From Desulfurivibrio dismutans (GTDB lineage Bacteria > Desulfobacterota > Desulfobulbia > Desulfobulbales > Desulfurivibrionaceae), in the NCBI RefSeq assembly GCF_029210385.1, contig NZ_JARGDQ010000006.1:124001-188000 (forward strand): 64,000 nt of DNA. Reading direction: 5' to 3'. Below, piece after piece: positions 1 to 64,000 of the stretch; within the stretch, counting starts at the first letter, position 1; each line of letters begins with the position of its first letter. A program made the position numbers and the translations under genes. The notes below the pieces were generated by a model that saw only the letters and a program-made list of their open reading frames with translations, made no database searches and had not been told where the DNA came from.

Positions 1-249
1 CCGGTGCGCCGCGAGGTGGCCATGACCGGGGAGATCACCCTGCGCGGCGACGTTTTGCCGGTGGGGGGGATCAAGGAAAAGGTGCTGGCGGCGGTGCGGG
101 CCGATATCCCGGAGGTGATTCTGCCCCGGCTCAACGAAAAGGACCTCAGCGATTTACCGGAAAGCGCCAAAAAGAAGGTTAAATTTCACCTGGTGCACGA
201 CATCAACGAAGCCCTGAAAGTGGCCCTGGAACCGGGTGAGAAAAAATAA
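1..249 (+). CDS. lon: Lon ATP-dependent protease, C-terminal fragment (5' cut by window edge)
   Basis: Only the last 82 codons are present; the frame is open from base 1, so the gene continues to the left. Lon is the cytosolic AAA+ serine protease that degrades misfolded and regulatory proteins. The fragment belongs to the C-terminal proteolytic domain. It has the MTGEITLRG block and then [10 protein letters not shown], whose Lys is the second member of the Ser-Lys catalytic dyad. The catalytic Ser lies outside the window. The end ([12 protein letters not shown]) is typical of Lon C-termini. The next gene is convergent, 35 bases away. Family identity is secure; overall length cannot be judged. 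Confidence 0.95.
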
Positions 250-284
250 CGGCCCGGCAACCGCCGCACAACTGAACAAAAGCT

Positions 285-1127
285 TTAACCGGCCGGCTTT
301 TCCTGGTAAAAATGCACGTCCCGCTGGGGGAACGGAATGGTAATCCCTTCGGCGTCAAAAGCCTTTTTGACCTTTTCCTGCATATCCCAGTAGTAGGGCC
401 AGAGATCATTGGTGGGCACCCAGGCCCGTACGATCAGGTCCACCGAGCTGTCGCCCAGGCCGCCGACACATACCCGGGGCGGGGGGTCGGCCAGCGAGCG
501 CGGGTCTTCCTCCACCAGCCGCCGACAGATGGCCTTGGCCTTATCGATGTCGTCATCGTAATGGATGCCGAAGGTCATATCGCAGCGGCGTTTATCGTAA
601 ATGCTCACGTTGACCACCGTTGAATTGGCCAGGTTGCCGTTGGGAATGACAATACGCCGATTATCGAAGGTGTTGACCACGGTATAGAGCACCTGGATCT
701 CCGTCACCGCCCCCAAGAACCCTTGTGCTTCAATGGTATCGCCGACTTTGAAGGGTTTAAAAATCAGGATCAGCACTCCACCGGCAAAGTTGGCCAGGCT
801 GCCCTGCAGCGCCAGTCCCACCGCCAGCGTGGCGGCACCGATAACGGCAATGAAAGAAGTGGTAGCAATGCCGACCATGGAGGCCACGGAAATCAGCAGC
901 AGGACCTTAAGGGTAACCCCGGCGAAGCTGCAGAGAAATTTGCTGAGAGTGGGGTCTTTGCTCGCAAGTTTCTGATCAAGCAGATTCACCAGCCGCTTGA
1001 TCAGCCACAGGCCGGCCAGCAGGGTTACCAGGGCCAGCACGATTTTCGGCGCGAATGATACCGCCATCTCCATGACCTGTTGCACCAATCCGCCGGTCTG
1101 ATCGCCTGACCCGGAAAAATCTTCCAT
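285..1127 (-). CDS. Small-conductance mechanosensitive channel (MscS family)
   Basis: 280 residues, close to the length of E. coli MscS (286). It forms an inner-membrane heptameric channel that releases solutes on hypo-osmotic shock. Hydrophobic segments lie near residues 27-50, 70-92 and 95-128. The third contains the Gly/Ala-rich pore helix (GLALQGSLANFAGG), followed by the signature FKPFKVGDTIE that opens the cytoplasmic beta domain. The C-terminal alpha-beta part (GIHYDDDIDKAKAI) also fits the family. The ATG is preceded by AAGGA. It stands alone between lon and a divergent MFS gene. Identification is strong; osmotic gating is inferred from the family. Confidence 0.93.
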   Translation of the reverse strand: MEDFSGSGDQTGGLVQQVMEMAVSFAPKIVLALVTLLAGLWLIKRLVNLLDQKLASKDPTLSKFLCSFAGVTLKVLLLISVASMVGIATTSFIAVIGAATLAVGLALQGSLANFAGGVLILIFKPFKVGDTIEAQGFLGAVTEIQVLYTVVNTFDNRRIVIPNGNLANSTVVNVSIYDKRRCDMTFGIHYDDDIDKAKAICRRLVEEDPRSLADPPPRVCVGGLGDSSVDLIVRAWVPTNDLWPYYWDMQEKVKKAFDAEGITIPFPQRDVHFYQEKPAG

Positions 1128-1255
1128 GGAATAATCCTTATTATGTGTTGTGATTTACCCGCCGCTGACGTTAAAAAAATCCTGGTCAGTTTTCCCATAG
1201 CGGTTGCCAACCTGCTTGTCAACCCCAAACCCCAGCCGGGCCAGGCGGTTCGCTG

Positions 1256-2473
1256 ATGCCTTACCGTCTGCTGCTGCCGCTGCTTTTTGCGGTTTTTACC
1301 GCCCTGCTGGGTATCGGCATCATCGTGCCGGTGATGCCGGTCTTTGCCACCAGTTTGGGGGCCAGTGGCCTGGCCCTGGGGTTTATCATCGCCTCTTTTT
1401 CCATTACCCGCGGAGTCTGTCAACCGGTGGTGGGAAGACTCTCCGATCGGTGGGGGCGTAAAGGCTTTATGCTGGCCGGGCTGCTGGTCTTCGGCACTGT
1501 CGGCCTGCTGATCCCCATGGCCACCTCGGTGGAGAACCTGGTGCTGATTCGGGCCTTGCACGGGGTAGGGTCGGCGATGATCGTGCCGGTGGCCATGGCT
1601 TACGTCAGTGATCTGGCACCCGTGGGGGAAGAGGGGCGCTACATGGGGCTGCTCAACTCGGCCATTTTTGCCGGAATCGGCAGCGGCCCGTTGCTGGGCG
1701 GTATTTTCACCGACCTCTGGGGGATGGCGGCGGCCTTTTATGCCATGTCCGCCTTGAGCTTCCTGGCTCTGGGGCTGGTGCTCCTTCAGGTGCCGGCAAT
1801 GACCGTCGATCCCGAGCGGGCCGGCAATGGTGACGGGCTGTTCACCGCCATGGGTAAAATGCTGGCAAGCCGCCGCACCTCGGGTCTGCTACTGGCCCGC
1901 CTGGCTACCATGATCATCATGGTCCCCACCATGGCCTTCCTGCCGCTGTTCATGACCCAGGCCTTCCAGGCCAGCGCGATGCAGATCGGGGTGGTGATTT
2001 CGGTGCGCACTCTGATCAACGCGGCCCTACAGGGAACCGGTGGCCGCCTGGCCGACCGGCGGGACAAGCTGATGCTGCTGCGGATCGGGGTGCTGGCCAT
2101 GAGCGGAGTGATGGTCATGATTCCCCTGGCCGGTAATTTCTGGAGTCTGTTGCTGCTTTTTGTGGTTCTGGGGCTGGCCGAGGCCTTGATCTGGCCGACC
2201 CTGGGGGCCCTGGCCACCGAGGAGGGGCGCAAGTACGGCCAGGGCACCATGATGGGAGTTTACAACCTGGCCATGAGCGGCGGGGTGCTGACCGGCGCCC
2301 TGGCAGCGGGGGTTGCCACCGACTGGTTCGGGCTTAAGTGGTCTTTCCCGCTGATCGGCCTGGTGATCCTGGCCCTGACCATGTTCGCCATCGGCACCAT
2401 CGCCGCCGACCGGCAGGCTGCCGACGCGGGGGAGCACCCCAGGCAGGGCAGGGGAAGCGAGGCCCCCCGCTAG
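1256..2473 (+). CDS. Major facilitator superfamily (MFS) transporter
   Basis: 405 residues with about twelve hydrophobic segments in two bundles of six. The loop between helices 2 and 3 carries the MFS motif A (GRLSDRWGRKGFM), and the second half has a degenerate copy (GGRLADRRDKLML). This is the drug/H+ antiporter-like layout (DHA1). The substrate cannot be read from sequence. The start is the only ATG before the first membrane helix; the ribosome site is weak. Its stop codon shares CTAG with the convergent M50 peptidase stop, so the two genes overlap by four bases. Export of a small hydrophobic compound is likely but unproven. Confidence 0.85.
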   Translation: MPYRLLLPLLFAVFTALLGIGIIVPVMPVFATSLGASGLALGFIIASFSITRGVCQPVVGRLSDRWGRKGFMLAGLLVFGTVGLLIPMATSVENLVLIRALHGVGSAMIVPVAMAYVSDLAPVGEEGRYMGLLNSAIFAGIGSGPLLGGIFTDLWGMAAAFYAMSALSFLALGLVLLQVPAMTVDPERAGNGDGLFTAMGKMLASRRTSGLLLARLATMIIMVPTMAFLPLFMTQAFQASAMQIGVVISVRTLINAALQGTGGRLADRRDKLMLLRIGVLAMSGVMVMIPLAGNFWSLLLLFVVLGLAEALIWPTLGALATEEGRKYGQGTMMGVYNLAMSGGVLTGALAAGVATDWFGLKWSFPLIGLVILALTMFAIGTIAADRQAADAGEHPRQGRGSEAPR

Positions 2474-3126
2474 ATCCCCAGCACGGCAAAGATCATGCTG
2501 CGCAAAGCAAAAATCGGCGGGCCGATGATACTGCCCAGCATCCCGGTGGCCAGCAGGGCCAGCAGGATAATAAAGCCCACACTTTCCAGGCGGTTGTACT
2601 GCATGGCCAGCTCCGGCGGCAACAGGCCGGAAACGATCCGGCTGCCGTCCAGCGGGGGAATCGGCAACAGGTTCAGCACCATCAGGACCAGGTTGATCAG
2701 CACCCCGGCACCGCCCATGTAAATCAGGGGTAACCCCAGCATGGGGGTGGTGTCGTTAAGCAGCAGGCCGACTTTAAGTATAAATCCCCAGAGCAGAGCC
2801 ATGCCCAGGTTGGCCGCCGGCCCCGCCACCGAGACCAGTATCATGTCCCGTCGGGGATCGCGCAGATTGCGCCAGTTCACCGGCACCGGTTTGGCCCAGC
2901 CAAAGATAAAGCCCCCCAGCACCAGTAGAATGCCCGGCACCAAAATGGTACCCACCGGGTCGATATGTTTTACCGGGTTCAAGGTCAGGCGGCCCAACAT
3001 CGCGGCGGTGGGGTCTCCCAGGCGGCGGGCCATCCAACCGTGGGCCACCTCGTGGACGGTAATGGCAAAGAGCAGGGGCAGGGCCCAGACGGCGATCTTC
3101 TGGATCAGGGTCAGTTCAGGCATCAT
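2470..3126 (-). CDS. Site-2 protease family (M50) membrane metalloprotease
   Basis: 218 residues from the chosen ATG. An in-frame start 21 codons upstream exists, but the ATG at 3126 has AAGGAG 11 bases before it. The protein is almost wholly hydrophobic. It has the zinc motif HEVAH near residue 25 in the first membrane helix and NLLPIPPLDGSRI near residue 160, which supplies the third metal ligand (Asp). This is the short two-motif S2P type without a PDZ domain, common in bacteria, which cleaves substrates inside the membrane. The substrate is unknown. Converges on the MFS gene with a four-base overlap. Confidence 0.9.
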   Translation of the reverse strand: MMPELTLIQKIAVWALPLLFAITVHEVAHGWMARRLGDPTAAMLGRLTLNPVKHIDPVGTILVPGILLVLGGFIFGWAKPVPVNWRNLRDPRRDMILVSVAGPAANLGMALLWGFILKVGLLLNDTTPMLGLPLIYMGGAGVLINLVLMVLNLLPIPPLDGSRIVSGLLPPELAMQYNRLESVGFIILLALLATGMLGSIIGPPIFALRSMIFAVLGI

Positions 3127-3185
3127 CTTGTTGTTCTTCTCCTTATTAAAGTAGACACTCAACGGGGCAGCAGCCCGGTGATCGT

Positions 3186-4163
3186 TCAATCTCTGTTAAC
3201 GGCGGCCGCCAGCCGGGGCAGGCATTGCTGTAGAATCTCCCGGTTTTCCAGGGTGATGGCCAGGGTCACCCGCTCATCTTCAAAGGATCGAGTGGGAGAT
3301 ACACTCCAGCCGGCGGGTAAACTTAACCGGGACAGCCAGGCGGTAAATTCATCGCCCGCCGCGGTCAGTTGCGGGTATCGGCATGCCGCCAGATGCCGCA
3401 TCAGGGCCGCCGTTTGCTGCGGAACATTCATTTCCGGATGATCAAGAATGTTCCGAATCTCTTCACTACCAAGAATTTTAAGTATCGACACCTGCCGGCG
3501 GCGGGAAAGTTCCCGGCAACTTTCCATCAGCTTTTTCTGGTTACCGACACTGAGCTGCAGCAGCTCAATCAACTCAAAAAGGGCCAGACGTTCGGGCAGG
3601 GACAAAGTGAGCATTCCCCGGGCCACCGGCTCCTGCAACCGTCCCTGATGCAGGGCTACGGCAAATGGTTCTTCCAGTTCGGCCAGCTCAGCCCAACGTT
3701 TAAGCTGGAAAGGGGTAAGCGGCGGCCCCGGCAGTCGGGCCAACAGGGCCGGCATTTCCTGCTCCGCTTCGGCCTCCAGCATTTTGCTGCCAAACAGGGC
3801 CAGTTCCATGGCCGTGGGGACACGCTTGCAGACAATCGCTTCATAGGCCAGGGCCAGGAGCTCCCGGTCGGCGGTGGTCGACGGCAAAACCAGGCAGGGC
3901 AGGGCGGTGCTGTTAAAATGATGAACCGCCAGATAAGCCCGTCGTTGCCCGCTGACCAGTTGATAAACGTCTCCCCGGGGCCGGACAATCGGGGGATGCA
4001 GCAAGCCGACCCGCTGGATCGAGGCCGCCAGCGTTTCATCCGACTGGTCAAGGGGGACGGGGGAAAGGCGCCAGGAAAGGTCGCTGAAATCGAATTGTGT
4101 CGCCAGAATGCGTTGTATTTGTCCTTGCGCGATCATAAAGGCTCTTGCTAAGGTGGTCGGCAT
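3186..4163 (-). CDS. ParB/Spo0J-like N-terminal domain protein
   Basis: 325 residues from ATG 4163; ATG 4136 is an equally possible start, and neither has a strong ribosome site. The open frame runs on to 4964, but that part is antisense to the reductase gene and is not counted. Residues about 30-90 resemble the ParB nuclease/CTPase domain: a LDQSDETLAASIQRVGLLHPPIV block, then VSGQRRAYLA, equivalent to the GERR box. The middle is helical and may be the DNA-binding part. No parA gene is adjacent, so a classical partition locus is unlikely. The cellular role is not known. Confidence 0.7.
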   Translation of the reverse strand: MPTTLARAFMIAQGQIQRILATQFDFSDLSWRLSPVPLDQSDETLAASIQRVGLLHPPIVRPRGDVYQLVSGQRRAYLAVHHFNSTALPCLVLPSTTADRELLALAYEAIVCKRVPTAMELALFGSKMLEAEAEQEMPALLARLPGPPLTPFQLKRWAELAELEEPFAVALHQGRLQEPVARGMLTLSLPERLALFELIELLQLSVGNQKKLMESCRELSRRRQVSILKILGSEEIRNILDHPEMNVPQQTAALMRHLAACRYPQLTAAGDEFTAWLSRLSLPAGWSVSPTRSFEDERVTLAITLENREILQQCLPRLAAAVNRD

Positions 4164-4235
4164 CGTAAAAAAGTAAACGATACCGGGGAGCGTCCAGAAA
4201 AGCAACAATGTCGAGAAGAGAGGTGCGGTTTGGTT

Positions 4236-4874
4236 ATGCAGGTAAGCCTGATAGCGGTTATGACCCTGTGCGGACGGATCAGCCCCGGCACCATGGGCAG
4301 TCGGCAGGACCGCCGTTTTCTCGAAGAAACCCGGCTGGCCACCGATGCCAGCCTGCTGGGAGGCGGCACCCTGCGGGAAGGTGATGCCGAAATGCGCGGG
4401 CCGGACGGAGTCCTGCCGGAAAACCGGATCCGGGCCCTGATCAGTGCCTCCGGCCGGCTGCCGATGAAGCAACGGAAAATTTTTCAAACCGGGCCCCGGC
4501 CCCTGATCTTCACCGCCGCTGCCCGGGCCAAATCCCTGGCCGCCGAGGCCGGCAAACGGGCCGAGGTCCTCGCCTTGCCGGAACATGAAGGCTTTCTGGA
4601 TCTGTCGGCAGCCTGCCGGGAACTGTCTGGTCGCGGCGTCGAAAAGCTGCTGCTGGAGGGTGGTGGTACCTTGAACTTTCACGCCCTGCGGCAAGGGGTG
4701 GTAAATGAGCTGCTGGTTACCATTGCCCCCAAACTTTCCGGCCATCGGGCCGCCGTTTCCCTTGTGGACGGCAACCGTCCTTTGGGCGACCCTTTTCTCG
4801 ATCTGCAATTGTTGTCCTGCCGCCCCACCGTGGACGGGGAACTGTTCTGCCGTTATCGGGTGAACAAAAACTAA
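4236..4874 (+). CDS. RibD C-terminal-domain (dihydrofolate-reductase-like) reductase
   Basis: 212 residues. It resembles the RibD_C fold, an NADPH-dependent reductase domain that in riboflavin synthesis reduces the ribosyl-aminopyrimidine intermediate. Visible markers are LIAVMTLCGRISP near the N-terminus, ATDASLLGGGTLREGDAEM (substrate and NADPH contacts) and LLLEGGGTLNFHAL (cofactor loop). No deaminase domain is fused, so it is a stand-alone reductase that could act in riboflavin or pterin metabolism or on another substrate. ATG 4236 follows a purine-rich AGAGAGG stretch; a TTG start 6 bases earlier is possible. It is divergent from the ParB-like gene and 49 bases upstream of the PP-loop gene. 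Confidence 0.72.
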   Translation: MQVSLIAVMTLCGRISPGTMGSRQDRRFLEETRLATDASLLGGGTLREGDAEMRGPDGVLPENRIRALISASGRLPMKQRKIFQTGPRPLIFTAAARAKSLAAEAGKRAEVLALPEHEGFLDLSAACRELSGRGVEKLLLEGGGTLNFHALRQGVVNELLVTIAPKLSGHRAAVSLVDGNRPLGDPFLDLQLLSCRPTVDGELFCRYRVNKN

Positions 4875-4923
4875 AAAAAACACCACACCTTGGTTGCCAG
4901 CAACCATGCAAGGAGAACTGGAA

Positions 4924-5667
4924 ATGCCCAAACAGGAGCTTGCCATCTTATTTTCCGGCGGCACCGATTCCCTGGCGGTTTACGCCTTGGCCGCCATGGG
5001 ACGGCATCCGGATTTACCTCGACCGGTGAAGATCCATCTGCTGCACATGCTCAACGGCATGAGTCGTTTCCATGACTTTCCCCGGCAGCGTTTTGCGGCG
5101 GCCCAGAAAATTCTGGCCACCAAAAGCACGCAGCCGGAGAAAATGCCGGCGGCGGAAATGGTGGAGCTGGATTCGGGCCGCCTCTTTCAAGGTTTGTGGC
5201 TTGACCACTATGAAGAATTGATGCCACGCTATAACGGCAAAAACCTGGTGTGCGTGGCCTGCAAGGTGGCCATGCACACCAAGGCGATTCTCTACTGTAC
5301 CGAACACCTGGTGCCGGTCATGGCCGCCGGCTATGCCAAGCGGCAAAACTACTACCCGGAGCAGACCCCGGTGTTCATGGAAAAGATCGCCGCCCTGTCG
5401 GATCATTTCGGGATTCGCACCATCTTCCCTGTTTTCGATGATTTTGACGACCAGCAGGTCACCCGCCACGTGCTGGAAGATTTCGGCCTGCCCTCCACCG
5501 GTGGCGGCGAACGCAAGTGCCTCTTCTGCCAGACGCTGACCACCGCCACCGCCGACGAGATCGGCGCTTACCTGGACGACATGCTGCCCCGGGCCGGGGA
5601 ATATATCGAGCACAAGCTACACGGCCGGGTAAAGGAAGCGGCCGGGGTTTTCCCGCCCGGCCGGTAA
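4924..5667 (+). CDS. PP-loop ATPase family protein (adenylating, Cys-rich)
   Basis: 247 residues from ATG 4924, chosen because AAGGAGAA precedes it; an upstream in-frame ATG at 4894 lacks this. The N-terminus has the PP-loop SGGTDS, which binds ATP pyrophosphate in N-type ATP pyrophosphatases such as QueC, ThiI and TtuA. Two CxxC pairs (CVAC near residue 110, CLFC near residue 200) could bind zinc or an iron-sulfur cluster, as in tRNA thiolation or 7-deazaguanine enzymes. It is too divergent for me to assign the substrate. Likely co-transcribed with the reductase upstream; ung follows 91 bases later. Confidence 0.65.
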   Translation: MPKQELAILFSGGTDSLAVYALAAMGRHPDLPRPVKIHLLHMLNGMSRFHDFPRQRFAAAQKILATKSTQPEKMPAAEMVELDSGRLFQGLWLDHYEELMPRYNGKNLVCVACKVAMHTKAILYCTEHLVPVMAAGYAKRQNYYPEQTPVFMEKIAALSDHFGIRTIFPVFDDFDDQQVTRHVLEDFGLPSTGGGERKCLFCQTLTTATADEIGAYLDDMLPRAGEYIEHKLHGRVKEAAGVFPPGR

Positions 5668-5758
5668 AGCTTAAAGTCCGGCTGCAGCGCAACTGCGGCA
5701 TAGCTGAAGGTTTGCAAACCGTTAAATTGGCAGGTAATTATCTTTGGGTGAACGGTTG

Positions 5759-6463
5759 ATGAGTGTCAACGCCGAGCGGATTCAGTTGGAGGAATCCTGG
5801 AAAAGTCTGCTGCTGGAGGAGTTTGCCCAGCCCTATATGCAGCAGTTGCGGGAGTTTCTGCGGCAGGAAAAGGCCGCCGGCAAGGTGATCTACCCGCCCG
5901 GCGGCGAGATGTTCAACGCCATGAACCTGACCCCCTTTCCCGCCGTCAAGGTGGTGGTGCTGGGCCAGGACCCTTATCATGGCCCGGGCCAGGCCCACGG
6001 GCTTTGTTTTTCGGTGCGACCGGGCACGGCGATACCGCCCTCGCTGCTCAACATCTACAAGGAGTTGAAGAGCGATGTCGGCTTTACTCCCCCCACCCAC
6101 GGCTATCTGAAAGAATGGGCCCGGCAGGGGGTACTGCTGCTCAACGCCACCCTCAGCGTCGAGCGGGGCAAGGCCGGCTCCCACCAGGGCAAGGGCTGGG
6201 AACGCTTCACCGACCGCATTGTCGCCCTGCTCAGCGAACAGGGCGAGCACCTGGTCTTTCTCCTCTGGGGCGGCTATGCCCAGAAAAAGGGGGCCATCAT
6301 CGACCGTCGGCGCCACCTGGTGCTGCAGGCCCCGCACCCCTCGCCACTGTCGGCCACCCGCGGCTTTTTCGGCTGCCGCCACTTCTCCCAAACCAACGCC
6401 TACCTCACCGCCAACGGCAAAACCCCCATCGACTGGCAACTCCACGCCCAAGCAGGCCTTTGA
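5759..6463 (+). CDS. ung: Uracil-DNA glycosylase, family 1
   Basis: 234 residues from ATG 5759; two in-frame TTG codons lie just upstream, but a GGTGA sits 7 bases before the ATG. It removes uracil from DNA in base-excision repair. The family 1 motifs are clear: GQDPYHG, whose Asp activates water; the [22 protein letters not shown] block; and HPSPLSA, with the catalytic His and the minor-groove loop. Length matches E. coli Ung (229). It ends a plus-strand run and is followed by a small hairpin and the convergent cobT. Confidence 0.97.
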
Positions 6464-6472
6464 GCTTCAAAC

Positions 6473-6496
6473 TTGATGACTTCGCAAGAAGTTCAT
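6473..6496. repeat. Short dispersed hairpin (GATGACTT-cgcaag-AAGTTCAT)
   Basis: An imperfect inverted repeat of 8 bases with a six-base loop lies nine bases after the ung stop codon, between convergent ung and cobT. Its sequence and loop match the stronger hairpin at 7665-7692, so this is probably a second copy of a small repeat. It may act as a transcript 3' end, but there is no T-run. Confidence 0.5.
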
Positions 6497-6509
6497 ACGT
6501 CCTGGCCTG

Positions 6510-7610
6510 TTATCCCCGGCTCACTCCGGCCTCGCCGAAGGTGGCCATTTCGTGCATGATTTTCAGGCCGGCGTCCACCAGGCCCATGGCCAGGGCGGCG
6601 CCGGTGCCTTCGCCCAGGCGCAGGTCCAGGTGCAGCAGGGGCTCCAGTTGCATTTCCTGGAAAAAGATTTTGTGGCCCTGTTCGGCGGACATGTGGCTGA
6701 AAAAGCAGTAATCGACCACCACCGGCGCCAGCCGCATGGCCACCAGGGCGCCGGCGCTGGAGATAAAGCCGTCCACCACCACCGGCACCCGGCTTTGCGC
6801 CGCCTCCAGGATCACCCCGCAGATGGCGGCGATCTCCAGGCCGCCCACCGCCGCCAGGGCCGGCAAGGGTTGGGCCAGGTGAGCGTGGTTAACCTTGAGC
6901 GCCTGTTCGATGACCTCGACTTTGTGTTGCCGGGCCTCCTGCTCAATGCCGGTGCCCAGGCCGGTGACCAGGTTTACCGGTACCGGCAGCAGGGCGGCGA
7001 AGAGGGCCGCCGAGGGGGTGGTGTTGCCGATCCCCATCTCGCCGGTGCCCAGAATTTCCGCCCCGTCGGCGATGGCCTCCCGGGCCGTGTCGATGCCCAC
7101 CTTGATGGCGGCCAGGGCCTCGGCCTGGCTCATGGCCGGCCCCCTGGCGATATTGGCCGTACCCGGCCGGACCTTGCGGCTGATCAGGCCGGGGGCGGAA
7201 ACCTCGCCGGCGGCGCCGACGTCGATCACCCGCACCTCGGCTCCCACGTGGCGGGCCAGCACGTTGACCCCGGCACCGCCGCCCAGGAAATTATGGATCA
7301 TCTGGATGGTGACCTCGGGCGGAAACTTGCTGATGCCCTCTGCGGTAACCCCGTGGTCGGCGGCAAAGGTGAGAATGGTCTTACGTTGCAGACGGCAGTC
7401 CAGCTGGCCGGTGATGGCGCAGCTCCGGGCCGCCAGCATCTCCAGTTTGCCCAGGCTGCCCTGGGGTTTGGTAAGGTTGTCCAACCGGGCCTGGGCCTGT
7501 TCGCGGATGGCGGCATCGGCCGGGGTTATGCTCCGGCACAGGGCGGCCAGGTCCTCGGCGGTGAAGTTTGCCGGCTTAACGATTGGCTGGTTTTCAGTGG
7601 TGTTGCTCAT
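6510..7610 (-). CDS. cobT: Nicotinate-nucleotide--dimethylbenzimidazole phosphoribosyltransferase
   Basis: 366 residues. CobT transfers phosphoribose from nicotinate mononucleotide to dimethylbenzimidazole, making the alpha-ribazole phosphate of the cobalamin lower loop. Typical CobT text is visible: LDNLTKPQGSLGKLE near residue 45, FAADHGVTAEGIS near residue 88, GEMGIGNTT near residue 190, and the Glu-containing C-terminal region GEGTGAALA. The ATG follows AAGGAT. It lies 77 bases downstream of rlmN on the same strand. A cobamide-building enzyme fits a cell that uses a corrinoid iron-sulfur protein (acsC/acsD in this window), although no other cob genes are nearby. Confidence 0.96.
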   Translation of the reverse strand: MSNTTENQPIVKPANFTAEDLAALCRSITPADAAIREQAQARLDNLTKPQGSLGKLEMLAARSCAITGQLDCRLQRKTILTFAADHGVTAEGISKFPPEVTIQMIHNFLGGGAGVNVLARHVGAEVRVIDVGAAGEVSAPGLISRKVRPGTANIARGPAMSQAEALAAIKVGIDTAREAIADGAEILGTGEMGIGNTTPSAALFAALLPVPVNLVTGLGTGIEQEARQHKVEVIEQALKVNHAHLAQPLPALAAVGGLEIAAICGVILEAAQSRVPVVVDGFISSAGALVAMRLAPVVVDYCFFSHMSAEQGHKIFFQEMQLEPLLHLDLRLGEGTGAALAMGLVDAGLKIMHEMATFGEAGVSRG

Positions 7611-7646
7611 GTTTTCGATCCTTATGAAGGCAAGCTATTGATTTAC

Positions 7647-7692
7647 GCGCCCGTCCATGGGCGCAATGATGACTTATTGCGAAGTCATCATT
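7647..7692. repeat. Two adjacent hairpins after rlmN
   Basis: A perfect 11-bp inverted repeat (AATGATGACTT/AAGTCATCATT, six-base loop) at 7665-7692 includes the rlmN stop codon. It is followed on the minus strand by a 6-bp GC stem (GCGCCC/GGGCGC, 7647-7664). The first resembles the hairpin at 6473-6496. The pair sits in the rlmN-cobT gap and could terminate, attenuate or protect the rlmN transcript. Confidence 0.6.
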
Positions 7693-8956
7693 TTTCAATA
7701 TCGTTATTCATCTCATCATCGACCACTGCCAGGCTGGCTTTGGCCGCTAACTGACCGCAGGCGGCGGAAATATCGCTCCCCCGGCTCTGGCGCAGCAGGG
7801 TGGTGTGGCCGGCTTTACGCAGGATTTGCCGGAAATTTTCCACCGTTTCTTCATCGGGGCGGCGGTAGGGGAAATCGGGGTTTTCCGGGTTTTCTTGGCT
7901 TTTCCGACTCTCCGGGCCTTCATTATAAGGCAGGATGTTGATCTTGCAGCGGATGCCGTGCAGTTTCTTGACCAGCAGCCGGGCCTGGGCGGCGGAATCG
8001 TTGAGGTCCTTGATCAGCACGTATTCGATCATGATTCGGCGTCGCGGCGGCAGGGGGTATTCCCGACAGGCCCGCAGCAGTTGATCCAGGGGGTATTTTT
8101 TGTTGATCGGCATCAACCTCTCGCGGATGGCATCGTCGGCGGCGTGCAGGGAGACCGCCAGGTTCACCGGTACCTGCTCCCCCATCTCCCGCATTTTCGG
8201 CACGATCCCGCAGGTGGAAACGGTGATCCGGCGGCCGGAAAAATCGTGGCCCCGCTGTTCCATCAGGATCTTGATGGCTCGGATCAGGTGGTCGAAATTG
8301 AGCAGCGGTTCCCCCATACCCATGAAGACCAGGTTGCTGATCCGGCTTTTTTCCGGTAACTGATCACGGTGTCGACGGGGTAAGCGGTCACGGGGTGCCG
8401 CAGGTTGCGGCAAGCGAGACGGTAAAGCGTACATCAGTACGTGAGCCGGCTCGATCGCCGCAAGATGCGGTGCCCCGTGATCGCTTACTTTTTCCGGGAT
8501 CGCCCCGGGGCGGGCCAGCAGCCAGCGCCAGGCGGCGTCCACCTGGCCGATGATCTCCGCCACCGTCAGGTTGCGCTTGAACCCCATGGTGCCGGTGAGG
8601 CAGAAACGGCAACCCATGGCGCAGCCCACCTGCGAGGAAACGCACAAGGTATAACGCTCATCTTCCGGAATCAGCACGCTTTCAATCACCTGGCCATCAT
8701 GCAGGGTGAAGGCGAACTTGACCGTGCCGTCGCGTGAGTGTTCCACCTTGGACGGTTCCAGCCGGCTGAGCATGGCCTTTTCGGCCAGCAGTCCCCGGAC
8801 ATGCTTGGCGATGTCGGTCATCGCCATGAAATCGGTGAAATCCGGCCGTTGAATCCAGGCGAAGATCTGGTTGGCCCGAAAGGGCTTGAGATCCAAGGAC
8901 TCCACCCAGGCGGTAAGTTCCGGCAGGGTCAGGTTTTTAAGATCGATTTTTTCCAC
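7688..8956 (-). CDS. rlmN: Dual-specificity RNA methyltransferase RlmN with an in-frame ~47-residue insertion
   Basis: 422 residues, longer than the usual 340-380. RlmN is a radical SAM enzyme that makes 2-methyladenosine in 23S rRNA (A2503) and some tRNAs. The cluster motif is CAMGCRFC near residue 118, and MGMGEPLLNFDHL follows. Between the helix ending LLARPGAIPEK and SRISNLVFMGMGEP the protein carries an extra Pro/Arg/Ala-rich stretch coded by a palindromic repeat (8381-8487). The extra segment ends LPEK, echoing the IPEK before it. The frame stays open, and the catalytic parts on both sides look intact. GTG start; GGGGAA lies upstream. Confidence 0.93.
   Translation of the reverse strand: MEKIDLKNLTLPELTAWVESLDLKPFRANQIFAWIQRPDFTDFMAMTDIAKHVRGLLAEKAMLSRLEPSKVEHSRDGTVKFAFTLHDGQVIESVLIPEDERYTLCVSSQVGCAMGCRFCLTGTMGFKRNLTVAEIIGQVDAAWRWLLARPGAIPEKVSDHGAPHLAAIEPAHVLMYALPSRLPQPAAPRDRLPRRHRDQLPEKSRISNLVFMGMGEPLLNFDHLIRAIKILMEQRGHDFSGRRITVSTCGIVPKMREMGEQVPVNLAVSLHAADDAIRERLMPINKKYPLDQLLRACREYPLPPRRRIMIEYVLIKDLNDSAAQARLLVKKLHGIRCKINILPYNEGPESRKSQENPENPDFPYRRPDEETVENFRQILRKAGHTTLLRQSRGSDISAACGQLAAKASLAVVDDEMNNDIEK
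8381..8487. repeat. Palindromic element copy A, inside rlmN
   Basis: 107 bases forming a near-perfect hairpin: outer arms of about 31 bases starting TAAGCGGTCACGGGGTGCCG, inner arms ending GCGTAC and GTACGTGAGC, and a four-base loop ATCA. It shares core sequence (TGCCGCAG..GCGGCAAGC and GATCGCCGCAA) with five other copies in the window. Flanks share TTTTTCCGG at 8348-8356 and 8489-8497, spaced 141 bases, which is exactly 47 codons. This looks like a target duplication around an in-frame insertion. Confidence 0.85.
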
Positions 8957-8971
8957 AAGATTCCCCGGGTT

Positions 8972-9865
8972 TTACAATGCCCGCCAGGCCTCCGGGCGCA
9001 GGCTGGTTTCCCCCGCCAGGGCCCGGTCGATGGCGGCCAGTACCGCCTCCCGGTCCCTGGGCAGGCGGGCGTTGATGGCCAGATAATTGGAAGGGTGGTT
9101 GCTTTGCAGTTGGCAGCGTAAATCACCCATGGCCGCCACCATTCGGCGCAGTTCCCGCAGCAGGCCGACCTGGTCCGGCAGCATGAATTCGCCTCGCTCG
9201 GCCGCCTGGTACAGCGGGGTGCCGGGCAACAGCATCAGGGTCAGGATGCCCACCTGGTTGGGCGCCATGGCCGCCAGCACCCGGCCGGTGGCCTCGGCGT
9301 GGGCGGCGGAGTTTTCCCGGCCGGCAATGCCCAGCAGGGCGGTGACCGACAAAAACAGCCCGGCGGCGCGCACCGCCTTTCCGGCGGCGATCATCTGCTC
9401 GGCCGTGCTGCCCTTGTCGATGGCGGCCAGGGTGGGGTCGTGGCCGCTTTCAAGGCCCAGGTAAACCCGGTCCAGTCCCAGTGCGGCCAGTTCCTGGAGT
9501 TCCTGAATGCTTTTGTGGCGCACCGCCTTGGCGTTGGCGTACAGACGCACCCGTTTAACCCAGGGCAGCCGCTGCCGGATATCCTGCAGCAGGCGGCGCA
9601 ACCTGGTCTGCGGCAGGATCAGCACATCGCCGTCGGCCAGGAAGAGGCGGGATTGGCGCCGGCAGTAGCGGGCGGCAAATTCCAGGTCGACGGCGATGGT
9701 TTCTTCATTTTTCAGACGGAACGGCTCCGCCTTATAGGTACCGCAAAAGGTACAGCGGTTATGGGAACAACCCACCGTCACCTGCAGAATGATGCTGTCC
9801 GCCTCGCTGGGCGGGCGGATCAGGTGTTCTCCTTGATAATCCACAATATCAGTTGTTTCTGGCAA
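8972..9865 (-). CDS. Radical SAM protein with CX4CX2C motif
   Basis: 297 residues from a TTG codon that overlaps the end of serC by 17 bases; other weak starts are GTG 9844 and a CTG after AAGGAG. The cluster site reads CSHNRCTFCGTYK, four residues between the first two Cys instead of the usual three. The later GLDRVYLGLESGHD and LTLMLLPGTPLYQ blocks fit the Elp3/HemN-like radical SAM barrel. No B12-binding or TRAM domain is present. I know similar CSHNxCTFC proteins only as uncharacterised radical SAM proteins. It lies between serC and rlmN on one strand, probably co-transcribed; substrate unknown. Confidence 0.82.
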   Translation of the reverse strand: MPETTDIVDYQGEHLIRPPSEADSIILQVTVGCSHNRCTFCGTYKAEPFRLKNEETIAVDLEFAARYCRRQSRLFLADGDVLILPQTRLRRLLQDIRQRLPWVKRVRLYANAKAVRHKSIQELQELAALGLDRVYLGLESGHDPTLAAIDKGSTAEQMIAAGKAVRAAGLFLSVTALLGIAGRENSAAHAEATGRVLAAMAPNQVGILTLMLLPGTPLYQAAERGEFMLPDQVGLLRELRRMVAAMGDLRCQLQSNHPSNYLAINARLPRDREAVLAAIDRALAGETSLRPEAWRAL

Positions 9866-10934
9866 ATTCTTCCATGAACGCCACCAGTTTTTCCACCCCC
9901 TCGCGGGGGAAGGCGTTGTAGATGGAGGCCCGGCAGCCGCCCACCGAGCGGTGACCCTTGAGGCCGCTCAAATTACGGGCGGCGGCCTCCTGGATGAACT
10001 TGGCCTCCAGTTCCGGGGTGGGCAGGTTGAAGGCGACGTTCATCAGGGAGCGGGATTCATGGCGGGCATGCCCCCGGTAAAAGTCCAACCGGTCAATGGT
10101 GTCGTACAGCAAGGCGGCCTTTTCCTTGTTGATCCGCTCGATGGCCGCCAGGCCGCCTAAATTTTTGAGCCATTTTAAAACCAGCCCCACCACGTAAATG
10201 GCGAAACAGGGCGGGGTGTTGAACATGGAGCCCTTGTCGGCGTGGGTCCGGTAGTTGAACATGGTGGGGAGGTGGTCCGGGGCTTTAGCCAGCAGGTCTT
10301 CGCGGATGATCACCGTAGTAACTCCGGCCGGCCCCATGTTTTTCTGGGCCCCGGCAAATACCAGGCCAAAGGGGCGGATATCAAAGGGCCGGGAGAGGAT
10401 GTCCGAGGACATATCACAGACCAGGGGCGCGTGGGTGGCGGGAAAGCTCTGGAATTGCGTGCCGTAAATGGTATTATTGGACACGAAATAAAGGTATTCG
10501 GCATCTTCGCCCACCCGGTAGTCGGTAGCGGCGGGGACATGGTTGTAAACCTCGCCCTCGCTGGAGTAGGCCACATCAATCTCGCCGAAGAGCTTGGCCT
10601 CCTTGATGGCTTTCTTGGCCCAGACCCCGGTATTGAGATAACAGGCTTTTTGGCTGGTGCCCGGCCCCAGCAGGTTCATGGGGATCATGGCAAACTGGGT
10701 GGAGGCCCCACCCTGGAGAAAGAGCACCTTGTAGTTGGCGGGGATATCCAACAGTTCCCGGAGCAGTTGTTCCGCCTCCTCGGTAACCGCCACAAAATCC
10801 TTGGATCGATGGCTCATTTCGATGATACTCATCCCCAGATCGCGGTAGTTGACGAGATCACGGGAGGCTTGGGCCAGGACCTCCGGCGGCAGGGTGGCCG
10901 GCCCGGCACTGAAATTAAAAATACGCTCCGGCAT
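9849..10934 (-). CDS. serC: Phosphoserine aminotransferase
   Basis: 361 residues, the standard length. SerC is a PLP enzyme that converts 3-phosphohydroxypyruvate to phosphoserine in serine synthesis. The start reads RIFNFSAGPATLPPEVL, as in nearly all SerC. LFLQGGASTQFAMIPMNLL binds the cofactor phosphate, and the PLP lysine is in FAGAQKNMGPAG near residue 197. ATG with AAGGAG 7 bases upstream. Divergent from miaA. The downstream radical SAM gene overlaps its stop. Serine feeds one-carbon units into the folate pool used by the Wood-Ljungdahl genes elsewhere in the window. Confidence 0.97.
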   Translation of the reverse strand: MPERIFNFSAGPATLPPEVLAQASRDLVNYRDLGMSIIEMSHRSKDFVAVTEEAEQLLRELLDIPANYKVLFLQGGASTQFAMIPMNLLGPGTSQKACYLNTGVWAKKAIKEAKLFGEIDVAYSSEGEVYNHVPAATDYRVGEDAEYLYFVSNNTIYGTQFQSFPATHAPLVCDMSSDILSRPFDIRPFGLVFAGAQKNMGPAGVTTVIIREDLLAKAPDHLPTMFNYRTHADKGSMFNTPPCFAIYVVGLVLKWLKNLGGLAAIERINKEKAALLYDTIDRLDFYRGHARHESRSLMNVAFNLPTPELEAKFIQEAAARNLSGLKGHRSVGGCRASIYNAFPREGVEKLVAFMEEFARNN

Positions 10935-11024
10935 TTCTTTCTCCTTGGCTGTAACTTAATGGGTTTCAGGTAAGTTTCAGGGAACTTTGGTGTAAGTTCC
11001 GGGGTGCAAAATAATCGAAAATCC

Positions 11025-11972
11025 ATGAAAGATTTGGGAATCTACAGAAAAAACGGCCAACCAACAACCGTTTTCTGCCTGGTGGGGCCCACGGCGGTGG
11101 GCAAGACCGCCCTGGCCCTGGAATTGGCCGAGCACTACGAAGCTGAAATCATCAGTGTCGACTCCATGCAGGTGTACCGTTACCTGGATATCGGCACCGC
11201 CAAGGCCACCCCGGAAGAGCGTCGCCGGGTTCCCCATCATTTGATAGATATCATCGATCCCGATGAAGATTACAGCCTGGCCCGTTTTCTGGCCGATGCC
11301 GCCGCCGCCTTGGCCGATATCGGCCGGCGCGGGCGGGCGGCGCTGTTCACCGGCGGCACCGGTTTATATTTACGGGGGCTCAGGGCGGGGATCTTTGACC
11401 TGGGGCCGCCCGACGAGCACCTGCGGGCCGAACTGGCCCGGCGCCTGACGGAAGAGGGCGCCAGCGCTCTTTATGCCGAGCTGCAGCGGGTGGACCCGGC
11501 ATCGGCCAGCCGTATTCACCCCAACGACCGGCAACGGCTGTTGCGGGCCCTGGAAATTTTTTACCACAGCGGCACCCCGTGGTCGGAACATCTGCGCCGG
11601 GGCAAGCAGAACGCCTTACTGCCGGATAGAGTGCCGGTGATCGGGCTTGCCTGTGAACGGGATATCTTGTATGAACGGATAAACCGCCGGGTGGACAGCA
11701 TGCTGGCGGTCGGGCTGATTGACGAGGTGCAGGGGCTGCTGGCCCGAGGCTACGGCCCGGAACTGCCCCCCATGCAGGCCATAGGGTATCGCCACATGGT
11801 GCAGTATCTCAATGGTTCCTGGACCCTGGAGCAGGCCCGGGAACTGCTGGCCCGGGATACCCGGCGCTATGCCAAGCGCCAGCTTACCTGGCTTCGCCAA
11901 ACCTCGGGAATAATCTGGTGCGACCAGCAAGATCACACGTCAATTAAAAGGGTTATCGACAAAAATTCATGA
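11025..11972 (+). CDS. miaA: tRNA dimethylallyltransferase
   Basis: 315 residues from ATG 11025; a GTG at 11004 would add seven residues, and neither start has a clear ribosome site. MiaA adds a dimethylallyl group to A37 of tRNAs reading U-starting codons. The P-loop GPTAVGKT lies near residue 22, followed by ISVDSMQVYRYLDIGTAKAT (catalytic Asp and substrate contacts), HHLIDIIDP and FTGGTGLYLRGL. Its product is the substrate of MiaB, coded at 16600. The last four bases (ATGA) overlap the pgsA start, indicating translational coupling. Confidence 0.96.
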   Translation: MKDLGIYRKNGQPTTVFCLVGPTAVGKTALALELAEHYEAEIISVDSMQVYRYLDIGTAKATPEERRRVPHHLIDIIDPDEDYSLARFLADAAAALADIGRRGRAALFTGGTGLYLRGLRAGIFDLGPPDEHLRAELARRLTEEGASALYAELQRVDPASASRIHPNDRQRLLRALEIFYHSGTPWSEHLRRGKQNALLPDRVPVIGLACERDILYERINRRVDSMLAVGLIDEVQGLLARGYGPELPPMQAIGYRHMVQYLNGSWTLEQARELLARDTRRYAKRQLTWLRQTSGIIWCDQQDHTSIKRVIDKNS

Positions 11973-12520
11973 ACATTCCCAACCTGATCACCATTGTTCG
12001 CATCCTGCTGGTGCCCTTGCTGGCGATTTTTCTGTTGGAAGAAAAATATAACTTGGCCCTGTTGGTGTTTATTATTGCCGGCATCAGCGATGGCCTGGAT
12101 GGCTTTCTGGCCCGCCTGCTCAAGCAAAAAACCCGCTTGGGGGCGATTCTCGATCCCGTTGCCGACAAGGCTCTACTGATTACCACTTTTGTCATCCTGG
12201 CCGTGTTGGGGGTTATCCCCCAGTGGCTCACGGTGCTGGTGGTCAGCCGCGACCTGCTGATTATTCTCGGTTTCGGGATTCTGGTACTCACCGGGCGAAG
12301 TTTTCAGATTGCCCCGACCTACACCAGCAAACTGACCACCGTCTTCCAACTGGCCACGGTTATTTACTTTTTAGGCCTTGAGTACCTGTTGCCGCTGCTG
12401 TTTTTGCGGGACTACCTGATCATCGCCACGGCCCTGCTGACCATGCTCTCCTGCGCCCATTACCTGGTGGTGTTCTTTCGCTTTCTGGGCGCCGAACATG
12501 ACGAAAAAAAAACGCATTAA
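11969..12520 (+). CDS. pgsA: CDP-diacylglycerol--glycerol-3-phosphate 3-phosphatidyltransferase
   Basis: 183 residues, the normal size. PgsA is an inner-membrane enzyme making phosphatidylglycerol phosphate. The CDP-alcohol phosphotransferase signature DGLDGFLARLLKQKTRLG followed by AILDPVADK is complete (residues about 35-60). Several hydrophobic helices surround it. The protein starts MNIPNLITIVRILLVPL, typical for PgsA. It overlaps miaA by four bases and is followed 22 bases later by recJ, so miaA-pgsA-recJ is probably one operon. A close relative with another alcohol acceptor cannot be excluded. Confidence 0.92.
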   Translation: MNIPNLITIVRILLVPLLAIFLLEEKYNLALLVFIIAGISDGLDGFLARLLKQKTRLGAILDPVADKALLITTFVILAVLGVIPQWLTVLVVSRDLLIILGFGILVLTGRSFQIAPTYTSKLTTVFQLATVIYFLGLEYLLPLLFLRDYLIIATALLTMLSCAHYLVVFFRFLGAEHDEKKTH

Positions 12521-12542
12521 TCAAACAGGATAAAAAACAAAG

Positions 12543-14324
12543 ATGATGTACTCTGCAGCCACCGGCCAGAGGATGGGGAAGCGGGCGGAAATTGATCCTT
12601 CCTACTGCCGCAGCCTGGCCGCCGAACTGCGACTGCCAGAAGCTCTGGTGGCCGTACTGCTACGCCGGGGCCATGACGATAAGGCCGGCATTGAAAGCTT
12701 CTTGCGCCCCAACCTGACCGATCTGCCGGACCCTGATCTGATGCTGGGGATGAACTTGGCGGTGGAATTGATCGCCAGCGCTCTGGGCAGCCGGCAACCC
12801 ATCGTGGTGTACGCCGACTATGACGTCGACGGCCTCAGCGCTGGAGCTGTACTCTATAAGTTCCTGAAACAACTGGACTGTAAGCAACTGCACTACCTGC
12901 TTCCCCATCGGAGTGAAGACGGTTACGGGGTCCATGCCCACCTGCTGGCGGAACTGCAAAAAAAATTGGGGCCCACCACTCGGCCACTGCTAATCACCGT
13001 AGATTGCGGCATCGGCGACCACCAGGCTCTGGCCGAAGCCCGGGAGATGGGCTACACGGTGATCGTCACCGACCACCACCGTCCTGCGGCCACGCTGCCG
13101 CCAGCCGCCGCCATCCTCAACCCCCATCAGGGCGGCTGCCCCTTTCCCTGTAAAAACCTGGCCGGGGTAGGGGTGGCCTTTTACCTGCTGATGGGGTTGC
13201 GGCGCCATTTGGCCGGCGAGGGTTTTTTTGGCAGCGGTGAACCGCCCAATCTCAAGGAATACCTTGACCTGGTGGCCTTGGGCACGGTGGCGGACATGGT
13301 CGCCCTGCGGGGAGCCAACCGTATCCTGGTACGGGCCGGGCTTGAGGTGCTGCAGGGCTGCAGTCGGCCCGGGCTGGCAGCCCTGACCGCCACCGCTGGC
13401 ATCAACCCCGAGGGGGCTGCTAAAGGCAGCACCAAAAGATCACTGTATCCAGAAGATATATCTTTTGTTTTAGCCCCGAGACTGAATGCCGCCGGCCGGG
13501 TGGCCACTCCGGAGACGGCTTTCCGGTTGCTGATTACCGATGATCCTTCGGAGGCACTGGCGCTGGCGGCCGAGCTTGAAGATCTGAACCGCTGGCGACG
13601 GGAGTTGAGCGATCAGGTCTATCAGCAGGCCAAAGAACAGGTTGTGGCCTCCGGGCAACAAAATAACCATGTCCTGGTACTGGCCGATAAAGACTGGCAT
13701 CCCGGAGTGCTGGGGATTGCCGCCACCCGGTTGCAGCAGGACTTCAACCGACCGGTGCTGCTGCTGGGCCAGGCCAGCCTTGAAATGCTCAAGGGGTCGG
13801 GGCGCAGCATCGAAGGCCTGGACCTGCTGGCCGCAGTCGACGGCTGCCGGGATTTGCTGCTGGGCTACGGCGGCCATGCGGCAGCCCTGGGGGTTAGCCT
13901 GCACCCGGACCGGCTGGCCGACTTCCGGACGATGCTCAATAATGAAGTCGGCCGGCAGTTGGCGGCACTCGAAACCACACCGGCCATCAGCGTGGACTGG
14001 TATTTTACCGATGGCCGCATCGATGCCGGCTTGACCGGTAACTATCATCTGCTGGAGCCATTCGGGCCCGGCAACCCGGAACCGCTGTTTCAAGTGCGGG
14101 GGGCGTTGTCCCAGGCCGGAGCAGTGGGCCGGGATCAGAACCATTTACGCTTTCGCTGGCAGCAGAAGGATCTCAACCTGCCGGGCATTGCGTTCGGTTA
14201 CGGCAACTCTTTAGGGCACCAAAACCCGGGGCCGGTGGAACTGATTTTCGCCCTGCGGCGCAACATTTACCAGGGCCGGGTCAGCTGGCAACTGCAGGCC
14301 AAATCCATCAAAAAAGCGATCTGA
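12543..14324 (+). CDS. recJ: Single-stranded-DNA-specific exonuclease RecJ
   Basis: 593 residues. RecJ degrades single-stranded DNA 5' to 3' in recombination and repair. DHH-family metal motifs are visible: VVYADYDVDGLSAGAVL near residue 85, ITVDCGIGDHQAL, VIVTDHHRP near residue 175, and the aspartate of LDLVALGTVADMVAL near residue 240. The DHHA1 part follows with GYGGHAAALGVSL near residue 440, and an OB-fold C-terminus completes it. Two ATGs are adjacent at the start, and a weak AGGA lies upstream. A terminator-like repeat follows the stop. Third gene of the miaA-pgsA-recJ group. Confidence 0.96.
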   Translation: MMYSAATGQRMGKRAEIDPSYCRSLAAELRLPEALVAVLLRRGHDDKAGIESFLRPNLTDLPDPDLMLGMNLAVELIASALGSRQPIVVYADYDVDGLSAGAVLYKFLKQLDCKQLHYLLPHRSEDGYGVHAHLLAELQKKLGPTTRPLLITVDCGIGDHQALAEAREMGYTVIVTDHHRPAATLPPAAAILNPHQGGCPFPCKNLAGVGVAFYLLMGLRRHLAGEGFFGSGEPPNLKEYLDLVALGTVADMVALRGANRILVRAGLEVLQGCSRPGLAALTATAGINPEGAAKGSTKRSLYPEDISFVLAPRLNAAGRVATPETAFRLLITDDPSEALALAAELEDLNRWRRELSDQVYQQAKEQVVASGQQNNHVLVLADKDWHPGVLGIAATRLQQDFNRPVLLLGQASLEMLKGSGRSIEGLDLLAAVDGCRDLLLGYGGHAAALGVSLHPDRLADFRTMLNNEVGRQLAALETTPAISVDWYFTDGRIDAGLTGNYHLLEPFGPGNPEPLFQVRGALSQAGAVGRDQNHLRFRWQQKDLNLPGIAFGYGNSLGHQNPGPVELIFALRRNIYQGRVSWQLQAKSIKKAI

Positions 14325-14335
14325 GCGACTGCACC

Positions 14336-14392
14336 AAAAAAGGCAGGGCAGCGGCTGTTTTGTTTAACGACCGTTTTGTAACTGCCTTTTTT
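14336..14392 (+). terminator. Possible rho-independent terminator of recJ
   Basis: AAAAAAGGCAG pairs with CTGCCTTTTTT across a 35-base loop that starts 12 bases after the recJ stop. The T-run and perfect 11-bp stem are good; the long loop is unusual and lowers confidence. Confidence 0.5.
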
Positions 14393-14550
14393 ATTGTGAT
14401 TATGCAAACTATACATAATATACATTATGCGACATTATAAAATAATGTGGTACCGACGGGGAACTGGCAAGCGGCAATATGTGGCATCTGCCAGGGGCCG
14501 CCGGCGAGGCTTTTTCGTGCCCGTTCTGATCGCCCTGTAAATCCCTGAGC

Positions 14551-14657
14551 GGATCACCCAGCAGCACCCCATCTTGCGGCGATCAGGTCGGCTTGAGTAC
14601 CTGATGTAAGCTACGCCGACTTGGCTTACCGCAACCTGTGGCACTACTGAACAGTTA
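14551..14657. repeat. Palindromic element copy B, recJ-purB gap
   Basis: Long imperfect palindrome centred near 14602. The left arm contains CAGCAGCACCCCATCTTGCG, and the right arm contains CCGCAACCTGTGGCACTACTG; the centre is GAGTAC-CTGAT-GTAAGC. The core matches the other copies, but more mismatches between arms suggest that it is an older or decaying copy. Confidence 0.7.
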
Positions 14658-14823
14658 CGTGCCAGAATGAGCTGGATAGTCACCATTGTTTAAAGCATTT
14701 TGGTTAAAATTCTGGTAAGTATAGTCCTCTTCAGCGCTGCCCAGACCTCCCCGGGCCGGCGTTCTGATTTGCGGCTTTATGCATGTTTATTCAATAAGTT
14801 AATTATAAAACTGGAGAAGTTGT

Positions 14824-16269
14824 ATGAATCGTGAAGTTTACCAGGAGCCTTTGGTCAGCCGTTACACCAGCCCGGAAATGCAGGCCATTTTTTCCGAGCG
14901 CAGCAAGTTTTCCACCTGGCGGCGCTGCTGGATCGCCCTGGCCGAAGCCCAGCATGAACTGGGCCTGGATGACCTGGTAACCACGGAGATGCTCGAAGAG
15001 CTGCGGCAAAACGCCGATAATGTCGATTTTGAAACGGCGGCGGCCAAGGAAAAGGAAATCCGCCACGATGTCATGGCCCACGTCTACGCCTACGGCAAAC
15101 AGTGCCCCACCGCCGAACCCATCATCCATTTGGGCGCCACCTCCCAGTTTGTCGGCTGCAACACAGACCTGCTGTTGCAGAAACGGGCTCTGACCATGGT
15201 GAAAAAGGCCCTGCTGCAGGTAATTGTCAACCTTGCCAAGTTCTGCCGCCAATACAAAGACCTGGCCACCCTGGGCTACACCCATTACCAGCCGGCCCAG
15301 CCCACCACTGTGGGTAAGCGCCACACCCTGTACCTGCATGATCTGCTCATGGACCTGGAGGCCATTGAATGGCTGGAAGGTCAGATCAAGGCCCGGGGCG
15401 CCAAGGGCACGGTGGGCACCCAGGCCACCTTCCTGGAGTTGTTCAACGGCGACCACGACAAGGTGCGGCAACTGGATCAACTGGTGGCCGAAAAACTTGG
15501 ATTTTCCACGGTTTTTTCTGTCACCGGACAGACTTACAGCCGCAAACTGGATGTCAAGATCGCCGAGGTACTGGCCGGCATTGCCGCATCGGCCCACAAG
15601 TTTGCCGTCGATCTGCGCCTGCTTTCAAACCTCAAGGTGCAGGAGGAGCCCTTTGCCAAGAACCAGGTGGGCAGCTCGGCCATGGCCTACAAGCGCAACC
15701 CCATGCGTTCGGAACGGATGACCGGCCTGGCCCGCAAGCTCATGGGCCTGGTGCCGGATTTTTATGCCACCTACGCCAACCAGTGGTTCGAACGTACCCT
15801 TGATGACTCCGCCATTCGCCGCATGGACATCCCTCAGGCCTTTCTGCTCACCGACGCCATTCTGCGGCTGTACATGAATATTACCTCGGATATGGTTGTT
15901 TATCCGAAACAAATAGAAAGATACCTGCGCCAGGAACTGCCCTTTATGGCCACCGAGAAGATGCTCATGGCGGCGGTGCGCAAAGGCGCCAGCCGGCAGG
16001 AGATGCATGAGGTTATCAAACAGCATTCGGTGGAGGCGGGCAAAAAGGTCAAAGAAGAAGGCGGCGACAACGATCTGCTGGCCCGCCTGGCCGCCGACCC
16101 GGCCATGCCCTTCACCCTGGCCGAACTGGAGGGCATGCTGGCCAATCCCGCCGAATTCACTGGCCGGGCCGAAGCCCAAACCGAGGAGTTTTTGCAGGAA
16201 GAAGTTGAGCCGCGGCTGAACCGTTACCGTGCGCTGCTGGGCGAGATGGACAGCAGTCTGCAGGTGTAA
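14824..16269 (+). CDS. purB: Adenylosuccinate lyase
   Basis: 481 residues, slightly longer than the usual 430-460. PurB cleaves SAICAR and adenylosuccinate in purine synthesis. The fumarase-superfamily signature GSSAMAYKRNPMRSE lies near residue 280. Catalytic-region text HDVMAHVYAYG and HLGATSQFVGCNTDL lies near residues 80-115, and the THYQPAQPTTVGKR block near residue 160. The ATG follows GGAGAAG. The two-base gap to the DUF4911 gene suggests co-transcription with miaB. Confidence 0.95.
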   Translation: MNREVYQEPLVSRYTSPEMQAIFSERSKFSTWRRCWIALAEAQHELGLDDLVTTEMLEELRQNADNVDFETAAAKEKEIRHDVMAHVYAYGKQCPTAEPIIHLGATSQFVGCNTDLLLQKRALTMVKKALLQVIVNLAKFCRQYKDLATLGYTHYQPAQPTTVGKRHTLYLHDLLMDLEAIEWLEGQIKARGAKGTVGTQATFLELFNGDHDKVRQLDQLVAEKLGFSTVFSVTGQTYSRKLDVKIAEVLAGIAASAHKFAVDLRLLSNLKVQEEPFAKNQVGSSAMAYKRNPMRSERMTGLARKLMGLVPDFYATYANQWFERTLDDSAIRRMDIPQAFLLTDAILRLYMNITSDMVVYPKQIERYLRQELPFMATEKMLMAAVRKGASRQEMHEVIKQHSVEAGKKVKEEGGDNDLLARLAADPAMPFTLAELEGMLANPAEFTGRAEAQTEEFLQEEVEPRLNRYRALLGEMDSSLQV

Positions 16270-16270
16270 G

Positions 16271-16555
16271 ATGAATCAGCCGGATTCGACGATCTCCACT
16301 GTCATCACCGTAAACACTGAAAAAATAGGTTTTTTCAGGTTTATTTTGGAGTCTTATGATAACCTGGCGATCCTCACCACTCTGGACCGGCAACAGGGCG
16401 TGGTGGCGCTGCGTTATCCCGCCGGCAACCAAGCGGAGGTCGAGGAACTGCTGACCGCCCTACCCCCGCAGTTGGTTATCTCTGTGAAGCCAACTGTGCC
16501 GGTTGACCCCACCGGTGCACCGCCGGCACCTCCTTCAGGTGAAAATCTTAACTGA
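16271..16555 (+). CDS. DUF4911 family small protein
   Basis: 94 residues from ATG 16271, one base after the purB stop; an open frame further upstream lies inside purB and is ignored. Residues about 12-75 (EKIGFFRFILESYDNLAILTT..., then VALRYPAGNQAEVEELL) match the pattern of DUF4911, a short family I associate with Desulfobacterota, often beside miaB. The function is unknown; the fold may be ACT-like, given its beta-alpha-beta appearance. The C-terminus is a Pro-rich tail. Its place between purB and miaB suggests linked expression. Confidence 0.65.
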   Translation: MNQPDSTISTVITVNTEKIGFFRFILESYDNLAILTTLDRQQGVVALRYPAGNQAEVEELLTALPPQLVISVKPTVPVDPTGAPPAPPSGENLN

Positions 16556-16599
16556 CATAAAAACGCAAGATTGAAGAGTTACACATAACATTTAAAAAA

Positions 16600-17955
16600 A
16601 TGACTAAGACCAGAAACCTCTATATCGAAACCTTCGGCTGCCAGATGAACGAGCGCGACTCGGAGATCATGGCCCAGCTGATGAGCCAGGCCGCTTACCT
16701 GGAAACCGCAAGTCCCGAAGAGGCCGATTGCATTGTTGTCAACACCTGCAGTATCCGCGGCAAGGCGGCGCAAAAGGCCTACAGCCTGCTGGGCGGCTAC
16801 CGGCGGCTGAAAAAACGCCGCCCGGACCTGGTGATAGCCGTGGCCGGATGTGTGGCCCAGCAGGACGGGGAAAGCCTGCTGAAGAAAATGCCCCACCTGG
16901 ACCTGGTGATCGGCCCCCAGAACATCTACCGTTTGCCGGAACTGGTGGAAGCCGCCCGCTGGCAGGCGTCCCGGACCACCGCCACCGAGCTGACCAAAGA
17001 TTTTGTTATCCCCCCTTTCCTGCCCAAAATGGACGGCAGTGGCGCTCCGCACAAGCGCTTTGTGACCATCATGCAGGGGTGTAACAACTTCTGCACCTAC
17101 TGCGTGGTGCCCCATACCCGGGGCCGGGAGGTGAGCCGCAAACCTGAAGATATCATCAATGAGGTAAGACATCTGGCTGAGCACGGGGTGCGGGAGGTTA
17201 CCCTGCTGGGGCAGAACGTCAACTCCTACGGCCAGGATCGCAACCCGGCTACCCTCGCAGAAAATGGCGGCGGCGATGATTTCCCTTCTTTGCTGCGGGC
17301 CGTAGCGGCGGTGGACGGCATCCGCCGGGTGCGCTTCACCACCTCGCACCCCAAAGATCTTTCCGCCAGGCTGATTAGCTGCTTTGCCGAATTGGAGAAG
17401 CTTTGCCCCCATTTTCATTTGCCGGTGCAATCCGGCTCTGACCGGATCCTGGCGCGCATGAACCGCAAATACACCAGGGCTGACTACCTGGCTAAAGTTT
17501 CCGAACTGCGCCGGGTCCGACCCGATATCGCCATTACCACCGACCTGATCATCGGCTTTCCCGGCGAAGGTGAAGATGATTTTGCCGACACCATGGAACT
17601 TGTCAACTTTGTGCGCTATGACTCTGCTTTTTCGTTTAAATACTCAGATCGACCCAACGCCGCCGCCACCGCTTTTACCGACAAGGTGTCGGAAGAGATT
17701 AAAAGCCGCCGCCTGACTCTGCTGCAGCAAAGACAGGATGAAATAAGTGGGGAAATCAGCCAGGCCATGGTCGGCCATACGGTGGAGGTCATGGTGGAGG
17801 GCAAGAGCAAAAACGCCGGCGAACAGTGGAGCGGCCGCACCCCCACCAACCGGATCGTCAATTTTAGCAGCCAGCAGCCCCTGAGCCCCGGGCAATTCAT
17901 TGATATTTACCTGGAAGAAGCCTGCCGGCACAGCCTGCGCGGCCGGATCGTCTGA
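16600..17955 (+). CDS. miaB: tRNA-2-methylthio-N6-dimethylallyladenosine synthase
   Basis: 451 residues. MiaB is a radical SAM methylthiotransferase that adds a methylthio group to i6A37, the MiaA product. Domains in order: the MTTase N-domain (TFGCQMNERDSE, VNTCSIRGKA, VAGCVAQQ) with three cluster Cys; the radical SAM core with CNNFCTYC near residue 160 and VTLLGQNVNSYG; and a C-terminal TRAM domain from about residue 385 (GHTVEVMVEGKSK). The ATG follows an A-rich tract without a strong ribosome site. It is followed 56 bases later by a PHP-domain gene. Confidence 0.97.
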   Translation: MTKTRNLYIETFGCQMNERDSEIMAQLMSQAAYLETASPEEADCIVVNTCSIRGKAAQKAYSLLGGYRRLKKRRPDLVIAVAGCVAQQDGESLLKKMPHLDLVIGPQNIYRLPELVEAARWQASRTTATELTKDFVIPPFLPKMDGSGAPHKRFVTIMQGCNNFCTYCVVPHTRGREVSRKPEDIINEVRHLAEHGVREVTLLGQNVNSYGQDRNPATLAENGGGDDFPSLLRAVAAVDGIRRVRFTTSHPKDLSARLISCFAELEKLCPHFHLPVQSGSDRILARMNRKYTRADYLAKVSELRRVRPDIAITTDLIIGFPGEGEDDFADTMELVNFVRYDSAFSFKYSDRPNAAATAFTDKVSEEIKSRRLTLLQQRQDEISGEISQAMVGHTVEVMVEGKSKNAGEQWSGRTPTNRIVNFSSQQPLSPGQFIDIYLEEACRHSLRGRIV

Positions 17956-18011
17956 AGCCGAGACACTGGGCGCTGGGAAACTAACCGGAAAAGTAAGCGA
18001 AGGAGAATGCC

Positions 18012-18677
18012 ATGATCGACCTGCATACCCATTGCCTGTTCAGTGACGGCGAACTGGTGCCGGCGGAACATCTGCGCCGGGTGGCGGTGCTGGGATACCA
18101 GGCGGTGGCCATTACCGACCACGCCGATTCTTCCAATCTGGATTTTATTATTCCCCGCCTGGTGCAGGCAGCCGACCGGCTCAATCCCCACTCCACCGCC
18201 CGGCTGATTCCGGGGATTGAACTGACCCATGTACCGCCGGCCATTTTTGCGCAGCTGACCGCCCAGGCTCGAAAACTGGGAGCGCAAATCGTGGTGGGGC
18301 ATGGGGAAACGGTGGCGGAGCCGGTGGCGCCCGGCACCAACCGGGCGGCCATCGAGGCGGAAGTCGACATCCTGGCCCATCCCGGCCTGATTAGCCGGGA
18401 AGACGCCGAACTGGCGGCGGAAAAAGGGGTTTTCCTGGAACTGTCCGGGCGCAAGGGCCACAGCCTGACCAACGGGCATGTAGCCGCCATGGCCCGCCAG
18501 GTAGGCGCCCGGCTGGTGATCAACGCCGACGCCCATGGCCCCGGTGACTTTCTCACCGGGGCCATGGCGGAGATCGTCGGCCGGGGGGCCGGTCTCAGCG
18601 CCGAAGAATATGCCCAAGTTCGGCTCAACATGGAAGAGCTGGCGCAAAAAGCCGCCAGCAAAGATTTAACCGGCTAA
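18012..18677 (+). CDS. PHP-domain phosphoesterase (histidinol-phosphatase-like)
   Basis: 221 residues. The start MIDLHTHCLFSDGEL has the first HxH metal pair; ITDHADSSN near residue 40 and GHGETVAEPV near residue 97 give further metal ligands, and NADAHGPGDF near residue 177 gives the last pair. This is the compact stand-alone PHP type that hydrolyses phosphate esters with a trinuclear metal centre. The substrate cannot be told. The ATG has AAGGAG 8 bases upstream. It is last in the purB-DUF4911-miaB run and converges on the DUF2914 gene. Confidence 0.82.
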   Translation: MIDLHTHCLFSDGELVPAEHLRRVAVLGYQAVAITDHADSSNLDFIIPRLVQAADRLNPHSTARLIPGIELTHVPPAIFAQLTAQARKLGAQIVVGHGETVAEPVAPGTNRAAIEAEVDILAHPGLISREDAELAAEKGVFLELSGRKGHSLTNGHVAAMARQVGARLVINADAHGPGDFLTGAMAEIVGRGAGLSAEEYAQVRLNMEELAQKAASKDLTG

Positions 18678-18715
18678 ACAACAAAACCGGCAACCGGACC
18701 AAGGAAAGAAATCGC

Positions 18716-19123
18716 TTACTCCACCCGGAAATCAGCCTTCCACAAAATCCCGCCCTGCTCGTCGCGCAGCTCCACTCGCCAGTCGCCGCTTCTACCCTCA
18801 ATGGTGACGGAAGAAAAAGTGCGCCAGCGAGGGCTTTTACGCAAAGGTAGCGGGACCGCGGCAACCTCCTGGTCGTTTCGATACCAGACAAAATTTACCG
18901 TGGTGTCCGCCTGTACTTCACGGGCCTCAATAAAGGCGTAAACCCGCTCTTGGGTGGCACTGAAAGTTTCGGCCACCCCCACAGGCTCCCGTTCCACCAC
19001 CTCAGCGGCAAGCTTCGTCCTCTCCAGCCGGAAAATCTGCTCTTCGGCCATCACCGGCAGGGAAACAACAAGGAAAGCAGCCAGGGCCGCCACCAATGCA
19101 ACAACTCTTTTGCCTGTCATCAA
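18716..19123 (-). CDS. Secreted DUF2914-domain protein
   Basis: 135 residues. Residues 1-26 form a signal peptide ending VMAEE. The rest matches the pattern of DUF2914 domains: EREPVGVAETFSATQERVYAFIEA, then FVWYRNDQEV and a closing WRVELRDEQGGILWKADFRVE. Such domains are predicted periplasmic or extracellular beta-sandwiches of unknown function. It has its own start region with AGGGAGG upstream and lies downstream of the HhH protein gene, but the 53-base gap allows separate transcription. Confidence 0.72.
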   Translation of the reverse strand: MMTGKRVVALVAALAAFLVVSLPVMAEEQIFRLERTKLAAEVVEREPVGVAETFSATQERVYAFIEAREVQADTTVNFVWYRNDQEVAAVPLPLRKSPRWRTFSSVTIEGRSGDWRVELRDEQGGILWKADFRVE

Positions 19124-19176
19124 CTTCCCTCCTTTATTGGATGATTCTGGTAATGATGATATAGCAAGAAGCAGCG

Positions 19177-19671
19177 TTAATCAATGGTAATCAGGGGGTG
19201 GAGGGCAGCCAAAGTTTTAGGACCGATCCCGTGGACCAACAGCAATTCCTCGGGATCCCGAAAGGGGCCGTGGGCGGTGCGGTAATCGACAATCCGCCGG
19301 GACAGGGTCGGGCCGATGCCCGGCAGAAACCGCAGGGTCCGGGCGTCGGCCCGGTTCACGGCAATGGGCTGAAAGGTAAAGATGGCCAGGTAAGGCGGAC
19401 CAGCCTCACCCCAGTTGGCCATCATGGAAGAACTGGAAGAAACGGCGGTGGCATCGGCTGACAGTGGTTCCGGCAGGCGATAAACACCGGCCGGCCGGTC
19501 GGGTTCTGCCAGCCACCGGTATTGATGAGAAATCACATCAACCGATGGCGCTGCCCTGAACGGCAGCCAGCCAACCAGCCCCAGAACCAGCCCCAGAACC
19601 AGCAAAAGCAGCAGGGGCAAGGATTCCTGGTCGAACTCGGGGCTATCCTTCAGCCTGCCGGTGGCGCTCAT
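19177..19671 (-). CDS. Membrane-anchored helix-hairpin-helix protein (ComEA-like)
   Basis: 164 residues. One hydrophobic helix (LPLLLLLVLGLVLGLVGW, residues about 18-36) anchors it. After a variable middle, the C-terminus has two HhH motifs (NRADARTLRFLPGIGPTLSRRI and LLVHGIGPKTLAAL), as in the DNA-binding domain of ComEA, which receives DNA during natural uptake. No comEC or other competence gene is adjacent, so uptake is a guess; generic DNA or protein binding is equally possible. The start overlaps the cimA end by 29 bases. Confidence 0.75.
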   Translation of the reverse strand: MSATGRLKDSPEFDQESLPLLLLLVLGLVLGLVGWLPFRAAPSVDVISHQYRWLAEPDRPAGVYRLPEPLSADATAVSSSSSMMANWGEAGPPYLAIFTFQPIAVNRADARTLRFLPGIGPTLSRRIVDYRTAHGPFRDPEELLLVHGIGPKTLAALHPLITID

Positions 19672-21316
19672 CCTTCATAAGTTTGTAAGTGATGCTGTCC
19701 ACCAAAGCCTGCCAGCTGGCCTCGATGATGTCGTGGGAAACCCCCACCGTGCCCCAGGTGGCGTCGGCATCGCCGGACTCAACAAGCACCCGGACCCGGG
19801 CCCCGGTGCCGTGTTCACTGGCCAGCACCCGGACCTTGTAATCATGCAGCTCCACCTGCTCCAGTTGCGGGTAAAAACCGTAGAGGGCCTTGCGCAGGGC
19901 ATTGTCCAGGGCATTGACCGGCCCGTGGCCCAAGGCCGCGGTATGGACCACTTCACCGCCAACCTCCAGGCGCAGGGTGGCCTCTTCCACCACCTCCTCC
20001 TCAGGCCCCAGGGCGCAGGGGTCTTTTTGGCTGATCACCCGGAAACCCAGCAGGTGGAAATAATCCTTGCAGGTTCCCAGAGCCTTGCGCATCAGCAACT
20101 CAAATGAGGCCTCCGCCCCTTCATATTGGAACCCCTGGGTTTCCAGCTCTTTGAGTTTTTTGAGGATGGAACTGACCAGCGGATCCTTGCTGTCCAAATC
20201 AATGCCGAATTTCTTTGCCTTGTGCAACACATTGCTGCGCCCGGCCTGGTCGGAGATCAGGATGCGGCGAATGTTGCCCACCCGTTCCGGATCGATGTGC
20301 TCGTAGGTCAGCGGATTACGCTTAACGGCACTGACGTGAATCCCGCCCTTGTGGGCAAAGGCCGCCTGGCCCACGTAGGGCTGGTATTTGCTGTGCGCCA
20401 GGTTGCCAAGTTCCGAAACAAAACGGGAGGTTTCGGTGAGATTGGGCAGATTCTCGGCGGCAGCAAAGTAGCGCTTCATCTTCAAAGCCAGCCCGGGCAT
20501 GATTGAAGTCAGGTTGGCGTTGCCACAGCGCTCACCGATGCCGTTGATGGTCCCCTGCACCTGGCTCACCCCCAGGGAAACGGCCACCAGGGAGTTGGCC
20601 ACCGCACACTCGGAATCGTTGTGGGCGTGAATACCCAACTCCACCGGCAGTTCTCGCCCCCCCTCCCCTGCCGCGGCGGAAAGGCCCGGAGCCACGGCGG
20701 TTTTGATGGTGAGATTGTCAAGGTGCCGGGTTACCTCACCGATGATGGTCGCCACCTCGCCGGGCAGGGTGCCGCCGTTAGTGTCGCACAGTACCAGGCA
20801 CTGGGCCCCGCCGGCCACCGCCCGCTCCAGGGTTTGCAGGGCATACTGGGGGTTGGCCTTGTAACCGTCGAAGAAGTGTTCGGCATCGTAAAAGAGAAAC
20901 TCCACATGGGGACGCAGGTAGGCCAGTGAATCCTCGATGATCTGAAGGTTGTCCTCCAGTTCAATGCGCAGCGCATCCCGGACATGGATATCCCAGCTCT
21001 TGCCGAAAATGGTGATGGCCCGGGTTCTGGCGGCCAGCAGAGCGGCCAGGTTGGGGTCATCCGCCGGCGGTTTGCTGAAATTGCGGGTGCTGCCGAAGGC
21101 GGCCACCACCGTGTGTTTCAGGTCGTAGTTGCGGATCTCTTCGAAGTAGCGGGTGGCCGCCGGACTGGCCCCGGGCCAGCCGCCTTCGACAAAATCAACC
21201 CCCAGCTCATCGAGCTTCAGGGTGATACGCACCTTGTCTTCCACCGAGAGGTTGAAATTCTCGGCCTGGGTGCCATCCCGCAGGGTGGTATCGTAAATGG
21301 TCAACTGTTCAGGCAT
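19643..21316 (-). CDS. cimA: (R)-citramalate synthase
   Basis: 557 residues. CimA condenses pyruvate with acetyl-CoA to citramalate, opening a threonine-independent route to isoleucine. The start TIYDTTLRDGTQAENFNLS with GVDFVEGGWPGASP is the CimA version of the HMGL-like TIM barrel; the Glu-Gly-Gly-Trp-Pro stretch sets it apart from LeuA. Metal ligands appear in LGIHAHNDSECAVANS near residue 225. A LeuA-type regulatory domain fills the C-terminus. ATG 21316 has GAGG six bases upstream; an earlier ATG at 21328 overlaps the lysC stop. Co-directional and tightly packed with lysC. Confidence 0.92.
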   Translation of the reverse strand: MPEQLTIYDTTLRDGTQAENFNLSVEDKVRITLKLDELGVDFVEGGWPGASPAATRYFEEIRNYDLKHTVVAAFGSTRNFSKPPADDPNLAALLAARTRAITIFGKSWDIHVRDALRIELEDNLQIIEDSLAYLRPHVEFLFYDAEHFFDGYKANPQYALQTLERAVAGGAQCLVLCDTNGGTLPGEVATIIGEVTRHLDNLTIKTAVAPGLSAAAGEGGRELPVELGIHAHNDSECAVANSLVAVSLGVSQVQGTINGIGERCGNANLTSIMPGLALKMKRYFAAAENLPNLTETSRFVSELGNLAHSKYQPYVGQAAFAHKGGIHVSAVKRNPLTYEHIDPERVGNIRRILISDQAGRSNVLHKAKKFGIDLDSKDPLVSSILKKLKELETQGFQYEGAEASFELLMRKALGTCKDYFHLLGFRVISQKDPCALGPEEEVVEEATLRLEVGGEVVHTAALGHGPVNALDNALRKALYGFYPQLEQVELHDYKVRVLASEHGTGARVRVLVESGDADATWGTVGVSHDIIEASWQALVDSITYKLMKDERHRQAEG

Positions 21317-21324
21317 ATCGAGCC

Positions 21325-22539
21325 TCATTCGGCCAAGTTAAAAGCATCATGGAGGGCGCGCACCGCCAGCTCGGTGTACTTTTCGTCAATCACGCAGGAG
21401 ATCTTGATCTCGGAGGTACTGATCATCTCAATATTTATCCCCTCTCTGGCCAGCACGTCGAACATGGTGGTAGCAATGCCGGTATGATTGCGCATCCCCA
21501 CCCCGACAATGGAAACCTTACAGATATTTTCCGACCCGCTGACCCCTTCCGCTCCAGTTTCAGTCGCCACCTGTTTAAGCACCTCCATGGCCCGCTTATA
21601 ATCGGTTCTGGGCACGGTGAAGGTGAGGTCGGTGAGGTTGCCGTCCCGGGTATTCTGGATAATCATATCCACCACAATACCTTCCCGGGAAACAGGAGTA
21701 AACAGTTTGGAAGCGGTACCCGGGGTATCAGGCACCTTGCTGACGGTAATGCGGGCCTCGTTACGATTATAGGTGACCCCGGAAACGGGATTGGATTCCA
21801 TGCTTTTGTCCTCCTCGACAACCCAAGTGCCTTCATTGTTGGTAAAAGTAGACCGGACCTGTACCGGCACCCTATGCCACTTGGCAATGGTAACCGAACG
21901 AATATCCAAAACCTTGGCTCCGAGACTGGCCAGCTCAAGCATTTCATCATAAGAGATGCGATCAATCTTGCGGGCCGAAGCGCAGATGTTGGGGTCGGTG
22001 GTATAAACCCCTTCGACATCGGTAAAGATATCACACTGGTCGGCCCCGAGTGCTGCCGCCAGCGCCACCGCCGTGGTGTCCGATCCTCCCCGGCCCAGGG
22101 TGGTGATCTCGCCCTTTTCGGACACTCCTTGAAAACCGGCCACCACCACCACCTTCCCGGCATCCAGGTGATGATTGATCGCCTCCTGGTCGATGCTCAG
22201 AATCCGGGCCCGGGTATGGCGGTCATCGGTATTAATTTTAACTTGGTCACCCAGCAGGGAAACAGCATCGGAGCCCATCGCCTTAATGGCCATGGCCAGC
22301 AGAGAAACCGTCACCTGTTCGCCGGAGGCCAGCAGCACATCCATCTCCCGGGGATCGGGAATATCCTGCATCTGGCCGGCCAGGTCGACAAAACGGTTGG
22401 TTTCCCCGGCCATGGCCGACAAAACCACCACCATCCGGTGCCCTTCCTGCTGTTGCTTCAGCACCCGCCGGGCCACCGCCTTGATCTTATCGGGGTCGGC
22501 CACCGAAGTGCCGCCGAACTTTTGGACAATTAGCGCCAT
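21325..22539 (-). CDS. lysC: Aspartate kinase
   Basis: 404 residues from ATG 22539; a TTG six codons upstream is less likely because AAAGG lies just before the ATG. It phosphorylates aspartate for Lys, Thr and Met synthesis. It opens ALIVQKFGGTSVADPDKI (ATP-binding Lys). RGGSDTTAVALAAAL near residue 150 and TDVEGVYTTDP near residue 175 are kinase motifs. Two ACT domains fill residues about 265-400, the usual site of amino-acid feedback. Its stop is 9 bases from the cimA start, so Asp-family and Ile precursor genes form one transcript. I saw no lysine riboswitch upstream. Confidence 0.96.
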   Translation of the reverse strand: MALIVQKFGGTSVADPDKIKAVARRVLKQQQEGHRMVVVLSAMAGETNRFVDLAGQMQDIPDPREMDVLLASGEQVTVSLLAMAIKAMGSDAVSLLGDQVKINTDDRHTRARILSIDQEAINHHLDAGKVVVVAGFQGVSEKGEITTLGRGGSDTTAVALAAALGADQCDIFTDVEGVYTTDPNICASARKIDRISYDEMLELASLGAKVLDIRSVTIAKWHRVPVQVRSTFTNNEGTWVVEEDKSMESNPVSGVTYNRNEARITVSKVPDTPGTASKLFTPVSREGIVVDMIIQNTRDGNLTDLTFTVPRTDYKRAMEVLKQVATETGAEGVSGSENICKVSIVGVGMRNHTGIATTMFDVLAREGINIEMISTSEIKISCVIDEKYTELAVRALHDAFNLAE

Positions 22540-22998
22540 ATTAGTTTTGCCTTTCAATTAATTTTGATAAACCCGCAAAAAACGCCCAACATGTTGGTCG
22601 GCAACGCGAAAACAAGCAGCTACAAAGCGTGCCCAGTCGGCGGCGCAGCTTTTTACGCCGCCGACAACGTTTATCACCCTCGCTGCAACCCGGTGGCGCT
22701 CGCAGATGATATCGCAGATACAGCTCAGAACTCATCAGAATAACTCCTGGACCGGAAAAAGCAAGAGCCGGCACCGGCTGAGTTCAAGAAAAATGGCCAT
22801 CCGGTTATTTTTTGCTTGAGTTAAAGTATGAATTTTGCTAAAAAAAAGATGGTTGATTAGCCGCTATCCCGCGTCACACAAGGGAAGCAAATAAATGACG
22901 ATAAAACAGCTAGTAACCATGAGCAGGTAAAGCTTCCCATGAAATAATCGAAGGACCGGGAGACCTGCACAAACATTTCAGACAATTCCTGCATAGGG
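22540..22998. other. Intergenic region between divergent lysC and M23 peptidase genes
   Basis: 459 bases without a credible gene. Holds the dispersed repeat at 22562-22673, a small GC hairpin (AGCCGG-CA-CCGGCT) near 22766, and an A/T-rich stretch 22800-22960 that presumably carries promoters. No riboswitch fold recognised. Minus-strand open frame 22541-22774 is repeat-derived and rejected. Confidence 0.6.
22562..22673. repeat. Dispersed ~111 bp repeat, copy 1 (upstream of lysC)
   Basis: Starts TTTTGATAAACCCGCAAAAA, contains TGTTGGTCGGCAACGCG and ACAAAGCG, and ends with a hairpin GTCGGCGGCG/CGCCGCCGAC followed by AACGTTTA. Aligns end to end with 36061-36171 in the same orientation at about three-quarters identity by eye. 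Non-coding. Confidence 0.75.
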
Positions 22999-24429
22999 AT
23001 GCTTCAGAAGATGAAAAAATATATTAAAGATGCTGTTCAAAGCATTATTCATACGGGAAAAATATTTCTCAACAGCGGTCATTTCTCCACCATTGTGATT
23101 ACCGTGGCGATCTCGGGGACCGCTCTTTTTTTCGCCAACATCACCCCGGCTTCACTGCCAACCCCAGTGGCCCTGCCCGAATTTGAAGAAGCCGTAGCTG
23201 ACCACCTGGCGACCGAGAGCCCCGAAACGGCGGCGCCACCGGCCCTGGCCCAGCCCCCCGAGCCGCTTTGGCCGGAAAACTACAATCGTATTGAGGGGGA
23301 GTTGCGCTCTGGCGACACCCTCAATGATGCCCTGCGACGAGCCCAAATTAACGGCAACGACCGCACCGGCATCATCCGTGCCCTGGACGGTCTGTTGGAT
23401 TTCCGCTCGCTGCGCCCAAGGGACCATTTTACCGCCGTACTCGACGATGACGATGCGGTGGTGGAATACCGTTACCATTCGGGCCCCCTGGATATCTACC
23501 TGGTCAGCCGTACCGACGATGATCAGTTCCAGGCCGAGAAGATGAGCGTGATCCTGGAACGGCAGACCAAGAAAATCAGCGGCCGAATAAAATCATCCCT
23601 GTTTGCCGCTTTCCAGAGCCACGGGGAGCAGGCCCGGTTGATCTACGGTTTTGCCGAAATCTTTGCCTCCCGAATGGATTTCAACGTGGAGATCAGAAAA
23701 GGGGACCGTTTTCAACTGGTTTTTGAAAAATATTACCGGGATGACGAATTTGTCGGCTATGGGCCTATTCTTTACGCCCGCTACGAACAGACCGGGGGAG
23801 ACGTGCTGGAGGCTTTCCGGTATACCCCTGAAGACGGTCTGGCCTCCTATTTTGATCGTGACGGCCGGGAACTGGGGGCTTCCTTTCTGCGCTCTCCGGT
23901 TCCCATGGCCCGGGTCACCTCCGGCTTCAACCGGCGCCGGATGCACCCCATCCTTAACCAGGTCCGGCCACACCTTGCCGTTGACCTGGCCGCCCCCACC
24001 GGTACGCCGGTAATGGCCACCGCCGACGGCCGAGTGATTTTCCGTTCTCGGGACGGCGGTAACGGCAACATGGTTATTTTAGAGCACAGCAACGGATACC
24101 GTTCCTACTATGCCCACCTTTCCGGCTTCAAAAGGGGGATGAAGGTCGGCGAACGGGTGCGCCAGCGGGACATCATCGGCTATGTGGGCGCCACCGGACT
24201 GGCCACCGGCCCCCATGTCTGCTACCGGATCCGCCACAACGGCGAGTACATCAACCCCATGGCCATGCGTTTCACCCCCCGTTCGGAGTTGGAGGGTGAA
24301 GCCCTGATCAGATTCCAGGATCACCGCAGGAAACTCATCCAACTGGCCGACAGTTTGGGGGAAAAAGAGCAGGCGGTACTGGTCGGCCGGATCACCGTGG
24401 ACCCGGACCAGGGCCTGACCCTGCTGTAG
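22999..24429 (+). CDS. M23-family peptidoglycan endopeptidase, membrane-anchored
   Basis: 476 residues. A hydrophobic anchor lies at residues 31-52, then a Pro/Ala-rich stretch, an OapA/LysM-like region (RIEGELRSGDTLNDALRRAQ, near residue 95) and a second beta domain to residue 290. The C-terminal M23 domain has HLAVDLAAPTGTPV near residue 325 (first zinc His and Asp), YYAHLSGFKRGMKVGERV, and GPHVCYRIRHNGEYINP. The last motif is HxC rather than the classic HxH. The layout matches MepM-like cell-wall hydrolases, which cut cross-links during growth. ATG 23011 is an alternative start. Confidence 0.88.
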   Translation: MLQKMKKYIKDAVQSIIHTGKIFLNSGHFSTIVITVAISGTALFFANITPASLPTPVALPEFEEAVADHLATESPETAAPPALAQPPEPLWPENYNRIEGELRSGDTLNDALRRAQINGNDRTGIIRALDGLLDFRSLRPRDHFTAVLDDDDAVVEYRYHSGPLDIYLVSRTDDDQFQAEKMSVILERQTKKISGRIKSSLFAAFQSHGEQARLIYGFAEIFASRMDFNVEIRKGDRFQLVFEKYYRDDEFVGYGPILYARYEQTGGDVLEAFRYTPEDGLASYFDRDGRELGASFLRSPVPMARVTSGFNRRRMHPILNQVRPHLAVDLAAPTGTPVMATADGRVIFRSRDGGNGNMVILEHSNGYRSYYAHLSGFKRGMKVGERVRQRDIIGYVGATGLATGPHVCYRIRHNGEYINPMAMRFTPRSELEGEALIRFQDHRRKLIQLADSLGEKEQAVLVGRITVDPDQGLTLL

Positions 24430-24438
24430 CCGCCTAAA

Positions 24439-24963
24439 ATGACCTCGCCGACAACGGTTGAGCCTGACACAGTCAGGCACAGAGGCCAGGCAAGCGCTCA
24501 CGAAACGCCACACATCCCTTTTAACGTGGTGCTGGTGGAACCGGAAATCCCCCCCAACACCGGCAGTATCGCCCGGCTCTGTGGCGCCACCGAGACGACC
24601 CTGCACCTGGTCCACCCATTGGGCTTCAAGATCGACGACAAGCACCTCAAACGAGCCGGGCTGGACTACTGGAAGCAGGTAAAAATTGTCACCTGGCCCA
24701 GCTTCGATGATTTTCTTGCCGCTCAAGATGAAGGCAAGCTGTATTTTCTAAGCAAAAAGGCGAGTCGCCTTTACACCGATGTCCACTTCCAGCCCGGGGA
24801 TTTCCTGGTTTTTGGCAAGGAAACAAAAGGATTACCGGAAGAAATTATTACCCTCTATACCGATCGCTGCTGCGCCATTCCCATGCGCAACCCCGCGGTG
24901 CGCAGCCTCAACCTGGCCCAGGCGGTGGCGGTGGTGCTCTACGAAGCCATTCGGCAACAATAA
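24439..24963 (+). CDS. trmL: tRNA (cytidine(34)-2'-O)-methyltransferase
   Basis: 174 residues. TrmL is a SPOUT methyltransferase that methylates the wobble ribose of tRNA-Leu. Characteristic text: NVVLVEPEIPPNTGSIARLCGAT near residue 31, HLVHPLGFKIDDKHLKRAGLDYW near residue 55, FGKETKGLPEE near residue 120 and IPMRNPAVRSLNLAQAVAVVLYEA, the knot that binds SAM. The N-terminus carries about 30 extra residues before the conserved start. It follows the M23 gene after 9 bases, probably in the same transcript, and converges on lpxB. Confidence 0.94.
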   Translation: MTSPTTVEPDTVRHRGQASAHETPHIPFNVVLVEPEIPPNTGSIARLCGATETTLHLVHPLGFKIDDKHLKRAGLDYWKQVKIVTWPSFDDFLAAQDEGKLYFLSKKASRLYTDVHFQPGDFLVFGKETKGLPEEIITLYTDRCCAIPMRNPAVRSLNLAQAVAVVLYEAIRQQ

Positions 24964-24975
24964 AAAGATCTAACT

Positions 24976-26169
24976 CTACAATAAAGACAAAGCCAGAGCG
25001 GCGGTTTTTTGGGAAGCGCCGCCACCGCCAAGTTTTTTGCGCACCTCAACCAGATCACATAGCATGGTCTGTCGGCGGTTTTGGTTGTTCAAAAGTTCTG
25101 TAATCTCCCGACTTATCATCAGCGGCTCCGCCTGGGCCTGGATCAATTCGGGAATCACCTCCCGCTGGGCCACCAGATTGACCAGGGTGACGTATGGCAC
25201 ATCAACCAGCAACCGGCCGATCAGATAAGTAAAGGCGGAAACCCGATAGGCTGCCACCGTGGGCACACCCAGGATGGCCAGTTCCAGTGTGACCGTACCC
25301 GACGCAGCCATGGCCGCGTCACAGGCGGCCATAATTATATGGCGATGCTGCTGGCTGACCCGGATATCCAACTCCGGATACTGCTCCAGGCCATGCTCCT
25401 GCAGGGTCTCATAACCCACACCGGGAGCCATGGGCAGCAGGAAAACAGGCGGTTTGGCAAGGTGTTTAGCCAGCCGGGCGGCGGCGGCCAGAAAAACCGG
25501 CAACAAGGTGGCAATCTCCCGCCGCCGGCTGCCCGGCACCAGACCGATCACCCGGCGCCCTTCATCCACGGCCGCCAGGCCTACCGCCGCTTTTACCGAC
25601 TCCAGAGCACTACCCCCCGGCTGCTCACCAAACCCTGCAGCGGCCCGTTGAGCAACCAGCGGGGCCAGTTCATCCACCAGGGGATGGCCGACGAAATCCA
25701 CCGCCACCCCCTGGCGGCGATAAAAATCCTGCTCAAAGGGCAGGATTACCGCCATCCGGTCAACCAGCCGTTTGATTTTGCGCACCCTCCCCCGTCGCCA
25801 AGCCCAGACCTGGGGGCTGATGTAATAGAGCACCCTGATCCCCAGCTTTTTGGCCCGCGCCGCGAGCATCAGGTTGAAATCGGGATAGTCGATCAGAACC
25901 AGCAGCGCCGGCCGCTGTTGCTCCAAAAAAGCAAACAGTCGCCGCCGGGCCGCCAGAATCTCCCCCAAATGCCCCAGAACCTCCACCAGGCCGACCACTG
26001 CCAGCCGGCTGGAGTCATAGATCAGTTCACACTCCGCCGCCAGGGCACTGCCGCCCATGGCACAGATCCTGATTTCCGGCCGCTGCACCCGCATGGCCTT
26101 CACCAGGTTGGCGCCATGCATATCGCCAGAGGCCTCTCCGGCGACAATCAGGACATCATAAACAGACAT
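24976..26169 (-). CDS. lpxB: Lipid-A-disaccharide synthase
   Basis: 397 residues from ATG 26169 (a GTG two codons earlier is possible). LpxB joins UDP-diacylglucosamine and lipid X to form the lipid A disaccharide on the inner face of the inner membrane. Recognisable blocks are VLIVAGEASGDMHGANLV at the start, YYISPQVWAWRRGRVRKI near residue 115, VGHPLVDEL near residue 160, LVPGSRRREI near residue 212 and the donor-binding ASGTVTLELAILGVPTVAAYR near residue 295. It implies a lipid-A outer membrane. It lies 11 bases downstream of the Gfo/Idh gene. Confidence 0.96.
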   Translation of the reverse strand: MSVYDVLIVAGEASGDMHGANLVKAMRVQRPEIRICAMGGSALAAECELIYDSSRLAVVGLVEVLGHLGEILAARRRLFAFLEQQRPALLVLIDYPDFNLMLAARAKKLGIRVLYYISPQVWAWRRGRVRKIKRLVDRMAVILPFEQDFYRRQGVAVDFVGHPLVDELAPLVAQRAAAGFGEQPGGSALESVKAAVGLAAVDEGRRVIGLVPGSRRREIATLLPVFLAAAARLAKHLAKPPVFLLPMAPGVGYETLQEHGLEQYPELDIRVSQQHRHIIMAACDAAMAASGTVTLELAILGVPTVAAYRVSAFTYLIGRLLVDVPYVTLVNLVAQREVIPELIQAQAEPLMISREITELLNNQNRRQTMLCDLVEVRKKLGGGGASQKTAALALSLL

Positions 26170-26180
26170 GGCCACCCCGC

Positions 26181-27152
26181 TCAGGAACGCTGCAACACAT
26201 CGCTGTAGCGGCGAAAATTTTCGTCAATCTGGGTCATGATCTCCTGGGCCACCTGCAGCGCCCGCCGGCCCTGCACCCCGTCGACCTTGGGGGTGGTACG
26301 ATGACGAACATTGTTGGCGAAGTCGCGCAATTCCGCCTCCAGAGCGTCCTGCTCCGGCAACTTGTGGTGGGTGATCTCCTCCTGGGGTAGCCCCTGGTCG
26401 TTAAGTTGATCCTTGAGACGGATAATCATCAACGATTTTTCGGCATAATCCAACGACAGATAACACCGGGGCTGAAAAATGCGCAGCCGTCGCACGTTGT
26501 CTTTGGAGACCCGGCTGACGGTGATATTGGCAGTACAACCGTTTTCAAAGATGATCCGGGCATTGGCAATGTCGGTGCTGGGAGTTATCACCGGTACTCC
26601 CACGGTGTGCATGGAACTGATGGGGGAATCAACAATGCTCAGGATGATATCGATATCATGGATCATCAGATCCAGCACCACATCGACGTCCAATCCCCGG
26701 GGTTTGAAAACGTGAATGCGGTGCGATTCAATAAACAGCGGTCGGGTCAGATACTGCTCCAGGGCCGTTACCGCCGGGTTGTAACGCTCGATATGACCCA
26801 CCTGCAGGATCCGCCTTTCCGCCGCCGCCCGGGCGATCAGCTCATCAGCTTCCGCCAGGGTGGTGGTCATCGGCTTTTCCAGCATGATATCAATCCCTTG
26901 GCGCAGGCACTCCATGGCCACCCGATGATGATGGACGGTGGGCACCACAATGCTGACCGCATCTACCAGGGGCAGCATCTGCTGGTAATCGCCATAGGGG
27001 GTAACCCCATGTTGACGAGCGATGGCATCGGCCGCCCGGGGGTCGATATCGGCCACCCCGACCAGTTCAACATCTTCCATAGCGGCATATTTGGCGGCAT
27101 GATATTTGCCAAGATGGCCTACCCCGATAACTCCAATACGAACTTTTTCCAT
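26181..27152 (-). CDS. Gfo/Idh/MocA-family NAD(P)-dependent oxidoreductase
   Basis: 323 residues. The N-terminal Rossmann fold opens VRIGVIGVGHLGKYHAAKY; the family signature MLEKPMTTTLAEAD near residue 93 holds the catalytic Lys. The C-terminal alpha-beta domain begins near residue 120 (VGHIERYNPAV). Such enzymes oxidise or reduce sugar ring carbons. Directly upstream of lpxB, it may act on a UDP-sugar of lipid A. GnnA, which with GnnB makes the amino-sugar of amide-linked lipid A, is a Gfo/Idh member, but no gnnB is seen here. Function otherwise unassigned. ATG with GGAAG upstream. Confidence 0.85.
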   Translation of the reverse strand: MEKVRIGVIGVGHLGKYHAAKYAAMEDVELVGVADIDPRAADAIARQHGVTPYGDYQQMLPLVDAVSIVVPTVHHHRVAMECLRQGIDIMLEKPMTTTLAEADELIARAAAERRILQVGHIERYNPAVTALEQYLTRPLFIESHRIHVFKPRGLDVDVVLDLMIHDIDIILSIVDSPISSMHTVGVPVITPSTDIANARIIFENGCTANITVSRVSKDNVRRLRIFQPRCYLSLDYAEKSLMIIRLKDQLNDQGLPQEEITHHKLPEQDALEAELRDFANNVRHRTTPKVDGVQGRRALQVAQEIMTQIDENFRRYSDVLQRS

Positions 27153-27349
27153 CACGACTTCCGTTTTTGCTAGATTATTGGCGGGTGGCGTTTGCGACGG
27201 CAGGTATTACCATGAAGAACCCGCACAATCAACTTGTTGTTTCAATACGTTATGCTATTATAGCCGAAATTTGCTACCGACTCAGCCGTTGAACCTATTT
27301 TATCTGCTGCCAAGTTAAAACGGAGCCTTCTCGCAGGGAATACAACACC

Positions 27350-28906
27350 ATGCAAAAAGCACGCAGTCTCTGGCAAAGCAACCTGGGTTTTCTGCTGGCC
27401 GCCATCGGTTCGGCCATTGGTCTCGGCAATATCTGGCGTTTCAGTTACATGGCCCACGAATATGGCGGCGGTGCCTTTCTGGTTCCTTACCTGGTGGCCC
27501 TGGCGGTGGCCGGGATCCCCATCATCTTACTGGAATACGGTATCGGCCACCGGGAAAAAGGCGCCTCTCCCCTGGCGTTTGCCCGCCTTCACCCCCGTTT
27601 CGAGCTGCTGGGCTGGTGGATGCCGGTGGTGGCTATGTTCGGAATTATGCTTTACTACTCAGTGGTGATTGGATGGTGCGTCAATTACTTTTTCCACTCC
27701 TTCACCCTGGCCTGGGGCAGTGACCCTCAAAATTTCTTTTTCAGCGATTTCCTCCAGATATCCTCTTCCCCGGCCGAACTCGGCGGTTTCCGCCAGCCCA
27801 TTCTGCTGGCCACCGTCCTGGTCTGGGCCAGTTGCTGGTTTATCTGTTACCGGGACATTCGCCACGGAATCGAAGTGGCCGCCAAAGTATTCATGCCCCT
27901 GCTGTTGCTGCTGACCGCCATCATCGTCTTCTGGACCCTGCAACTGGAGGGCGCCTGGGTTGGTATCCGCGACCACTACCTCACCGCCGATTGGGATAAA
28001 ATAAATTTTCTGGCCGCCGACCCGGAGGCCCGGACCGCCGCCGCCCGGGTCTGGACGGCCGCCTTTGGCCAAATATTTTTCACCCTCTCCCTTGGTTTCG
28101 GGATCATGATCACCTACGCCAGCTACCTGCCGACCAAAACCAACCTGGCCAGGAACGCGCTGATCACCACCGGGGTCAACTGCGGTTATTCAATTTTCGC
28201 CGGGCTGGCGGTTTTCGGCATCGTCGGTTTCACGGCTGCCAGCCAAGGGGTGGCCTTTGACGAGGCGATCATGGGCGGACCGCAACTGGCCTTTGTCGTT
28301 TACCCCCAGGCCATTTCCCTGCTGCCGGACTTCAATTCCCTCTTCGGCGCCCTGTTCTTTCTTGTTCTGATCATTGCCGGCCTAACCTCCGGCGTATCGT
28401 TGATCGAGGCTTTCTCCTGCGCCCTGACCGACAAATTCAACTGGCGCCGCAAAAAAGTAGTTACCGTCCTGTGTCTGCTGGGAGTTATGGGCAGCCTGAT
28501 CTTTACCTCCCGGGCCGGTCTTTATCTGCTGGATATCACCGATCACTTTATCACCAACTACGGTCTGGTCCTGGGCGGCCTGCTGCAGTGCCTGATCATC
28601 GGCTGGTATGTCGGTCCGGAAAAACTGCGGCGGCATATCAGTAAACTGGGAAGTTCGGTGCCTAAAGTCTGGAACTTTTTTATCCGTTACCTGACTCCCC
28701 TGATTCTGCTGATTCTCCTGCTGGTGGCCGCCCGTGGTGATTTGGCCGCTAACTACGGAGAATATGGTACCAGTCATCTGCTCATTTACGGGGTCGGCTG
28801 GCTGCTTTTCTGCCTGATGATCGCCCTGTTTTTTACCCTCCGGCCCTGGCTGGCCGCCCGAATCAAACATAAACACCGCTATGGTGACGAAGACCTGTTG
28901 GTTTAA
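27350..28906 (+). CDS. Sodium-dependent transporter, NSS/SNF family
   Basis: 518 residues with about 12 hydrophobic segments. It is a Na+ symporter of the LeuT type for amino acids or similar solutes. The first helix reads GFLLAAIGSAIGLGNIWRFSY, the unwound segment that binds substrate and Na+, followed by GGGAFLVPYLVAL. TLSLGFGIMITYASYLP near residue 245 is helix 6. The substrate is not readable. ATG with weak GGGAAT upstream. It stands alone; 156 bases separate it from the AsmA-like gene. Confidence 0.93.
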   Translation: MQKARSLWQSNLGFLLAAIGSAIGLGNIWRFSYMAHEYGGGAFLVPYLVALAVAGIPIILLEYGIGHREKGASPLAFARLHPRFELLGWWMPVVAMFGIMLYYSVVIGWCVNYFFHSFTLAWGSDPQNFFFSDFLQISSSPAELGGFRQPILLATVLVWASCWFICYRDIRHGIEVAAKVFMPLLLLLTAIIVFWTLQLEGAWVGIRDHYLTADWDKINFLAADPEARTAAARVWTAAFGQIFFTLSLGFGIMITYASYLPTKTNLARNALITTGVNCGYSIFAGLAVFGIVGFTAASQGVAFDEAIMGGPQLAFVVYPQAISLLPDFNSLFGALFFLVLIIAGLTSGVSLIEAFSCALTDKFNWRRKKVVTVLCLLGVMGSLIFTSRAGLYLLDITDHFITNYGLVLGGLLQCLIIGWYVGPEKLRRHISKLGSSVPKVWNFFIRYLTPLILLILLLVAARGDLAANYGEYGTSHLLIYGVGWLLFCLMIALFFTLRPWLAARIKHKHRYGDEDLLV

Positions 28907-29062
28907 CAGCCACATAACGCCGGTTGATCATTGCCTGCTGTTTTCGGTAACATGGACCCATGGCAGAAACCATATTACCGGACCGGCAGCAAGCCCGAGG
29001 AATAGCTTCTCGACGGCTGTAACCGATTTTTTCTCACAACTCTTTGCCTTCGGCATTTGTTT

Positions 29063-32000
29063 ATGGCCCGCAAAACAAGGTTGATCGTGCTGGCAGTACT
29101 GCTGATGGCAGCCCTGCTGGCCCTGATGTTGCCCCTGCTGCTTAGCTCCGAACCGGTGCGAAGCGACCTGGTCGACCGCTTGGGGTATCATCTGGAGAGT
29201 GAGATCAGCCTGGACAGTATTGAACTAGCCTGGCTGCCTACCCCCCATCTGCTGGTCCGTGGAGTCGAGGTGCAGCGGCCGGAGCTTCGACTTACCCTGC
29301 CGGAAACCCATGTTTACCCAAGTTTTCTTGCCCTGCTGCAACTGCGGCTGGAGCCACGCCGAGTACGGCTGGTTGACCCGGAGTTACAACTAGATCTCGG
29401 AGCCCGACTGGACGGCAAGGATATCTCGCCGACGGCGGTATTTCCCCCCACTTTTACCGGGGTGGTGGAAATTTCTCGAGGCAAGTTGAAGCTTGCCGCC
29501 ACCGAGTTGCCGGGAGCTTTTCAACTGGAAGCCTTGGAGTTGCGTGAAATCGAAGCATCCTTCCGACTATCCCCGAGCCGCTTGGACCTGGAACTGTCCC
29601 TCCGGCCCTCCTTTGGACGACATCTAACCATGGCGGGGGAATACCGGGTAGACGGCAGCTACCAGTTGGAGGCCGATGGCAGCGCACTGCATCTGCATGA
29701 TCTTTTTACCACTCCGCTGCTGGGGGTTGCCCCCCTGGAAGCCGCCGCCAACCTGAACCTGCAGGCAACCGGCGAGAATCTGAGTAAACTCGACGCCACC
29801 CTGAGCGGCGATCTCCCCTGTTTTCTCCTGCAGCCCCATGACCTTGCTCAACAGGCCGGAGCGGTCCGCCTGGACTGCGGAGTTATTGACCTTGACCTGC
29901 ACAAACGAGAAGATTTCTGGCAGCTGACGATCCACGATTTCGAAGTACGGGAACCGGAGTTTCGTTTGGGCGGGACTATCACCCGCGACGGCCGAGAAAC
30001 GGACTCCCCCCATTGGGAGGTGGACCTGCATGGCCGGGAGCTGAACGCCGATGAAATCATGCCGGCGGTGATTGAGTTATTTGGCGAATTCGAGCCTGCC
30101 CGGCTGGTGGGAGAAATCGTCTTGGGCGGTCGGGCCACCAGAGCCGCTTTTTATCTGGCCGGCCAGGAAAATGTCCTGCGTGACCCCAAAGTCCTGGCGG
30201 ATCGAATGATACTCACGGTTGAGGTTGAACGGGCCGAAATCATGGTGCCGGGAATCGACCTTTACCTGCCAAAGGCCTGGGGAGAGCTGCAGATCAAAAA
30301 CAGTATTCTTGAACTGAGCCGGGCGGAGGCCGTGCTGGAGCGCAGCCACGGCTATGACGGTTCGCTGCGGGTGGGGCTGCACAAAGAACTGCCGGTGCTC
30401 GAACTCGACCTGAAACTTGACGCCGACTTGGAAGAACTGCGGATACTGCTGCCCGAACTGGTGAAACATCCGGTTTTCCAGGAAGAAATGACCCGCTTTC
30501 CCCGGGCTGCCGGCCGGGCCGCCGGGCGGCTGGTGATCAGCGACACCTGGCATGACTTTACCGTTGATGTCACTATCGAACAAAGCCATGGCGAAATCAT
30601 TTACGACCGCCTTCCCTGGCCACTAACCATCCAGCGTGGACGCCTGCTGATCGACCGGGAGCAGGTCCGCTGGCAAGAACTGGCCGGCACCGCTGGCCCG
30701 CATCGACTTATGGCCAGCACCGGCCGGATTGCCCTCACTCCGCAGGCGCCCTTTGTGCTGAAAAAGGCTTTGGCGGAACTGGACAGCCAGTCTTTCTACG
30801 AGCATCTGCTGAGTTATCCGGTGCTGCAACAAGCACTGCCGCCGGTACTGGAGGAAATCAGCGGCCGGCTGACCATCGCCCACGGTGAGGCTGAAGGCGG
30901 GCTGTTCCGGCCGGATCAATGGCGCTACACAGCCATTGTCGATCTCGACCACGGCTCCGAACTGCGCTGGTACTCACCCCTGCTGGCTGCCGAGATCACC
31001 AGTTCCCAAGGATTGATCCGCTTTAATGACCGTCTGGTAGATTTCCGACAACTCCAACTCAAGCTGCAGGACAGTGCATTGAAGCTGACGGGCCGCCTGC
31101 GGCACCAGACACTGCAGCACTGGCAGGGCCAGTTGCAGTTCAGCGGCCGGTTCACGGCCGCCAACCGCGACTGGCTGCAAACACGCCAGTGGCTGCCGGA
31201 ACACTTGCTGCCGGTCGCCCCCCTTACCCTGCTGCCCTTCAACATCAGCTGGGATCCGGATAATCTGCAGTTGGCCGGCACACTGCTGAGCCGGGATGAA
31301 GACAAGCCAAACGGGGTGCGGACTGCCCCGCTGCGGCGCCTTGACTTCACGGTCAGCCAACAGGACGGCCAGGCCACAGACCTTACCGCCCGGGTGCTGA
31401 CCAATCCCCACCAAGCCGACTTCAATTTGCACCTGCCCCCACAACCAGGATCCGCCGGCTCTCCGGAGTCTCATTCTTCAGGTGAGACGAACCGCTTCCT
31501 GAGCGGCAGTTTCAAAGGGCAGCTAAGCCAAGGGGTGATGGGACATTTTTTTACCTTCTTTGCCGAGCAACTGGAGATGGGAAGTTGGCGGGGAGAAGCG
31601 GAATTCAAAATGCCGGGGATCTTTTTTGACGGCACGAACCACGAAACAAATGATCACGGGATCCATTTTGTCCCCCCGGTCTTTGACGGTTTCCTCGAGA
31701 TCGACGGGCTGTCCTGGACCACGGATGAAAAGCGACGGCTCACCGTTAACCACCTGGCACTGGACGGCCGGGAGCAAAAATGGCAACTGCAAAAGCTTGA
31801 TCTCAGCCTCAATGATGAACAGCGCCTTAAGCTGAGCGGTGCGATCAAAGTCGCCGATGCCGGACTGGCGTTGGACCTGGCGCTCTCCTCGCCTTATTTG
31901 GAGTGGGAAACCGTGGTTGCCTGGTATGATGAACTCAGCAAGCGGCAACCGCGCTTGGCCATCGACTCCCAACCGCAAGAATGGCCGGTAACCGGGCGGC

Positions 32001-32857
32001 TGGCTTTCCAATTGACGGAATTTGATTCCGGCCCGTGGCCGGATGAAGATTCAGATGTTTCCCTGCACTGGCAACCTCTGAACGGCGTCCTGTCACTGAC
32101 GGAACCCCGGGGACTGGTGGCCGAAATTCACTCCGCCGCGCTCTGCTGCCTGGAGTTCATCGGCACCTGGTATCTCAATCCAGCTCTGGGAACCAGTTCC
32201 TTTGCCCTGGCCCCGGCCTGCCCGGACCCTCCCCGTTTTGAAAAAATGTTGCCCTGCTTGGGCATCGAACAGGATATCATCTCAGGGGACTGTCTGCTGA
32301 CAGCGGAACTGGAAGGGGATTTCAGCCACTGGCAACAGGGCCGGGTCAGCATATCCTCCCCTGCTGGCGGTCGGATCATGCGCATGGGGCTGCTGGCCAG
32401 GATATTCAGCCTGATTAACCTTACCGACATTTTCACCGGGGATATCGCCGGTTTTGATGAGCGCGGGTTCGCTTACCGGGAACTGGAGTTTGAAGCGGTA
32501 ATCAAAGACCATGTGCTGGTCATTGAAAAGGCGGTGATCCGGGGCGTCGGGCTCAACCTGATCGCCCGCGGCAGCCTGAACCTGACCGATATGCAGGCGG
32601 ACATGGTGGTCCTGGTGGCGCCCTTTAAAACCATCGACACCATCGTCAGTTGGATCCCCTTTGTCGGTCGGATCATCGGCGGCAAGGACGCCACCGTGGT
32701 CACCATTCCCGTCGGGGTTAAGGGGGATATCCGCAATCCCCGGCTTACGGTCATGGCCCCGGATGCGGTGGGTGAGGGATTGCTCAATCTGATCAAGAGC
32801 ACCCTGCTGCTGCCCTTTAATATTTTGAGCCCTTTGCTGCCTTCTTCTTCCCCCTAG
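29063..32857 (+). CDS. AsmA-like giant envelope protein
   Basis: 1264 residues from ATG 29063 (a TTG two codons earlier is possible). Residues about 5-25 form one membrane anchor (LIVLAVLLMAALLALMLPLLL), and the remainder is a long, mostly beta, periplasmic body. The C-terminal region (RIMRMGLLARIFSLINLTDIF ... GVGLNLIARGSLNLTDMQADM ... VTIPVGVKGDIRNPRL) is typical of the AsmA/YhdP C-terminus. These bridge-like proteins are thought to carry phospholipid between the membranes. The sequence supports the family; transport is inferred. No close operon partner; it converges on the PilZ gene with a 13-base gap. Confidence 0.85.
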   Translation: MARKTRLIVLAVLLMAALLALMLPLLLSSEPVRSDLVDRLGYHLESEISLDSIELAWLPTPHLLVRGVEVQRPELRLTLPETHVYPSFLALLQLRLEPRRVRLVDPELQLDLGARLDGKDISPTAVFPPTFTGVVEISRGKLKLAATELPGAFQLEALELREIEASFRLSPSRLDLELSLRPSFGRHLTMAGEYRVDGSYQLEADGSALHLHDLFTTPLLGVAPLEAAANLNLQATGENLSKLDATLSGDLPCFLLQPHDLAQQAGAVRLDCGVIDLDLHKREDFWQLTIHDFEVREPEFRLGGTITRDGRETDSPHWEVDLHGRELNADEIMPAVIELFGEFEPARLVGEIVLGGRATRAAFYLAGQENVLRDPKVLADRMILTVEVERAEIMVPGIDLYLPKAWGELQIKNSILELSRAEAVLERSHGYDGSLRVGLHKELPVLELDLKLDADLEELRILLPELVKHPVFQEEMTRFPRAAGRAAGRLVISDTWHDFTVDVTIEQSHGEIIYDRLPWPLTIQRGRLLIDREQVRWQELAGTAGPHRLMASTGRIALTPQAPFVLKKALAELDSQSFYEHLLSYPVLQQALPPVLEEISGRLTIAHGEAEGGLFRPDQWRYTAIVDLDHGSELRWYSPLLAAEITSSQGLIRFNDRLVDFRQLQLKLQDSALKLTGRLRHQTLQHWQGQLQFSGRFTAANRDWLQTRQWLPEHLLPVAPLTLLPFNISWDPDNLQLAGTLLSRDEDKPNGVRTAPLRRLDFTVSQQDGQATDLTARVLTNPHQADFNLHLPPQPGSAGSPESHSSGETNRFLSGSFKGQLSQGVMGHFFTFFAEQLEMGSWRGEAEFKMPGIFFDGTNHETNDHGIHFVPPVFDGFLEIDGLSWTTDEKRRLTVNHLALDGREQKWQLQKLDLSLNDEQRLKLSGAIKVADAGLALDLALSSPYLEWETVVAWYDELSKRQPRLAIDSQPQEWPVTGRLAFQLTEFDSGPWPDEDSDVSLHWQPLNGVLSLTEPRGLVAEIHSAALCCLEFIGTWYLNPALGTSSFALAPACPDPPRFEKMLPCLGIEQDIISGDCLLTAELEGDFSHWQQGRVSISSPAGGRIMRMGLLARIFSLINLTDIFTGDIAGFDERGFAYRELEFEAVIKDHVLVIEKAVIRGVGLNLIARGSLNLTDMQADMVVLVAPFKTIDTIVSWIPFVGRIIGGKDATVVTIPVGVKGDIRNPRLTVMAPDAVGEGLLNLIKSTLLLPFNILSPLLPSSSP

Positions 32858-32870
32858 CCATAACCGTCGG

Positions 32871-33317
32871 TCAACGGCCGCCGAACAGCCGGGACCACCA
32901 GGGGACCTTTTGCCGGCTGCGAAGTTTGTTCAACTTACCACTGAGCCATGTCACCACTTCATTGGGGGGAGGCTCAGTAAATTCCATCCCCACCTGAAAT
33001 GGCTTGTCTGGCAGCGACAGCAAGCGGTCAAACCAGACCGGTATCACCGGCAGCTTGAAATCCGACACCTGCTCGTCGGCCTGTCCGGCAAAGACCTCCA
33101 ACAGCAGCATCTGCTGATTGTTTTCCTGAAAATTATAAAAAATATGCCACTGGTCAATCTTGGGCTGCGGCACCGTCAACCGCAACCCGTGGCGGGAAAT
33201 GTCATTGATCCGCCCGGTGCTTTCGGCCAGAGTCCGATCGTCGCCCCGATCACGAATCGTAATCCGCACTGGTAAACTTACCTCAACCCGTGGTGAGCGC
33301 CGCTGTTCACGTGCCAT
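32871..33317 (-). CDS. PilZ-domain protein
   Basis: 148 residues from ATG 33317, preceded by AGAGGA; an upstream in-frame start lies in unlikely sequence. PilZ domains bind cyclic di-GMP. The two binding elements are present: RRSPRVEVSLPV at residues 6-17 (RxxxR type) and NDISRHGLRL near residue 38 (D/NxSxxG). The C-terminal half (FPVIP-like strand, then a basic WWSRLFGGR tail) may be a partner site. It lies 72 bases downstream of the sensor kinase on the same strand, so the kinase and a c-di-GMP reader could be linked. Confidence 0.82.
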   Translation of the reverse strand: MAREQRRSPRVEVSLPVRITIRDRGDDRTLAESTGRINDISRHGLRLTVPQPKIDQWHIFYNFQENNQQMLLLEVFAGQADEQVSDFKLPVIPVWFDRLLSLPDKPFQVGMEFTEPPPNEVVTWLSGKLNKLRSRQKVPWWSRLFGGR

Positions 33318-33389
33318 GCTTTTATCCTCTGATCCGTTCTCCCCGGCCACCCGGATTGGGGCCACCTGCCCGGTTGGGCATTCTACCAT

Positions 33390-35270
33390 TTAAAGGTCAT
33401 GCAATCGCGCAAAAAAAATCCTGAAGGTGGCCCCTTCCCCCGGTTTGCTGCTGGCAGTCATTTCTCCTTGGTGACTTTCCACGATCTTTTTGCAGATCGC
33501 CAACCCCATGCCAGTGCCCTGGTACTGCCCCCGGGCATGAAGGCGCTGGAAGGGACGAAAAATACGATCCAGGTATTTTTCGTCAAAGCCGATTCCATTG
33601 TCGCTGACCACGATTTCCACCCCCTTATCATCGCTTTTCCCCACGCTTACCTTAACCACCGGTCGGACATCGTGAACCTGAAATTTGAGGGCATTGCCGA
33701 TCAGGTTAAGGAACAGCCGGTGGAGCTGGCTGCGATCCGCCTTGACCGTCGGCAGTGGCTCCACTTCCACCCGGGCGGCCCGTTCCCGGATCCGCTGCTC
33801 CAGGTCGGACAGCACTTCTTTTACAACCTCATTAAGATCTACCGGGTCCAGCACCTGTTCCCGGGAAGCCACCCGAGAGTAGTTGAGCAGATCTTCAATC
33901 AGCTGCCGCATGCGAATGGCAGCATCCTGCATTCGCTCCAGATAGTCCCGGCCTCGCTCATCCAGTTGCCCGGCATGCTTCAGTAACAGACGATCACCAA
34001 AAGAAACGATGGTCCGCAGGGGCTCCTGCAGGTCATGGGAGGCAATATGAGCAAAATCACGCAGTTCTTTGTTGCTGCGTTCAAGTTTAAGGGCGTAGGC
34101 CGCCGCCGATTGTCTGATCTCCAGCAGTTCGGTGATATCGGTAATAAAGGCAAAGGAACCGGTCAGGCGATTTTGTTCATCCATCATCGAGGTGGCATGA
34201 AAACGGGCGTGCACATCATGTCCGTCCTTGGCGGTAAGGGTTACATTAAAAGCCCGGTTGCGGGTACTTTCCCGGCGGCCGATCTGTTCTCGGAAAATCT
34301 CAACGTTTTTCCCCCGGGCGAACTCATGGGGTTGGCGCCCCAGCATTTCCTGGTGGGAATAGCCCAACATCTCTTGCATGGCCTCGTTGACCATCACCGT
34401 CCGCCCTTCGTTATCAAGCTCCCAGTAACCTTCGGCGGCGGTGTTGATGATGGTGTGATAACGCTGCATCTGCCGGTTGAGAATGGCGGTACGCTGGTCA
34501 ATGATGTTTTCCTGCTCCTCGATCAGTTCCTGCCGGGCCTGCCAGTATCGCTGCAAGCTGGTCAACAGGCTGTAGACCACCACGCTGACCAGTAACAGGG
34601 CAAGAACATGAATCGCCAGCATCCAGTTGATCTGGGAGGAAATCATGGCCAGATGGGGAGCGGCGGGAAAGGTCAGACTGATTCCCCCGCGCAAATCCCC
34701 TTCGGCACTATCGTGAACTGCGTGACAGTGCAAGCAGGCCGGTTCGGCGTAAAGGGGCGACAGGTAACGATAAACCTGACCATCCGGGGTGGTATGCAAG
34801 GCAAAACGGCTGTTTTCCTCACCCTGCTGTAAATCGGACAGCACCTTTTGTTCCCAATGATCGGGGGCATTGAGCGGATTAATCGGCTCGGCGCTGGTCA
34901 GGTGCAGCACCAGCCCCTCCTGTCGTTTGGTGATCTCGGCAATTTGCCGGGTCATGTAGGCGGGGTTGATCTTGGTCAGCACTAAACCGTCGGTGGTTAT
35001 CAGGTCACGGTTCGGCACTTCCAGGTAGGGATTGGGCGGGGTGGTGACACTGACCGGCACGTAAACCCCGCCATGCTCGGCATTCCAGAGCCTGGCATCA
35101 TTGATCAACCGCACGATGCCCTGGGCGTAATAAGCCGCCATCTCATGGGCATTGTTACGCAGGTTCCAGTAATTGGCGACAATCGATATAACGGTCAGGA
35201 AAAGCAGGAACAAAAGTGGCAGCAAACGAAAATATTTACTGCCCAGGAATTTTTCAAATTTATCGGTCAT
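33390..35270 (-). CDS. Sensor histidine kinase with heme-binding periplasmic domain and PAS
   Basis: 626 residues. Domains in order: membrane helix 16-34; periplasmic DUF3365/Tll0287-like domain 35-210 with one CLHCH motif near residue 183, a c-type heme site; membrane helix 215-237; short coiled coil; PAS near 265-380 (GYWELDNEGRTVMVNEAMQEMLGYS); HisKA near 405 with the phospho-His in HIASHDLQEPLRTI; HATPase with LFLNLIGNALKFQ, DNGIGFD and GTGMGLAICKKI. A covalent heme facing the periplasm suggests a redox or gas sensor. No receiver domain or adjacent regulator is present; a PilZ gene follows. Confidence 0.9.
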   Translation of the reverse strand: MTDKFEKFLGSKYFRLLPLLFLLFLTVISIVANYWNLRNNAHEMAAYYAQGIVRLINDARLWNAEHGGVYVPVSVTTPPNPYLEVPNRDLITTDGLVLTKINPAYMTRQIAEITKRQEGLVLHLTSAEPINPLNAPDHWEQKVLSDLQQGEENSRFALHTTPDGQVYRYLSPLYAEPACLHCHAVHDSAEGDLRGGISLTFPAAPHLAMISSQINWMLAIHVLALLLVSVVVYSLLTSLQRYWQARQELIEEQENIIDQRTAILNRQMQRYHTIINTAAEGYWELDNEGRTVMVNEAMQEMLGYSHQEMLGRQPHEFARGKNVEIFREQIGRRESTRNRAFNVTLTAKDGHDVHARFHATSMMDEQNRLTGSFAFITDITELLEIRQSAAAYALKLERSNKELRDFAHIASHDLQEPLRTIVSFGDRLLLKHAGQLDERGRDYLERMQDAAIRMRQLIEDLLNYSRVASREQVLDPVDLNEVVKEVLSDLEQRIRERAARVEVEPLPTVKADRSQLHRLFLNLIGNALKFQVHDVRPVVKVSVGKSDDKGVEIVVSDNGIGFDEKYLDRIFRPFQRLHARGQYQGTGMGLAICKKIVESHQGEMTASSKPGEGATFRIFFARLHDL

Positions 35271-35346
35271 GCAAAGCCCGCCGCTCCCCTTTCCGGTATA
35301 AAAGCATCAAAACTTAAGCCTACACCAGAAAAAGGAGTTGGGCAAG

Positions 35347-35940
35347 TTAGCGATTGCCTTCCAGATCCGCCACCATCTCCGCCACCAGGCGTCCGTTAGG
35401 AGCATAGGCCACCGGGTTGAGTTCTATCAGTTCAGACCAGACTTTCCTGGCCCCGGTCTGGTCGTCAAAATCATGCAGCAACACCACCCCCATGTTAAAG
35501 CGGGCCGTTTCATGCCGCGGGTCAATCTCGATGGCCCGCTTAAAAGAGGCGATGGCCTGTTCCGGTTGACCGTTACGGCGATGCATGACACCAAGGTCGG
35601 TGACCACGTCGGCATCGTCCGGATGCAACTCCAGGGATCGGCTATAGGCATTAATGGCCTTTTCATAATGATCGGTATCAAAATACAGATGCCCCAACTG
35701 GGTCCAGGCCTGCACGTTTTCCGGGTTGTCCGCCACCGCCTGTTCAAGGCTTTCCATCACCCGTTGTTGCTCGGGAGTTAAGCCATTCTGGTGGGTCGCC
35801 AAAGAGGGGGCAACAGCGGGCATTTTGTAAATACTGAACCCAATACCGCCCAAAAAGCCAATGACCAGGCAGGCAAAGGCGGTGAAAAACATCTTGTCCC
35901 GTCTGACCATTTTAGCAGCTGGTTTTTCCGGTTCGAACAT
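35347..35940 (-). CDS. Membrane-anchored TPR protein
   Basis: 197 residues. A membrane helix lies at 17-39 (MFFTAFACLVIGFLGGIGFSIYKM), with a short cytoplasmic N-terminus. Residues about 60-170 hold three to four tetratricopeptide repeats (VQAWTQLGHLYFDTDHYEKAINAYSRSLELHPDD; ADVVTDLGVMHRRNGQPEQAIASFKRAIEIDPRH; then a weaker one). It resembles the CcmH/NrfG C-terminal TPR shape used in cytochrome c assembly, but no ccm genes are close. ATG with AAGGAGA upstream. Probably a protein-docking scaffold; partner unknown. It is 76 bases upstream of the heme sensor kinase. Confidence 0.78.
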   Translation of the reverse strand: MFEPEKPAAKMVRRDKMFFTAFACLVIGFLGGIGFSIYKMPAVAPSLATHQNGLTPEQQRVMESLEQAVADNPENVQAWTQLGHLYFDTDHYEKAINAYSRSLELHPDDADVVTDLGVMHRRNGQPEQAIASFKRAIEIDPRHETARFNMGVVLLHDFDDQTGARKVWSELIELNPVAYAPNGRLVAEMVADLEGNR

Positions 35941-36060
35941 CGCTTATTTCTCCTTGTTCTAAGTGTCGCCTCCGTTATAATACTAAAACCAACAGACAGC
36001 AGCCCGGCCAAGACGAAAGAGCTGCCGGCCTGCTAATCCCGGCCCATCGGCAGCCACTAA

Positions 36061-36171
36061 TTTTGATAAACTCGCAAAAAAACCACCAGAAGTGTTGGTC
36101 GGTAACACGGAAACAGGCAGTTATAAAGCGCTTCCAATCGGCGATGCGGTTTTTTGCAACGCCGACAACTT
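36061..36171. repeat. Dispersed ~111 bp repeat, copy 2 (upstream of nadC)
   Basis: Starts TTTTGATAAACTCGCAAAAA, contains TGTTGGTCGGTAACACGG, then TATAAAGCG, and ends AACGCCGACAACTTTGA. Matches 22562-22673 over its full length. The terminal hairpin is weaker here than in copy 1. It lies 22 bases before the nadC start and happens to be open in the nadC frame. Confidence 0.75.
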
Positions 36172-36193
36172 TGACGGCAGAGGCATTACTATA

Positions 36194-37063
36194 ATGGAAA
36201 GAGACAGCCAAAACCACGGTTTGTTCAAAAATCCCGACCTGCATCACAGCCTGCGCACCTTTTTGGCTGAAGACCTGGGCCGGGGAGACATCACCGGAGA
36301 GGCGATTTTTCCCCCGAAAGCAATCGGCAACGCCGTGTTCATCGCCAAGGAGGCAATGGTATTGGCCGGGGTGGAACATTTGGCGCCGTTGGTTTTTCGA
36401 ATGATCAACCGGGAAATCACCTGCCACCCCACCGCCGACGGCCAATGGGTTAAGTCGGGAGAAATCATCCTGCATCTACATGGTCCGCTGCGGGATCTGC
36501 TGGCCGGTGAGCGGCTGGCCCTGAACCTGGCCCAGCGGCTGAGCGGTATTGCCACCCTCACCGCCGAGTTTGTCGCCGCCGTGGCCGCCTGGCCGGTAAA
36601 GATCATGGACACCCGCAAGACCACCCCCGGCCTGCGACGGCTGGAAAAATACGCCGTGCACGTGGGCGGCGGGGTCAACCACCGCTATAATCTCAACGAC
36701 GGGATTTTGATCAAGGATAACCATATCGCGGCCGCCGGCTCCATCCGCCAGGCAGTGCAAAAAGTACGGGATTACAACGGGCCGGGCAAGGAGGTTGAGG
36801 TGGAATGTGAAACCCTGGAACAGGTGACCGAGGCCCTGGCCGCCAAGGCGGAGATCATCATGCTGGACAACATGGACCCGCCGATGATGCGCCGGGCGGT
36901 GGAGTTGATCAACGGCCGAGCAATCACCGAGGCCTCGGGCGGGGTGACGCTGAACAACGTTGGGGAAATCGCCGCCTGCGGGGTGGACCGCATTTCCATC
37001 GGCGCCCTCACCCACTCAGCACCGGCCAAAGACATCAGCATGGAAATGGTCAGCGGGCAGTAG
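36194..37063 (+). CDS. nadC: Nicotinate-nucleotide pyrophosphorylase (quinolinate phosphoribosyltransferase)
   Basis: 289 residues from ATG 36194; an open frame to 36092 exists but crosses the dispersed repeat and is not counted. NadC turns quinolinate and PRPP into nicotinate mononucleotide in de novo NAD synthesis. Signature text: AEDLGRGDITGEAIF near residue 20, LAQRLSGIATLTAEFV, MDTRKTTPGLRRLEKYAV near residue 137, NHRYNLNDGILIKDNHI near residue 158 and SIGALTHSAPAKDISMEM at the end. The last codons (VSGQ) and stop lie within palindromic copy C. No nadA or nadB is adjacent. Confidence 0.97.
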   Translation: MERDSQNHGLFKNPDLHHSLRTFLAEDLGRGDITGEAIFPPKAIGNAVFIAKEAMVLAGVEHLAPLVFRMINREITCHPTADGQWVKSGEIILHLHGPLRDLLAGERLALNLAQRLSGIATLTAEFVAAVAAWPVKIMDTRKTTPGLRRLEKYAVHVGGGVNHRYNLNDGILIKDNHIAAAGSIRQAVQKVRDYNGPGKEVEVECETLEQVTEALAAKAEIIMLDNMDPPMMRRAVELINGRAITEASGGVTLNNVGEIAACGVDRISIGALTHSAPAKDISMEMVSGQ

Positions 37064-37155
37064 CACCGCTGCTTGCGGCGATCAGCCCGGCTTGCGTACT
37101 GATGTACGCGGCGCCGGTCTGCTTGCCGCAATCTGCGGCACTACTGCCCGCTGAC
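37049..37155. repeat. Palindromic element copy C, end of nadC
   Basis: 107 bases. Outer arms of 15 bases are perfect (GTCAGCGGGCAGTAG and its complement); inner arms carry the family core, with GCGTAC-TGAT-GTACGC at the centre. The left arm codes the last four residues and stop codon of nadC. The right arm ends 88 bases before the convergent mvhD stop, so the element may act as a two-way transcript end. Confidence 0.88.
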
Positions 37156-37243
37156 TTTCGTCTCGGCCGCCGCCCAGAGGGGGGGGCAAAGAGCAAGCAG
37201 CATGGGGCCTGGACGGGAGCCGTAAAACCCAACTGATCTGACT

Positions 37244-37849
37244 CTAACCGCCCAAAGCCGTTTTGATGGGCTTTTCCAGCTTACCGGCAAAAACCTCGTC
37301 GATGTGTTCCTGGGTAAATATCCCATCCTTGCGTACCGTCTTGGTGGCGGTACCCATGGCCATGCGCAGCTTGCGGTCCTCGGCCATCCTGGTGGCCTGC
37401 TGCAGGCGTTTTTGCAGCTCTTCTTGATCAAACCCTTCGCTCTTGCCGATGGGACCGAGTTCTCTCGCCTTGGCGGTGAAATCGGTGATCAAGCGGACAA
37501 AGCGGGGCGCTTCGGCGGCAGAAGCCCACTGCAGACCGAACCGGTCGGGGTTGATCCCCACTTCCTGCAGGATCTTCTTGATCAGGAAACTTACTCCCAT
37601 GGCATCGTAATTACCAACCTGGTAATGACATTCACCGAGTTGTCAGCCACCGGTGAAGATGCCGTCGGCCCCTTCGGCAAAGCCCCGGAAGACGAAGGCC
37701 GGGTCCAGCCGGCCGGTGCACATGATCCGGATGGTGCGCAGGTTGGGCGGATACTGGTAGCGCGACACCCCGGCCGAGTCGGCGGCGGCGTAGCAGCACC
37801 AGTTGCAGAGAAACCCCAGGATACGAGGGTTAAAATCCTCCTGAGCCAT
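37244..37849 (-). CDS. mvhD: Methyl-viologen-reducing hydrogenase delta subunit-like protein MvhD, selenocysteine-containing
   Basis: 201 residues when the in-frame UGA at 37643-37645 is read as selenocysteine (residue 69). MvhD is a small [2Fe-2S] protein that passes electrons from a hydrogenase or formate dehydrogenase to HdrA. The frame reads ILGFLCNWCCYAAAD, then IRIMCTGRLDPAFVFRGFAEGADGIFTGG, UGA, then QLGECHYQVGNYDAM. Family members usually have Cys at that site. Both halves are needed for a complete MvhD. ATG 37849 follows AGGGGA. It is last in the Wood-Ljungdahl transcript, 73 bases after hdrA. A true stop splitting the gene is the alternative, but it would cut a conserved motif. Confidence 0.93.
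37610..37645 (-). promoter_or_regulatory. UGA-Sec codon and SECIS-like hairpin in mvhD
   Basis: Sixteen bases after the UGA a perfect 6-bp stem ATTACC/GGTAAT closes the loop AGGTT. The spacing and GGU-containing apical loop are as expected for bacterial SECIS elements read by SelB. Weak outer pairing. Confidence 0.65.
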
Positions 37850-37922
37850 ATCTTTTCCCCTTATTAAATTGCTCTTAGTTCTTTTTAAGTTCAATCAGCC
37901 GCCACAACGGCCGGCGACAAGT

Positions 37923-40900
37923 TTATTGCTGCCCGAAGGCGGTGATCTGGGCGGTGATCTGCTCGTCGGTGAAACCGCCCATGGAGATGGCAAAGACCGG
38001 GCAGTGGGCGGCGCAGATGCCGCAACCCTTGCAGGAGGCGGTGACCGTCTCGGCCTTGCGCTTGTTGTTTTCATCCTTGTGCATGCGGATGGCCTGATAG
38101 GGGCAGAGCGCTTCGCACAGGCCGCAACCGATACAGGCACTCTGGTCGACGCTGGAAACTGTCGGTTCCACCGAGACATAGCCCTTGACCAGGGGAATGG
38201 CCGCCTTGGCCGCCGCCGCCTGGGCCTGAACGATAATCTCCTCCACCGGCTGCGGCGAGTGAGCCAGGCCGCAGACATAGGCCCCGGAAACCGGCAGTTC
38301 CACCGGCCGCAGCTTGACGTGGGCCTCGAGGTAAAACTTGTCCTCGTTGACCGACACCTTCAGCAGGCGGCTCAAGGTGGCGGTATCATCGGGCACGATG
38401 CCGGTGCTCAACACCAGCAGGTCTGGGCTCAGGTTCACCTCCTCGCGCAGGAGAGGGTCGTAAAAGCCGACCTTGGGGGCCTTGCCGCCGGCGGTAAGCC
38501 GGGGTTTATTGTCCATGCTGTAGGGGATAAAAAGTACTCCCTGTTCGCGGGCCCGGCGGTAGTAATCCTCGGCGTAACCGTAGGTGCGCAGATCGCGGTA
38601 GAGCACAATCACCTGGGACTCCGGATTGATCTCCTTTATTTTAAGGGCGTTTTTCACTGCGTCATTGCAGCAGTTTTTGCTGCAGTAACCCAGGTCGTCG
38701 CCCCGGCTGCCGGCGCACTGGATCATCACCACCGAGCCGGGGGCCCGGTTCTTGGCCTTACCGGCCAAGCGCTGTTCCAGCTCCCGCTGGGTAACGACCT
38801 TGGCGGAGTATTTCACCGGGCTGTCCAGCACCTTTTCCGGCCGGTGTTCGCGGCCGCCGGTGGCCACCACCACCACCCCGTGATCGATGGTGCTCTCCTG
38901 ACCCTTACCTTTACGGCTTTTAAGCTGGGAGGAAAAATTGCCCACGTAACCGTTGAGCTGTACCAGTTCAGTGTCGGTAAACACCTTGATATTTTTGTGC
39001 TTGTTGACCTGGTCGATCAGCCCCTTGAGGGTCTTGGCCACTTCCTCGCCCCGCAGGGTGTAGCGGGCCTCCTGCAGGTGGCCGCCCAACTGGGCCTCCT
39101 TTTCCACCAGGGCGGTGGCATAACCCTGCTCGGCCAGGTTAAGGGCCGCAGTCAGGCCGGCAATACCACCGCCCAGCACCAGGGCCTTGTCGATCACCGG
39201 CACCGTCTGCTCGGGCAGCGGCTTGATGTGGCGGGCCTTGGCAATGCCCATGCGGACCAGGTCCTTGGACTTGCTGGTGGCCGCCGCCGGCTCGTTGGCA
39301 TGGACCCAGGAACACTGGTCGCGGATATTGACCATCTCGATCAGACAACGGTTCAGGCCGGCATCCTTGAGGGTCTCCTGGAACAGGGGCTCATGGGTGC
39401 GGGGTGAACAGGCGGCGATCACCACCCGGTTGAGGTTGTGTTCCTTGATCTTCTGCTTCAACACCTCCTGGGCGTCCTGGGAGCAGCTGTAGAGGCTCTG
39501 GGCGTGGTAGACCACCCCTTCCATGCCTTCAACGTATTGATCAACGTCGGGCACATCCACCACCCCGGCGATATTGACCCCGCAGTGGCAGACAAAGACC
39601 CCAATACGAACTTCATCATCGTCGGTCAGTTGCTGTTCATCGGGGTAACTCTTGACCACGTACCCCTTGCCCCGGTCCTTCTTGGTCAGGGCCGAGACCA
39701 GGCCGGCGGCGGCGCTGGACTGGGTGACACTTTCGGGAATGTCCTTGGGCCCCTGGAAGGCGCCGGCCACCAGCACCCCCTCCTGGCTGCTCTGCAGAGG
39801 AGCAAAGGTGGAGGTCCGGCAGAAGTTGTAGTCGTTGAGCGCAAAGCCGGCACTGTCGGCCAGATTGGCGGCATCGGCGGGGGAATCCAGCCCCACCGAG
39901 AGCACCACCATATCGTAGGCTTCGAAATAATGGCTGCCATCCATGGTGGCGAAGGTCAGCTTGAGCTGGTTTCCCCAAGGCATGACATCGGCCACCCGGG
40001 CGCGGACAAACTTGATCCCCATGGCCTCGGCCCGGGCCCGGGCGGCGTCGAAGCCTTTGCCCTGGGTGCGCATGTCCATGTAATAGATGGTGATTGCAAT
40101 TTCCGGCTCATGCTCCTTGGCCACCATGGCCTCCTTGATGGCGTACATGCAGCACACCGAGGAGCAATAGCCGTTGTCGCAGCCCAGGTCGCGGGAACCC
40201 ACGCACTGGATAAAGGCCAGATTCTTGGGGTGTTGGCGATCGGAGAGCCGCAGCAACTCGCCCTCGAAGGGGCCGGAGGCGCAGAGCAGCCGCTCGAACT
40301 CCAGGCTGGTGACCACGTCCGGGTGCTTGCCGTAGCTGTATTTGTCAAGCGCGCTGTCGGGCACCCGGCCAAAGCCCGGCGCCATCACCACCGCCCCGAC
40401 CTTGAGATCCATCTCTTCGGGCTGCTGGTCGAAATCAATGGCCCGGGCCTGGCAGGCCGAGACGCAGATCTTGCAGGTGCCGTGCTTGAGGTGCAGGCAG
40501 GCCTCGGGATCGATAAAGTAGCTGGCCGGCACCGCCTGGGGGTAATCGATATGGATGGGCCGGGTCAGCGCCAGCCCCTCGTTGTAGCCGTCCACCAGGT
40601 GGCGGGGGCAGTACTGGGTGCACATGCCGCAGGCAGTGCACTTGTCGTGGTCGATATACCGTGGCCGTACCCGCAGCTTGGCGGTGAAGTCGCCCGGCTT
40701 GCCGGAGAGCTTGAGGAAATCGGTATTGCTCAGAATCTTTATGTTGGGAGACCGACCGGCCTCCACCAATTTTGGCGCCAGGATTCAGAGCGAGCAGTCG
40801 TTGGTGGGGAAGGTCTTGTCCAGCATGGCCATGGCCCCGCCGATGGCGGCCGCCTTCTCCACCAGGTAGACGTAGTAGCCCAACTCGGTGAGGTCGAGGG

Positions 40901-40973
40901 CGGCCTGCACCCCGGCCACCCCGCCGCCGACCACCATCACGGCGCCCGCCTTTTTCGTCATTGCTTTGGTCAT
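37923..40973 (-). CDS. hdrA: Tandem HdrA-like FAD/iron-sulfur protein, selenocysteine-containing
   Basis: 1016 residues with Sec at residue 63 (UGA 40785-40787). HdrA is the flavin subunit that splits electron pairs in heterodisulfide reductase complexes. Module 1: [17 protein letters not shown] (FAD), FPTNDCSL[13 protein letters not shown], then a ferredoxin site [12 protein letters not shown] near residue 110 and [19 protein letters not shown]. Module 2 begins near residue 560 with a second FAD motif [17 protein letters not shown] and its own [17 protein letters not shown], so the protein is two HdrA units in one chain. The C-terminus has two [4Fe-4S] motifs ([24 protein letters not shown]). 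AGGAG upstream of ATG. It lies between fdhA and mvhD. Confidence 0.93.
40744..40787 (-). promoter_or_regulatory. UGA-Sec codon and SECIS-like hairpin in hdrA
   Basis: Fifteen bases after the UGA, TTGGTGGAG pairs with CTCC-CAA, with an apical CCG-GT-CGG helix that presents GGTC. This is a plausible SelB-binding hairpin. Position and apical GGU fit; a one-base bulge is needed in the lower stem. Confidence 0.6.
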
Positions 40974-41049
40974 CTGATATTGCTCCTGATCGTGGTAATT
41001 GATCTGAGTTCTATTATTTGTTTTTGTCGTGTTGCCTTAATAAAGTTTC

Positions 41050-41159
41050 GCTAACTGCCCAGTAGTGCCGCAGGTTGCGGCAAGCGGCCCGGCGAAGCGT
41101 GCCCCAGGCACGTGAGCTGGGCCGATCGCCGCAACATGTGATGCTAATGGGCAGTTAGC
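41050..41159. repeat. Palindromic element copy D, fdhA-hdrA junction
   Basis: 110 bases. Outer arms GCTAACTGCCCAGTAG and the complement of GCTAACTGCCCATTAG differ by one base. The inner arms carry GCGGCAAGC..GGCCCGGC and GGGCCGATCGCCGC. The right arm codes the last residues (LTAH) and stop of the formate dehydrogenase. It lies 77 bases before the hdrA start in the direction of transcription. Confidence 0.87.
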
Positions 41160-44100
41160 ACTTCTACTCTTATGGCGCAGAGCTTGTACTCCGGCGTCCG
41201 GGACAGTCGATCCAGGGCGTCCAGGGTCAGGGCATTGACCGGGGTTTCCGCGAAGTTGTAAGGCGCCGAAATGGTCCCCTCCTGGGTGCGCTCGCTGATC
41301 CTGGCCCGGATATCTACCGTTCCCCGCCGCGAGGTCAACCGCAGCATCACCCCGTCTTTGATACCCAGCCGCTGGGCATCGTTGGGATGCACCTCGGCCA
41401 GGGCCTCGGGCGCGATCACGTCGATGGCCTTGGTCTTGCCGGTCATGCTGCTGAAGTTGTAGCGGGCGTATTCCCGGATGGTGGTAAAGAGCAGCGGGTA
41501 TTCGCCGTCCACCGGCTCCTGGGGAGCAAGGTAGTTCTCCGGCACGAACAGCCCCCGGCCGCGGGTAAATGTTTCCTTGTGCAGCACCGGGGTGCCGGGA
41601 TGATCCTCGCTGGGCACCGGCCACTGCAGGCCCTCCTGTTCCAGCCGGGCGTAGCTGATACCCTTGTACTGGGGCAGCAGCTGGCGGACCTCTTCAAAGA
41701 CCTCCTCGGCTGAAGAGTAGCGCATCTCATAGCCCATGCGAGCGGCCAGCTCGGAGAAGATCATCCAGTCCGGCCTGGCCTCGCCCGGCGGTTCCACCGC
41801 CTTGCGCACCCGCTGGACCCGCCGTTCGGTGCAGGTGAAGGTGCCGTCCTTTTCGGCAAAACAGGCGGCGGGGAAGACCACATCGGCCATCTTGGCGGTA
41901 TCGGTGAGGAAGATATCCTGCACCACCAGGAAGTTGACCTCTTCCAAGGCCTCCCGGACGTGGTTGATGTTGGTGTCGGCCAGCACCGGGTCCTCGCCGA
42001 AGACGTAGAGGGCCCGGATTTCTCCCTTGAGGATATTCTCCCACACCTCGGTGGCCGGTTTACCGGGCCGCCGGGGCAGTTTCACCTTCCACAGCTTTTC
42101 ATACTGGTCAAAGAGCTCGTCGTTGCTGAGTCCCCCGTAGCCGGGCAGGGTGTTGAACAGGGCCCCCATGTCGCAGGCGCCCTGGACGTTGTTCTGGCCC
42201 CGCAGGGGGTTGCAGCCCCCCCCTTCCACCCCGACCTTGCCGCAAAGCAGGGCCAGGTTGGAGATGGACTTGACCCGGTCGGTGCCGGTGGCGTAGTGGG
42301 TGATCCCCATGCCGTGGTAAGTGGCGTGCCGCCCGGGAGCGGCGTACAGGCGGGCAACCTGGCGGATCTGCTCCGGGGTTACCCCGCAGATGGGCGCTAT
42401 CTCCTCGGGGGGATATTTTTCCACCACCCGCACCAGTTCATCGAAATCTTCGGTGCGGTCCTCGACAAACTTCCGGTCCCACAGCTCCTCCTTGATGATC
42501 ACCTGCATGATCGAGTTGAGCAGGGCCACGTCGGTACCCGGCTGAATGGACAGCCAAAGGTCGGCCCGCTCGGCAAAGGCGGTCTTGCGCGGGTCGATGA
42601 CGATCATCTTGGCCCCCCGGTCCAGGGCCTGATGGATGCGCAGGCCGATGGTGGGATGGCTGGTATCCGGGTTGCTGCCGATCATCAAAAAGAGATCGGT
42701 CTTGGTGGTATCGGCGATGCAATTGGTCATTGCGCCGCTGCCCAGGGTGATGGCCAGACTGGCCACCGTGGGAGCGTGTCAGAGGCGGGCACAGTGATCG
42801 ATATTGTTGGTGCCGATCGCGGTCCGCATGAACTTCTGCATCAGGAAGTTTTCTTCGTTGGTGGCCCGGGCGCAGGAAAAACCGGCGATGGCATCGGGGC
42901 CGTACATGGCCTTGATGTCAAAAAAACGTTTGGCGGTGTAGCTGAGCGCCTCGTCCCAGGAGCATTCCACCAATTGACCGCCCTGGCGGATCAGGGGCTT
43001 GGTCAGCCGGTCAGGATGTTGCACGAAGTGGAAGCCGAAGCGGCCCTTAACACACAGCGCCCCGTAGTTGGGGGCCAGATCGGGGTCGGCGGTGACCTCG
43101 ATGATGGTGTCGCCCTTGACCTTGAGGTTCATCTGGCAGCCCGCCCCGCAGTAGGGGCAGGTGGTACGCACCAGGCGGGTTTCCTCGCCCACGATGGGGA
43201 TGATCTGGTCTTTCTTGTTCAGGGCCCCGGTGGAACAGTTATCGACACACTTACCGCAGGAGACGCAATGCTCCATGAAGGTCAGGGAGATATTTTGCGC
43301 CCGGCCCCGGTCGTCGAAGGATTCGGCCCGCAGGTCGATGGCCCGGTATTCGCAGGAGTTGGCGCAGTTGCGGCAGTAGATGCACTTGTTGAGATCAACG
43401 GTGATGGTGGGGTGATCTTCTCGGCGCTGGTAGGTGGGCTTGCTGCCCATGCCGGTCTTGTTGGGATCCACCCCGTGTTCGATGGCCAGCCGTTTAAGGT
43501 CGCAACGGTCAAAGGCGTTGCAGCCGCAGGAGAGGCAGCGTTCGGCCTCGTTTTTGGCCATCTGTTCGGAAAAACCCAAAGAGACCTCGTTGAAATCCTG
43601 CACCGCCCGTTCCGGGGGTCGGGCGGGCATCTTTTCCCGCAGTTTGACCCGGATGCCTTCGAAGTTGGCCAGGTCCACCTGCTCGAAACTCTTGCCCCGG
43701 CTGAAGTTGAAGCGGCTTTCGGCCGGTTCCTTGGGCAGGCCCAGCAGTTGGGCGTGGATGTTATCCGCCGCCCGACGGGCCGCCACCACCGACTGGATCA
43801 CCGAGCGGGGACCGTTGGTGGCATCGCCGGCGGCGTAAATCCCTTCCAGGTTGGTCTGAAAGTTACGGGGGTTGGACTTGATGTTGTTTTTCGGGGTCAG
43901 CTCCAGCTGTTCTTCCAGGCTGCCACCCTTGAAGGTGCCGTCGCAGGCCGACTGGCCGGTGGCCACCACCACCGTGTCCACCGCCAGGTGGATGCTGGTG
44001 CCGGGCACTGCCTCGGGGTAACGGATGCCCTTGGCATCGGGCTCACCCAGCTTCATGCGGATCAGTTCCACGTCCAGTCCGCCACCCTCGGCGGCCTTGA

Positions 44101-45262
44101 CCTTGATGGGCGATGCCATGAGCAGAAACTGCACCCCTTCAGTCTCGGCCTCTCGAATATTGCGCTGGTTGGCGGGCATTTCGGTCTTGGCCCGGGGATA
44201 GACCACGGTGACCTCTTCAGCGCCGCGCCGCAACAGGGAACGGGCCGCCTCCATGGCAGTGTTGCCGCCGCCGATCACCGCCGCCCGCTTGCCGTAATCG
44301 GCAGGACTCCCTTCGTTGACCTGGCGCAGCAGCTTCAGGGCGGGAATAACTCCGGGCAGAGCGCCGCCGTCGATGTTCAGGGGCTCATCATAATTGGCTC
44401 CCACGGTCAGCAGGATGGCCCCGAAACCCTGCTGCTGCAGGCTTTCCAGGGTAAAATCACGTCCCCAGCGCTGACCCAGGCGCACCGAAATACCCAGGCG
44501 CAGGATGGTGCTGATTTCATAATCCAGCACATTATCGGGAATCTTGTAACGGGGTAGCCCGTAACGGAGCATGCCGCCCAGCTTGGGGGCCGCTTCAAAA
44601 ACCGTCACGTCATGGCCCTTCCGGGCCAGGTAGTAAGCCCCGGTCAGGCCGGAGGGGCCGCCGCCGATGATCGCCACCTTCTTGCCGGTGGGCGAGTCGG
44701 CTTTAAGTTTGAGATCAACCTTGTTGGTCATGCACCAGTCGGCGACAAAGCGCTTGAGGTGGTTGATGGAAACCGGATCATCCACCAGCAGCCGGCGGCA
44801 ACGGGTTTCGCAAAAGCGGGGACAGACCCGGCCGACGGAAAAGGGAAAGGGGTTGCGCTCCATCACCAGGCGCACCGCCTCCGCGTACTGACCCTTGGCC
44901 ACATGGGCGATGTAACCCTGGACATTGATCTGGCCGGGACAGGTCAGGTTGCAGGGCGCCTTACAGTCGCCGAAGTGTGTCTCGGCCAGCACCGCCAGCC
45001 GCTCCTTACGGTGCGCCACCAGCTCCTTGCTCTCGGTGTCGACCTCCATACCGGCAGCCACCGGGGTGGCACAGGCCCGCACCGGTTCAGCCAAACCGGC
45101 CACTTCCACCCGGCACAGCTCGCAGGGCACCTCCGAGGATTTCCCCTCCACGGAACAAAGGGTGGGAATATGAATACCGGCGGCCTTGGCGGCGGCCAGG
45201 ATGGTACTCCCCTCCCCCGCCGTCACCGCCCGCCCGTTGATCTGCAAATTAATTTCACTCAT
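41144..45262 (-). CDS. fdhA: Formate dehydrogenase alpha subunit fused to GltD-like FAD/Fe-S module, selenocysteine-containing
   Basis: 1372 residues with Sec at residue 828 (UGA 42779-42781). Domains in order: NuoG-type [2Fe-2S] ferredoxin 1-80; Cys-rich GltD-like linker domain near 95-190 (CKAPCNLTCPGQINVQGYI); FAD/NAD(P) oxidoreductase 190-500 with IGGGPSGLTGAYYLARKG and VIGGGNTAMEAARSLLRRG; ferredoxins near 620-690 (CIYCRNCANSCEY, CVSCGKCVDNCSTGAL); then the molybdopterin/tungstopterin enzyme with CPYCGAGCQ near 710 and DHCARL-Sec-HAPTVASLA. Sec is the metal ligand in FdhA. It would couple formate or CO2 to NAD(P)H and, via MvhD, to HdrA. The C-terminal residues lie in palindrome D. Weak ribosome site. 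Confidence 0.93.
42746..42781 (-). promoter_or_regulatory. UGA-Sec codon and SECIS hairpin in fdhA
   Basis: Eleven bases after the UGA lies GGTGGCCAGTCTGGCCATCACC without its last bases unpaired: TGGCCA/TGGCCA flank a GTC loop, with GGTG/CACC below. The codons around it (UGA CAC GC...) and the AGUCU apex closely resemble the known E. coli fdhF SECIS (apex AGGUCU). Confidence 0.75.
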
Positions 45263-45351
45263 GATAGGTCGCCAATATGCTCAATAGGGTTGCAAGCAAG
45301 TTCTAATAAAAAAGCTCAAAGTTATAACCCGGCCCTCCCGCCAAACAGGAG

Positions 45352-45459
45352 GTAAATGTTCAGCAGTGCTGCAGATTCGGGCAAGCGGTCCGGCGCCGCG
45401 TACCCCAGGTACGCAAGCCGGGCCGATCGCCCGAAGATGCGGTACTGCTGGACATTTAC
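45352..45459. repeat. Palindromic element copy E, acsC-fdhA junction
   Basis: 108 bases. Outer arms GTAAATGTTCAGCAGT and the complement of GTAAATGTCCAGCAGT; core with CGGCGCCGCGTACC and GGTACGCAAGCCGGGCCGAT. The arm abuts the acsC stop codon (TAG at 45459-45461). The fdhA start lies upstream of acsC's far side, 89 bases beyond the element's other end. Confidence 0.87.
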
Positions 45460-46808
45460 TAAGCTTTCCATTCCTTGAGGAAAGCTGGCAGATGCCCGGC
45501 CTCCCGGGGTCCGATGGTGATCTTCCAATCGGGCAGTTCCTCTTCCAGCTCACCCTTCATGGAGGCCAGATATCCGGGGATAATCAACTCCCGGTGCTTG
45601 ACCTTGTCCATGATGCCCGATTTCTTCATGAACTGGGCGATCATGTCGGCCCCGAACTTGCCGGCGGCCCAGGCGGTGAGCACGCTCAAACCCTCGGTGT
45701 CCTTGATCAGCAGCCAGGAAGGCACCTTGCTGCCTTCGATCTCGCCGGAGACGATGAAGTAGGTCAGCGAGAAGTTGCAGGTGATCAGCACCGGGGAGTC
45801 CTCGCCGGGGCCGTTGACCGGGTAGATGTCTTCCTGGACCACCATGGGCCGCTGCGGGTCGGTGAAGATGTTGAGCCGTTCCAGCAGCAAGGGAAACAGG
45901 GTGTCGCCCTGGAGGTCGGAAAGCACCACGATCCCGGCGTACTTGGCGATCAGCACCGAGGCCACCATGGCCTCCAGCATGGAATCGTCGGTGATCTCGC
46001 AGGGGAAGGCAATGGTGGGAAAGCCCAGCGGCTTGTACTTGGTCTTGATCGCCGACCGGCGGGCCACCACGCTGTCTTCAAAGGCGGCCTTGACGGTCCG
46101 GGCGCCGGTGTCCAGCACCAGATCCTTGAGCCCGGCTGATTGCAGCTTTTCGCTGATCTCCACGGTTTCATCAAGACTGGCGGCCTTGATGCCCACCGGG
46201 CAGCCGCACTCCTGACCGATCTTGGCAAAGGCGTCGGCGTTGCCGGGGTTGGCGCCAAAGAGCAGGGGCTTGCGGTCGCCACATTCCTTGGCGGCGGCGG
46301 CCAGGGTGTCGGCGTTGTCACTGATCAGGATCAGCACCGCGTCGTCACAGGTATCCAGCACCTTTTTGGTCAGGGCGGTGAAGGCGGCGGCATCGCCGCT
46401 GGCGTCCTTGACCGCCACCATGTCGGCCTTGAGCATCACCCCCACCCGCTCGTAGCGCAGGGACTTGAAGCGCTCCAGGCGGCCGGCCACTTCATCATCG
46501 CCCTGTTCGGTGGTAACCAGCACGGCAATGCCGGTGGGGTTTTCAAAGCGTTTTTCATGGCGGAACAGACAGGTCTCACCGCCGATGGTGTAAACATGCT
46601 CGCCGCCACCCAGCTTGATGGTGCGAATCGGCGGGGCCGATGCTTCCCCGATCTGCTCCTTGACCTCGTCGCTGACGTAGGGGCATTCACCGATTTCGGT
46701 CTGCCCGGCGGCCACCTTCATGGCAAAGGCCAGGCAGGTGGGAATACCACATTCCCCGCAGTTCTTCTTGGGGAGCATCTTGAGAATCTGAATTCCCGTT
46801 AAAGCCAT
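45459..46808 (-). CDS. acsC: Corrinoid iron-sulfur protein large subunit (acetyl-CoA synthase complex gamma)
   Basis: 449 residues. With AcsD it forms the CFeSP, which carries the methyl group on cobalt from methyl-tetrahydrofolate to acetyl-CoA synthase. The N-terminal [4Fe-4S] site is clear: MALTGIQILKMLPKKNCGECGIPTCLAFAMKV, then GECPYVSD, giving four Cys. The TIM-barrel body and the B12-binding C-terminus (FSLTYFIVSGEIEGSKVPSWLLIKDTEGLSVLTAWAAGKF) follow. ATG with AAGGAGG ten bases upstream. 117 bases downstream of acsB, in the same orientation. Confidence 0.96.
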   Translation of the reverse strand: MALTGIQILKMLPKKNCGECGIPTCLAFAMKVAAGQTEIGECPYVSDEVKEQIGEASAPPIRTIKLGGGEHVYTIGGETCLFRHEKRFENPTGIAVLVTTEQGDDEVAGRLERFKSLRYERVGVMLKADMVAVKDASGDAAAFTALTKKVLDTCDDAVLILISDNADTLAAAAKECGDRKPLLFGANPGNADAFAKIGQECGCPVGIKAASLDETVEISEKLQSAGLKDLVLDTGARTVKAAFEDSVVARRSAIKTKYKPLGFPTIAFPCEITDDSMLEAMVASVLIAKYAGIVVLSDLQGDTLFPLLLERLNIFTDPQRPMVVQEDIYPVNGPGEDSPVLITCNFSLTYFIVSGEIEGSKVPSWLLIKDTEGLSVLTAWAAGKFGADMIAQFMKKSGIMDKVKHRELIIPGYLASMKGELEEELPDWKITIGPREAGHLPAFLKEWKA

Positions 46809-46925
46809 TGTCCGTTCCTCCTTGGCAGAAGACCAAAAAGCCGCAGGCAGGGGGAGGGTTCACCCCGAAAGCCGGCTCAAGATCCTCATGGTTTAACTAT
46901 TTCCAAATATTTTCTATTAGCTAAC

Positions 46926-49130
46926 TTATACAACCGATTCCATTTCCAGGGCCGGGTGATTGACACTCTTGAGGAATTCCAGAATCTCTTCCTCGGTAGT
47001 GCCGTTTTCCTCGGTGGCGATCTTGTCGTAGAATCCCGGCATCCCCACGGCTTCCGCCCGCTCGACGAGCTTGTCCTTGATCTCTTCCTTGAGCATCTTG
47101 GGCAGCCAGACCAGCCGTGAGAGCCCTCCTTCCGCCAGGAAGAGCTTGGGGCTGGTCAGGTAATGCTTGGAAACCCCCATGAAGCCGGGGGTCTGGGCGC
47201 CGCCGCCGGCCATGCCGGCTAAAGTGGTGAATTTCATGCCAGAGGGGGTCATGCCCATGTAGTCGCGGTTGACCACCATGATCCCGTTGCACTGGGGCAG
47301 CATGGCGGCGATGGCCTCGAAGCAGCCGCAGGCGGTCATGGGGCTGTTCATCAGGGAATAGCAGGCCAAGTCGGTGACCGCCCCCCGGGAGGCCTGGTTG
47401 ACAAAGTCATTGATGCCCTGGAAGATGCCCAGGTCGGAATCCAGGCAGTCACCTTTGGGGATGGGCTGGTTGGGGCCGGTGGGGTTGATCTGATAGGAGG
47501 CCTTGCCGTCCAGCCAGTTGTAGGCGCCGCACATGCCGATCCGCTCGGGGGTAATGATACAGACATGACTGGGGGCGAACGACTGACAGAGGGTGCAGGA
47601 GTAGAAAACTTCCTCGGTCTCGTCGGTCATGCTGCCCAGGCGCTCATCCCGGCTCTCGTAGACGTTCTTGGCCAGGTCCACGACCTCGTCCACCTTTTCC
47701 TGGGTGGTGTAGATCTTGACCTGGATCTTGTCGACGATGGCTCCAAACTCCTGGTGCAGCTTGCCGTGCAGCACCTTGCCGATGTGGGACAGGGAAAAAC
47801 CTTTTTCCACCGCCGCCTTACCGATACGCAGCCACATGATATCCCGCTGGCCCATGTGCATCAGGCCCTGGATGTAGTTGATCAGGTGATGGAACTGCCG
47901 CTCCAGGATGGGCTCGTAGTCGGACTGCATCTCCCGGCCGGCCACTTCCACCAGGATGGCCAGGGGCAGGTTCTGGCCTTGTTCGATCTCCTGGATGTCC
48001 GGCCCTTCCACGATGATCTTGCCGTCTTCCACCTCTTCCATCTCTTTCGAGATCAGCACCTCCACCCCGGTGGTGCGGCCGCCGCCGCATTCCATGAACA
48101 GATCGTCCTTGCGGATCCGCTCGCCTTCAAAGGCGGGGCCGAAGGACATGGGGATGTCGATCTTGGTGACACTCACTTTCAGACCGCGCACCTCGATGGC
48201 CTTCTGGACGATCTCCTCGTGGGGCACCTGGCTGACCACGTGCTCGTAGGTACAGATGCCGGTGGGCAGCACCTGGGGGATATCGTAGTCGGAGATGGTG
48301 GGAAAGCCCCAGTTGATGGCGCCGGCGGCATTGGCGTACCACTCGTCGGAAACCGGGCCGAAGGCCATGACGAAGGCGAAGGTCCGGTCCTTGTTGTAGA
48401 TCAGGTTGCCCTTGTAATCGCCGGGTTTGATGCCGCCGAAGGCCATGGCCACCCGGCAGGCGAAACCGATGGCGAAAACCGCCGTGGTGTAGCTGCGACC
48501 AAAAGGTACCAGACGGGTACCCCAGCCGATCTGCACATCCTGCTTGACCAGCTGTTCGGGCATGCTGATGCCGTTGGTCTGATCATGCATGAAGATGTAG
48601 AGGTTCTTTTCCTGCAGCTCCAGCGCTATCTTGCTGGCCATCTCGGGATCGGCGGGTGAGCCCATGATAGCGGCAAAACCAGGGGCGGTGCCGTCGACGA
48701 ACTCCACCCCGCGTTTACGGAAGATCACGTCGTCGGCCGCACCCAGCCAGATATTTTCGGCCAGGGGGTCTTCGGTCTTGGTATAGAACTCGGGTTCTTC
48801 CAGATAACGGACGGCCTCGAGCATCTCTTCGGCGAAAAAGGTGGCCATGCCGGCATCCAGCGCCGGGGCCAGGTAGGGCAGCCAGAGGTTGTCGCTGACC
48901 TGTTCCGGCAGCAGCTTGCGGCATTCGGTGAAAATATCCCCCATGTCGCCCAGTCTTTCCACCTTGGCCCCCAGCATGCTGTAGATGATGGGCAGAAAGT
49001 AGGCGGTGTTGGGAAAGGCCACCTCCTGCTCGGGACCGTACTTCTTGAGGGCCGCCTGGTAACGTTCCTCGGCCATGTCGACGATCTTGTGGGCGCCCCG
49101 GATGGCGGCGGAACAGATGATCTTGGACAT
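46926..49130 (-). CDS. acsB: Acetyl-CoA synthase (CO dehydrogenase/acetyl-CoA synthase alpha/beta, A-cluster enzyme)
   Basis: 734 residues, the bacterial full-length form (about 729), which includes the N-terminal domain that docks CO dehydrogenase. It joins CO, the CFeSP methyl group and CoA into acetyl-CoA. A-cluster ligands are visible: CTLCQSFAPSHVC and then RIGMCGAYNWLDGKAS near residues 505-530, and ACGCFEAIAAM near residue 600, whose CGC binds the two nickel atoms. ATG with AAGGAGAAG upstream. It follows the metF-acsD gene across palindrome F. All key residues appear intact. Confidence 0.97.
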   Translation of the reverse strand: MSKIICSAAIRGAHKIVDMAEERYQAALKKYGPEQEVAFPNTAYFLPIIYSMLGAKVERLGDMGDIFTECRKLLPEQVSDNLWLPYLAPALDAGMATFFAEEMLEAVRYLEEPEFYTKTEDPLAENIWLGAADDVIFRKRGVEFVDGTAPGFAAIMGSPADPEMASKIALELQEKNLYIFMHDQTNGISMPEQLVKQDVQIGWGTRLVPFGRSYTTAVFAIGFACRVAMAFGGIKPGDYKGNLIYNKDRTFAFVMAFGPVSDEWYANAAGAINWGFPTISDYDIPQVLPTGICTYEHVVSQVPHEEIVQKAIEVRGLKVSVTKIDIPMSFGPAFEGERIRKDDLFMECGGGRTTGVEVLISKEMEEVEDGKIIVEGPDIQEIEQGQNLPLAILVEVAGREMQSDYEPILERQFHHLINYIQGLMHMGQRDIMWLRIGKAAVEKGFSLSHIGKVLHGKLHQEFGAIVDKIQVKIYTTQEKVDEVVDLAKNVYESRDERLGSMTDETEEVFYSCTLCQSFAPSHVCIITPERIGMCGAYNWLDGKASYQINPTGPNQPIPKGDCLDSDLGIFQGINDFVNQASRGAVTDLACYSLMNSPMTACGCFEAIAAMLPQCNGIMVVNRDYMGMTPSGMKFTTLAGMAGGGAQTPGFMGVSKHYLTSPKLFLAEGGLSRLVWLPKMLKEEIKDKLVERAEAVGMPGFYDKIATEENGTTEEEILEFLKSVNHPALEMESVV

Positions 49131-49208
49131 TGATCTTCTCCTTAATTTTTTTAAAACAAACTCGGCGATTTACCGTTATTATACTGCGCCAGATAAATTT
49201 AACGAGCC

Positions 49209-49312
49209 GTAAACGTGCAGCCGTGCCGCATCTTCGGGCAAGCAGCCAGGTGCCGCGTACACCCTGTACGCAAGCCTGGCCGCCCGAAGATGCGGCGCTG
49301 CTGAACGTTTAC
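49209..49312. repeat. Palindromic element copy F, acsD-acsB junction
   Basis: 104 bases. Outer arms GTAAACGTGCAGCCGTGCCG and the complement of GTAAACGTTCAGCAGCGCCG. The inner arms CATCTTCGGGC...AGCC and the central GCGTAC-ACCCT-GTACGC complete the hairpin. It begins two bases after the metF-acsD stop and ends 79 bases before the acsB start. Confidence 0.88.
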
Positions 49313-49314
49313 AT

Positions 49315-52011
49315 TTATCCCATCAGGCCCTTGATCAGTGACCTGGTCAGGGCAATGGCCCTGGGGTGCCGCATGATCAGGGTTTCGCCGCCGGCCATCA
49401 GCATGCAGGAGGCGGTAATGGCCTCCATCAGCACGCCGCGGTTTTCCGCATCACCCAGCATCTCGTCGCTGGGCAGGCGGCATTCCTTGGCCTTCCAGAC
49501 CTCACGACCCAGGTTACAGATAAAGGGCACCTGCAGTTTTTCATCCTTCTGGGTCAGGGCGGCCAGGCGAATCCGCTCCATGACCGAATAAGAATACTCA
49601 ATGCCGTAACCCAAGGCCCCGATGGAGGGATCGATAAGCACGTTGTTCAGCGACACCCCGAGGTTTTCCAGCAGGATATTGAGCTGCTTGGCCAGGTTGA
49701 CGTCGATGGGTGAGGAGGCCACCATGGGATGGCCAAACGCCATGGCGGTGGCGCCCAGGGAACGGTAGTTGCTGTCGTCCAGCGGCGCCAGGCAAACCTT
49801 TTTGTCGCCGATGATGGAGGTAACCTCCCGCAGGGTTTCGGTGTCCTTTTCGGCATTGCCGCAACCCCAGACGATAATCGGCACATCCACCGCCGCCACC
49901 ACTTCGGCGGCGATTTTGGCCGCCTCGGAGGCGGGACGGTTCAGGCCGTTGGGGTCGGTGCCCACCAGGGAGATGCAGATGGCCTCGGCCTGGTAATCGT
50001 TGACGCATTTCTGGGCCCAGGCCACCGGGTTGTCCATTACTCCCTCGAAATGGCGGGTCAGGCTGGCCGGCCATTCCTCGGGCTTGATGTCCAGGATGTC
50101 CATGGCGATCAGCGGCGGATGCTCCAGCTTGCCTTCAAAGAGATGGAACGGCAGGGCGTTGGTGCCGCCCACGGTGACGCTCTTGTCCCCGTTGCCCAGG
50201 GTCACTTCCCGAATGGCGCCGCTGTACTCCTGGGTGTAACCGGCGGCGGGCACCTTGCTGCCCCGCTGGGCCAGGGTGCTCTGCTCGACGGCCAGTTCAC
50301 CCACCGCCAGGTCGGCGGGAGCACCACTCTTGGCGGGGGCGGACTTGGCGGCCGGAGCCTCAGCCGCCGGGGCGGGAGCCGGTTTGCTTTCAGCCTTGGC
50401 GGCCTCGGCCTTCTTGGCCTCTTCCGCCGCTTTGGCCTCGGCTGCTTTCTTGGCCTCGGCCGCCTTTTGGGCTTCTTCGGCGGCCTTGGCTTCCGCCCGG
50501 GCCTTGGCTTCGGCGGCCTTTTTGGCCTCTTCCGCCGCCTTGGCCTCGGCCGCTTTCTTGGCCTCTTCCGCTTTTTGGGCTTCCCCAGCCTGGCGGGCGG
50601 CGTCATCCGCCGCCGGAGCAGCGGGCGCAGTCGGCGCGGCAGCGGGGGCCGCAGTCGCCCCGGCCGCGCCACCAGCGCCTTGAACCGAAGCCGGTTCCCG
50701 TTTCAAGACCGCCTCGGCGCCGGCAAACTGGGCCAGGGCGTCAAACTGGTCGTCGGACAGGTTGAAGGCCTTTTTCAGGGCCGCCAGCCCTTGGCGGACG
50801 GACTCCAGGGCCATTTGACGTTCTCTTTCATTCATTTCATCTTCTCCCGCTTCCGCTGATTGAGCATGGATCTGGTCACTGGTATCGGTGGCCGCAGCCG
50901 CGGCCGGGGCTTGGGCCCGCAGCCGGGACGCCTCTTGCCGGGCAGCGGCGATAATCTTCTCGGCTTCAAGGCGGGCGGCGGCCAGTTCGGTCTCACCGGC
51001 GCCGGCGGCTGACGTTTCAGCGGCAACCGTCACCGTTTCCGGCGTCGGCGCGACGGCCGAAGCCGGCTCCGCCTCGGGCACTGCGGGCCGCTGCTCAAGC
51101 CCCGCCCGCTGGACGATCTCCGCCACCGCCTCTTCCCACTCGATGGCCATCACGTGCACCCCGGCCACCCCCTTGATCTCGCGGCACTGCTGGATGATGT
51201 CGACGCAGATGTTGATCCCTTCGTCTTCCTTATCCTTGGCGCCCTGCAACCGTTTGATCACCTCGTCGGGAACATCCAGACCGGGGACGAAATTCTTCAT
51301 GTAGCGGGCCATGCCCACGGAACGGGGCGGGGTCACCCCGGCCAGGATATAGACCTTCTCATCCAGGCCCAGGTCCCGCACCGCCGCCATGAAGGCGGCG
51401 AAACGCTCCATGTTGTAGATGATCTGGGTCTGGACGAAGTCGGCGCCGTTGGTCACCTTCTTGCCCAGCCGGGCGGCCCGGGCCGCTTCATTGGGGCCGG
51501 CAAAGGGGTTGGCGGCGCAGCCCAGAAACAGGCGGGGCTCGTGGGCCTTGATGGCCTCACCGCACTGAAATTTTTGCTCATCCCGCAGATCCCGCATCAT
51601 GCCCAAAAGCTGGATGGAGTCCATGTCAAAGACTCCCTTGGCGCCGGGATGATTACCGAATTTCTGGTGATCGCCGGTGAGGCAGAGCAGGTTCTTGAGC
51701 CCCAGGGCCGAGGCCCCGAGAATATCACTCTGCATGGCCAGGCGGTTGCGGTCCCGGCAGGTCATCTGAATTACCGGTTCCACCCCCTCGGCCTGCACCA
51801 GCAGCCCGGCCCCGATGCTGGACATGCGGACAATGGCGGTCTGGCAGTCGGTGATATTGACCGCGTCCACCCGGCCCTTGAGCAGCCGCGCCTTCTTGCG
51901 CACCACCTCCGGGTCGGCGCTCTTGGGCGGCCCCAGTTCCCCGGTGACGGCAAAGGCCCCGGACTTGAGCACCCGCTCCAGCCGACTGCCGGCTTTCATC
52001 GCTGTTTCCAT
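49315..52011 (-). CDS. Methylene-THF reductase fused to CFeSP small subunit (MetF-linker-AcsD)
   Basis: 898 residues from ATG 52011, which has GGAAGGA 7 bases upstream; ATG 52035, directly after the cooS stop, is the alternative. Residues about 10-300 are a MetF TIM barrel (FAVTGELGPPKSADPE, NLLCLTGDHQKFGNHPGAKGVFDMDS). Residues about 310-590 are an Ala/Glu/Lys-rich linker with AEEAKKAAEAKA repeats. Residues about 590-898 are AcsD (LEHPPLIAMDILDIKPEEWP, NVLIDPSIGALGYGIEYSYS). It reduces methylene- to methyl-THF and supplies the CFeSP small subunit. An internal ATG at 50835 with GGGAG eight bases before it could also make free AcsD. No MetV zinc partner is adjacent. Confidence 0.9.
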   Translation of the reverse strand: METAMKAGSRLERVLKSGAFAVTGELGPPKSADPEVVRKKARLLKGRVDAVNITDCQTAIVRMSSIGAGLLVQAEGVEPVIQMTCRDRNRLAMQSDILGASALGLKNLLCLTGDHQKFGNHPGAKGVFDMDSIQLLGMMRDLRDEQKFQCGEAIKAHEPRLFLGCAANPFAGPNEAARAARLGKKVTNGADFVQTQIIYNMERFAAFMAAVRDLGLDEKVYILAGVTPPRSVGMARYMKNFVPGLDVPDEVIKRLQGAKDKEDEGINICVDIIQQCREIKGVAGVHVMAIEWEEAVAEIVQRAGLEQRPAVPEAEPASAVAPTPETVTVAAETSAAGAGETELAAARLEAEKIIAAARQEASRLRAQAPAAAAATDTSDQIHAQSAEAGEDEMNERERQMALESVRQGLAALKKAFNLSDDQFDALAQFAGAEAVLKREPASVQGAGGAAGATAAPAAAPTAPAAPAADDAARQAGEAQKAEEAKKAAEAKAAEEAKKAAEAKARAEAKAAEEAQKAAEAKKAAEAKAAEEAKKAEAAKAESKPAPAPAAEAPAAKSAPAKSGAPADLAVGELAVEQSTLAQRGSKVPAAGYTQEYSGAIREVTLGNGDKSVTVGGTNALPFHLFEGKLEHPPLIAMDILDIKPEEWPASLTRHFEGVMDNPVAWAQKCVNDYQAEAICISLVGTDPNGLNRPASEAAKIAAEVVAAVDVPIIVWGCGNAEKDTETLREVTSIIGDKKVCLAPLDDSNYRSLGATAMAFGHPMVASSPIDVNLAKQLNILLENLGVSLNNVLIDPSIGALGYGIEYSYSVMERIRLAALTQKDEKLQVPFICNLGREVWKAKECRLPSDEMLGDAENRGVLMEAITASCMLMAGGETLIMRHPRAIALTRSLIKGLMG

Positions 52012-52035
52012 ATCGATCCTTCCGTTTGCAGACAT

Positions 52036-54024
52036 TTACGAAGCAGGGCCGTGGCAGCCGGCATCCGGCAGCACTCCGGTCTGGAGGTCACGGCGCATGG
52101 CCATGTCAAACAGCACCCGTTCGCTCTTTTTATTGATTCCCAGCGCCTCGCGCTTGGCATCGATCTTGGCCACCATCAGTTCGGCCAGCTTCTGCGGGTC
52201 GCTCTCCACATTCCAATGCGCCCCCAGCGGGCCCATGAGCCCTTCCAGCAGGTACTGGTTGAACTTCTTGGCACCACTGGTGGGCAGGTCCTGGAACACC
52301 ACCTGGGCGCCGCTGGCCACGAAGTACTGGCCGATGGCCACCGCCTTCTCGCTCATCCACAGCGGCGCGGTGCCGATGGCCGGCAGATCGGAGATATCGT
52401 CGCCCAGGCCCCCTTCCTTGACCATCTGGGTGGCGGCAATCAGGATACGGGAATTATCCACACAGCTGCCCATGTGCAGCACCGGCGGCATCCCCACGGT
52501 TTCGCAGATCTCGGCCAAAGAGTCGCCGCAGAACCGCGCCGCCTCGGGGTTGACCAGCCCGGCCCGGCCCAATGAGGTGGCGGCACAGCCGGTGGCCAGC
52601 ACCAGGACGTTGTTCTTGAGGAGATGACGGACAATGACCTCGTGGGTGTCATCGGCCAGTCGGAAGTTGTCGCAGCCGACGATGGCCGCCACTCCGCGGA
52701 TGCGGCCATTGATGATGTTATCGTTGAGCGGCCGGTAGCTGCCTCGAAAACGGCCGCCCAGCATGTAATTGATGGTCTCATGGCTGAAACCCACCACCAC
52801 GTCCAGCTTCTTCTCCGCGGGGATAAAGCATTCGCCCCGTTTCTTGAAGTTCTTGATGGCGTGGCTCAAAATCCGCTTGGCGGAGTTGAGGGCTTCGTGC
52901 TCATCGAACTGGATGTGCACCCCGCCGGGCATCTTGGCCCGGTAGTTGGTGGTAATGATGTCGGTGTGAAAATTCTCCACCACTTGGCCCAGGGACTCCA
53001 TGACGCACTGGACGTCCACCACCATGGCCTCCAGGGCGCCGGTGGCGATGGCGATCTCCTGCTGGACAAAACCGGCGGCCACCGGGATGCCGCGACGCAT
53101 CAGAATCTCGTTGCCGGTGCAGCAGACCCCGGCCAGGTTGATCCCCTTGGCGCCCTGCTTCTTGGCCAGTTCCACCATCTCCGGGTCCTGGGCGGCGATG
53201 CACAGGGCCTCGGCCAGCAGCGGCTCATGCCCGTGGACCGCGATGTTGACCTGGTCGGGCTTGAGCACCCCGAGGTCGACGATGGAGCGGCGCGGCACCG
53301 GGGTGCCGAACATGATGTCGGTGAGTTCGGTGGAAAGCATGGATGAACCCCAGCCATCGGAAAGGGCGCACCGGGAGGCCTGGAGCATGATGTTTTCGTA
53401 GTCCTGGTCCACCCCCATGTGGGTGCGGTGCATCATCTCCACCACCTCGCGGTCGATGCCGCGGGGAAAGATGTTGAGCTTTTTCCACAGGGCCTGGCGC
53501 TTGTCGGTGGCCCGCTTGAGCATGGAAAGCGGCTGGTCGTCCTGTTTGCCGAACTCGGCCAGGGCCTTTTCCCCTACCTCCAGAGCGATCTCGTTGACCT
53601 CCCGGTCCTCGGTGGGGATATCGAAGACGGCGGCCAGGGATTTCAGCTTCTCCACGTCCTTGATCTGGTGCGGCCCTTCACCCTTGGCGGTCTCGATGAA
53701 GCCTTTGACCATTTCCCGGGCATGGTCGGTGTGGGAGGCCGAGCCGGCGGCCACGACCCGGGCGAAGTTGCGGGCCGCCACGGTGTCGGCGCCGACCCCG
53801 CAAATTCCCCGCATATCCTCGATGCCGTCGATGATCTGGCAGGGCCCCATGTTGCAGTTGCGGCAACAGGTACCGCCGGAACCGAAGAGGCAGGCGGACA
53901 TGCCGCGGCGCTGCACCCGGTCATAGGCGGTGATTACGTTCTGGGCCGGCTTGGCCGCCAGAACCTCCTTGCTGGACTGGCAGGTGATCTCCGTGCAGCC
54001 CTCACATCCGTTTCTCGTAGCCAT
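52036..54024 (-). CDS. cooS: Anaerobic nickel carbon-monoxide dehydrogenase, catalytic subunit
   Basis: 662 residues, the usual size. It reduces CO2 to CO for acetyl-CoA synthase. N-terminal cluster ligands: GCEGCTEITCQ near residue 6, then CLFGSGGTCCRNCNMGPCQI near residue 45 (clusters D and B). C-cluster region: HGHEPLLAEALC near residue 265, GVCCTGNEIL near residue 305 (Cys ligand), IVGCDNFR near residue 448 and HMGSCVDNSRI near residue 525. ATG with GTGGGGAA upstream. The metF-acsD frame starts at or just after its stop. No cooC maturation ATPase is adjacent. Confidence 0.97.
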   Translation of the reverse strand: MATRNGCEGCTEITCQSSKEVLAAKPAQNVITAYDRVQRRGMSACLFGSGGTCCRNCNMGPCQIIDGIEDMRGICGVGADTVAARNFARVVAAGSASHTDHAREMVKGFIETAKGEGPHQIKDVEKLKSLAAVFDIPTEDREVNEIALEVGEKALAEFGKQDDQPLSMLKRATDKRQALWKKLNIFPRGIDREVVEMMHRTHMGVDQDYENIMLQASRCALSDGWGSSMLSTELTDIMFGTPVPRRSIVDLGVLKPDQVNIAVHGHEPLLAEALCIAAQDPEMVELAKKQGAKGINLAGVCCTGNEILMRRGIPVAAGFVQQEIAIATGALEAMVVDVQCVMESLGQVVENFHTDIITTNYRAKMPGGVHIQFDEHEALNSAKRILSHAIKNFKKRGECFIPAEKKLDVVVGFSHETINYMLGGRFRGSYRPLNDNIINGRIRGVAAIVGCDNFRLADDTHEVIVRHLLKNNVLVLATGCAATSLGRAGLVNPEAARFCGDSLAEICETVGMPPVLHMGSCVDNSRILIAATQMVKEGGLGDDISDLPAIGTAPLWMSEKAVAIGQYFVASGAQVVFQDLPTSGAKKFNQYLLEGLMGPLGAHWNVESDPQKLAELMVAKIDAKREALGINKKSERVLFDMAMRRDLQTGVLPDAGCHGPAS

Positions 54025-54082
54025 GATGGTTCCCCACTTAATCTAAAATAATTCTCTTATAGGGTAGATAATTCAATAAGGT

Positions 54083-54970
54083 TTATACCAAACCGGCGGT
54101 CTGTTTAGCCGCCTGGACGGTGTTTTTCATCAGCATGGTGATGGTCATGGGGCCGACTCCGCCGGGTACCGGCGTGATGCAGGCGGCCTTTTCCTTGATG
54201 CCGTCAAAATCCACATCACCGGCCAGGATCGCCTTGCCGGACTCGCTCATGCCGATACGGTTGACCCCGACGTCGATCACTGCCACGCCCTCTTTGACCA
54301 TGTCGGCGGTGATCATCTTGGGCACCCCGACGGCGGCGATAATGATGTCGGCCCGCTTGGTGTGGGCGGCGATGTCCTTGGTGCGGGTGTGGCAGAGGGT
54401 AACGGTGGCGTTGCCGCCGTCGCGCTTCTGCAGCATCAGGTTGGCGATGGGTTTGCCGACGATGTTGCTGCGGCCGACAATCACCACCTCGGCGCCGCTG
54501 GTCTCAACCCCGCTGCGGGTGAGCAACTCGAGAATGCCGTGGGGGGTGCAGGGCAGGAAGCACTGCTCGCCCAGGACCATCTTACCCACGTTGACCGGGT
54601 GGAAACCGTCCACGTCCTTGTCGGGGTCGATGGCGTACAGTACCTTGGCCTCGTCGATATGCTTGGGCAGGGGGAGTTGCACGAGAATGCCGTTGACCTT
54701 GGGATCTTTATTGTACTTGTCAACCAGCTTAAGCAGTTCTTCTTCGGGGGTGTCGGCGGGCAGGGTGATCTGCTCGGAGTTGATGCCCAGTTCCTTGGCG
54801 GTCTTGTTCTTGGCCGCCACGTACGACTGGGAGGCGGGATCTTCACCCACCAGGATGGTGACCAGGCCGGGCACCACGTTATGCTTCTCTCTAAGGGTTT
54901 CCACTTCGCTTTTGAGTTCGATGCGAATTTCCTTGGCCACCTCGGTTCCACTGATGATTTTGGCACTCAT
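54083..54970 (-). CDS. folD: Methylene-THF dehydrogenase / methenyl-THF cyclohydrolase
   Basis: 295 residues, normal length. FolD is bifunctional, converting formyl-derived methenyl-THF to methylene-THF in the methyl branch. Motifs: SYVAAKNKTAKELGI near residue 50 (catalytic Lys), GILVQLPLPKHIDE near residue 95, PCTPHGILELL near residue 138, VVIVGRSNIVGKPIANLMLQ near residue 160 (NAD(P) binding) and PVPGGVGPMTITML near residue 268. ATG has AGGAGG 11 bases upstream. First gene of the minus-strand operon in this window, 58 bases ahead of cooS. Confidence 0.97.
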   Translation of the reverse strand: MSAKIISGTEVAKEIRIELKSEVETLREKHNVVPGLVTILVGEDPASQSYVAAKNKTAKELGINSEQITLPADTPEEELLKLVDKYNKDPKVNGILVQLPLPKHIDEAKVLYAIDPDKDVDGFHPVNVGKMVLGEQCFLPCTPHGILELLTRSGVETSGAEVVIVGRSNIVGKPIANLMLQKRDGGNATVTLCHTRTKDIAAHTKRADIIIAAVGVPKMITADMVKEGVAVIDVGVNRIGMSESGKAILAGDVDFDGIKEKAACITPVPGGVGPMTITMLMKNTVQAAKQTAGLV

Positions 54971-55430
54971 GGGTTGCTGTCCCTCCTGAATTATTGCTCA
55001 TTTTAGATCAGTAAACACAAAAAATAACGGCAAGCAGCCGATTCAGCGTGCTGCTCATACCATGGTTATCACAGACAACCAGCGAAAGGTGCTGCCTTCA
55101 CTGGGCCGCAGGGGGCTGCAGCCGACACCACAACTAAGGTGTGGCCGTTTCCTGAGGCCGGACTCAGGAGCAGTTGTTTTTTGGGGCTTTGATCGTCGGA
55201 CGAAAAAGGGGGATGCCCCAATCGACCTGGTCCAGGCACGCTTGTCCCCTTTCGTTTTCCTGGCCGTAATTGGTCCGGAAAGCGCGCTGAAGCGGAGGTA
55301 TTAATACCATAAGGGAAAATTACAGCGAGCCGGAACTGTTTTTCTTAACGAATTTCTATTCCATTTTCAAGAAATTTTCCAAGAAAACAGAACCGAAAGC
55401 ATCGGTAACACAAAAAAAATGAATGTGTGC
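54971..55430. other. Intergenic region upstream of folD and downstream of pilB-like gene
   Basis: 460 bases. The minus-strand part next to folD holds its AGGAGG and an A/T-rich leader (TAAAAT near 55005) that may carry the promoter of the whole 18-kb operon. A small hairpin ACCGA/TCGGT near 55400 with nearby T-rich sequence may end the pilB transcript. The 80-codon plus-strand frame 55062-55304 has no supporting features. Confidence 0.5.
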
Positions 55431-57659
55431 TCAGCTCTTTGCCACCCTGGCCGCTCGGTCATTGGCCAGTTTGACAATAATGCCATTGGCCTGATTAAGA
55501 CGACTGACCAGGGTTTTAAATAGATGCTTGCCCACCTCGGGGTATTTCTCAATGACCTCCAGCAGCTTGTCGCCGGGAAACCTTTTGATTTTGCAACGCC
55601 CCTGGGCCAGAATTGTGGCGCTGCGGGGCTCGCCTGAAATGGCACTCATTTCACCGAAATATTCGCCAGGTTCAGTGATTTCGGCAATTTTTTTGCCGTC
55701 ACGGATCACATTAAGGGCCCCGTTGACCAGCTTGAAAAAATCCCGGTCGGTGTTGTCCTGGCGGATGATTATATCGCCATCCTGGTACTCCTCAATATCG
55801 GGGTGGACCAGATAAGCCGGCAGGCTCTCCTCGGTGATGACCGTACGGCGCAACACCTCATCAATACTGGTCATCCCTTCCCTTACTTTCTGCAGACCGG
55901 CATCCCGCAAGGGCGTCATTCCTTCCTGAACGGCAATTTTACGCAACTGATCCTCGGGCACCTCAGCATTAATGGCCTTGGCCACCTCATCGGTTACCTC
56001 CATCAGCTCAAACAACCCGACCCGACCCTTATAACCCCTGCCGTTACAGGCTGGACACCCCACGGGACCGAATATTTTCAGGTCAGAAATCTCCTCTTCG
56101 TCAAACCCCATCTTGACAAGTTCATCTTGATCAAGGGAGGAAACATCCACCGGCGCCTTGCACTTAGGGCAAAGCCGCCGGGCCAGGCGCTGGGAAAGCA
56201 CCATGGTTACCGCCGATGCCAGCATATAGGATGGAATCCCAATGTTCATCAAACGGCCGATGGTGGCCGGACAGTCGTTGGTGTGCAGGGTGGAGAGCAC
56301 CAGATGACCGGTCATCGCCGCCTTGATGGCGATCTCAGCGGTTTCCATGTCACGGATCTCACCCACCATGACGATATCGGGATCTTGGCGCAGGAAGGCC
56401 TTGAGCGCGGCGGCAAAGGTCATTCCCACCTCGTTGATGACGTTGACCTGGTTGATCCCTTTGAAGTTGAACTCAACCGGATCTTCGGCGGTGAGAATTT
56501 TTATGTCTTCACTGTTGAGTGAGTTGAGAATGGAATACAGGGTTACGGTCTTACCGCTACCGGTGGGGCCGGTGACCAGCAGCAGGCCTTGGGGCTGCGA
56601 GATACAGCGTTTCAGCATCTCGAAGGTCTTGCGCTCAAAACCCAGCTGAGTCAGGTCAACATTGAGGCTGCTCTTGTCGAGGATCCGCATGACGACGGAT
56701 TCGCCAAACAGGGTGGGCAGCGTGGAGACCCGGAAATCAATGGCTCGGTTACGCCCCATCTTGATCCTGATTCGACCGTCCTGGGGCACCCGGCGCTCGG
56801 TGATATCAAGCTGAGACATGATCTTGATGCGCGAGTTGAGCGCATTTTTGATGCTCAAAGGCAGGTTCATCGATTTATACAGGGCACCGTCCAAACGGTA
56901 ACGAACTTGAAGATTTTTTTCGTAGGGCTCGATATGGATGTCACTCACTCCATCCTGCACCGCCTTGACCAGAATGCCGTTGACCAACTTAATGATCGGC
57001 GCGTCGGAGGCCGAATACTCGCCGCTGATCTCTTCTTCGTCAAAGCTTTCCAGCTCCAGACCTTCGGCAGCTTCCGAGGCCAGTGCCCCGAAATCGTCGA
57101 TCTGGGTAACCGGCGCCTCATCTTCGAGCTGCCGGTCATTTTCATTCTGCAGGAGTTTTTGATACTCCTCATCGCTGATCTTGTAATGGGTGCGGTAGGA
57201 TTCAATAATCTCCCGTTCCGTGGACACCCCCACGGTCAGCGGCATCCCCACCTCACCCTGCAGGTTTTCCACCGCCTGGGTGTCGGTGGGCTCGGCCATG
57301 GTGATCTGCAGGTTTTTGCCGATGACCCGCAGCGGCAACACAAGGTATTTACTGGCAATCTCATATGGCATTTTGGCCAGAGCTTCGGCCTTGGGAGCTT
57401 CCCGGGCAAGGGTCACCGGCTGATAGTTGTGCTGCCGGCTCAGGAAATTAACAACCGTATTTTCGTCAATATAGCCCAGCTTCAACAGGATGGAGCTGAG
57501 CCGTCCGCCTTTTTTTTTCTGGATGGCCAGAGCTTCGTTAAGCTGGTTGCTGCTGATCTGCCCTTCCTTGCGCAGCAGTTCGCCGATCTTGACCTTACCG
57601 GCTCCGGACTGGTCCTTGACCGAAGCGCGCAGGGTGGATTTTTGCGGTTTTTGAACCAT
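55431..57659 (-). CDS. PilB/GspE-type assembly ATPase with C-terminal cyclic-nucleotide-binding domain
   Basis: 742 residues from ATG 57659 (a TTG at 57689 is less likely). Domains: MshEN N-domain about 20-160 (GELLRKEGQISSNQLNEALAIQKKKGG), which in relatives binds c-di-GMP; GspE core with GPTGSGKTVTLYSIL (Walker A) near residue 360, the Asp box, LRQDPDIVMVGEIRDMETA (Walker B) and HTNDCPATIGRL; zinc-type CPKCKAPV...CPACNGRGYKGRVGLFELM near 510-560; then a cNMP-binding/Crp beta-roll from about 620 (YQDGDIIIRQDNTDRDFFKLVNG... EPGEYFGEMSAISGEPRSATI). It powers a type IV pilus or type II secretion machine. The added regulatory domain is unusual. No pil genes adjacent. Confidence 0.9.
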   Translation of the reverse strand: MVQKPQKSTLRASVKDQSGAGKVKIGELLRKEGQISSNQLNEALAIQKKKGGRLSSILLKLGYIDENTVVNFLSRQHNYQPVTLAREAPKAEALAKMPYEIASKYLVLPLRVIGKNLQITMAEPTDTQAVENLQGEVGMPLTVGVSTEREIIESYRTHYKISDEEYQKLLQNENDRQLEDEAPVTQIDDFGALASEAAEGLELESFDEEEISGEYSASDAPIIKLVNGILVKAVQDGVSDIHIEPYEKNLQVRYRLDGALYKSMNLPLSIKNALNSRIKIMSQLDITERRVPQDGRIRIKMGRNRAIDFRVSTLPTLFGESVVMRILDKSSLNVDLTQLGFERKTFEMLKRCISQPQGLLLVTGPTGSGKTVTLYSILNSLNSEDIKILTAEDPVEFNFKGINQVNVINEVGMTFAAALKAFLRQDPDIVMVGEIRDMETAEIAIKAAMTGHLVLSTLHTNDCPATIGRLMNIGIPSYMLASAVTMVLSQRLARRLCPKCKAPVDVSSLDQDELVKMGFDEEEISDLKIFGPVGCPACNGRGYKGRVGLFELMEVTDEVAKAINAEVPEDQLRKIAVQEGMTPLRDAGLQKVREGMTSIDEVLRRTVITEESLPAYLVHPDIEEYQDGDIIIRQDNTDRDFFKLVNGALNVIRDGKKIAEITEPGEYFGEMSAISGEPRSATILAQGRCKIKRFPGDKLLEVIEKYPEVGKHLFKTLVSRLNQANGIIVKLANDRAARVAKS

Positions 57660-57964
57660 GCAATGTTTCCCGGATAAGAAAAAACTCAAGAGCCTCCTAC
57701 GGTCACAACCAAACGGCAGGAGGCACAGTTTAAAGATAGCAGAAAGGTAATTACAACTGTAAGGATATCTATGCGCTTTCTAAGTTGCGAAAGATAACCG
57801 CCCGGCCCTTCTTTTGCAACCATTCGCCCCACGGATTGCGGTGATAAATTGGGCCAAAAAAACGATAGTTGTTCCGCAGGACTTGACCAACGGTCCGGTG
57901 TTCGGATAATCTGGCTGATATTATGCAGTTCTAAGCAGACTTTACCTAAAAATGGGGGAAGCCG
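57660..57964. other. Divergent promoter region between pilB-like and zinc-ribbon genes
   Basis: 305 bases, no gene. Contains the predicted plus-strand promoter 57883-57910 and, on the minus strand, A/T-rich sequence before the pilB-like start. The two genes are divergent and may share regulation. Confidence 0.55.
57883..57910 (+). promoter_or_regulatory. Predicted sigma-70 promoter
   Basis: TTGACC and GATAAT separated by 16 bases, 54 bases upstream of the ATG of the zinc-ribbon gene. Good match to the consensus for housekeeping sigma; start site expected near 57917. Confidence 0.5.
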
Positions 57965-59554
57965 ATGCGTTGTCCTAAATGCGGTTTTATTTCTTTTGAC
58001 AGTCAGGAAAGCTGCGGCAAGTGCCAGCGTGAGCTGTCTGAGGTCACCAGCCAACTGAATGGGACCGTCGCCCTGGTGGCCCCCCCCCCATTCCTGGCCG
58101 GCGCTTTAGCCGATATTGCCGCCGAGAACGCAAGTGAACCCGACACTTTCGATTTGGAAACGGCAGAGGCCGAGGAAAGCAGTCGGACGTCGTTTGAGCT
58201 CGAACCGGAAACCGTAGAACTGAATCAGGAGCCGGTGGATCTTGATCTCGAACTCGACGACCTGGAACCGACGGCGGAACTCACTGGGGAGGGGATTGAG
58301 TTCAATGTACCGGAGCCCGCAGCAGCGGCTGAATCGCCCTCGGAAGAACTTGATTCAAACGAGATGGAACAGTACCTGGAGATGCCTGAACAACTGCCAC
58401 CCGAGCCGGAAGGGGCGGATCTGGAATTTGCCATGCCGGAACCGACCGGCCCTGAGCTAGAAGCCCCTCTGACAGAGCCGCAATCGTCGGCGATGGAAAC
58501 ACCGGCGGCGGCGCAGGTAAGTTTTGAACCGGAAAATTTTGGAATTGAGATGCCGGAACTGGAGATGCCCGAGCTGGAATTATCCCAAACGGAGACATCG
58601 GAACCGGAGATGCCGGAACAGAAAAGGTCTAAGTCGGAGATACCGGAACCGGTCAGTCTGGCGGGGAAAGTCACGGAGGCCACGGACGAGCAACCGCCAA
58701 CGGCAGCTGACGAACCGGCTACCAGTGAACCGGAAAGTCCGGATTTGGAACTGGCGCTGGAAATCCCGGAGTTAGAGGATGAAGCAATGCCGACAGCGGC
58801 CAGCCAACCGCTGCCAACAACTGCCGAGTCCAAGACGACCGAGACGGTAAGTTCCGAGCTGGAACTTGAACCCGAGTTTGAACTGGATTTGGAAATGCCG
58901 CCGGAGCCACCGATGGCGAAAGCAACAGCGGAAGAAAAAACGCCAGCGGAAGCCCCCAGGTCGGCGATGGCCGAGCCGGAAGGGATTGAAATGGAACTGG
59001 CAGCCCCCGAACAGGCCACAGTCAGCGCCGAAGAAAAGGTTGCCGAAACGGCGGCCAGCGAACTGGAATCGGCGGAGTTTGACTTTGACAGCCTGGAACC
59101 GTCAGCCATGGAAACGGGTGAGCTCGAACTAGGCCCACCGGAACCAAGCGATGCCGATTTCGATTTCAGCTCCGTTGAGGTGGACGAAAATGCCACAGAA
59201 AACCTGGACGTGGGAAAAAATGCGGAGGCCTTTGAGCTTAGCAACCAGACCGTCGTCGCTGAGCAACAGGAAGCAGCCCCGGCCGATGCGGCCAATGAAG
59301 AGGCTCTTGACCTGGTCGACGCGGTGGCCAGCGCTGTGGCCGACATGATGAGTGAGCCCGCAGGGTCCGCCTCTCCGCCCCAGGAGAAGCGAAAAAGCTC
59401 GGTCAACATGGCCGCTCTGACCGACCTTACCGATCTCGTCGCTCCCCGATCCAGCAGTTCATCTCCCGGCTCGAGGGAGCCGCAAGGGGATCAGGTATTC
59501 GAGGATATCCTCGGATTACTGAAGGGCTCCGGAAACACGTCCCAAAAGGGTTAA
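57965..59554 (+). CDS. Zinc-ribbon protein with long acidic Glu/Pro-rich tail
   Basis: 529 residues. Residues 3-20 form a zinc ribbon (CPKCGFISFDSQESCGKCQ, two CxxC). The next ~400 residues are low complexity, rich in Glu, Pro, Leu and Met, with loose repeats such as ELEMPELELSQTE and EPEMPEQ. Hence it is strongly acidic and probably unfolded. The end (VNMAALTDLTDLVAPRSSSSSPGSREPQGDQVFEDILGLLKGSGN) may be a short docking motif. ATG follows GGGGGAA. I do not recognise the family. Divergent from the pilB-like gene, convergent with the ParA gene that also has a zinc ribbon. Confidence 0.75.
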   Translation: MRCPKCGFISFDSQESCGKCQRELSEVTSQLNGTVALVAPPPFLAGALADIAAENASEPDTFDLETAEAEESSRTSFELEPETVELNQEPVDLDLELDDLEPTAELTGEGIEFNVPEPAAAAESPSEELDSNEMEQYLEMPEQLPPEPEGADLEFAMPEPTGPELEAPLTEPQSSAMETPAAAQVSFEPENFGIEMPELEMPELELSQTETSEPEMPEQKRSKSEIPEPVSLAGKVTEATDEQPPTAADEPATSEPESPDLELALEIPELEDEAMPTAASQPLPTTAESKTTETVSSELELEPEFELDLEMPPEPPMAKATAEEKTPAEAPRSAMAEPEGIEMELAAPEQATVSAEEKVAETAASELESAEFDFDSLEPSAMETGELELGPPEPSDADFDFSSVEVDENATENLDVGKNAEAFELSNQTVVAEQQEAAPADAANEEALDLVDAVASAVADMMSEPAGSASPPQEKRKSSVNMAALTDLTDLVAPRSSSSSPGSREPQGDQVFEDILGLLKGSGNTSQKG

Positions 59555-59612
59555 GCCGCCCGCCGGGCTGCTGGGGCAGCTTCACTAGTAACTTTTCCGA
59601 GGTAGCCGCCGC

Positions 59613-60545
59613 TCAGCGGAACAGCTTGTCGTTGTTGGCGACCTTGCGCACCAATTCCCGATAATCTTCCGCCCCGGTGGAACCGGGGGCAAATTCGAAA
59701 ATGGTCTGGCCGGCCGATGGCGATTCCGAAAGATGAACATTGTGCCGGATCGGCTTACACAGCATATGGCCGTATAACTCCTGAATTTTCTCAAGAATAT
59801 TGTTGCACTTTTTGACCCGCTGATCGTGAAAGGTGGGCAAAATATATTTGAGCGCCACATCCTTGCGATGCTTCTGTATGGCGGACAGGCTCTTAAGAAA
59901 CTCCACCAGCCCCTGCAAAGTCATAATCTCCAGAGAAACCGGGGTCAGAACCTCATTTACGTAAAACAGCACGTTGACCGTAAGTGGATCCCACCCCGGA
60001 GAGGTGTCAACCACGATGTAATCAAACTGGCTTTCCAGCTTTTTCAGGGTCTCGGCAATGGTCAACTCGCCGCCGAAATCCTTTCGGTCTATCAACCTTT
60101 TGAGACCTGCCAGCGATTTGCCGCCAGCCAACAGCCAAAGCCGTTCCCGAGCCTTGAAAATCGCTTCTTCCGGAGTCAGCTCCTCGGTCACCAGTTCGGT
60201 GAGCCCTCCTTTGGGTCGCACCCCCAGCACGAAGCTGTCCTGTCCCTGGGTATCGGTATCAACCAGCAAAACCCGGTAGCCGGCATAGGCCAAACCAGCG
60301 GCGAGGTTCACCGACGTGGTGGTTTTACCCACCCCGCCCTTGCTGATACATACCCCGATTCGACGCACCGGCTGAGAACCGGGAGTAACCAGGGGTGAAG
60401 GGGACGATTGGGGAGAAGCGGCAGGGGTCCGCTGCAAAGGAAATTGCTGCCCGCAGTTCTTGCATTTCACATTCTTGACGTTGGGAGGGATTTTACCTTC
60501 TTCGATATTGTATTGCTGCTTGCAGTGCGGGCAGATCAATAACAT
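59613..60545 (-). CDS. ParA/MinD-family ATPase with N-terminal MJ0042-type zinc ribbon
   Basis: 310 residues. Residues 1-40 are a zinc ribbon (CPHCKQQYNIEEGKIPPNVKNVKCKNCGQQF), then a Pro/Ser linker. The ATPase begins near residue 62: GVCISKGGVGKTTTSVNLAAGLA (deviant Walker A), VLLVDTDTQGQDS and YIVVDTSPGWDPLTVNVLFY. ParA ATPases position plasmids, chemoreceptor arrays or pili. No ParB neighbour exists; instead it sits downstream of PilZ, CheC, CheY and PAS genes, suggesting a role in polar placement of a signalling or pilus machine. ATG with GAGGAGG upstream. Confidence 0.85.
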   Translation of the reverse strand: MLLICPHCKQQYNIEEGKIPPNVKNVKCKNCGQQFPLQRTPAASPQSSPSPLVTPGSQPVRRIGVCISKGGVGKTTTSVNLAAGLAYAGYRVLLVDTDTQGQDSFVLGVRPKGGLTELVTEELTPEEAIFKARERLWLLAGGKSLAGLKRLIDRKDFGGELTIAETLKKLESQFDYIVVDTSPGWDPLTVNVLFYVNEVLTPVSLEIMTLQGLVEFLKSLSAIQKHRKDVALKYILPTFHDQRVKKCNNILEKIQELYGHMLCKPIRHNVHLSESPSAGQTIFEFAPGSTGAEDYRELVRKVANNDKLFR

Positions 60546-60714
60546 GTCTGTATCGCCTCCTCATTTGGTCTATCAAGGGGTGCGGAAACACCCCCGGCTT
60601 CCACTTAATCTTTAGCCGGCTCTGTTTTACTCTAAACTGCGGCGAGCCGCACATTTGTCCAGTTAGTCACACCGCGACTGTACCGGACACTCATTGCGCT
60701 GCAACGAGATGGCG

Positions 60715-60740
60715 GTCGGCGGTGCTTTAGTGCCGCCGAC
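60715..60740. repeat. Hairpin related to the end of the 111 bp repeat
   Basis: GTCGGCGG and CCGCCGAC flank a ten-base loop in the 206-base gap between the ParA gene and the gene upstream. The stem is the same sequence as the terminal hairpin of repeat copy 1 (near 22636-22665). It may be a degenerate copy or a transcript-processing hairpin. Confidence 0.45.
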
Positions 60741-60751
60741 ACCGGTCAAAC

Positions 60752-61135
60752 CTATTCCAGCAGCAGGCTGTTTTCCTGTATCCATTGCGCCAGCAGGCTG
60801 TATTCTCGCTGATGCTCAAAATCATGCACCAGAATCAGCAGGGCCGTCTCCAGCAGCGCGGAACGGGACCAGGGGCGGCCGTTATGGCCGCCCGGGAACA
60901 GCCGTTCAATTTCCGGCATTACCTCTTTGAGTTTCTCAATAATCTCCGGGGCCAGGTAATGGGTTACTTTCTTTTTTTTGCTCGAACTGATCACGCCGGG
61001 CCATGCCCCGGAGCTTTGGGCTGTCACCGCTGGCTGCTGCAGAAATCGACTTAACTCATCCAGCGCATGGGAGGATTCCGAGCCCCCGGTGGTAAGTATT
61101 TCGGTGAGGATATCATTATTTTTACGTGAAGCCAT
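60752..61135 (-). CDS. Small protein of unknown function
   Basis: 127 residues. The ATG directly follows the stop of the PilZ gene with AAGGG just upstream, indicating coupled translation. Residues about 52-58 are basic (SSKKKKVTHYL), followed by APEIIEKLKEVMPEIERLFPG and a helical C-terminal half (SRSALLETALLILVHDFEHQREYSLLAQWIQ). The KKVTHYL...EKLKEV pattern resembles the strand and helix of ribbon-helix-helix proteins, so it may be a DNA-binding or ParA-partner protein. That is a guess from layout only; no family recognised. Confidence 0.65.
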   Translation of the reverse strand: MASRKNNDILTEILTTGGSESSHALDELSRFLQQPAVTAQSSGAWPGVISSSKKKKVTHYLAPEIIEKLKEVMPEIERLFPGGHNGRPWSRSALLETALLILVHDFEHQREYSLLAQWIQENSLLLE

Positions 61136-61489
61136 TTATTCTTCGCCCTTGAACAGTTGAGCTCGCAGACGAGCCACATAGGCGAGCAAAATCTGCTGAC
61201 CCGCCTCATCAAGGTCCATCAGGTCAATCCCACACAGGTAATCATTACCTTCACGGGAAATATGCACCACCTTCCCGGTGGCCCGCAAATTGGCGTCTCC
61301 CAGCTTGAGTTCCACCGCCAGTGGAGGACCAGCTGGTTCAAAGGATTCAGGCGGCCTGAAACGGATCCCGATCCCGTGGTTGCTCAAGTTAAAAATCTCC
61401 TGTTGCCGGCCATTGACTTTTACCGCCACATCATCAAGCCCGGCAACCGGAAGCCGGAAGCTGTGGCGGGTAACCTGTTCCTGATCCAT
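61136..61489 (-). CDS. PilZ-domain protein (divergent)
   Basis: 117 residues. FNLSNHGIGIRFRP near residue 33 matches the D/NxSxxG element of PilZ domains, and the strand pattern to residue 95 (ELKLGDANLRATGKVVHISREGNDYLCGIDL) fits the beta barrel. The N-terminal RxxxR motif is weak (TRHSFRLPV), so c-di-GMP binding is uncertain. ATG with AGGTGG upstream. It lies 99 bases downstream of cheC and is coupled to the small gene after it. Confidence 0.7.
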   Translation of the reverse strand: MDQEQVTRHSFRLPVAGLDDVAVKVNGRQQEIFNLSNHGIGIRFRPPESFEPAGPPLAVELKLGDANLRATGKVVHISREGNDYLCGIDLMDLDEAGQQILLAYVARLRAQLFKGEE

Positions 61490-61587
61490 CTAGCCACCTA
61501 TTACCGTGAAATGGTTTCCCCTCTATTGTTTCCCCACATTCAGCCATAACCTTATGAGACGCCGACCGGCCAAGCGATCTCTACCGG

Positions 61588-62238
61588 CTAAAATTTGGCG
61601 ACAAAGTTCTTGAGCGCCGCCTTGAGCCATTGCATCGATTCCTCGCCGGCGACCAGAAAAAGAAAGCCTTTAACGTCCTTATCCTCAAAATTGAAAACCG
61701 TTTTAATCATAATCGCCATCTTGTCCGGATCGTTGAGCTTGGAGGAAATCGCCGTCGTCGAAGGGTTGTCAATTACCACTTGGGGCACCAGACGGGGCGG
61801 AGAAAATGAAACATTGTCGTCCAACAGTTCCGCCACTTTGCCGACACAAGCACCGATAAGGATATTGCCCACCTCCAACAGGGTCTCCTTTTCCAGCAGC
61901 GGGCTCTCTGCCCCCAGAGACAGATCATCATCGTCGAACAGACTGATCAATCCTTTGCTGGCCGACGACGGAAAAGCAAGAAAGGCCGAACCGGTGTACT
62001 TGCCCCAAAAATTCTGTTCAATCATGTTCAGGGTGTCATCGGTTTTGGTGTCCTGCTTAATCCATTGCAGCAGGTCATCGGCCTTAAGAAATTCCACCCG
62101 GGGAGCGGTCAACAGGATCCGGATATCCACCACCCTGGCAAGATCCGCAGAGGCCTTACCGAAGGCAATATTCATGACCTCCTCCAGGATATTCGCATCG
62201 TTTTGCGAGAATGTGGATTCCGCTTGAGATGTGTTCAT
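61588..62238 (-). CDS. CheC-like CheY-P phosphatase
   Basis: 216 residues. CheC/CheX/FliY proteins dephosphorylate CheY-P. Both family motifs are seen: ILEEVMNIAFGKASADLA near residue 18 and LLEVGNILIGACVGKVAELL near residue 120, each with the Glu and Asn that act on the phosphate. Flanking strands also fit. It lies 16 bases downstream of the cheY-like gene, its likely substrate. No flagellar genes are near, so the target may be twitching or another surface behaviour. Confidence 0.85.
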   Translation of the reverse strand: MNTSQAESTFSQNDANILEEVMNIAFGKASADLARVVDIRILLTAPRVEFLKADDLLQWIKQDTKTDDTLNMIEQNFWGKYTGSAFLAFPSSASKGLISLFDDDDLSLGAESPLLEKETLLEVGNILIGACVGKVAELLDDNVSFSPPRLVPQVVIDNPSTTAISSKLNDPDKMAIMIKTVFNFEDKDVKGFLFLVAGEESMQWLKAALKNFVAKF

Positions 62239-62254
62239 TTTGTCCCTGCCTTAT

Positions 62255-62620
62255 CTATATCAGACCAATTTTTGAAAAACCTTCGGCCAGCGCTTCCGAC
62301 GAGGGAGGCTTGGGAATAACCATGGCGGCACCCAAAGCCATAACTTTCTCGTAAGCTTTCGGTTGAATATCGGCGGTGAGCACGATTACCTTGGCGTCGG
62401 GGGCGATCTTTTTGATCTCTTCAAGGGCCTCAAAGCCATCCATCACCGGCATGGTGAGATCCAGCAAGGTGGCATCCGGTCGGACTTCCTGAAATTTTTC
62501 CAGGCCCTGACGGCCGTCGCTGGCCTCGTACAACTCAAATTCTTGATCCTTGGGCAGACATTTCTTGATGATCGAACGTGATACCGGCGAATCATCAACA
62601 ACCAACAGCTTTTTTGACAT
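62255..62620 (-). CDS. Single-domain CheY-like response regulator
   Basis: 121 residues from ATG 62620, preceded by GGAGGGAGG; the open frame extending upstream is ignored. Receiver-domain residues are in place: KLLVVDDSP (acid pair), DATLLDLTMPVMDG near residue 55 (phospho-Asp), VIVLTAD (Thr) and IPKPPSS (Lys). There is no output domain, so it signals by protein contact, as CheY does. It sits between PAS and CheC genes; the kinase that feeds it is not in this cluster. Confidence 0.92.
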   Translation of the reverse strand: MSKKLLVVDDSPVSRSIIKKCLPKDQEFELYEASDGRQGLEKFQEVRPDATLLDLTMPVMDGFEALEEIKKIAPDAKVIVLTADIQPKAYEKVMALGAAMVIPKPPSSEALAEGFSKIGLI

Positions 62621-62642
62621 AACCTCCCTCCGGAAAACTCTA

Positions 62643-63257
62643 TTATCGATTAGTGCCAGCAATCTCCGAGAGAATATCCACCAGTTGGTCGCCAATTATG
62701 GTGTGAGTATCTTTGTCTTTTGGTGGTTTGCCGTGCTTGGCCAAAACCTCTTTGCTGGAGGTCGGTAAAAGTTCATCAAGGATGGATTGGGCCTCGTCCG
62801 CCGGAATTTCTTCCTTGTCGACATACTTCTCAAGCAGAGTCAACAGGGCGGAGGCAAGGTTGGTTTCGTAAATATAGGCCTCGGTGACGTCATTCACCGA
62901 GATGTAGACATACTCAATCTCTTTTTTTTCATTCCGCAACGGACCCATGGTGCAGCTCTGCTGCATATAGTTGATCTCCGAAACAAAATTACTTTCCGGC
63001 TTGAAAGGGAAAATGTAGCCGTAGAGCTTCTGGGGAAAGAAGTAATGATTGCCGAAGGTAACCACTGCCCTGAAATTGCGCAGAAATTTTTTGTTTCTAA
63101 AATGCGGATAAAAATCAAATATCGTCGCCCCTTTAATTTCCTTAAAGGGGATGCCACTATGCACCGCCATCCACCGATTCCAGTACCTTACCCTGAAATC
63201 CCGGTCGAGGATAACCAGCCCCAAATCGATGGAGTCCAAAATCTGATTAAGAATCAT
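62643..63257 (-). CDS. PAS-domain signalling protein
   Basis: 204 residues. Residues about 1-135 are a PAS domain (ILDSIDLGLVILDRDFRVRYWNRWMAVHSGI at the start; a PAC-like end, EKKEIEYVYISVNDVTEAYIYE). The rest is helical (LASALLTLLEKYVDKEEIPADEAQSILDELL) with a charged tail. No kinase, GGDEF or methyl-accepting domain is present, so it probably senses a ligand or redox state and passes this on by contact. First gene of the PAS-cheY-cheC-PilZ-parA series; the cheY start is 22 bases after its stop. Confidence 0.8.
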   Translation of the reverse strand: MILNQILDSIDLGLVILDRDFRVRYWNRWMAVHSGIPFKEIKGATIFDFYPHFRNKKFLRNFRAVVTFGNHYFFPQKLYGYIFPFKPESNFVSEINYMQQSCTMGPLRNEKKEIEYVYISVNDVTEAYIYETNLASALLTLLEKYVDKEEIPADEAQSILDELLPTSSKEVLAKHGKPPKDKDTHTIIGDQLVDILSEIAGTNR

Positions 63258-63348
63258 TGGCGGTTTGCCTGCGGAAGCTACCTGCTATGTCGGCAGTATA
63301 AGTTGATAGTTTCAAACAAATTTGAACCTGACCGCAATTAGCAGGTAT

Positions 63349-63375
63349 CTTATAGCAAACAATCTATTTTGGCAA
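63349..63375 (-). promoter_or_regulatory. Possible promoter of the PAS-cheY-cheC operon
   Basis: On the minus strand TTGCCA, 15 bases, then TATAAG preceded by TGC (extended -10 form), 92 bases upstream of the PAS gene start. The spacer is short, but the extended -10 supports it. Confidence 0.35.
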
Positions 63376-63439
63376 GAAATTCATGGCACTGGCAACCCGG
63401 CAAGCAAGCCCTGACGCTGTCCAACGGGGAACACCGGGC

Positions 63440-63482
63440 AAAAAAAAAGCACTCGACGCCTGGCGGCGGCCGAGTGCTTTTA
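63440..63482 (-). terminator. Rho-independent terminator of fhs
   Basis: Perfect 7-bp stem GCACTCG/CGAGTGC with adjoining A/T pairs. On the minus strand it is followed by nine T residues, 28 bases after the fhs stop. A classic intrinsic terminator; the other strand also has a short T-run, so it may work both ways. Confidence 0.88.
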
Positions 63483-63510
63483 GCGACCCGTTTTTAACTG
63501 GCCAGGATGA

Positions 63511-64000
63511 CTAGAACACGCCTTTTACCTTACCGGTTTCCACATCCACGTCGATCCGGCGGTAGGCCGGGTCGGAGGCGGTGCCGGGCATCAGGCTGAT
63601 GGTGCCGGCCACCGGCACGACGAAGCCGGCGCCCTTGTAGGTGAGAATATCGCGTACCGGCAGGGTCCAGCCCTTGGGCACGCCCTTAAGGCTGGGATCG
63701 TGGGACAGCGACAGGTGGCTCTTGACCATGCAGGTGCCCATCTCCTTCATCTCCGGGTCGGCCTCCATGCGCTTGAGCTTAGCCTTGGCATCGGGGGTGT
63801 AGCTGACGCCGTCGGCGCCGTACACTTCCTTGGCGATCAGTTCGATGCGTTTCTCAAGCGGGGTGTCCAGCTCGTAGAGGAAACGGAAATCGTTCTCTTC
63901 CTCGCAGGCATCCACCACCGCGTCGGCAAATTCCAGGGCGCCGTCGCCGCCGTGTTCCCAGTGACGGGACAGGGCCACCCGGGCACCGGCGGCCTCACAG
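63511..64000 (-). CDS. fhs: Formate--tetrahydrofolate ligase, C-terminal part (5' cut by window edge)
   Basis: The last 162 codons are present; the frame is open to the right edge. Fhs uses ATP to join formate and THF to 10-formyl-THF, the step before FolD in the methyl branch of the Wood-Ljungdahl pathway. The text [28 protein letters not shown], then [35 protein letters not shown] and the closing [13 protein letters not shown] are typical of the Fhs C-terminus. It is followed by a strong terminator, so it is not in one transcript with the folD operon 8.5 kb away, although on the same strand. Confidence 0.97.

Follow-up and report, generated by a model that had tools for sequence, protein, structure and literature searches.

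The rlmN gene of Desulfurivibrio dismutans, a free-living soda-lake sulfur bacterium, carries a 133-bp palindromic element inside its open frame, and I consider it likely that this element is an IS66-type MITE which a transposase acting in trans inserted there in frame, with the enzyme most likely still working. The palindrome would be non-autonomous, its joining into rlmN would have duplicated 8 bp of target, and the 133 bp, the duplication and one stop-free frame per orientation would together add exactly 47 codons and leave the gene open. The insertion point would fall in an RlmN loop whose length varies among species, so that the enzyme would tolerate a disordered loop of about 47 residues; other genes would have been entered in frame likewise, and insertions that disrupted a required gene have presumably disappeared. 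Protein-coding palindromic MITEs are a kind already known, to which the Desulfurivibrio element is a new addition, and in the open-licence literature, of which coverage was partial, I came across no description of them from this lineage. Intracellular Rickettsia are the best-known case of palindromes lying in frame within many genes. Here the same occurs in free-living bacteria, where the insertion scars are clean, a complete genome from the same genus shows empty sites, one copy is present in two species and a related class of elements sits at stop codons.

The insertion in rlmN and its empty site

The window, meaning the whole stretch of 64,000 nucleotides that was analysed, contains the gene, the element and its parts at the positions collected in Table 1. 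Read on the minus strand, rlmN gives a product of 422 residues with zero internal stops, which scores 385 bits against NCBIfam TIGR00048 (cut-off 290). The 133-bp element within it (GTAACTGATC...GATCGCTTAC) folds as a single strand, under DNA parameters, at -50.9 kcal/mol versus -25.9 (sd 2.67) in 200 shuffles, none of which folded equally well (z -9.4), and the proposal of the initial annotation that a palindrome lies in frame within rlmN is thereby borne out. Its count of 47 added codons is also right, since the 133-bp element and the 8-bp duplication sum to 141 bases, or 47 codons, and rlmN therefore stays open. The 9-base direct repeat that it described, TTTTTCCGG, 141 bases apart, has to be trimmed to the 8-mer TTTTTCCG, the ninth base being one chance G, and the IPEK/LPEK echo that it pointed out is this target duplication read as protein. 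A default repeat search of positions 8200-8650 reported zero repeats; it is blind to the direct repeat because this is shorter than the 12-base minimum and, in my own reading, to the imperfect arms because their exact words reach at most 8 bases and the seed is 9. Similarly, Rfam returned no family in the window at gathering score.

Table 1. Positions of rlmN, the inserted element, its parts and the target duplication in the window
Feature	Positions	Strand	Basis or remark
rlmN, dual-specificity RNA methyltransferase	7688..8956	-	422 codons including the insert; frame open
Target duplication TTTTTCCG, 8 bp, first copy	8348..8355	.	sequence
Palindromic element, 133 bp, probable IS66-type MITE, class A	8356..8488	.	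genome copies, fold z -9.4
Outer left arm GTAACTGATCACGG...	8356..8379	+	second partner for the right arm; absent from 109-bp copies
Inner left arm GTAAGCGGTCACGGG	8380..8394	+	sequence
Core, 79 bp, common to the sister class	8395..8473	+	copy comparison
Right arm	8474..8488	+	from the end inwards reads GTAAGCGATCACGGG
Target duplication TTTTTCCG, 8 bp, second copy	8489..8496	.	sequence

The genome that holds the window (G000; 2,838,417 bases in 33 contigs) was compared with a same-genus genome (G002; one contig of 3,097,763 bases), which is very probably that of Desulfurivibrio alkaliphilus. The rlmN of G002 lacks the insert and shows no length change beyond the 141 bases, reading ARPGAT-GEKTRINN where the window reads ARPGA-IPEK-[insert]-LPEK-SRISN (the gap in the DNA alignment was placed by the aligner), and this empty site, together with the 8-bp duplications found across copies, upholds the suggestion that the duplication was made on insertion. 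RlmN was matched in 57 of the 58 genomes searched, G000 included, and a search of genome contigs gave 80 loci, the best 52% identical, with no near named relative among them; of the 30 RlmN fetched, the window's is the only one with the element. By these comparisons the rlmN insertion appears to be a recent, species-specific event. Outside the insert, 71 synonymous and 18 non-synonymous single-change codons separate G000 from G002, a synonymous excess that points to purifying selection, mostly from before the insertion.

Copies of the element, a sister class and the probable mover

The insert matches at least 45 places in G000 (40 of the 194 candidates were scored) and is matched in 28 of the 58 genomes, G000 included; in addition, a 16-base end motif occurs 110 times in G000 with up to 2 mismatches, against zero for a reversed-pattern control. 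Thirty-six copies were delimited in G000, mostly 132-136, 109, 73-76 or 49 bp long, the shorter ones being without the outer arm, the core or both. In nine of the 36 the 8-bp duplication is exact, and in a further four it agrees at seven positions of eight, so that 13 of 36 reach 7-8 of 8, compared with 5 of 1260 mismatched left/right pairs; exact duplications at the other lengths tried (4-7 and 9-11) were found at none of the 36. Nineteen copies match at four or fewer of the eight positions, and three at five or six or otherwise between; the low-duplication copies (four or fewer) include those inside cbiD, rarA, nspC, dapF, rsmE and nifB and may, given that poor match, be old or have arrived otherwise. 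With gene borders taken from my own codon-usage caller, the 13 copies with good duplications divide into three in frame inside genes (rlmN, cbiE-T and hypF), one with an apparent C-terminal truncation (L168), one at a gene end (L004), two near gene starts (L175 and L166) and six that look intergenic to this rough caller. The consensus has one stop-free frame per orientation, and length plus duplication is frame-keeping in 29 of the 36 delimited copies. An in-frame length was considered as proof of adaptation and dropped, as the copies fall into a few inherited length classes, with several 109-bp spans being without the outer arm.

IS66 elements have terminal repeats that start GTAAGCG and a target duplication of 8 bp (PMC11946415). 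The element agrees in the duplication, which is exact in the window and recurs among the copies in the numbers given above; of its termini, the right one (GTAAGCGATCACGGGG) starts GTAAGCG and the outer left one (GTAACTGATCACGG) reads GTAACTG. Unlike an IS66-family insertion sequence, it carries no coding genes, and none of the 30 IS66 loci examined, many of which may not reach both ends, shows a complete element with these termini. The one IS66 match in G000 has ends (GTAAGCGCTCA) that agree with the element in GTAAGCG and TCA only, and because the two are similar and not identical, the call of a non-autonomous IS66-type MITE is put at probable, with an IS66 transposase as its putative helper. 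This sole IS66 copy (L080, contig C3) lies inside a gene whose start repeats on both sides, with the same peptide before and after it, and no 8-bp duplication was found at its flanks.

A sister class has the same 79-bp core between other arms (GTAAACG..CAGCA). In 400 kb of G002, where 31 core rows give 30 copies once a doubly listed place is counted once and gene borders again come from my codon-usage caller, the stop codon of an opposite-strand gene lies within 16 bases of the right end in 21 of the 30 core-bearing copies, and a stop codon faces the left end at such a distance in none of the 30; three copies in this set are classed nearer class A. Across 46 copies (class A having been left out, as were cores below 70 bits or close to the end of a locus), the two arms of a copy are complementary at 12.5 of 14 positions, compared with 8.9 when an arm is set against the partners of other copies, and therefore covary. 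Their flanks match at no more than five of eight positions in any copy at five offsets, so that the sister class is without a target duplication. The window has five sister-class cores (14564-14644, 37063-37141, 41065-41144, 45366-45445 and 49223-49302), and three or four of these copies abut the stop codon of a gene, for which the GTAA end can supply the TAA. The six core copies of the window have zero clear same-place counterparts in syntenic G002, and the gap near the core at 37063 has, in G002, a copy on the opposite strand at its other end. Outside the left arm, many of the G002 sister copies have a further sequence in common, GTACTAAC..CCGGT..TAACGGGCC, some 26 bp long (L210, L211, L213, L214, L215, L218 and L220). 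Integron attC sites, an idea raised by sister copies following stop codons, were set aside, since the ends do not fit the attC consensus.

Among known repeats, the GTAG/CGTC REPs are described as palindromes of 20-40 bp near the 3' ends of genes, whose GTAG end lends a TAG stop codon and some of which lie inside open reading frames, those of tRNA synthetases among them (PMC3733652). The sister class resembles them in lending TAA from its GTAA end; however, the elements here are about 110-133 bp long, end in GTAA and not GTAG, and in class A have target duplications. It is improbable that the element is itself of REP type, with a Y1 (RAYT) transposase and not an IS66-type enzyme as its mover: the sister class is REP-like, without target duplication and beside stop codons, and G000 has three PF01797 matches, but Y1 enzymes are not known to leave 8-bp duplications such as those of class A, the tag of the element is GTAA and not GTAG, and none of the ten Y1 loci examined has a core copy (best E 0.16).

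The RlmN loop and other genes entered in frame

From 96 RlmN relatives prepared, 65 were aligned with the window's RlmN to give 66 sequences, and the loop figures come from 51 of these, the other 15 being outside the loop pattern and left out. The loop that was hit has a median of 16 residues, 68 in the window's RlmN and 37 in the next longest, which belongs to a Nitrospirae MAG (L102, gene 761-1789) and contains an unrelated GC-rich palindrome (a 150-base stretch, -72.7 kcal/mol). The initial annotation had named, as evidence against it, an unrelated insert at this position in relatives from other lineages. This Nitrospirae genome does have one, but the insertion is not undone by it; a different palindrome in that loop indicates instead that the loop is permissive and has been entered twice. 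An AlphaFold2 model of RlmN (mean pLDDT 87.6, pTM 0.86) has a confident body on which the insert lies mostly below 50 pLDDT, residues 163-191 included, and its top fold match is E. coli RlmN (3rfa; Z 45.3, rmsd 2.9 over 356 residues), so that, by predicted structure, the surface loop made of repeat that had been foreseen agrees with the model. Since the length of this loop differs between species, RlmN would most likely fold and remain active with about 47 disordered residues in it. Furthermore, C105, C112, C116, C119 and C400, which I take to be radical-SAM cluster ligands or catalytic cysteines, are invariant in all 66 sequences.

With its open frame and these invariant cysteines, rlmN bears no sign of being a pseudogene, the other finding that had been named as adverse. 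It could be argued that the element landed in an unneeded gene, that rlmN is decaying into a pseudogene and that its open frame is luck. In favour of this, a third of the orientation-and-phase combinations preserve the frame by chance, the insert appears recent and species-specific, and RlmN is non-essential in E. coli. It is nevertheless unlikely, as rlmN has neither a stop nor a frameshift and keeps every invariant residue, the remainder of the gene seems to have been under purifying selection, albeit mostly before the insertion, and elements also entered genes whose function is required, ileS and valS for instance.

A working RlmN is the reading preferred here. In all, 16 genes contain an element within an open frame, and 13 of these score above the curated NCBIfam cut-off. 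In ten, the element lies within the conserved protein (rlmN, cbiD, ileS, hypF, dapF, a RarA-like ATPase, nspC, rsmE, cbiE-T and valS), and in six it lies between the start codon and the conserved domain (nifB, the alpha subunit of a 2-oxoacid:acceptor oxidoreductase, cobQ, rsmB, glgA and cbiA). A later start is harder to exclude for those six; in cobQ, the N-terminus conserved in G002 is upstream of the element. The RarA-like ATPase, rsmB and glgA score below the curated cut-offs of their matched models, the glgA frame being cut by the locus end, and paaK and cbiF were left uncounted as carriers, with the element at or before the likely start. The window element matches all 16 sites in DNA, most weakly in valS and glgA, and some of the element-peptide matches are weak (valS E 0.43, glgA E 0.05, cbiA E 0.009); the one in ileS is a sister-type element. 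Empty sites are found in G002 for rlmN, cbiE-T and cobQ, and in cbiD G002 has an element at the same place and in frame, a copy common to both species. Further copies stand in long open frames in G001, G002 and G013, and the insert peptide had no match at E 0.001 in G003 and G004.

The cbiD copy is 92.6% identical in DNA between the two species versus 82.9% for the rest of the gene. Of the single changes in its codons, 1 is synonymous and 5 are non-synonymous, compared with 77 and 45 in the remainder of cbiD; on these small numbers the copy looks to be kept as DNA rather than as protein. That the inserts are kept for host use, as a regulatory hairpin in the mRNA or a functional peptide loop, is very improbable, because although this shared and conserved copy and the covarying arms of the sister class would suit it, the cbiD codon changes speak against a kept peptide, exchange between copies could explain the likeness of the DNA, the rlmN copy is absent from G002 and the genes hit are unrelated.

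A mobile element tolerated within coding sequence, which is the reading preferred here, has parallels elsewhere. Rickettsia palindromic elements are described as palindromes of about 100-150 bp lying in frame in many unrelated genes (PMC10969869). The Desulfurivibrio element is like them in its in-frame insertion into unrelated protein-coding genes, 16 here, and unlike them in belonging to another phylum and a free-living host and in having an 8-bp target duplication and IS66-like ends. The comparison drawn by the initial annotation is thus supported as a likeness in kind, by which the element may be said to work as those of Rickettsia do, and homology is no part of the claim. Similarly, the enterobacterial RU-1 to RU-3 are reported as MITE-like repeats with open frames inside annotated genes (PMC2759123), and the elements here can be likened by description to those repeats, which were named from enterobacteria. 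A wider and more tentative thought, which I regard as possible but somewhat doubtful, is that a coding-compatible mobile palindrome decorates a sizeable share of the housekeeping proteome throughout the lineage, two aminoacyl-tRNA synthetases and three rRNA methyltransferases included, its loops of about 16-47 residues being translated and tolerated. A proteome of what is probably this strain has been reported, with 1,864 of 2,491 predicted proteins identified (PMC12142623), and the translation of mobile-element peptides inside enzymes is therefore testable on existing spectra; predicted tryptic peptides lie within the inserts of RlmN (VSDHGAPHLAAIEPAHVLMYALPSR) and IleRS (GSSVPQVAASGPAPR).

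Two minor observations concern the surroundings of the elements. A second short palindrome, GGGGACAGATTT..AAATCTGTCCCC or alike, occurs beside or nested in elements (upstream of the ileS element at L038, and at L179, L294 and L213) and lies in frame within ileS and cbiA. On contig C1 of G000, at 9.6-19.2 kb (L003, L010, L011 and L294), a stretch of about 10 kb contains the cobalamin-pathway genes cobQ, cbiF, cbiE-T, cbiD and cbiA, each with an element inside or next to it.
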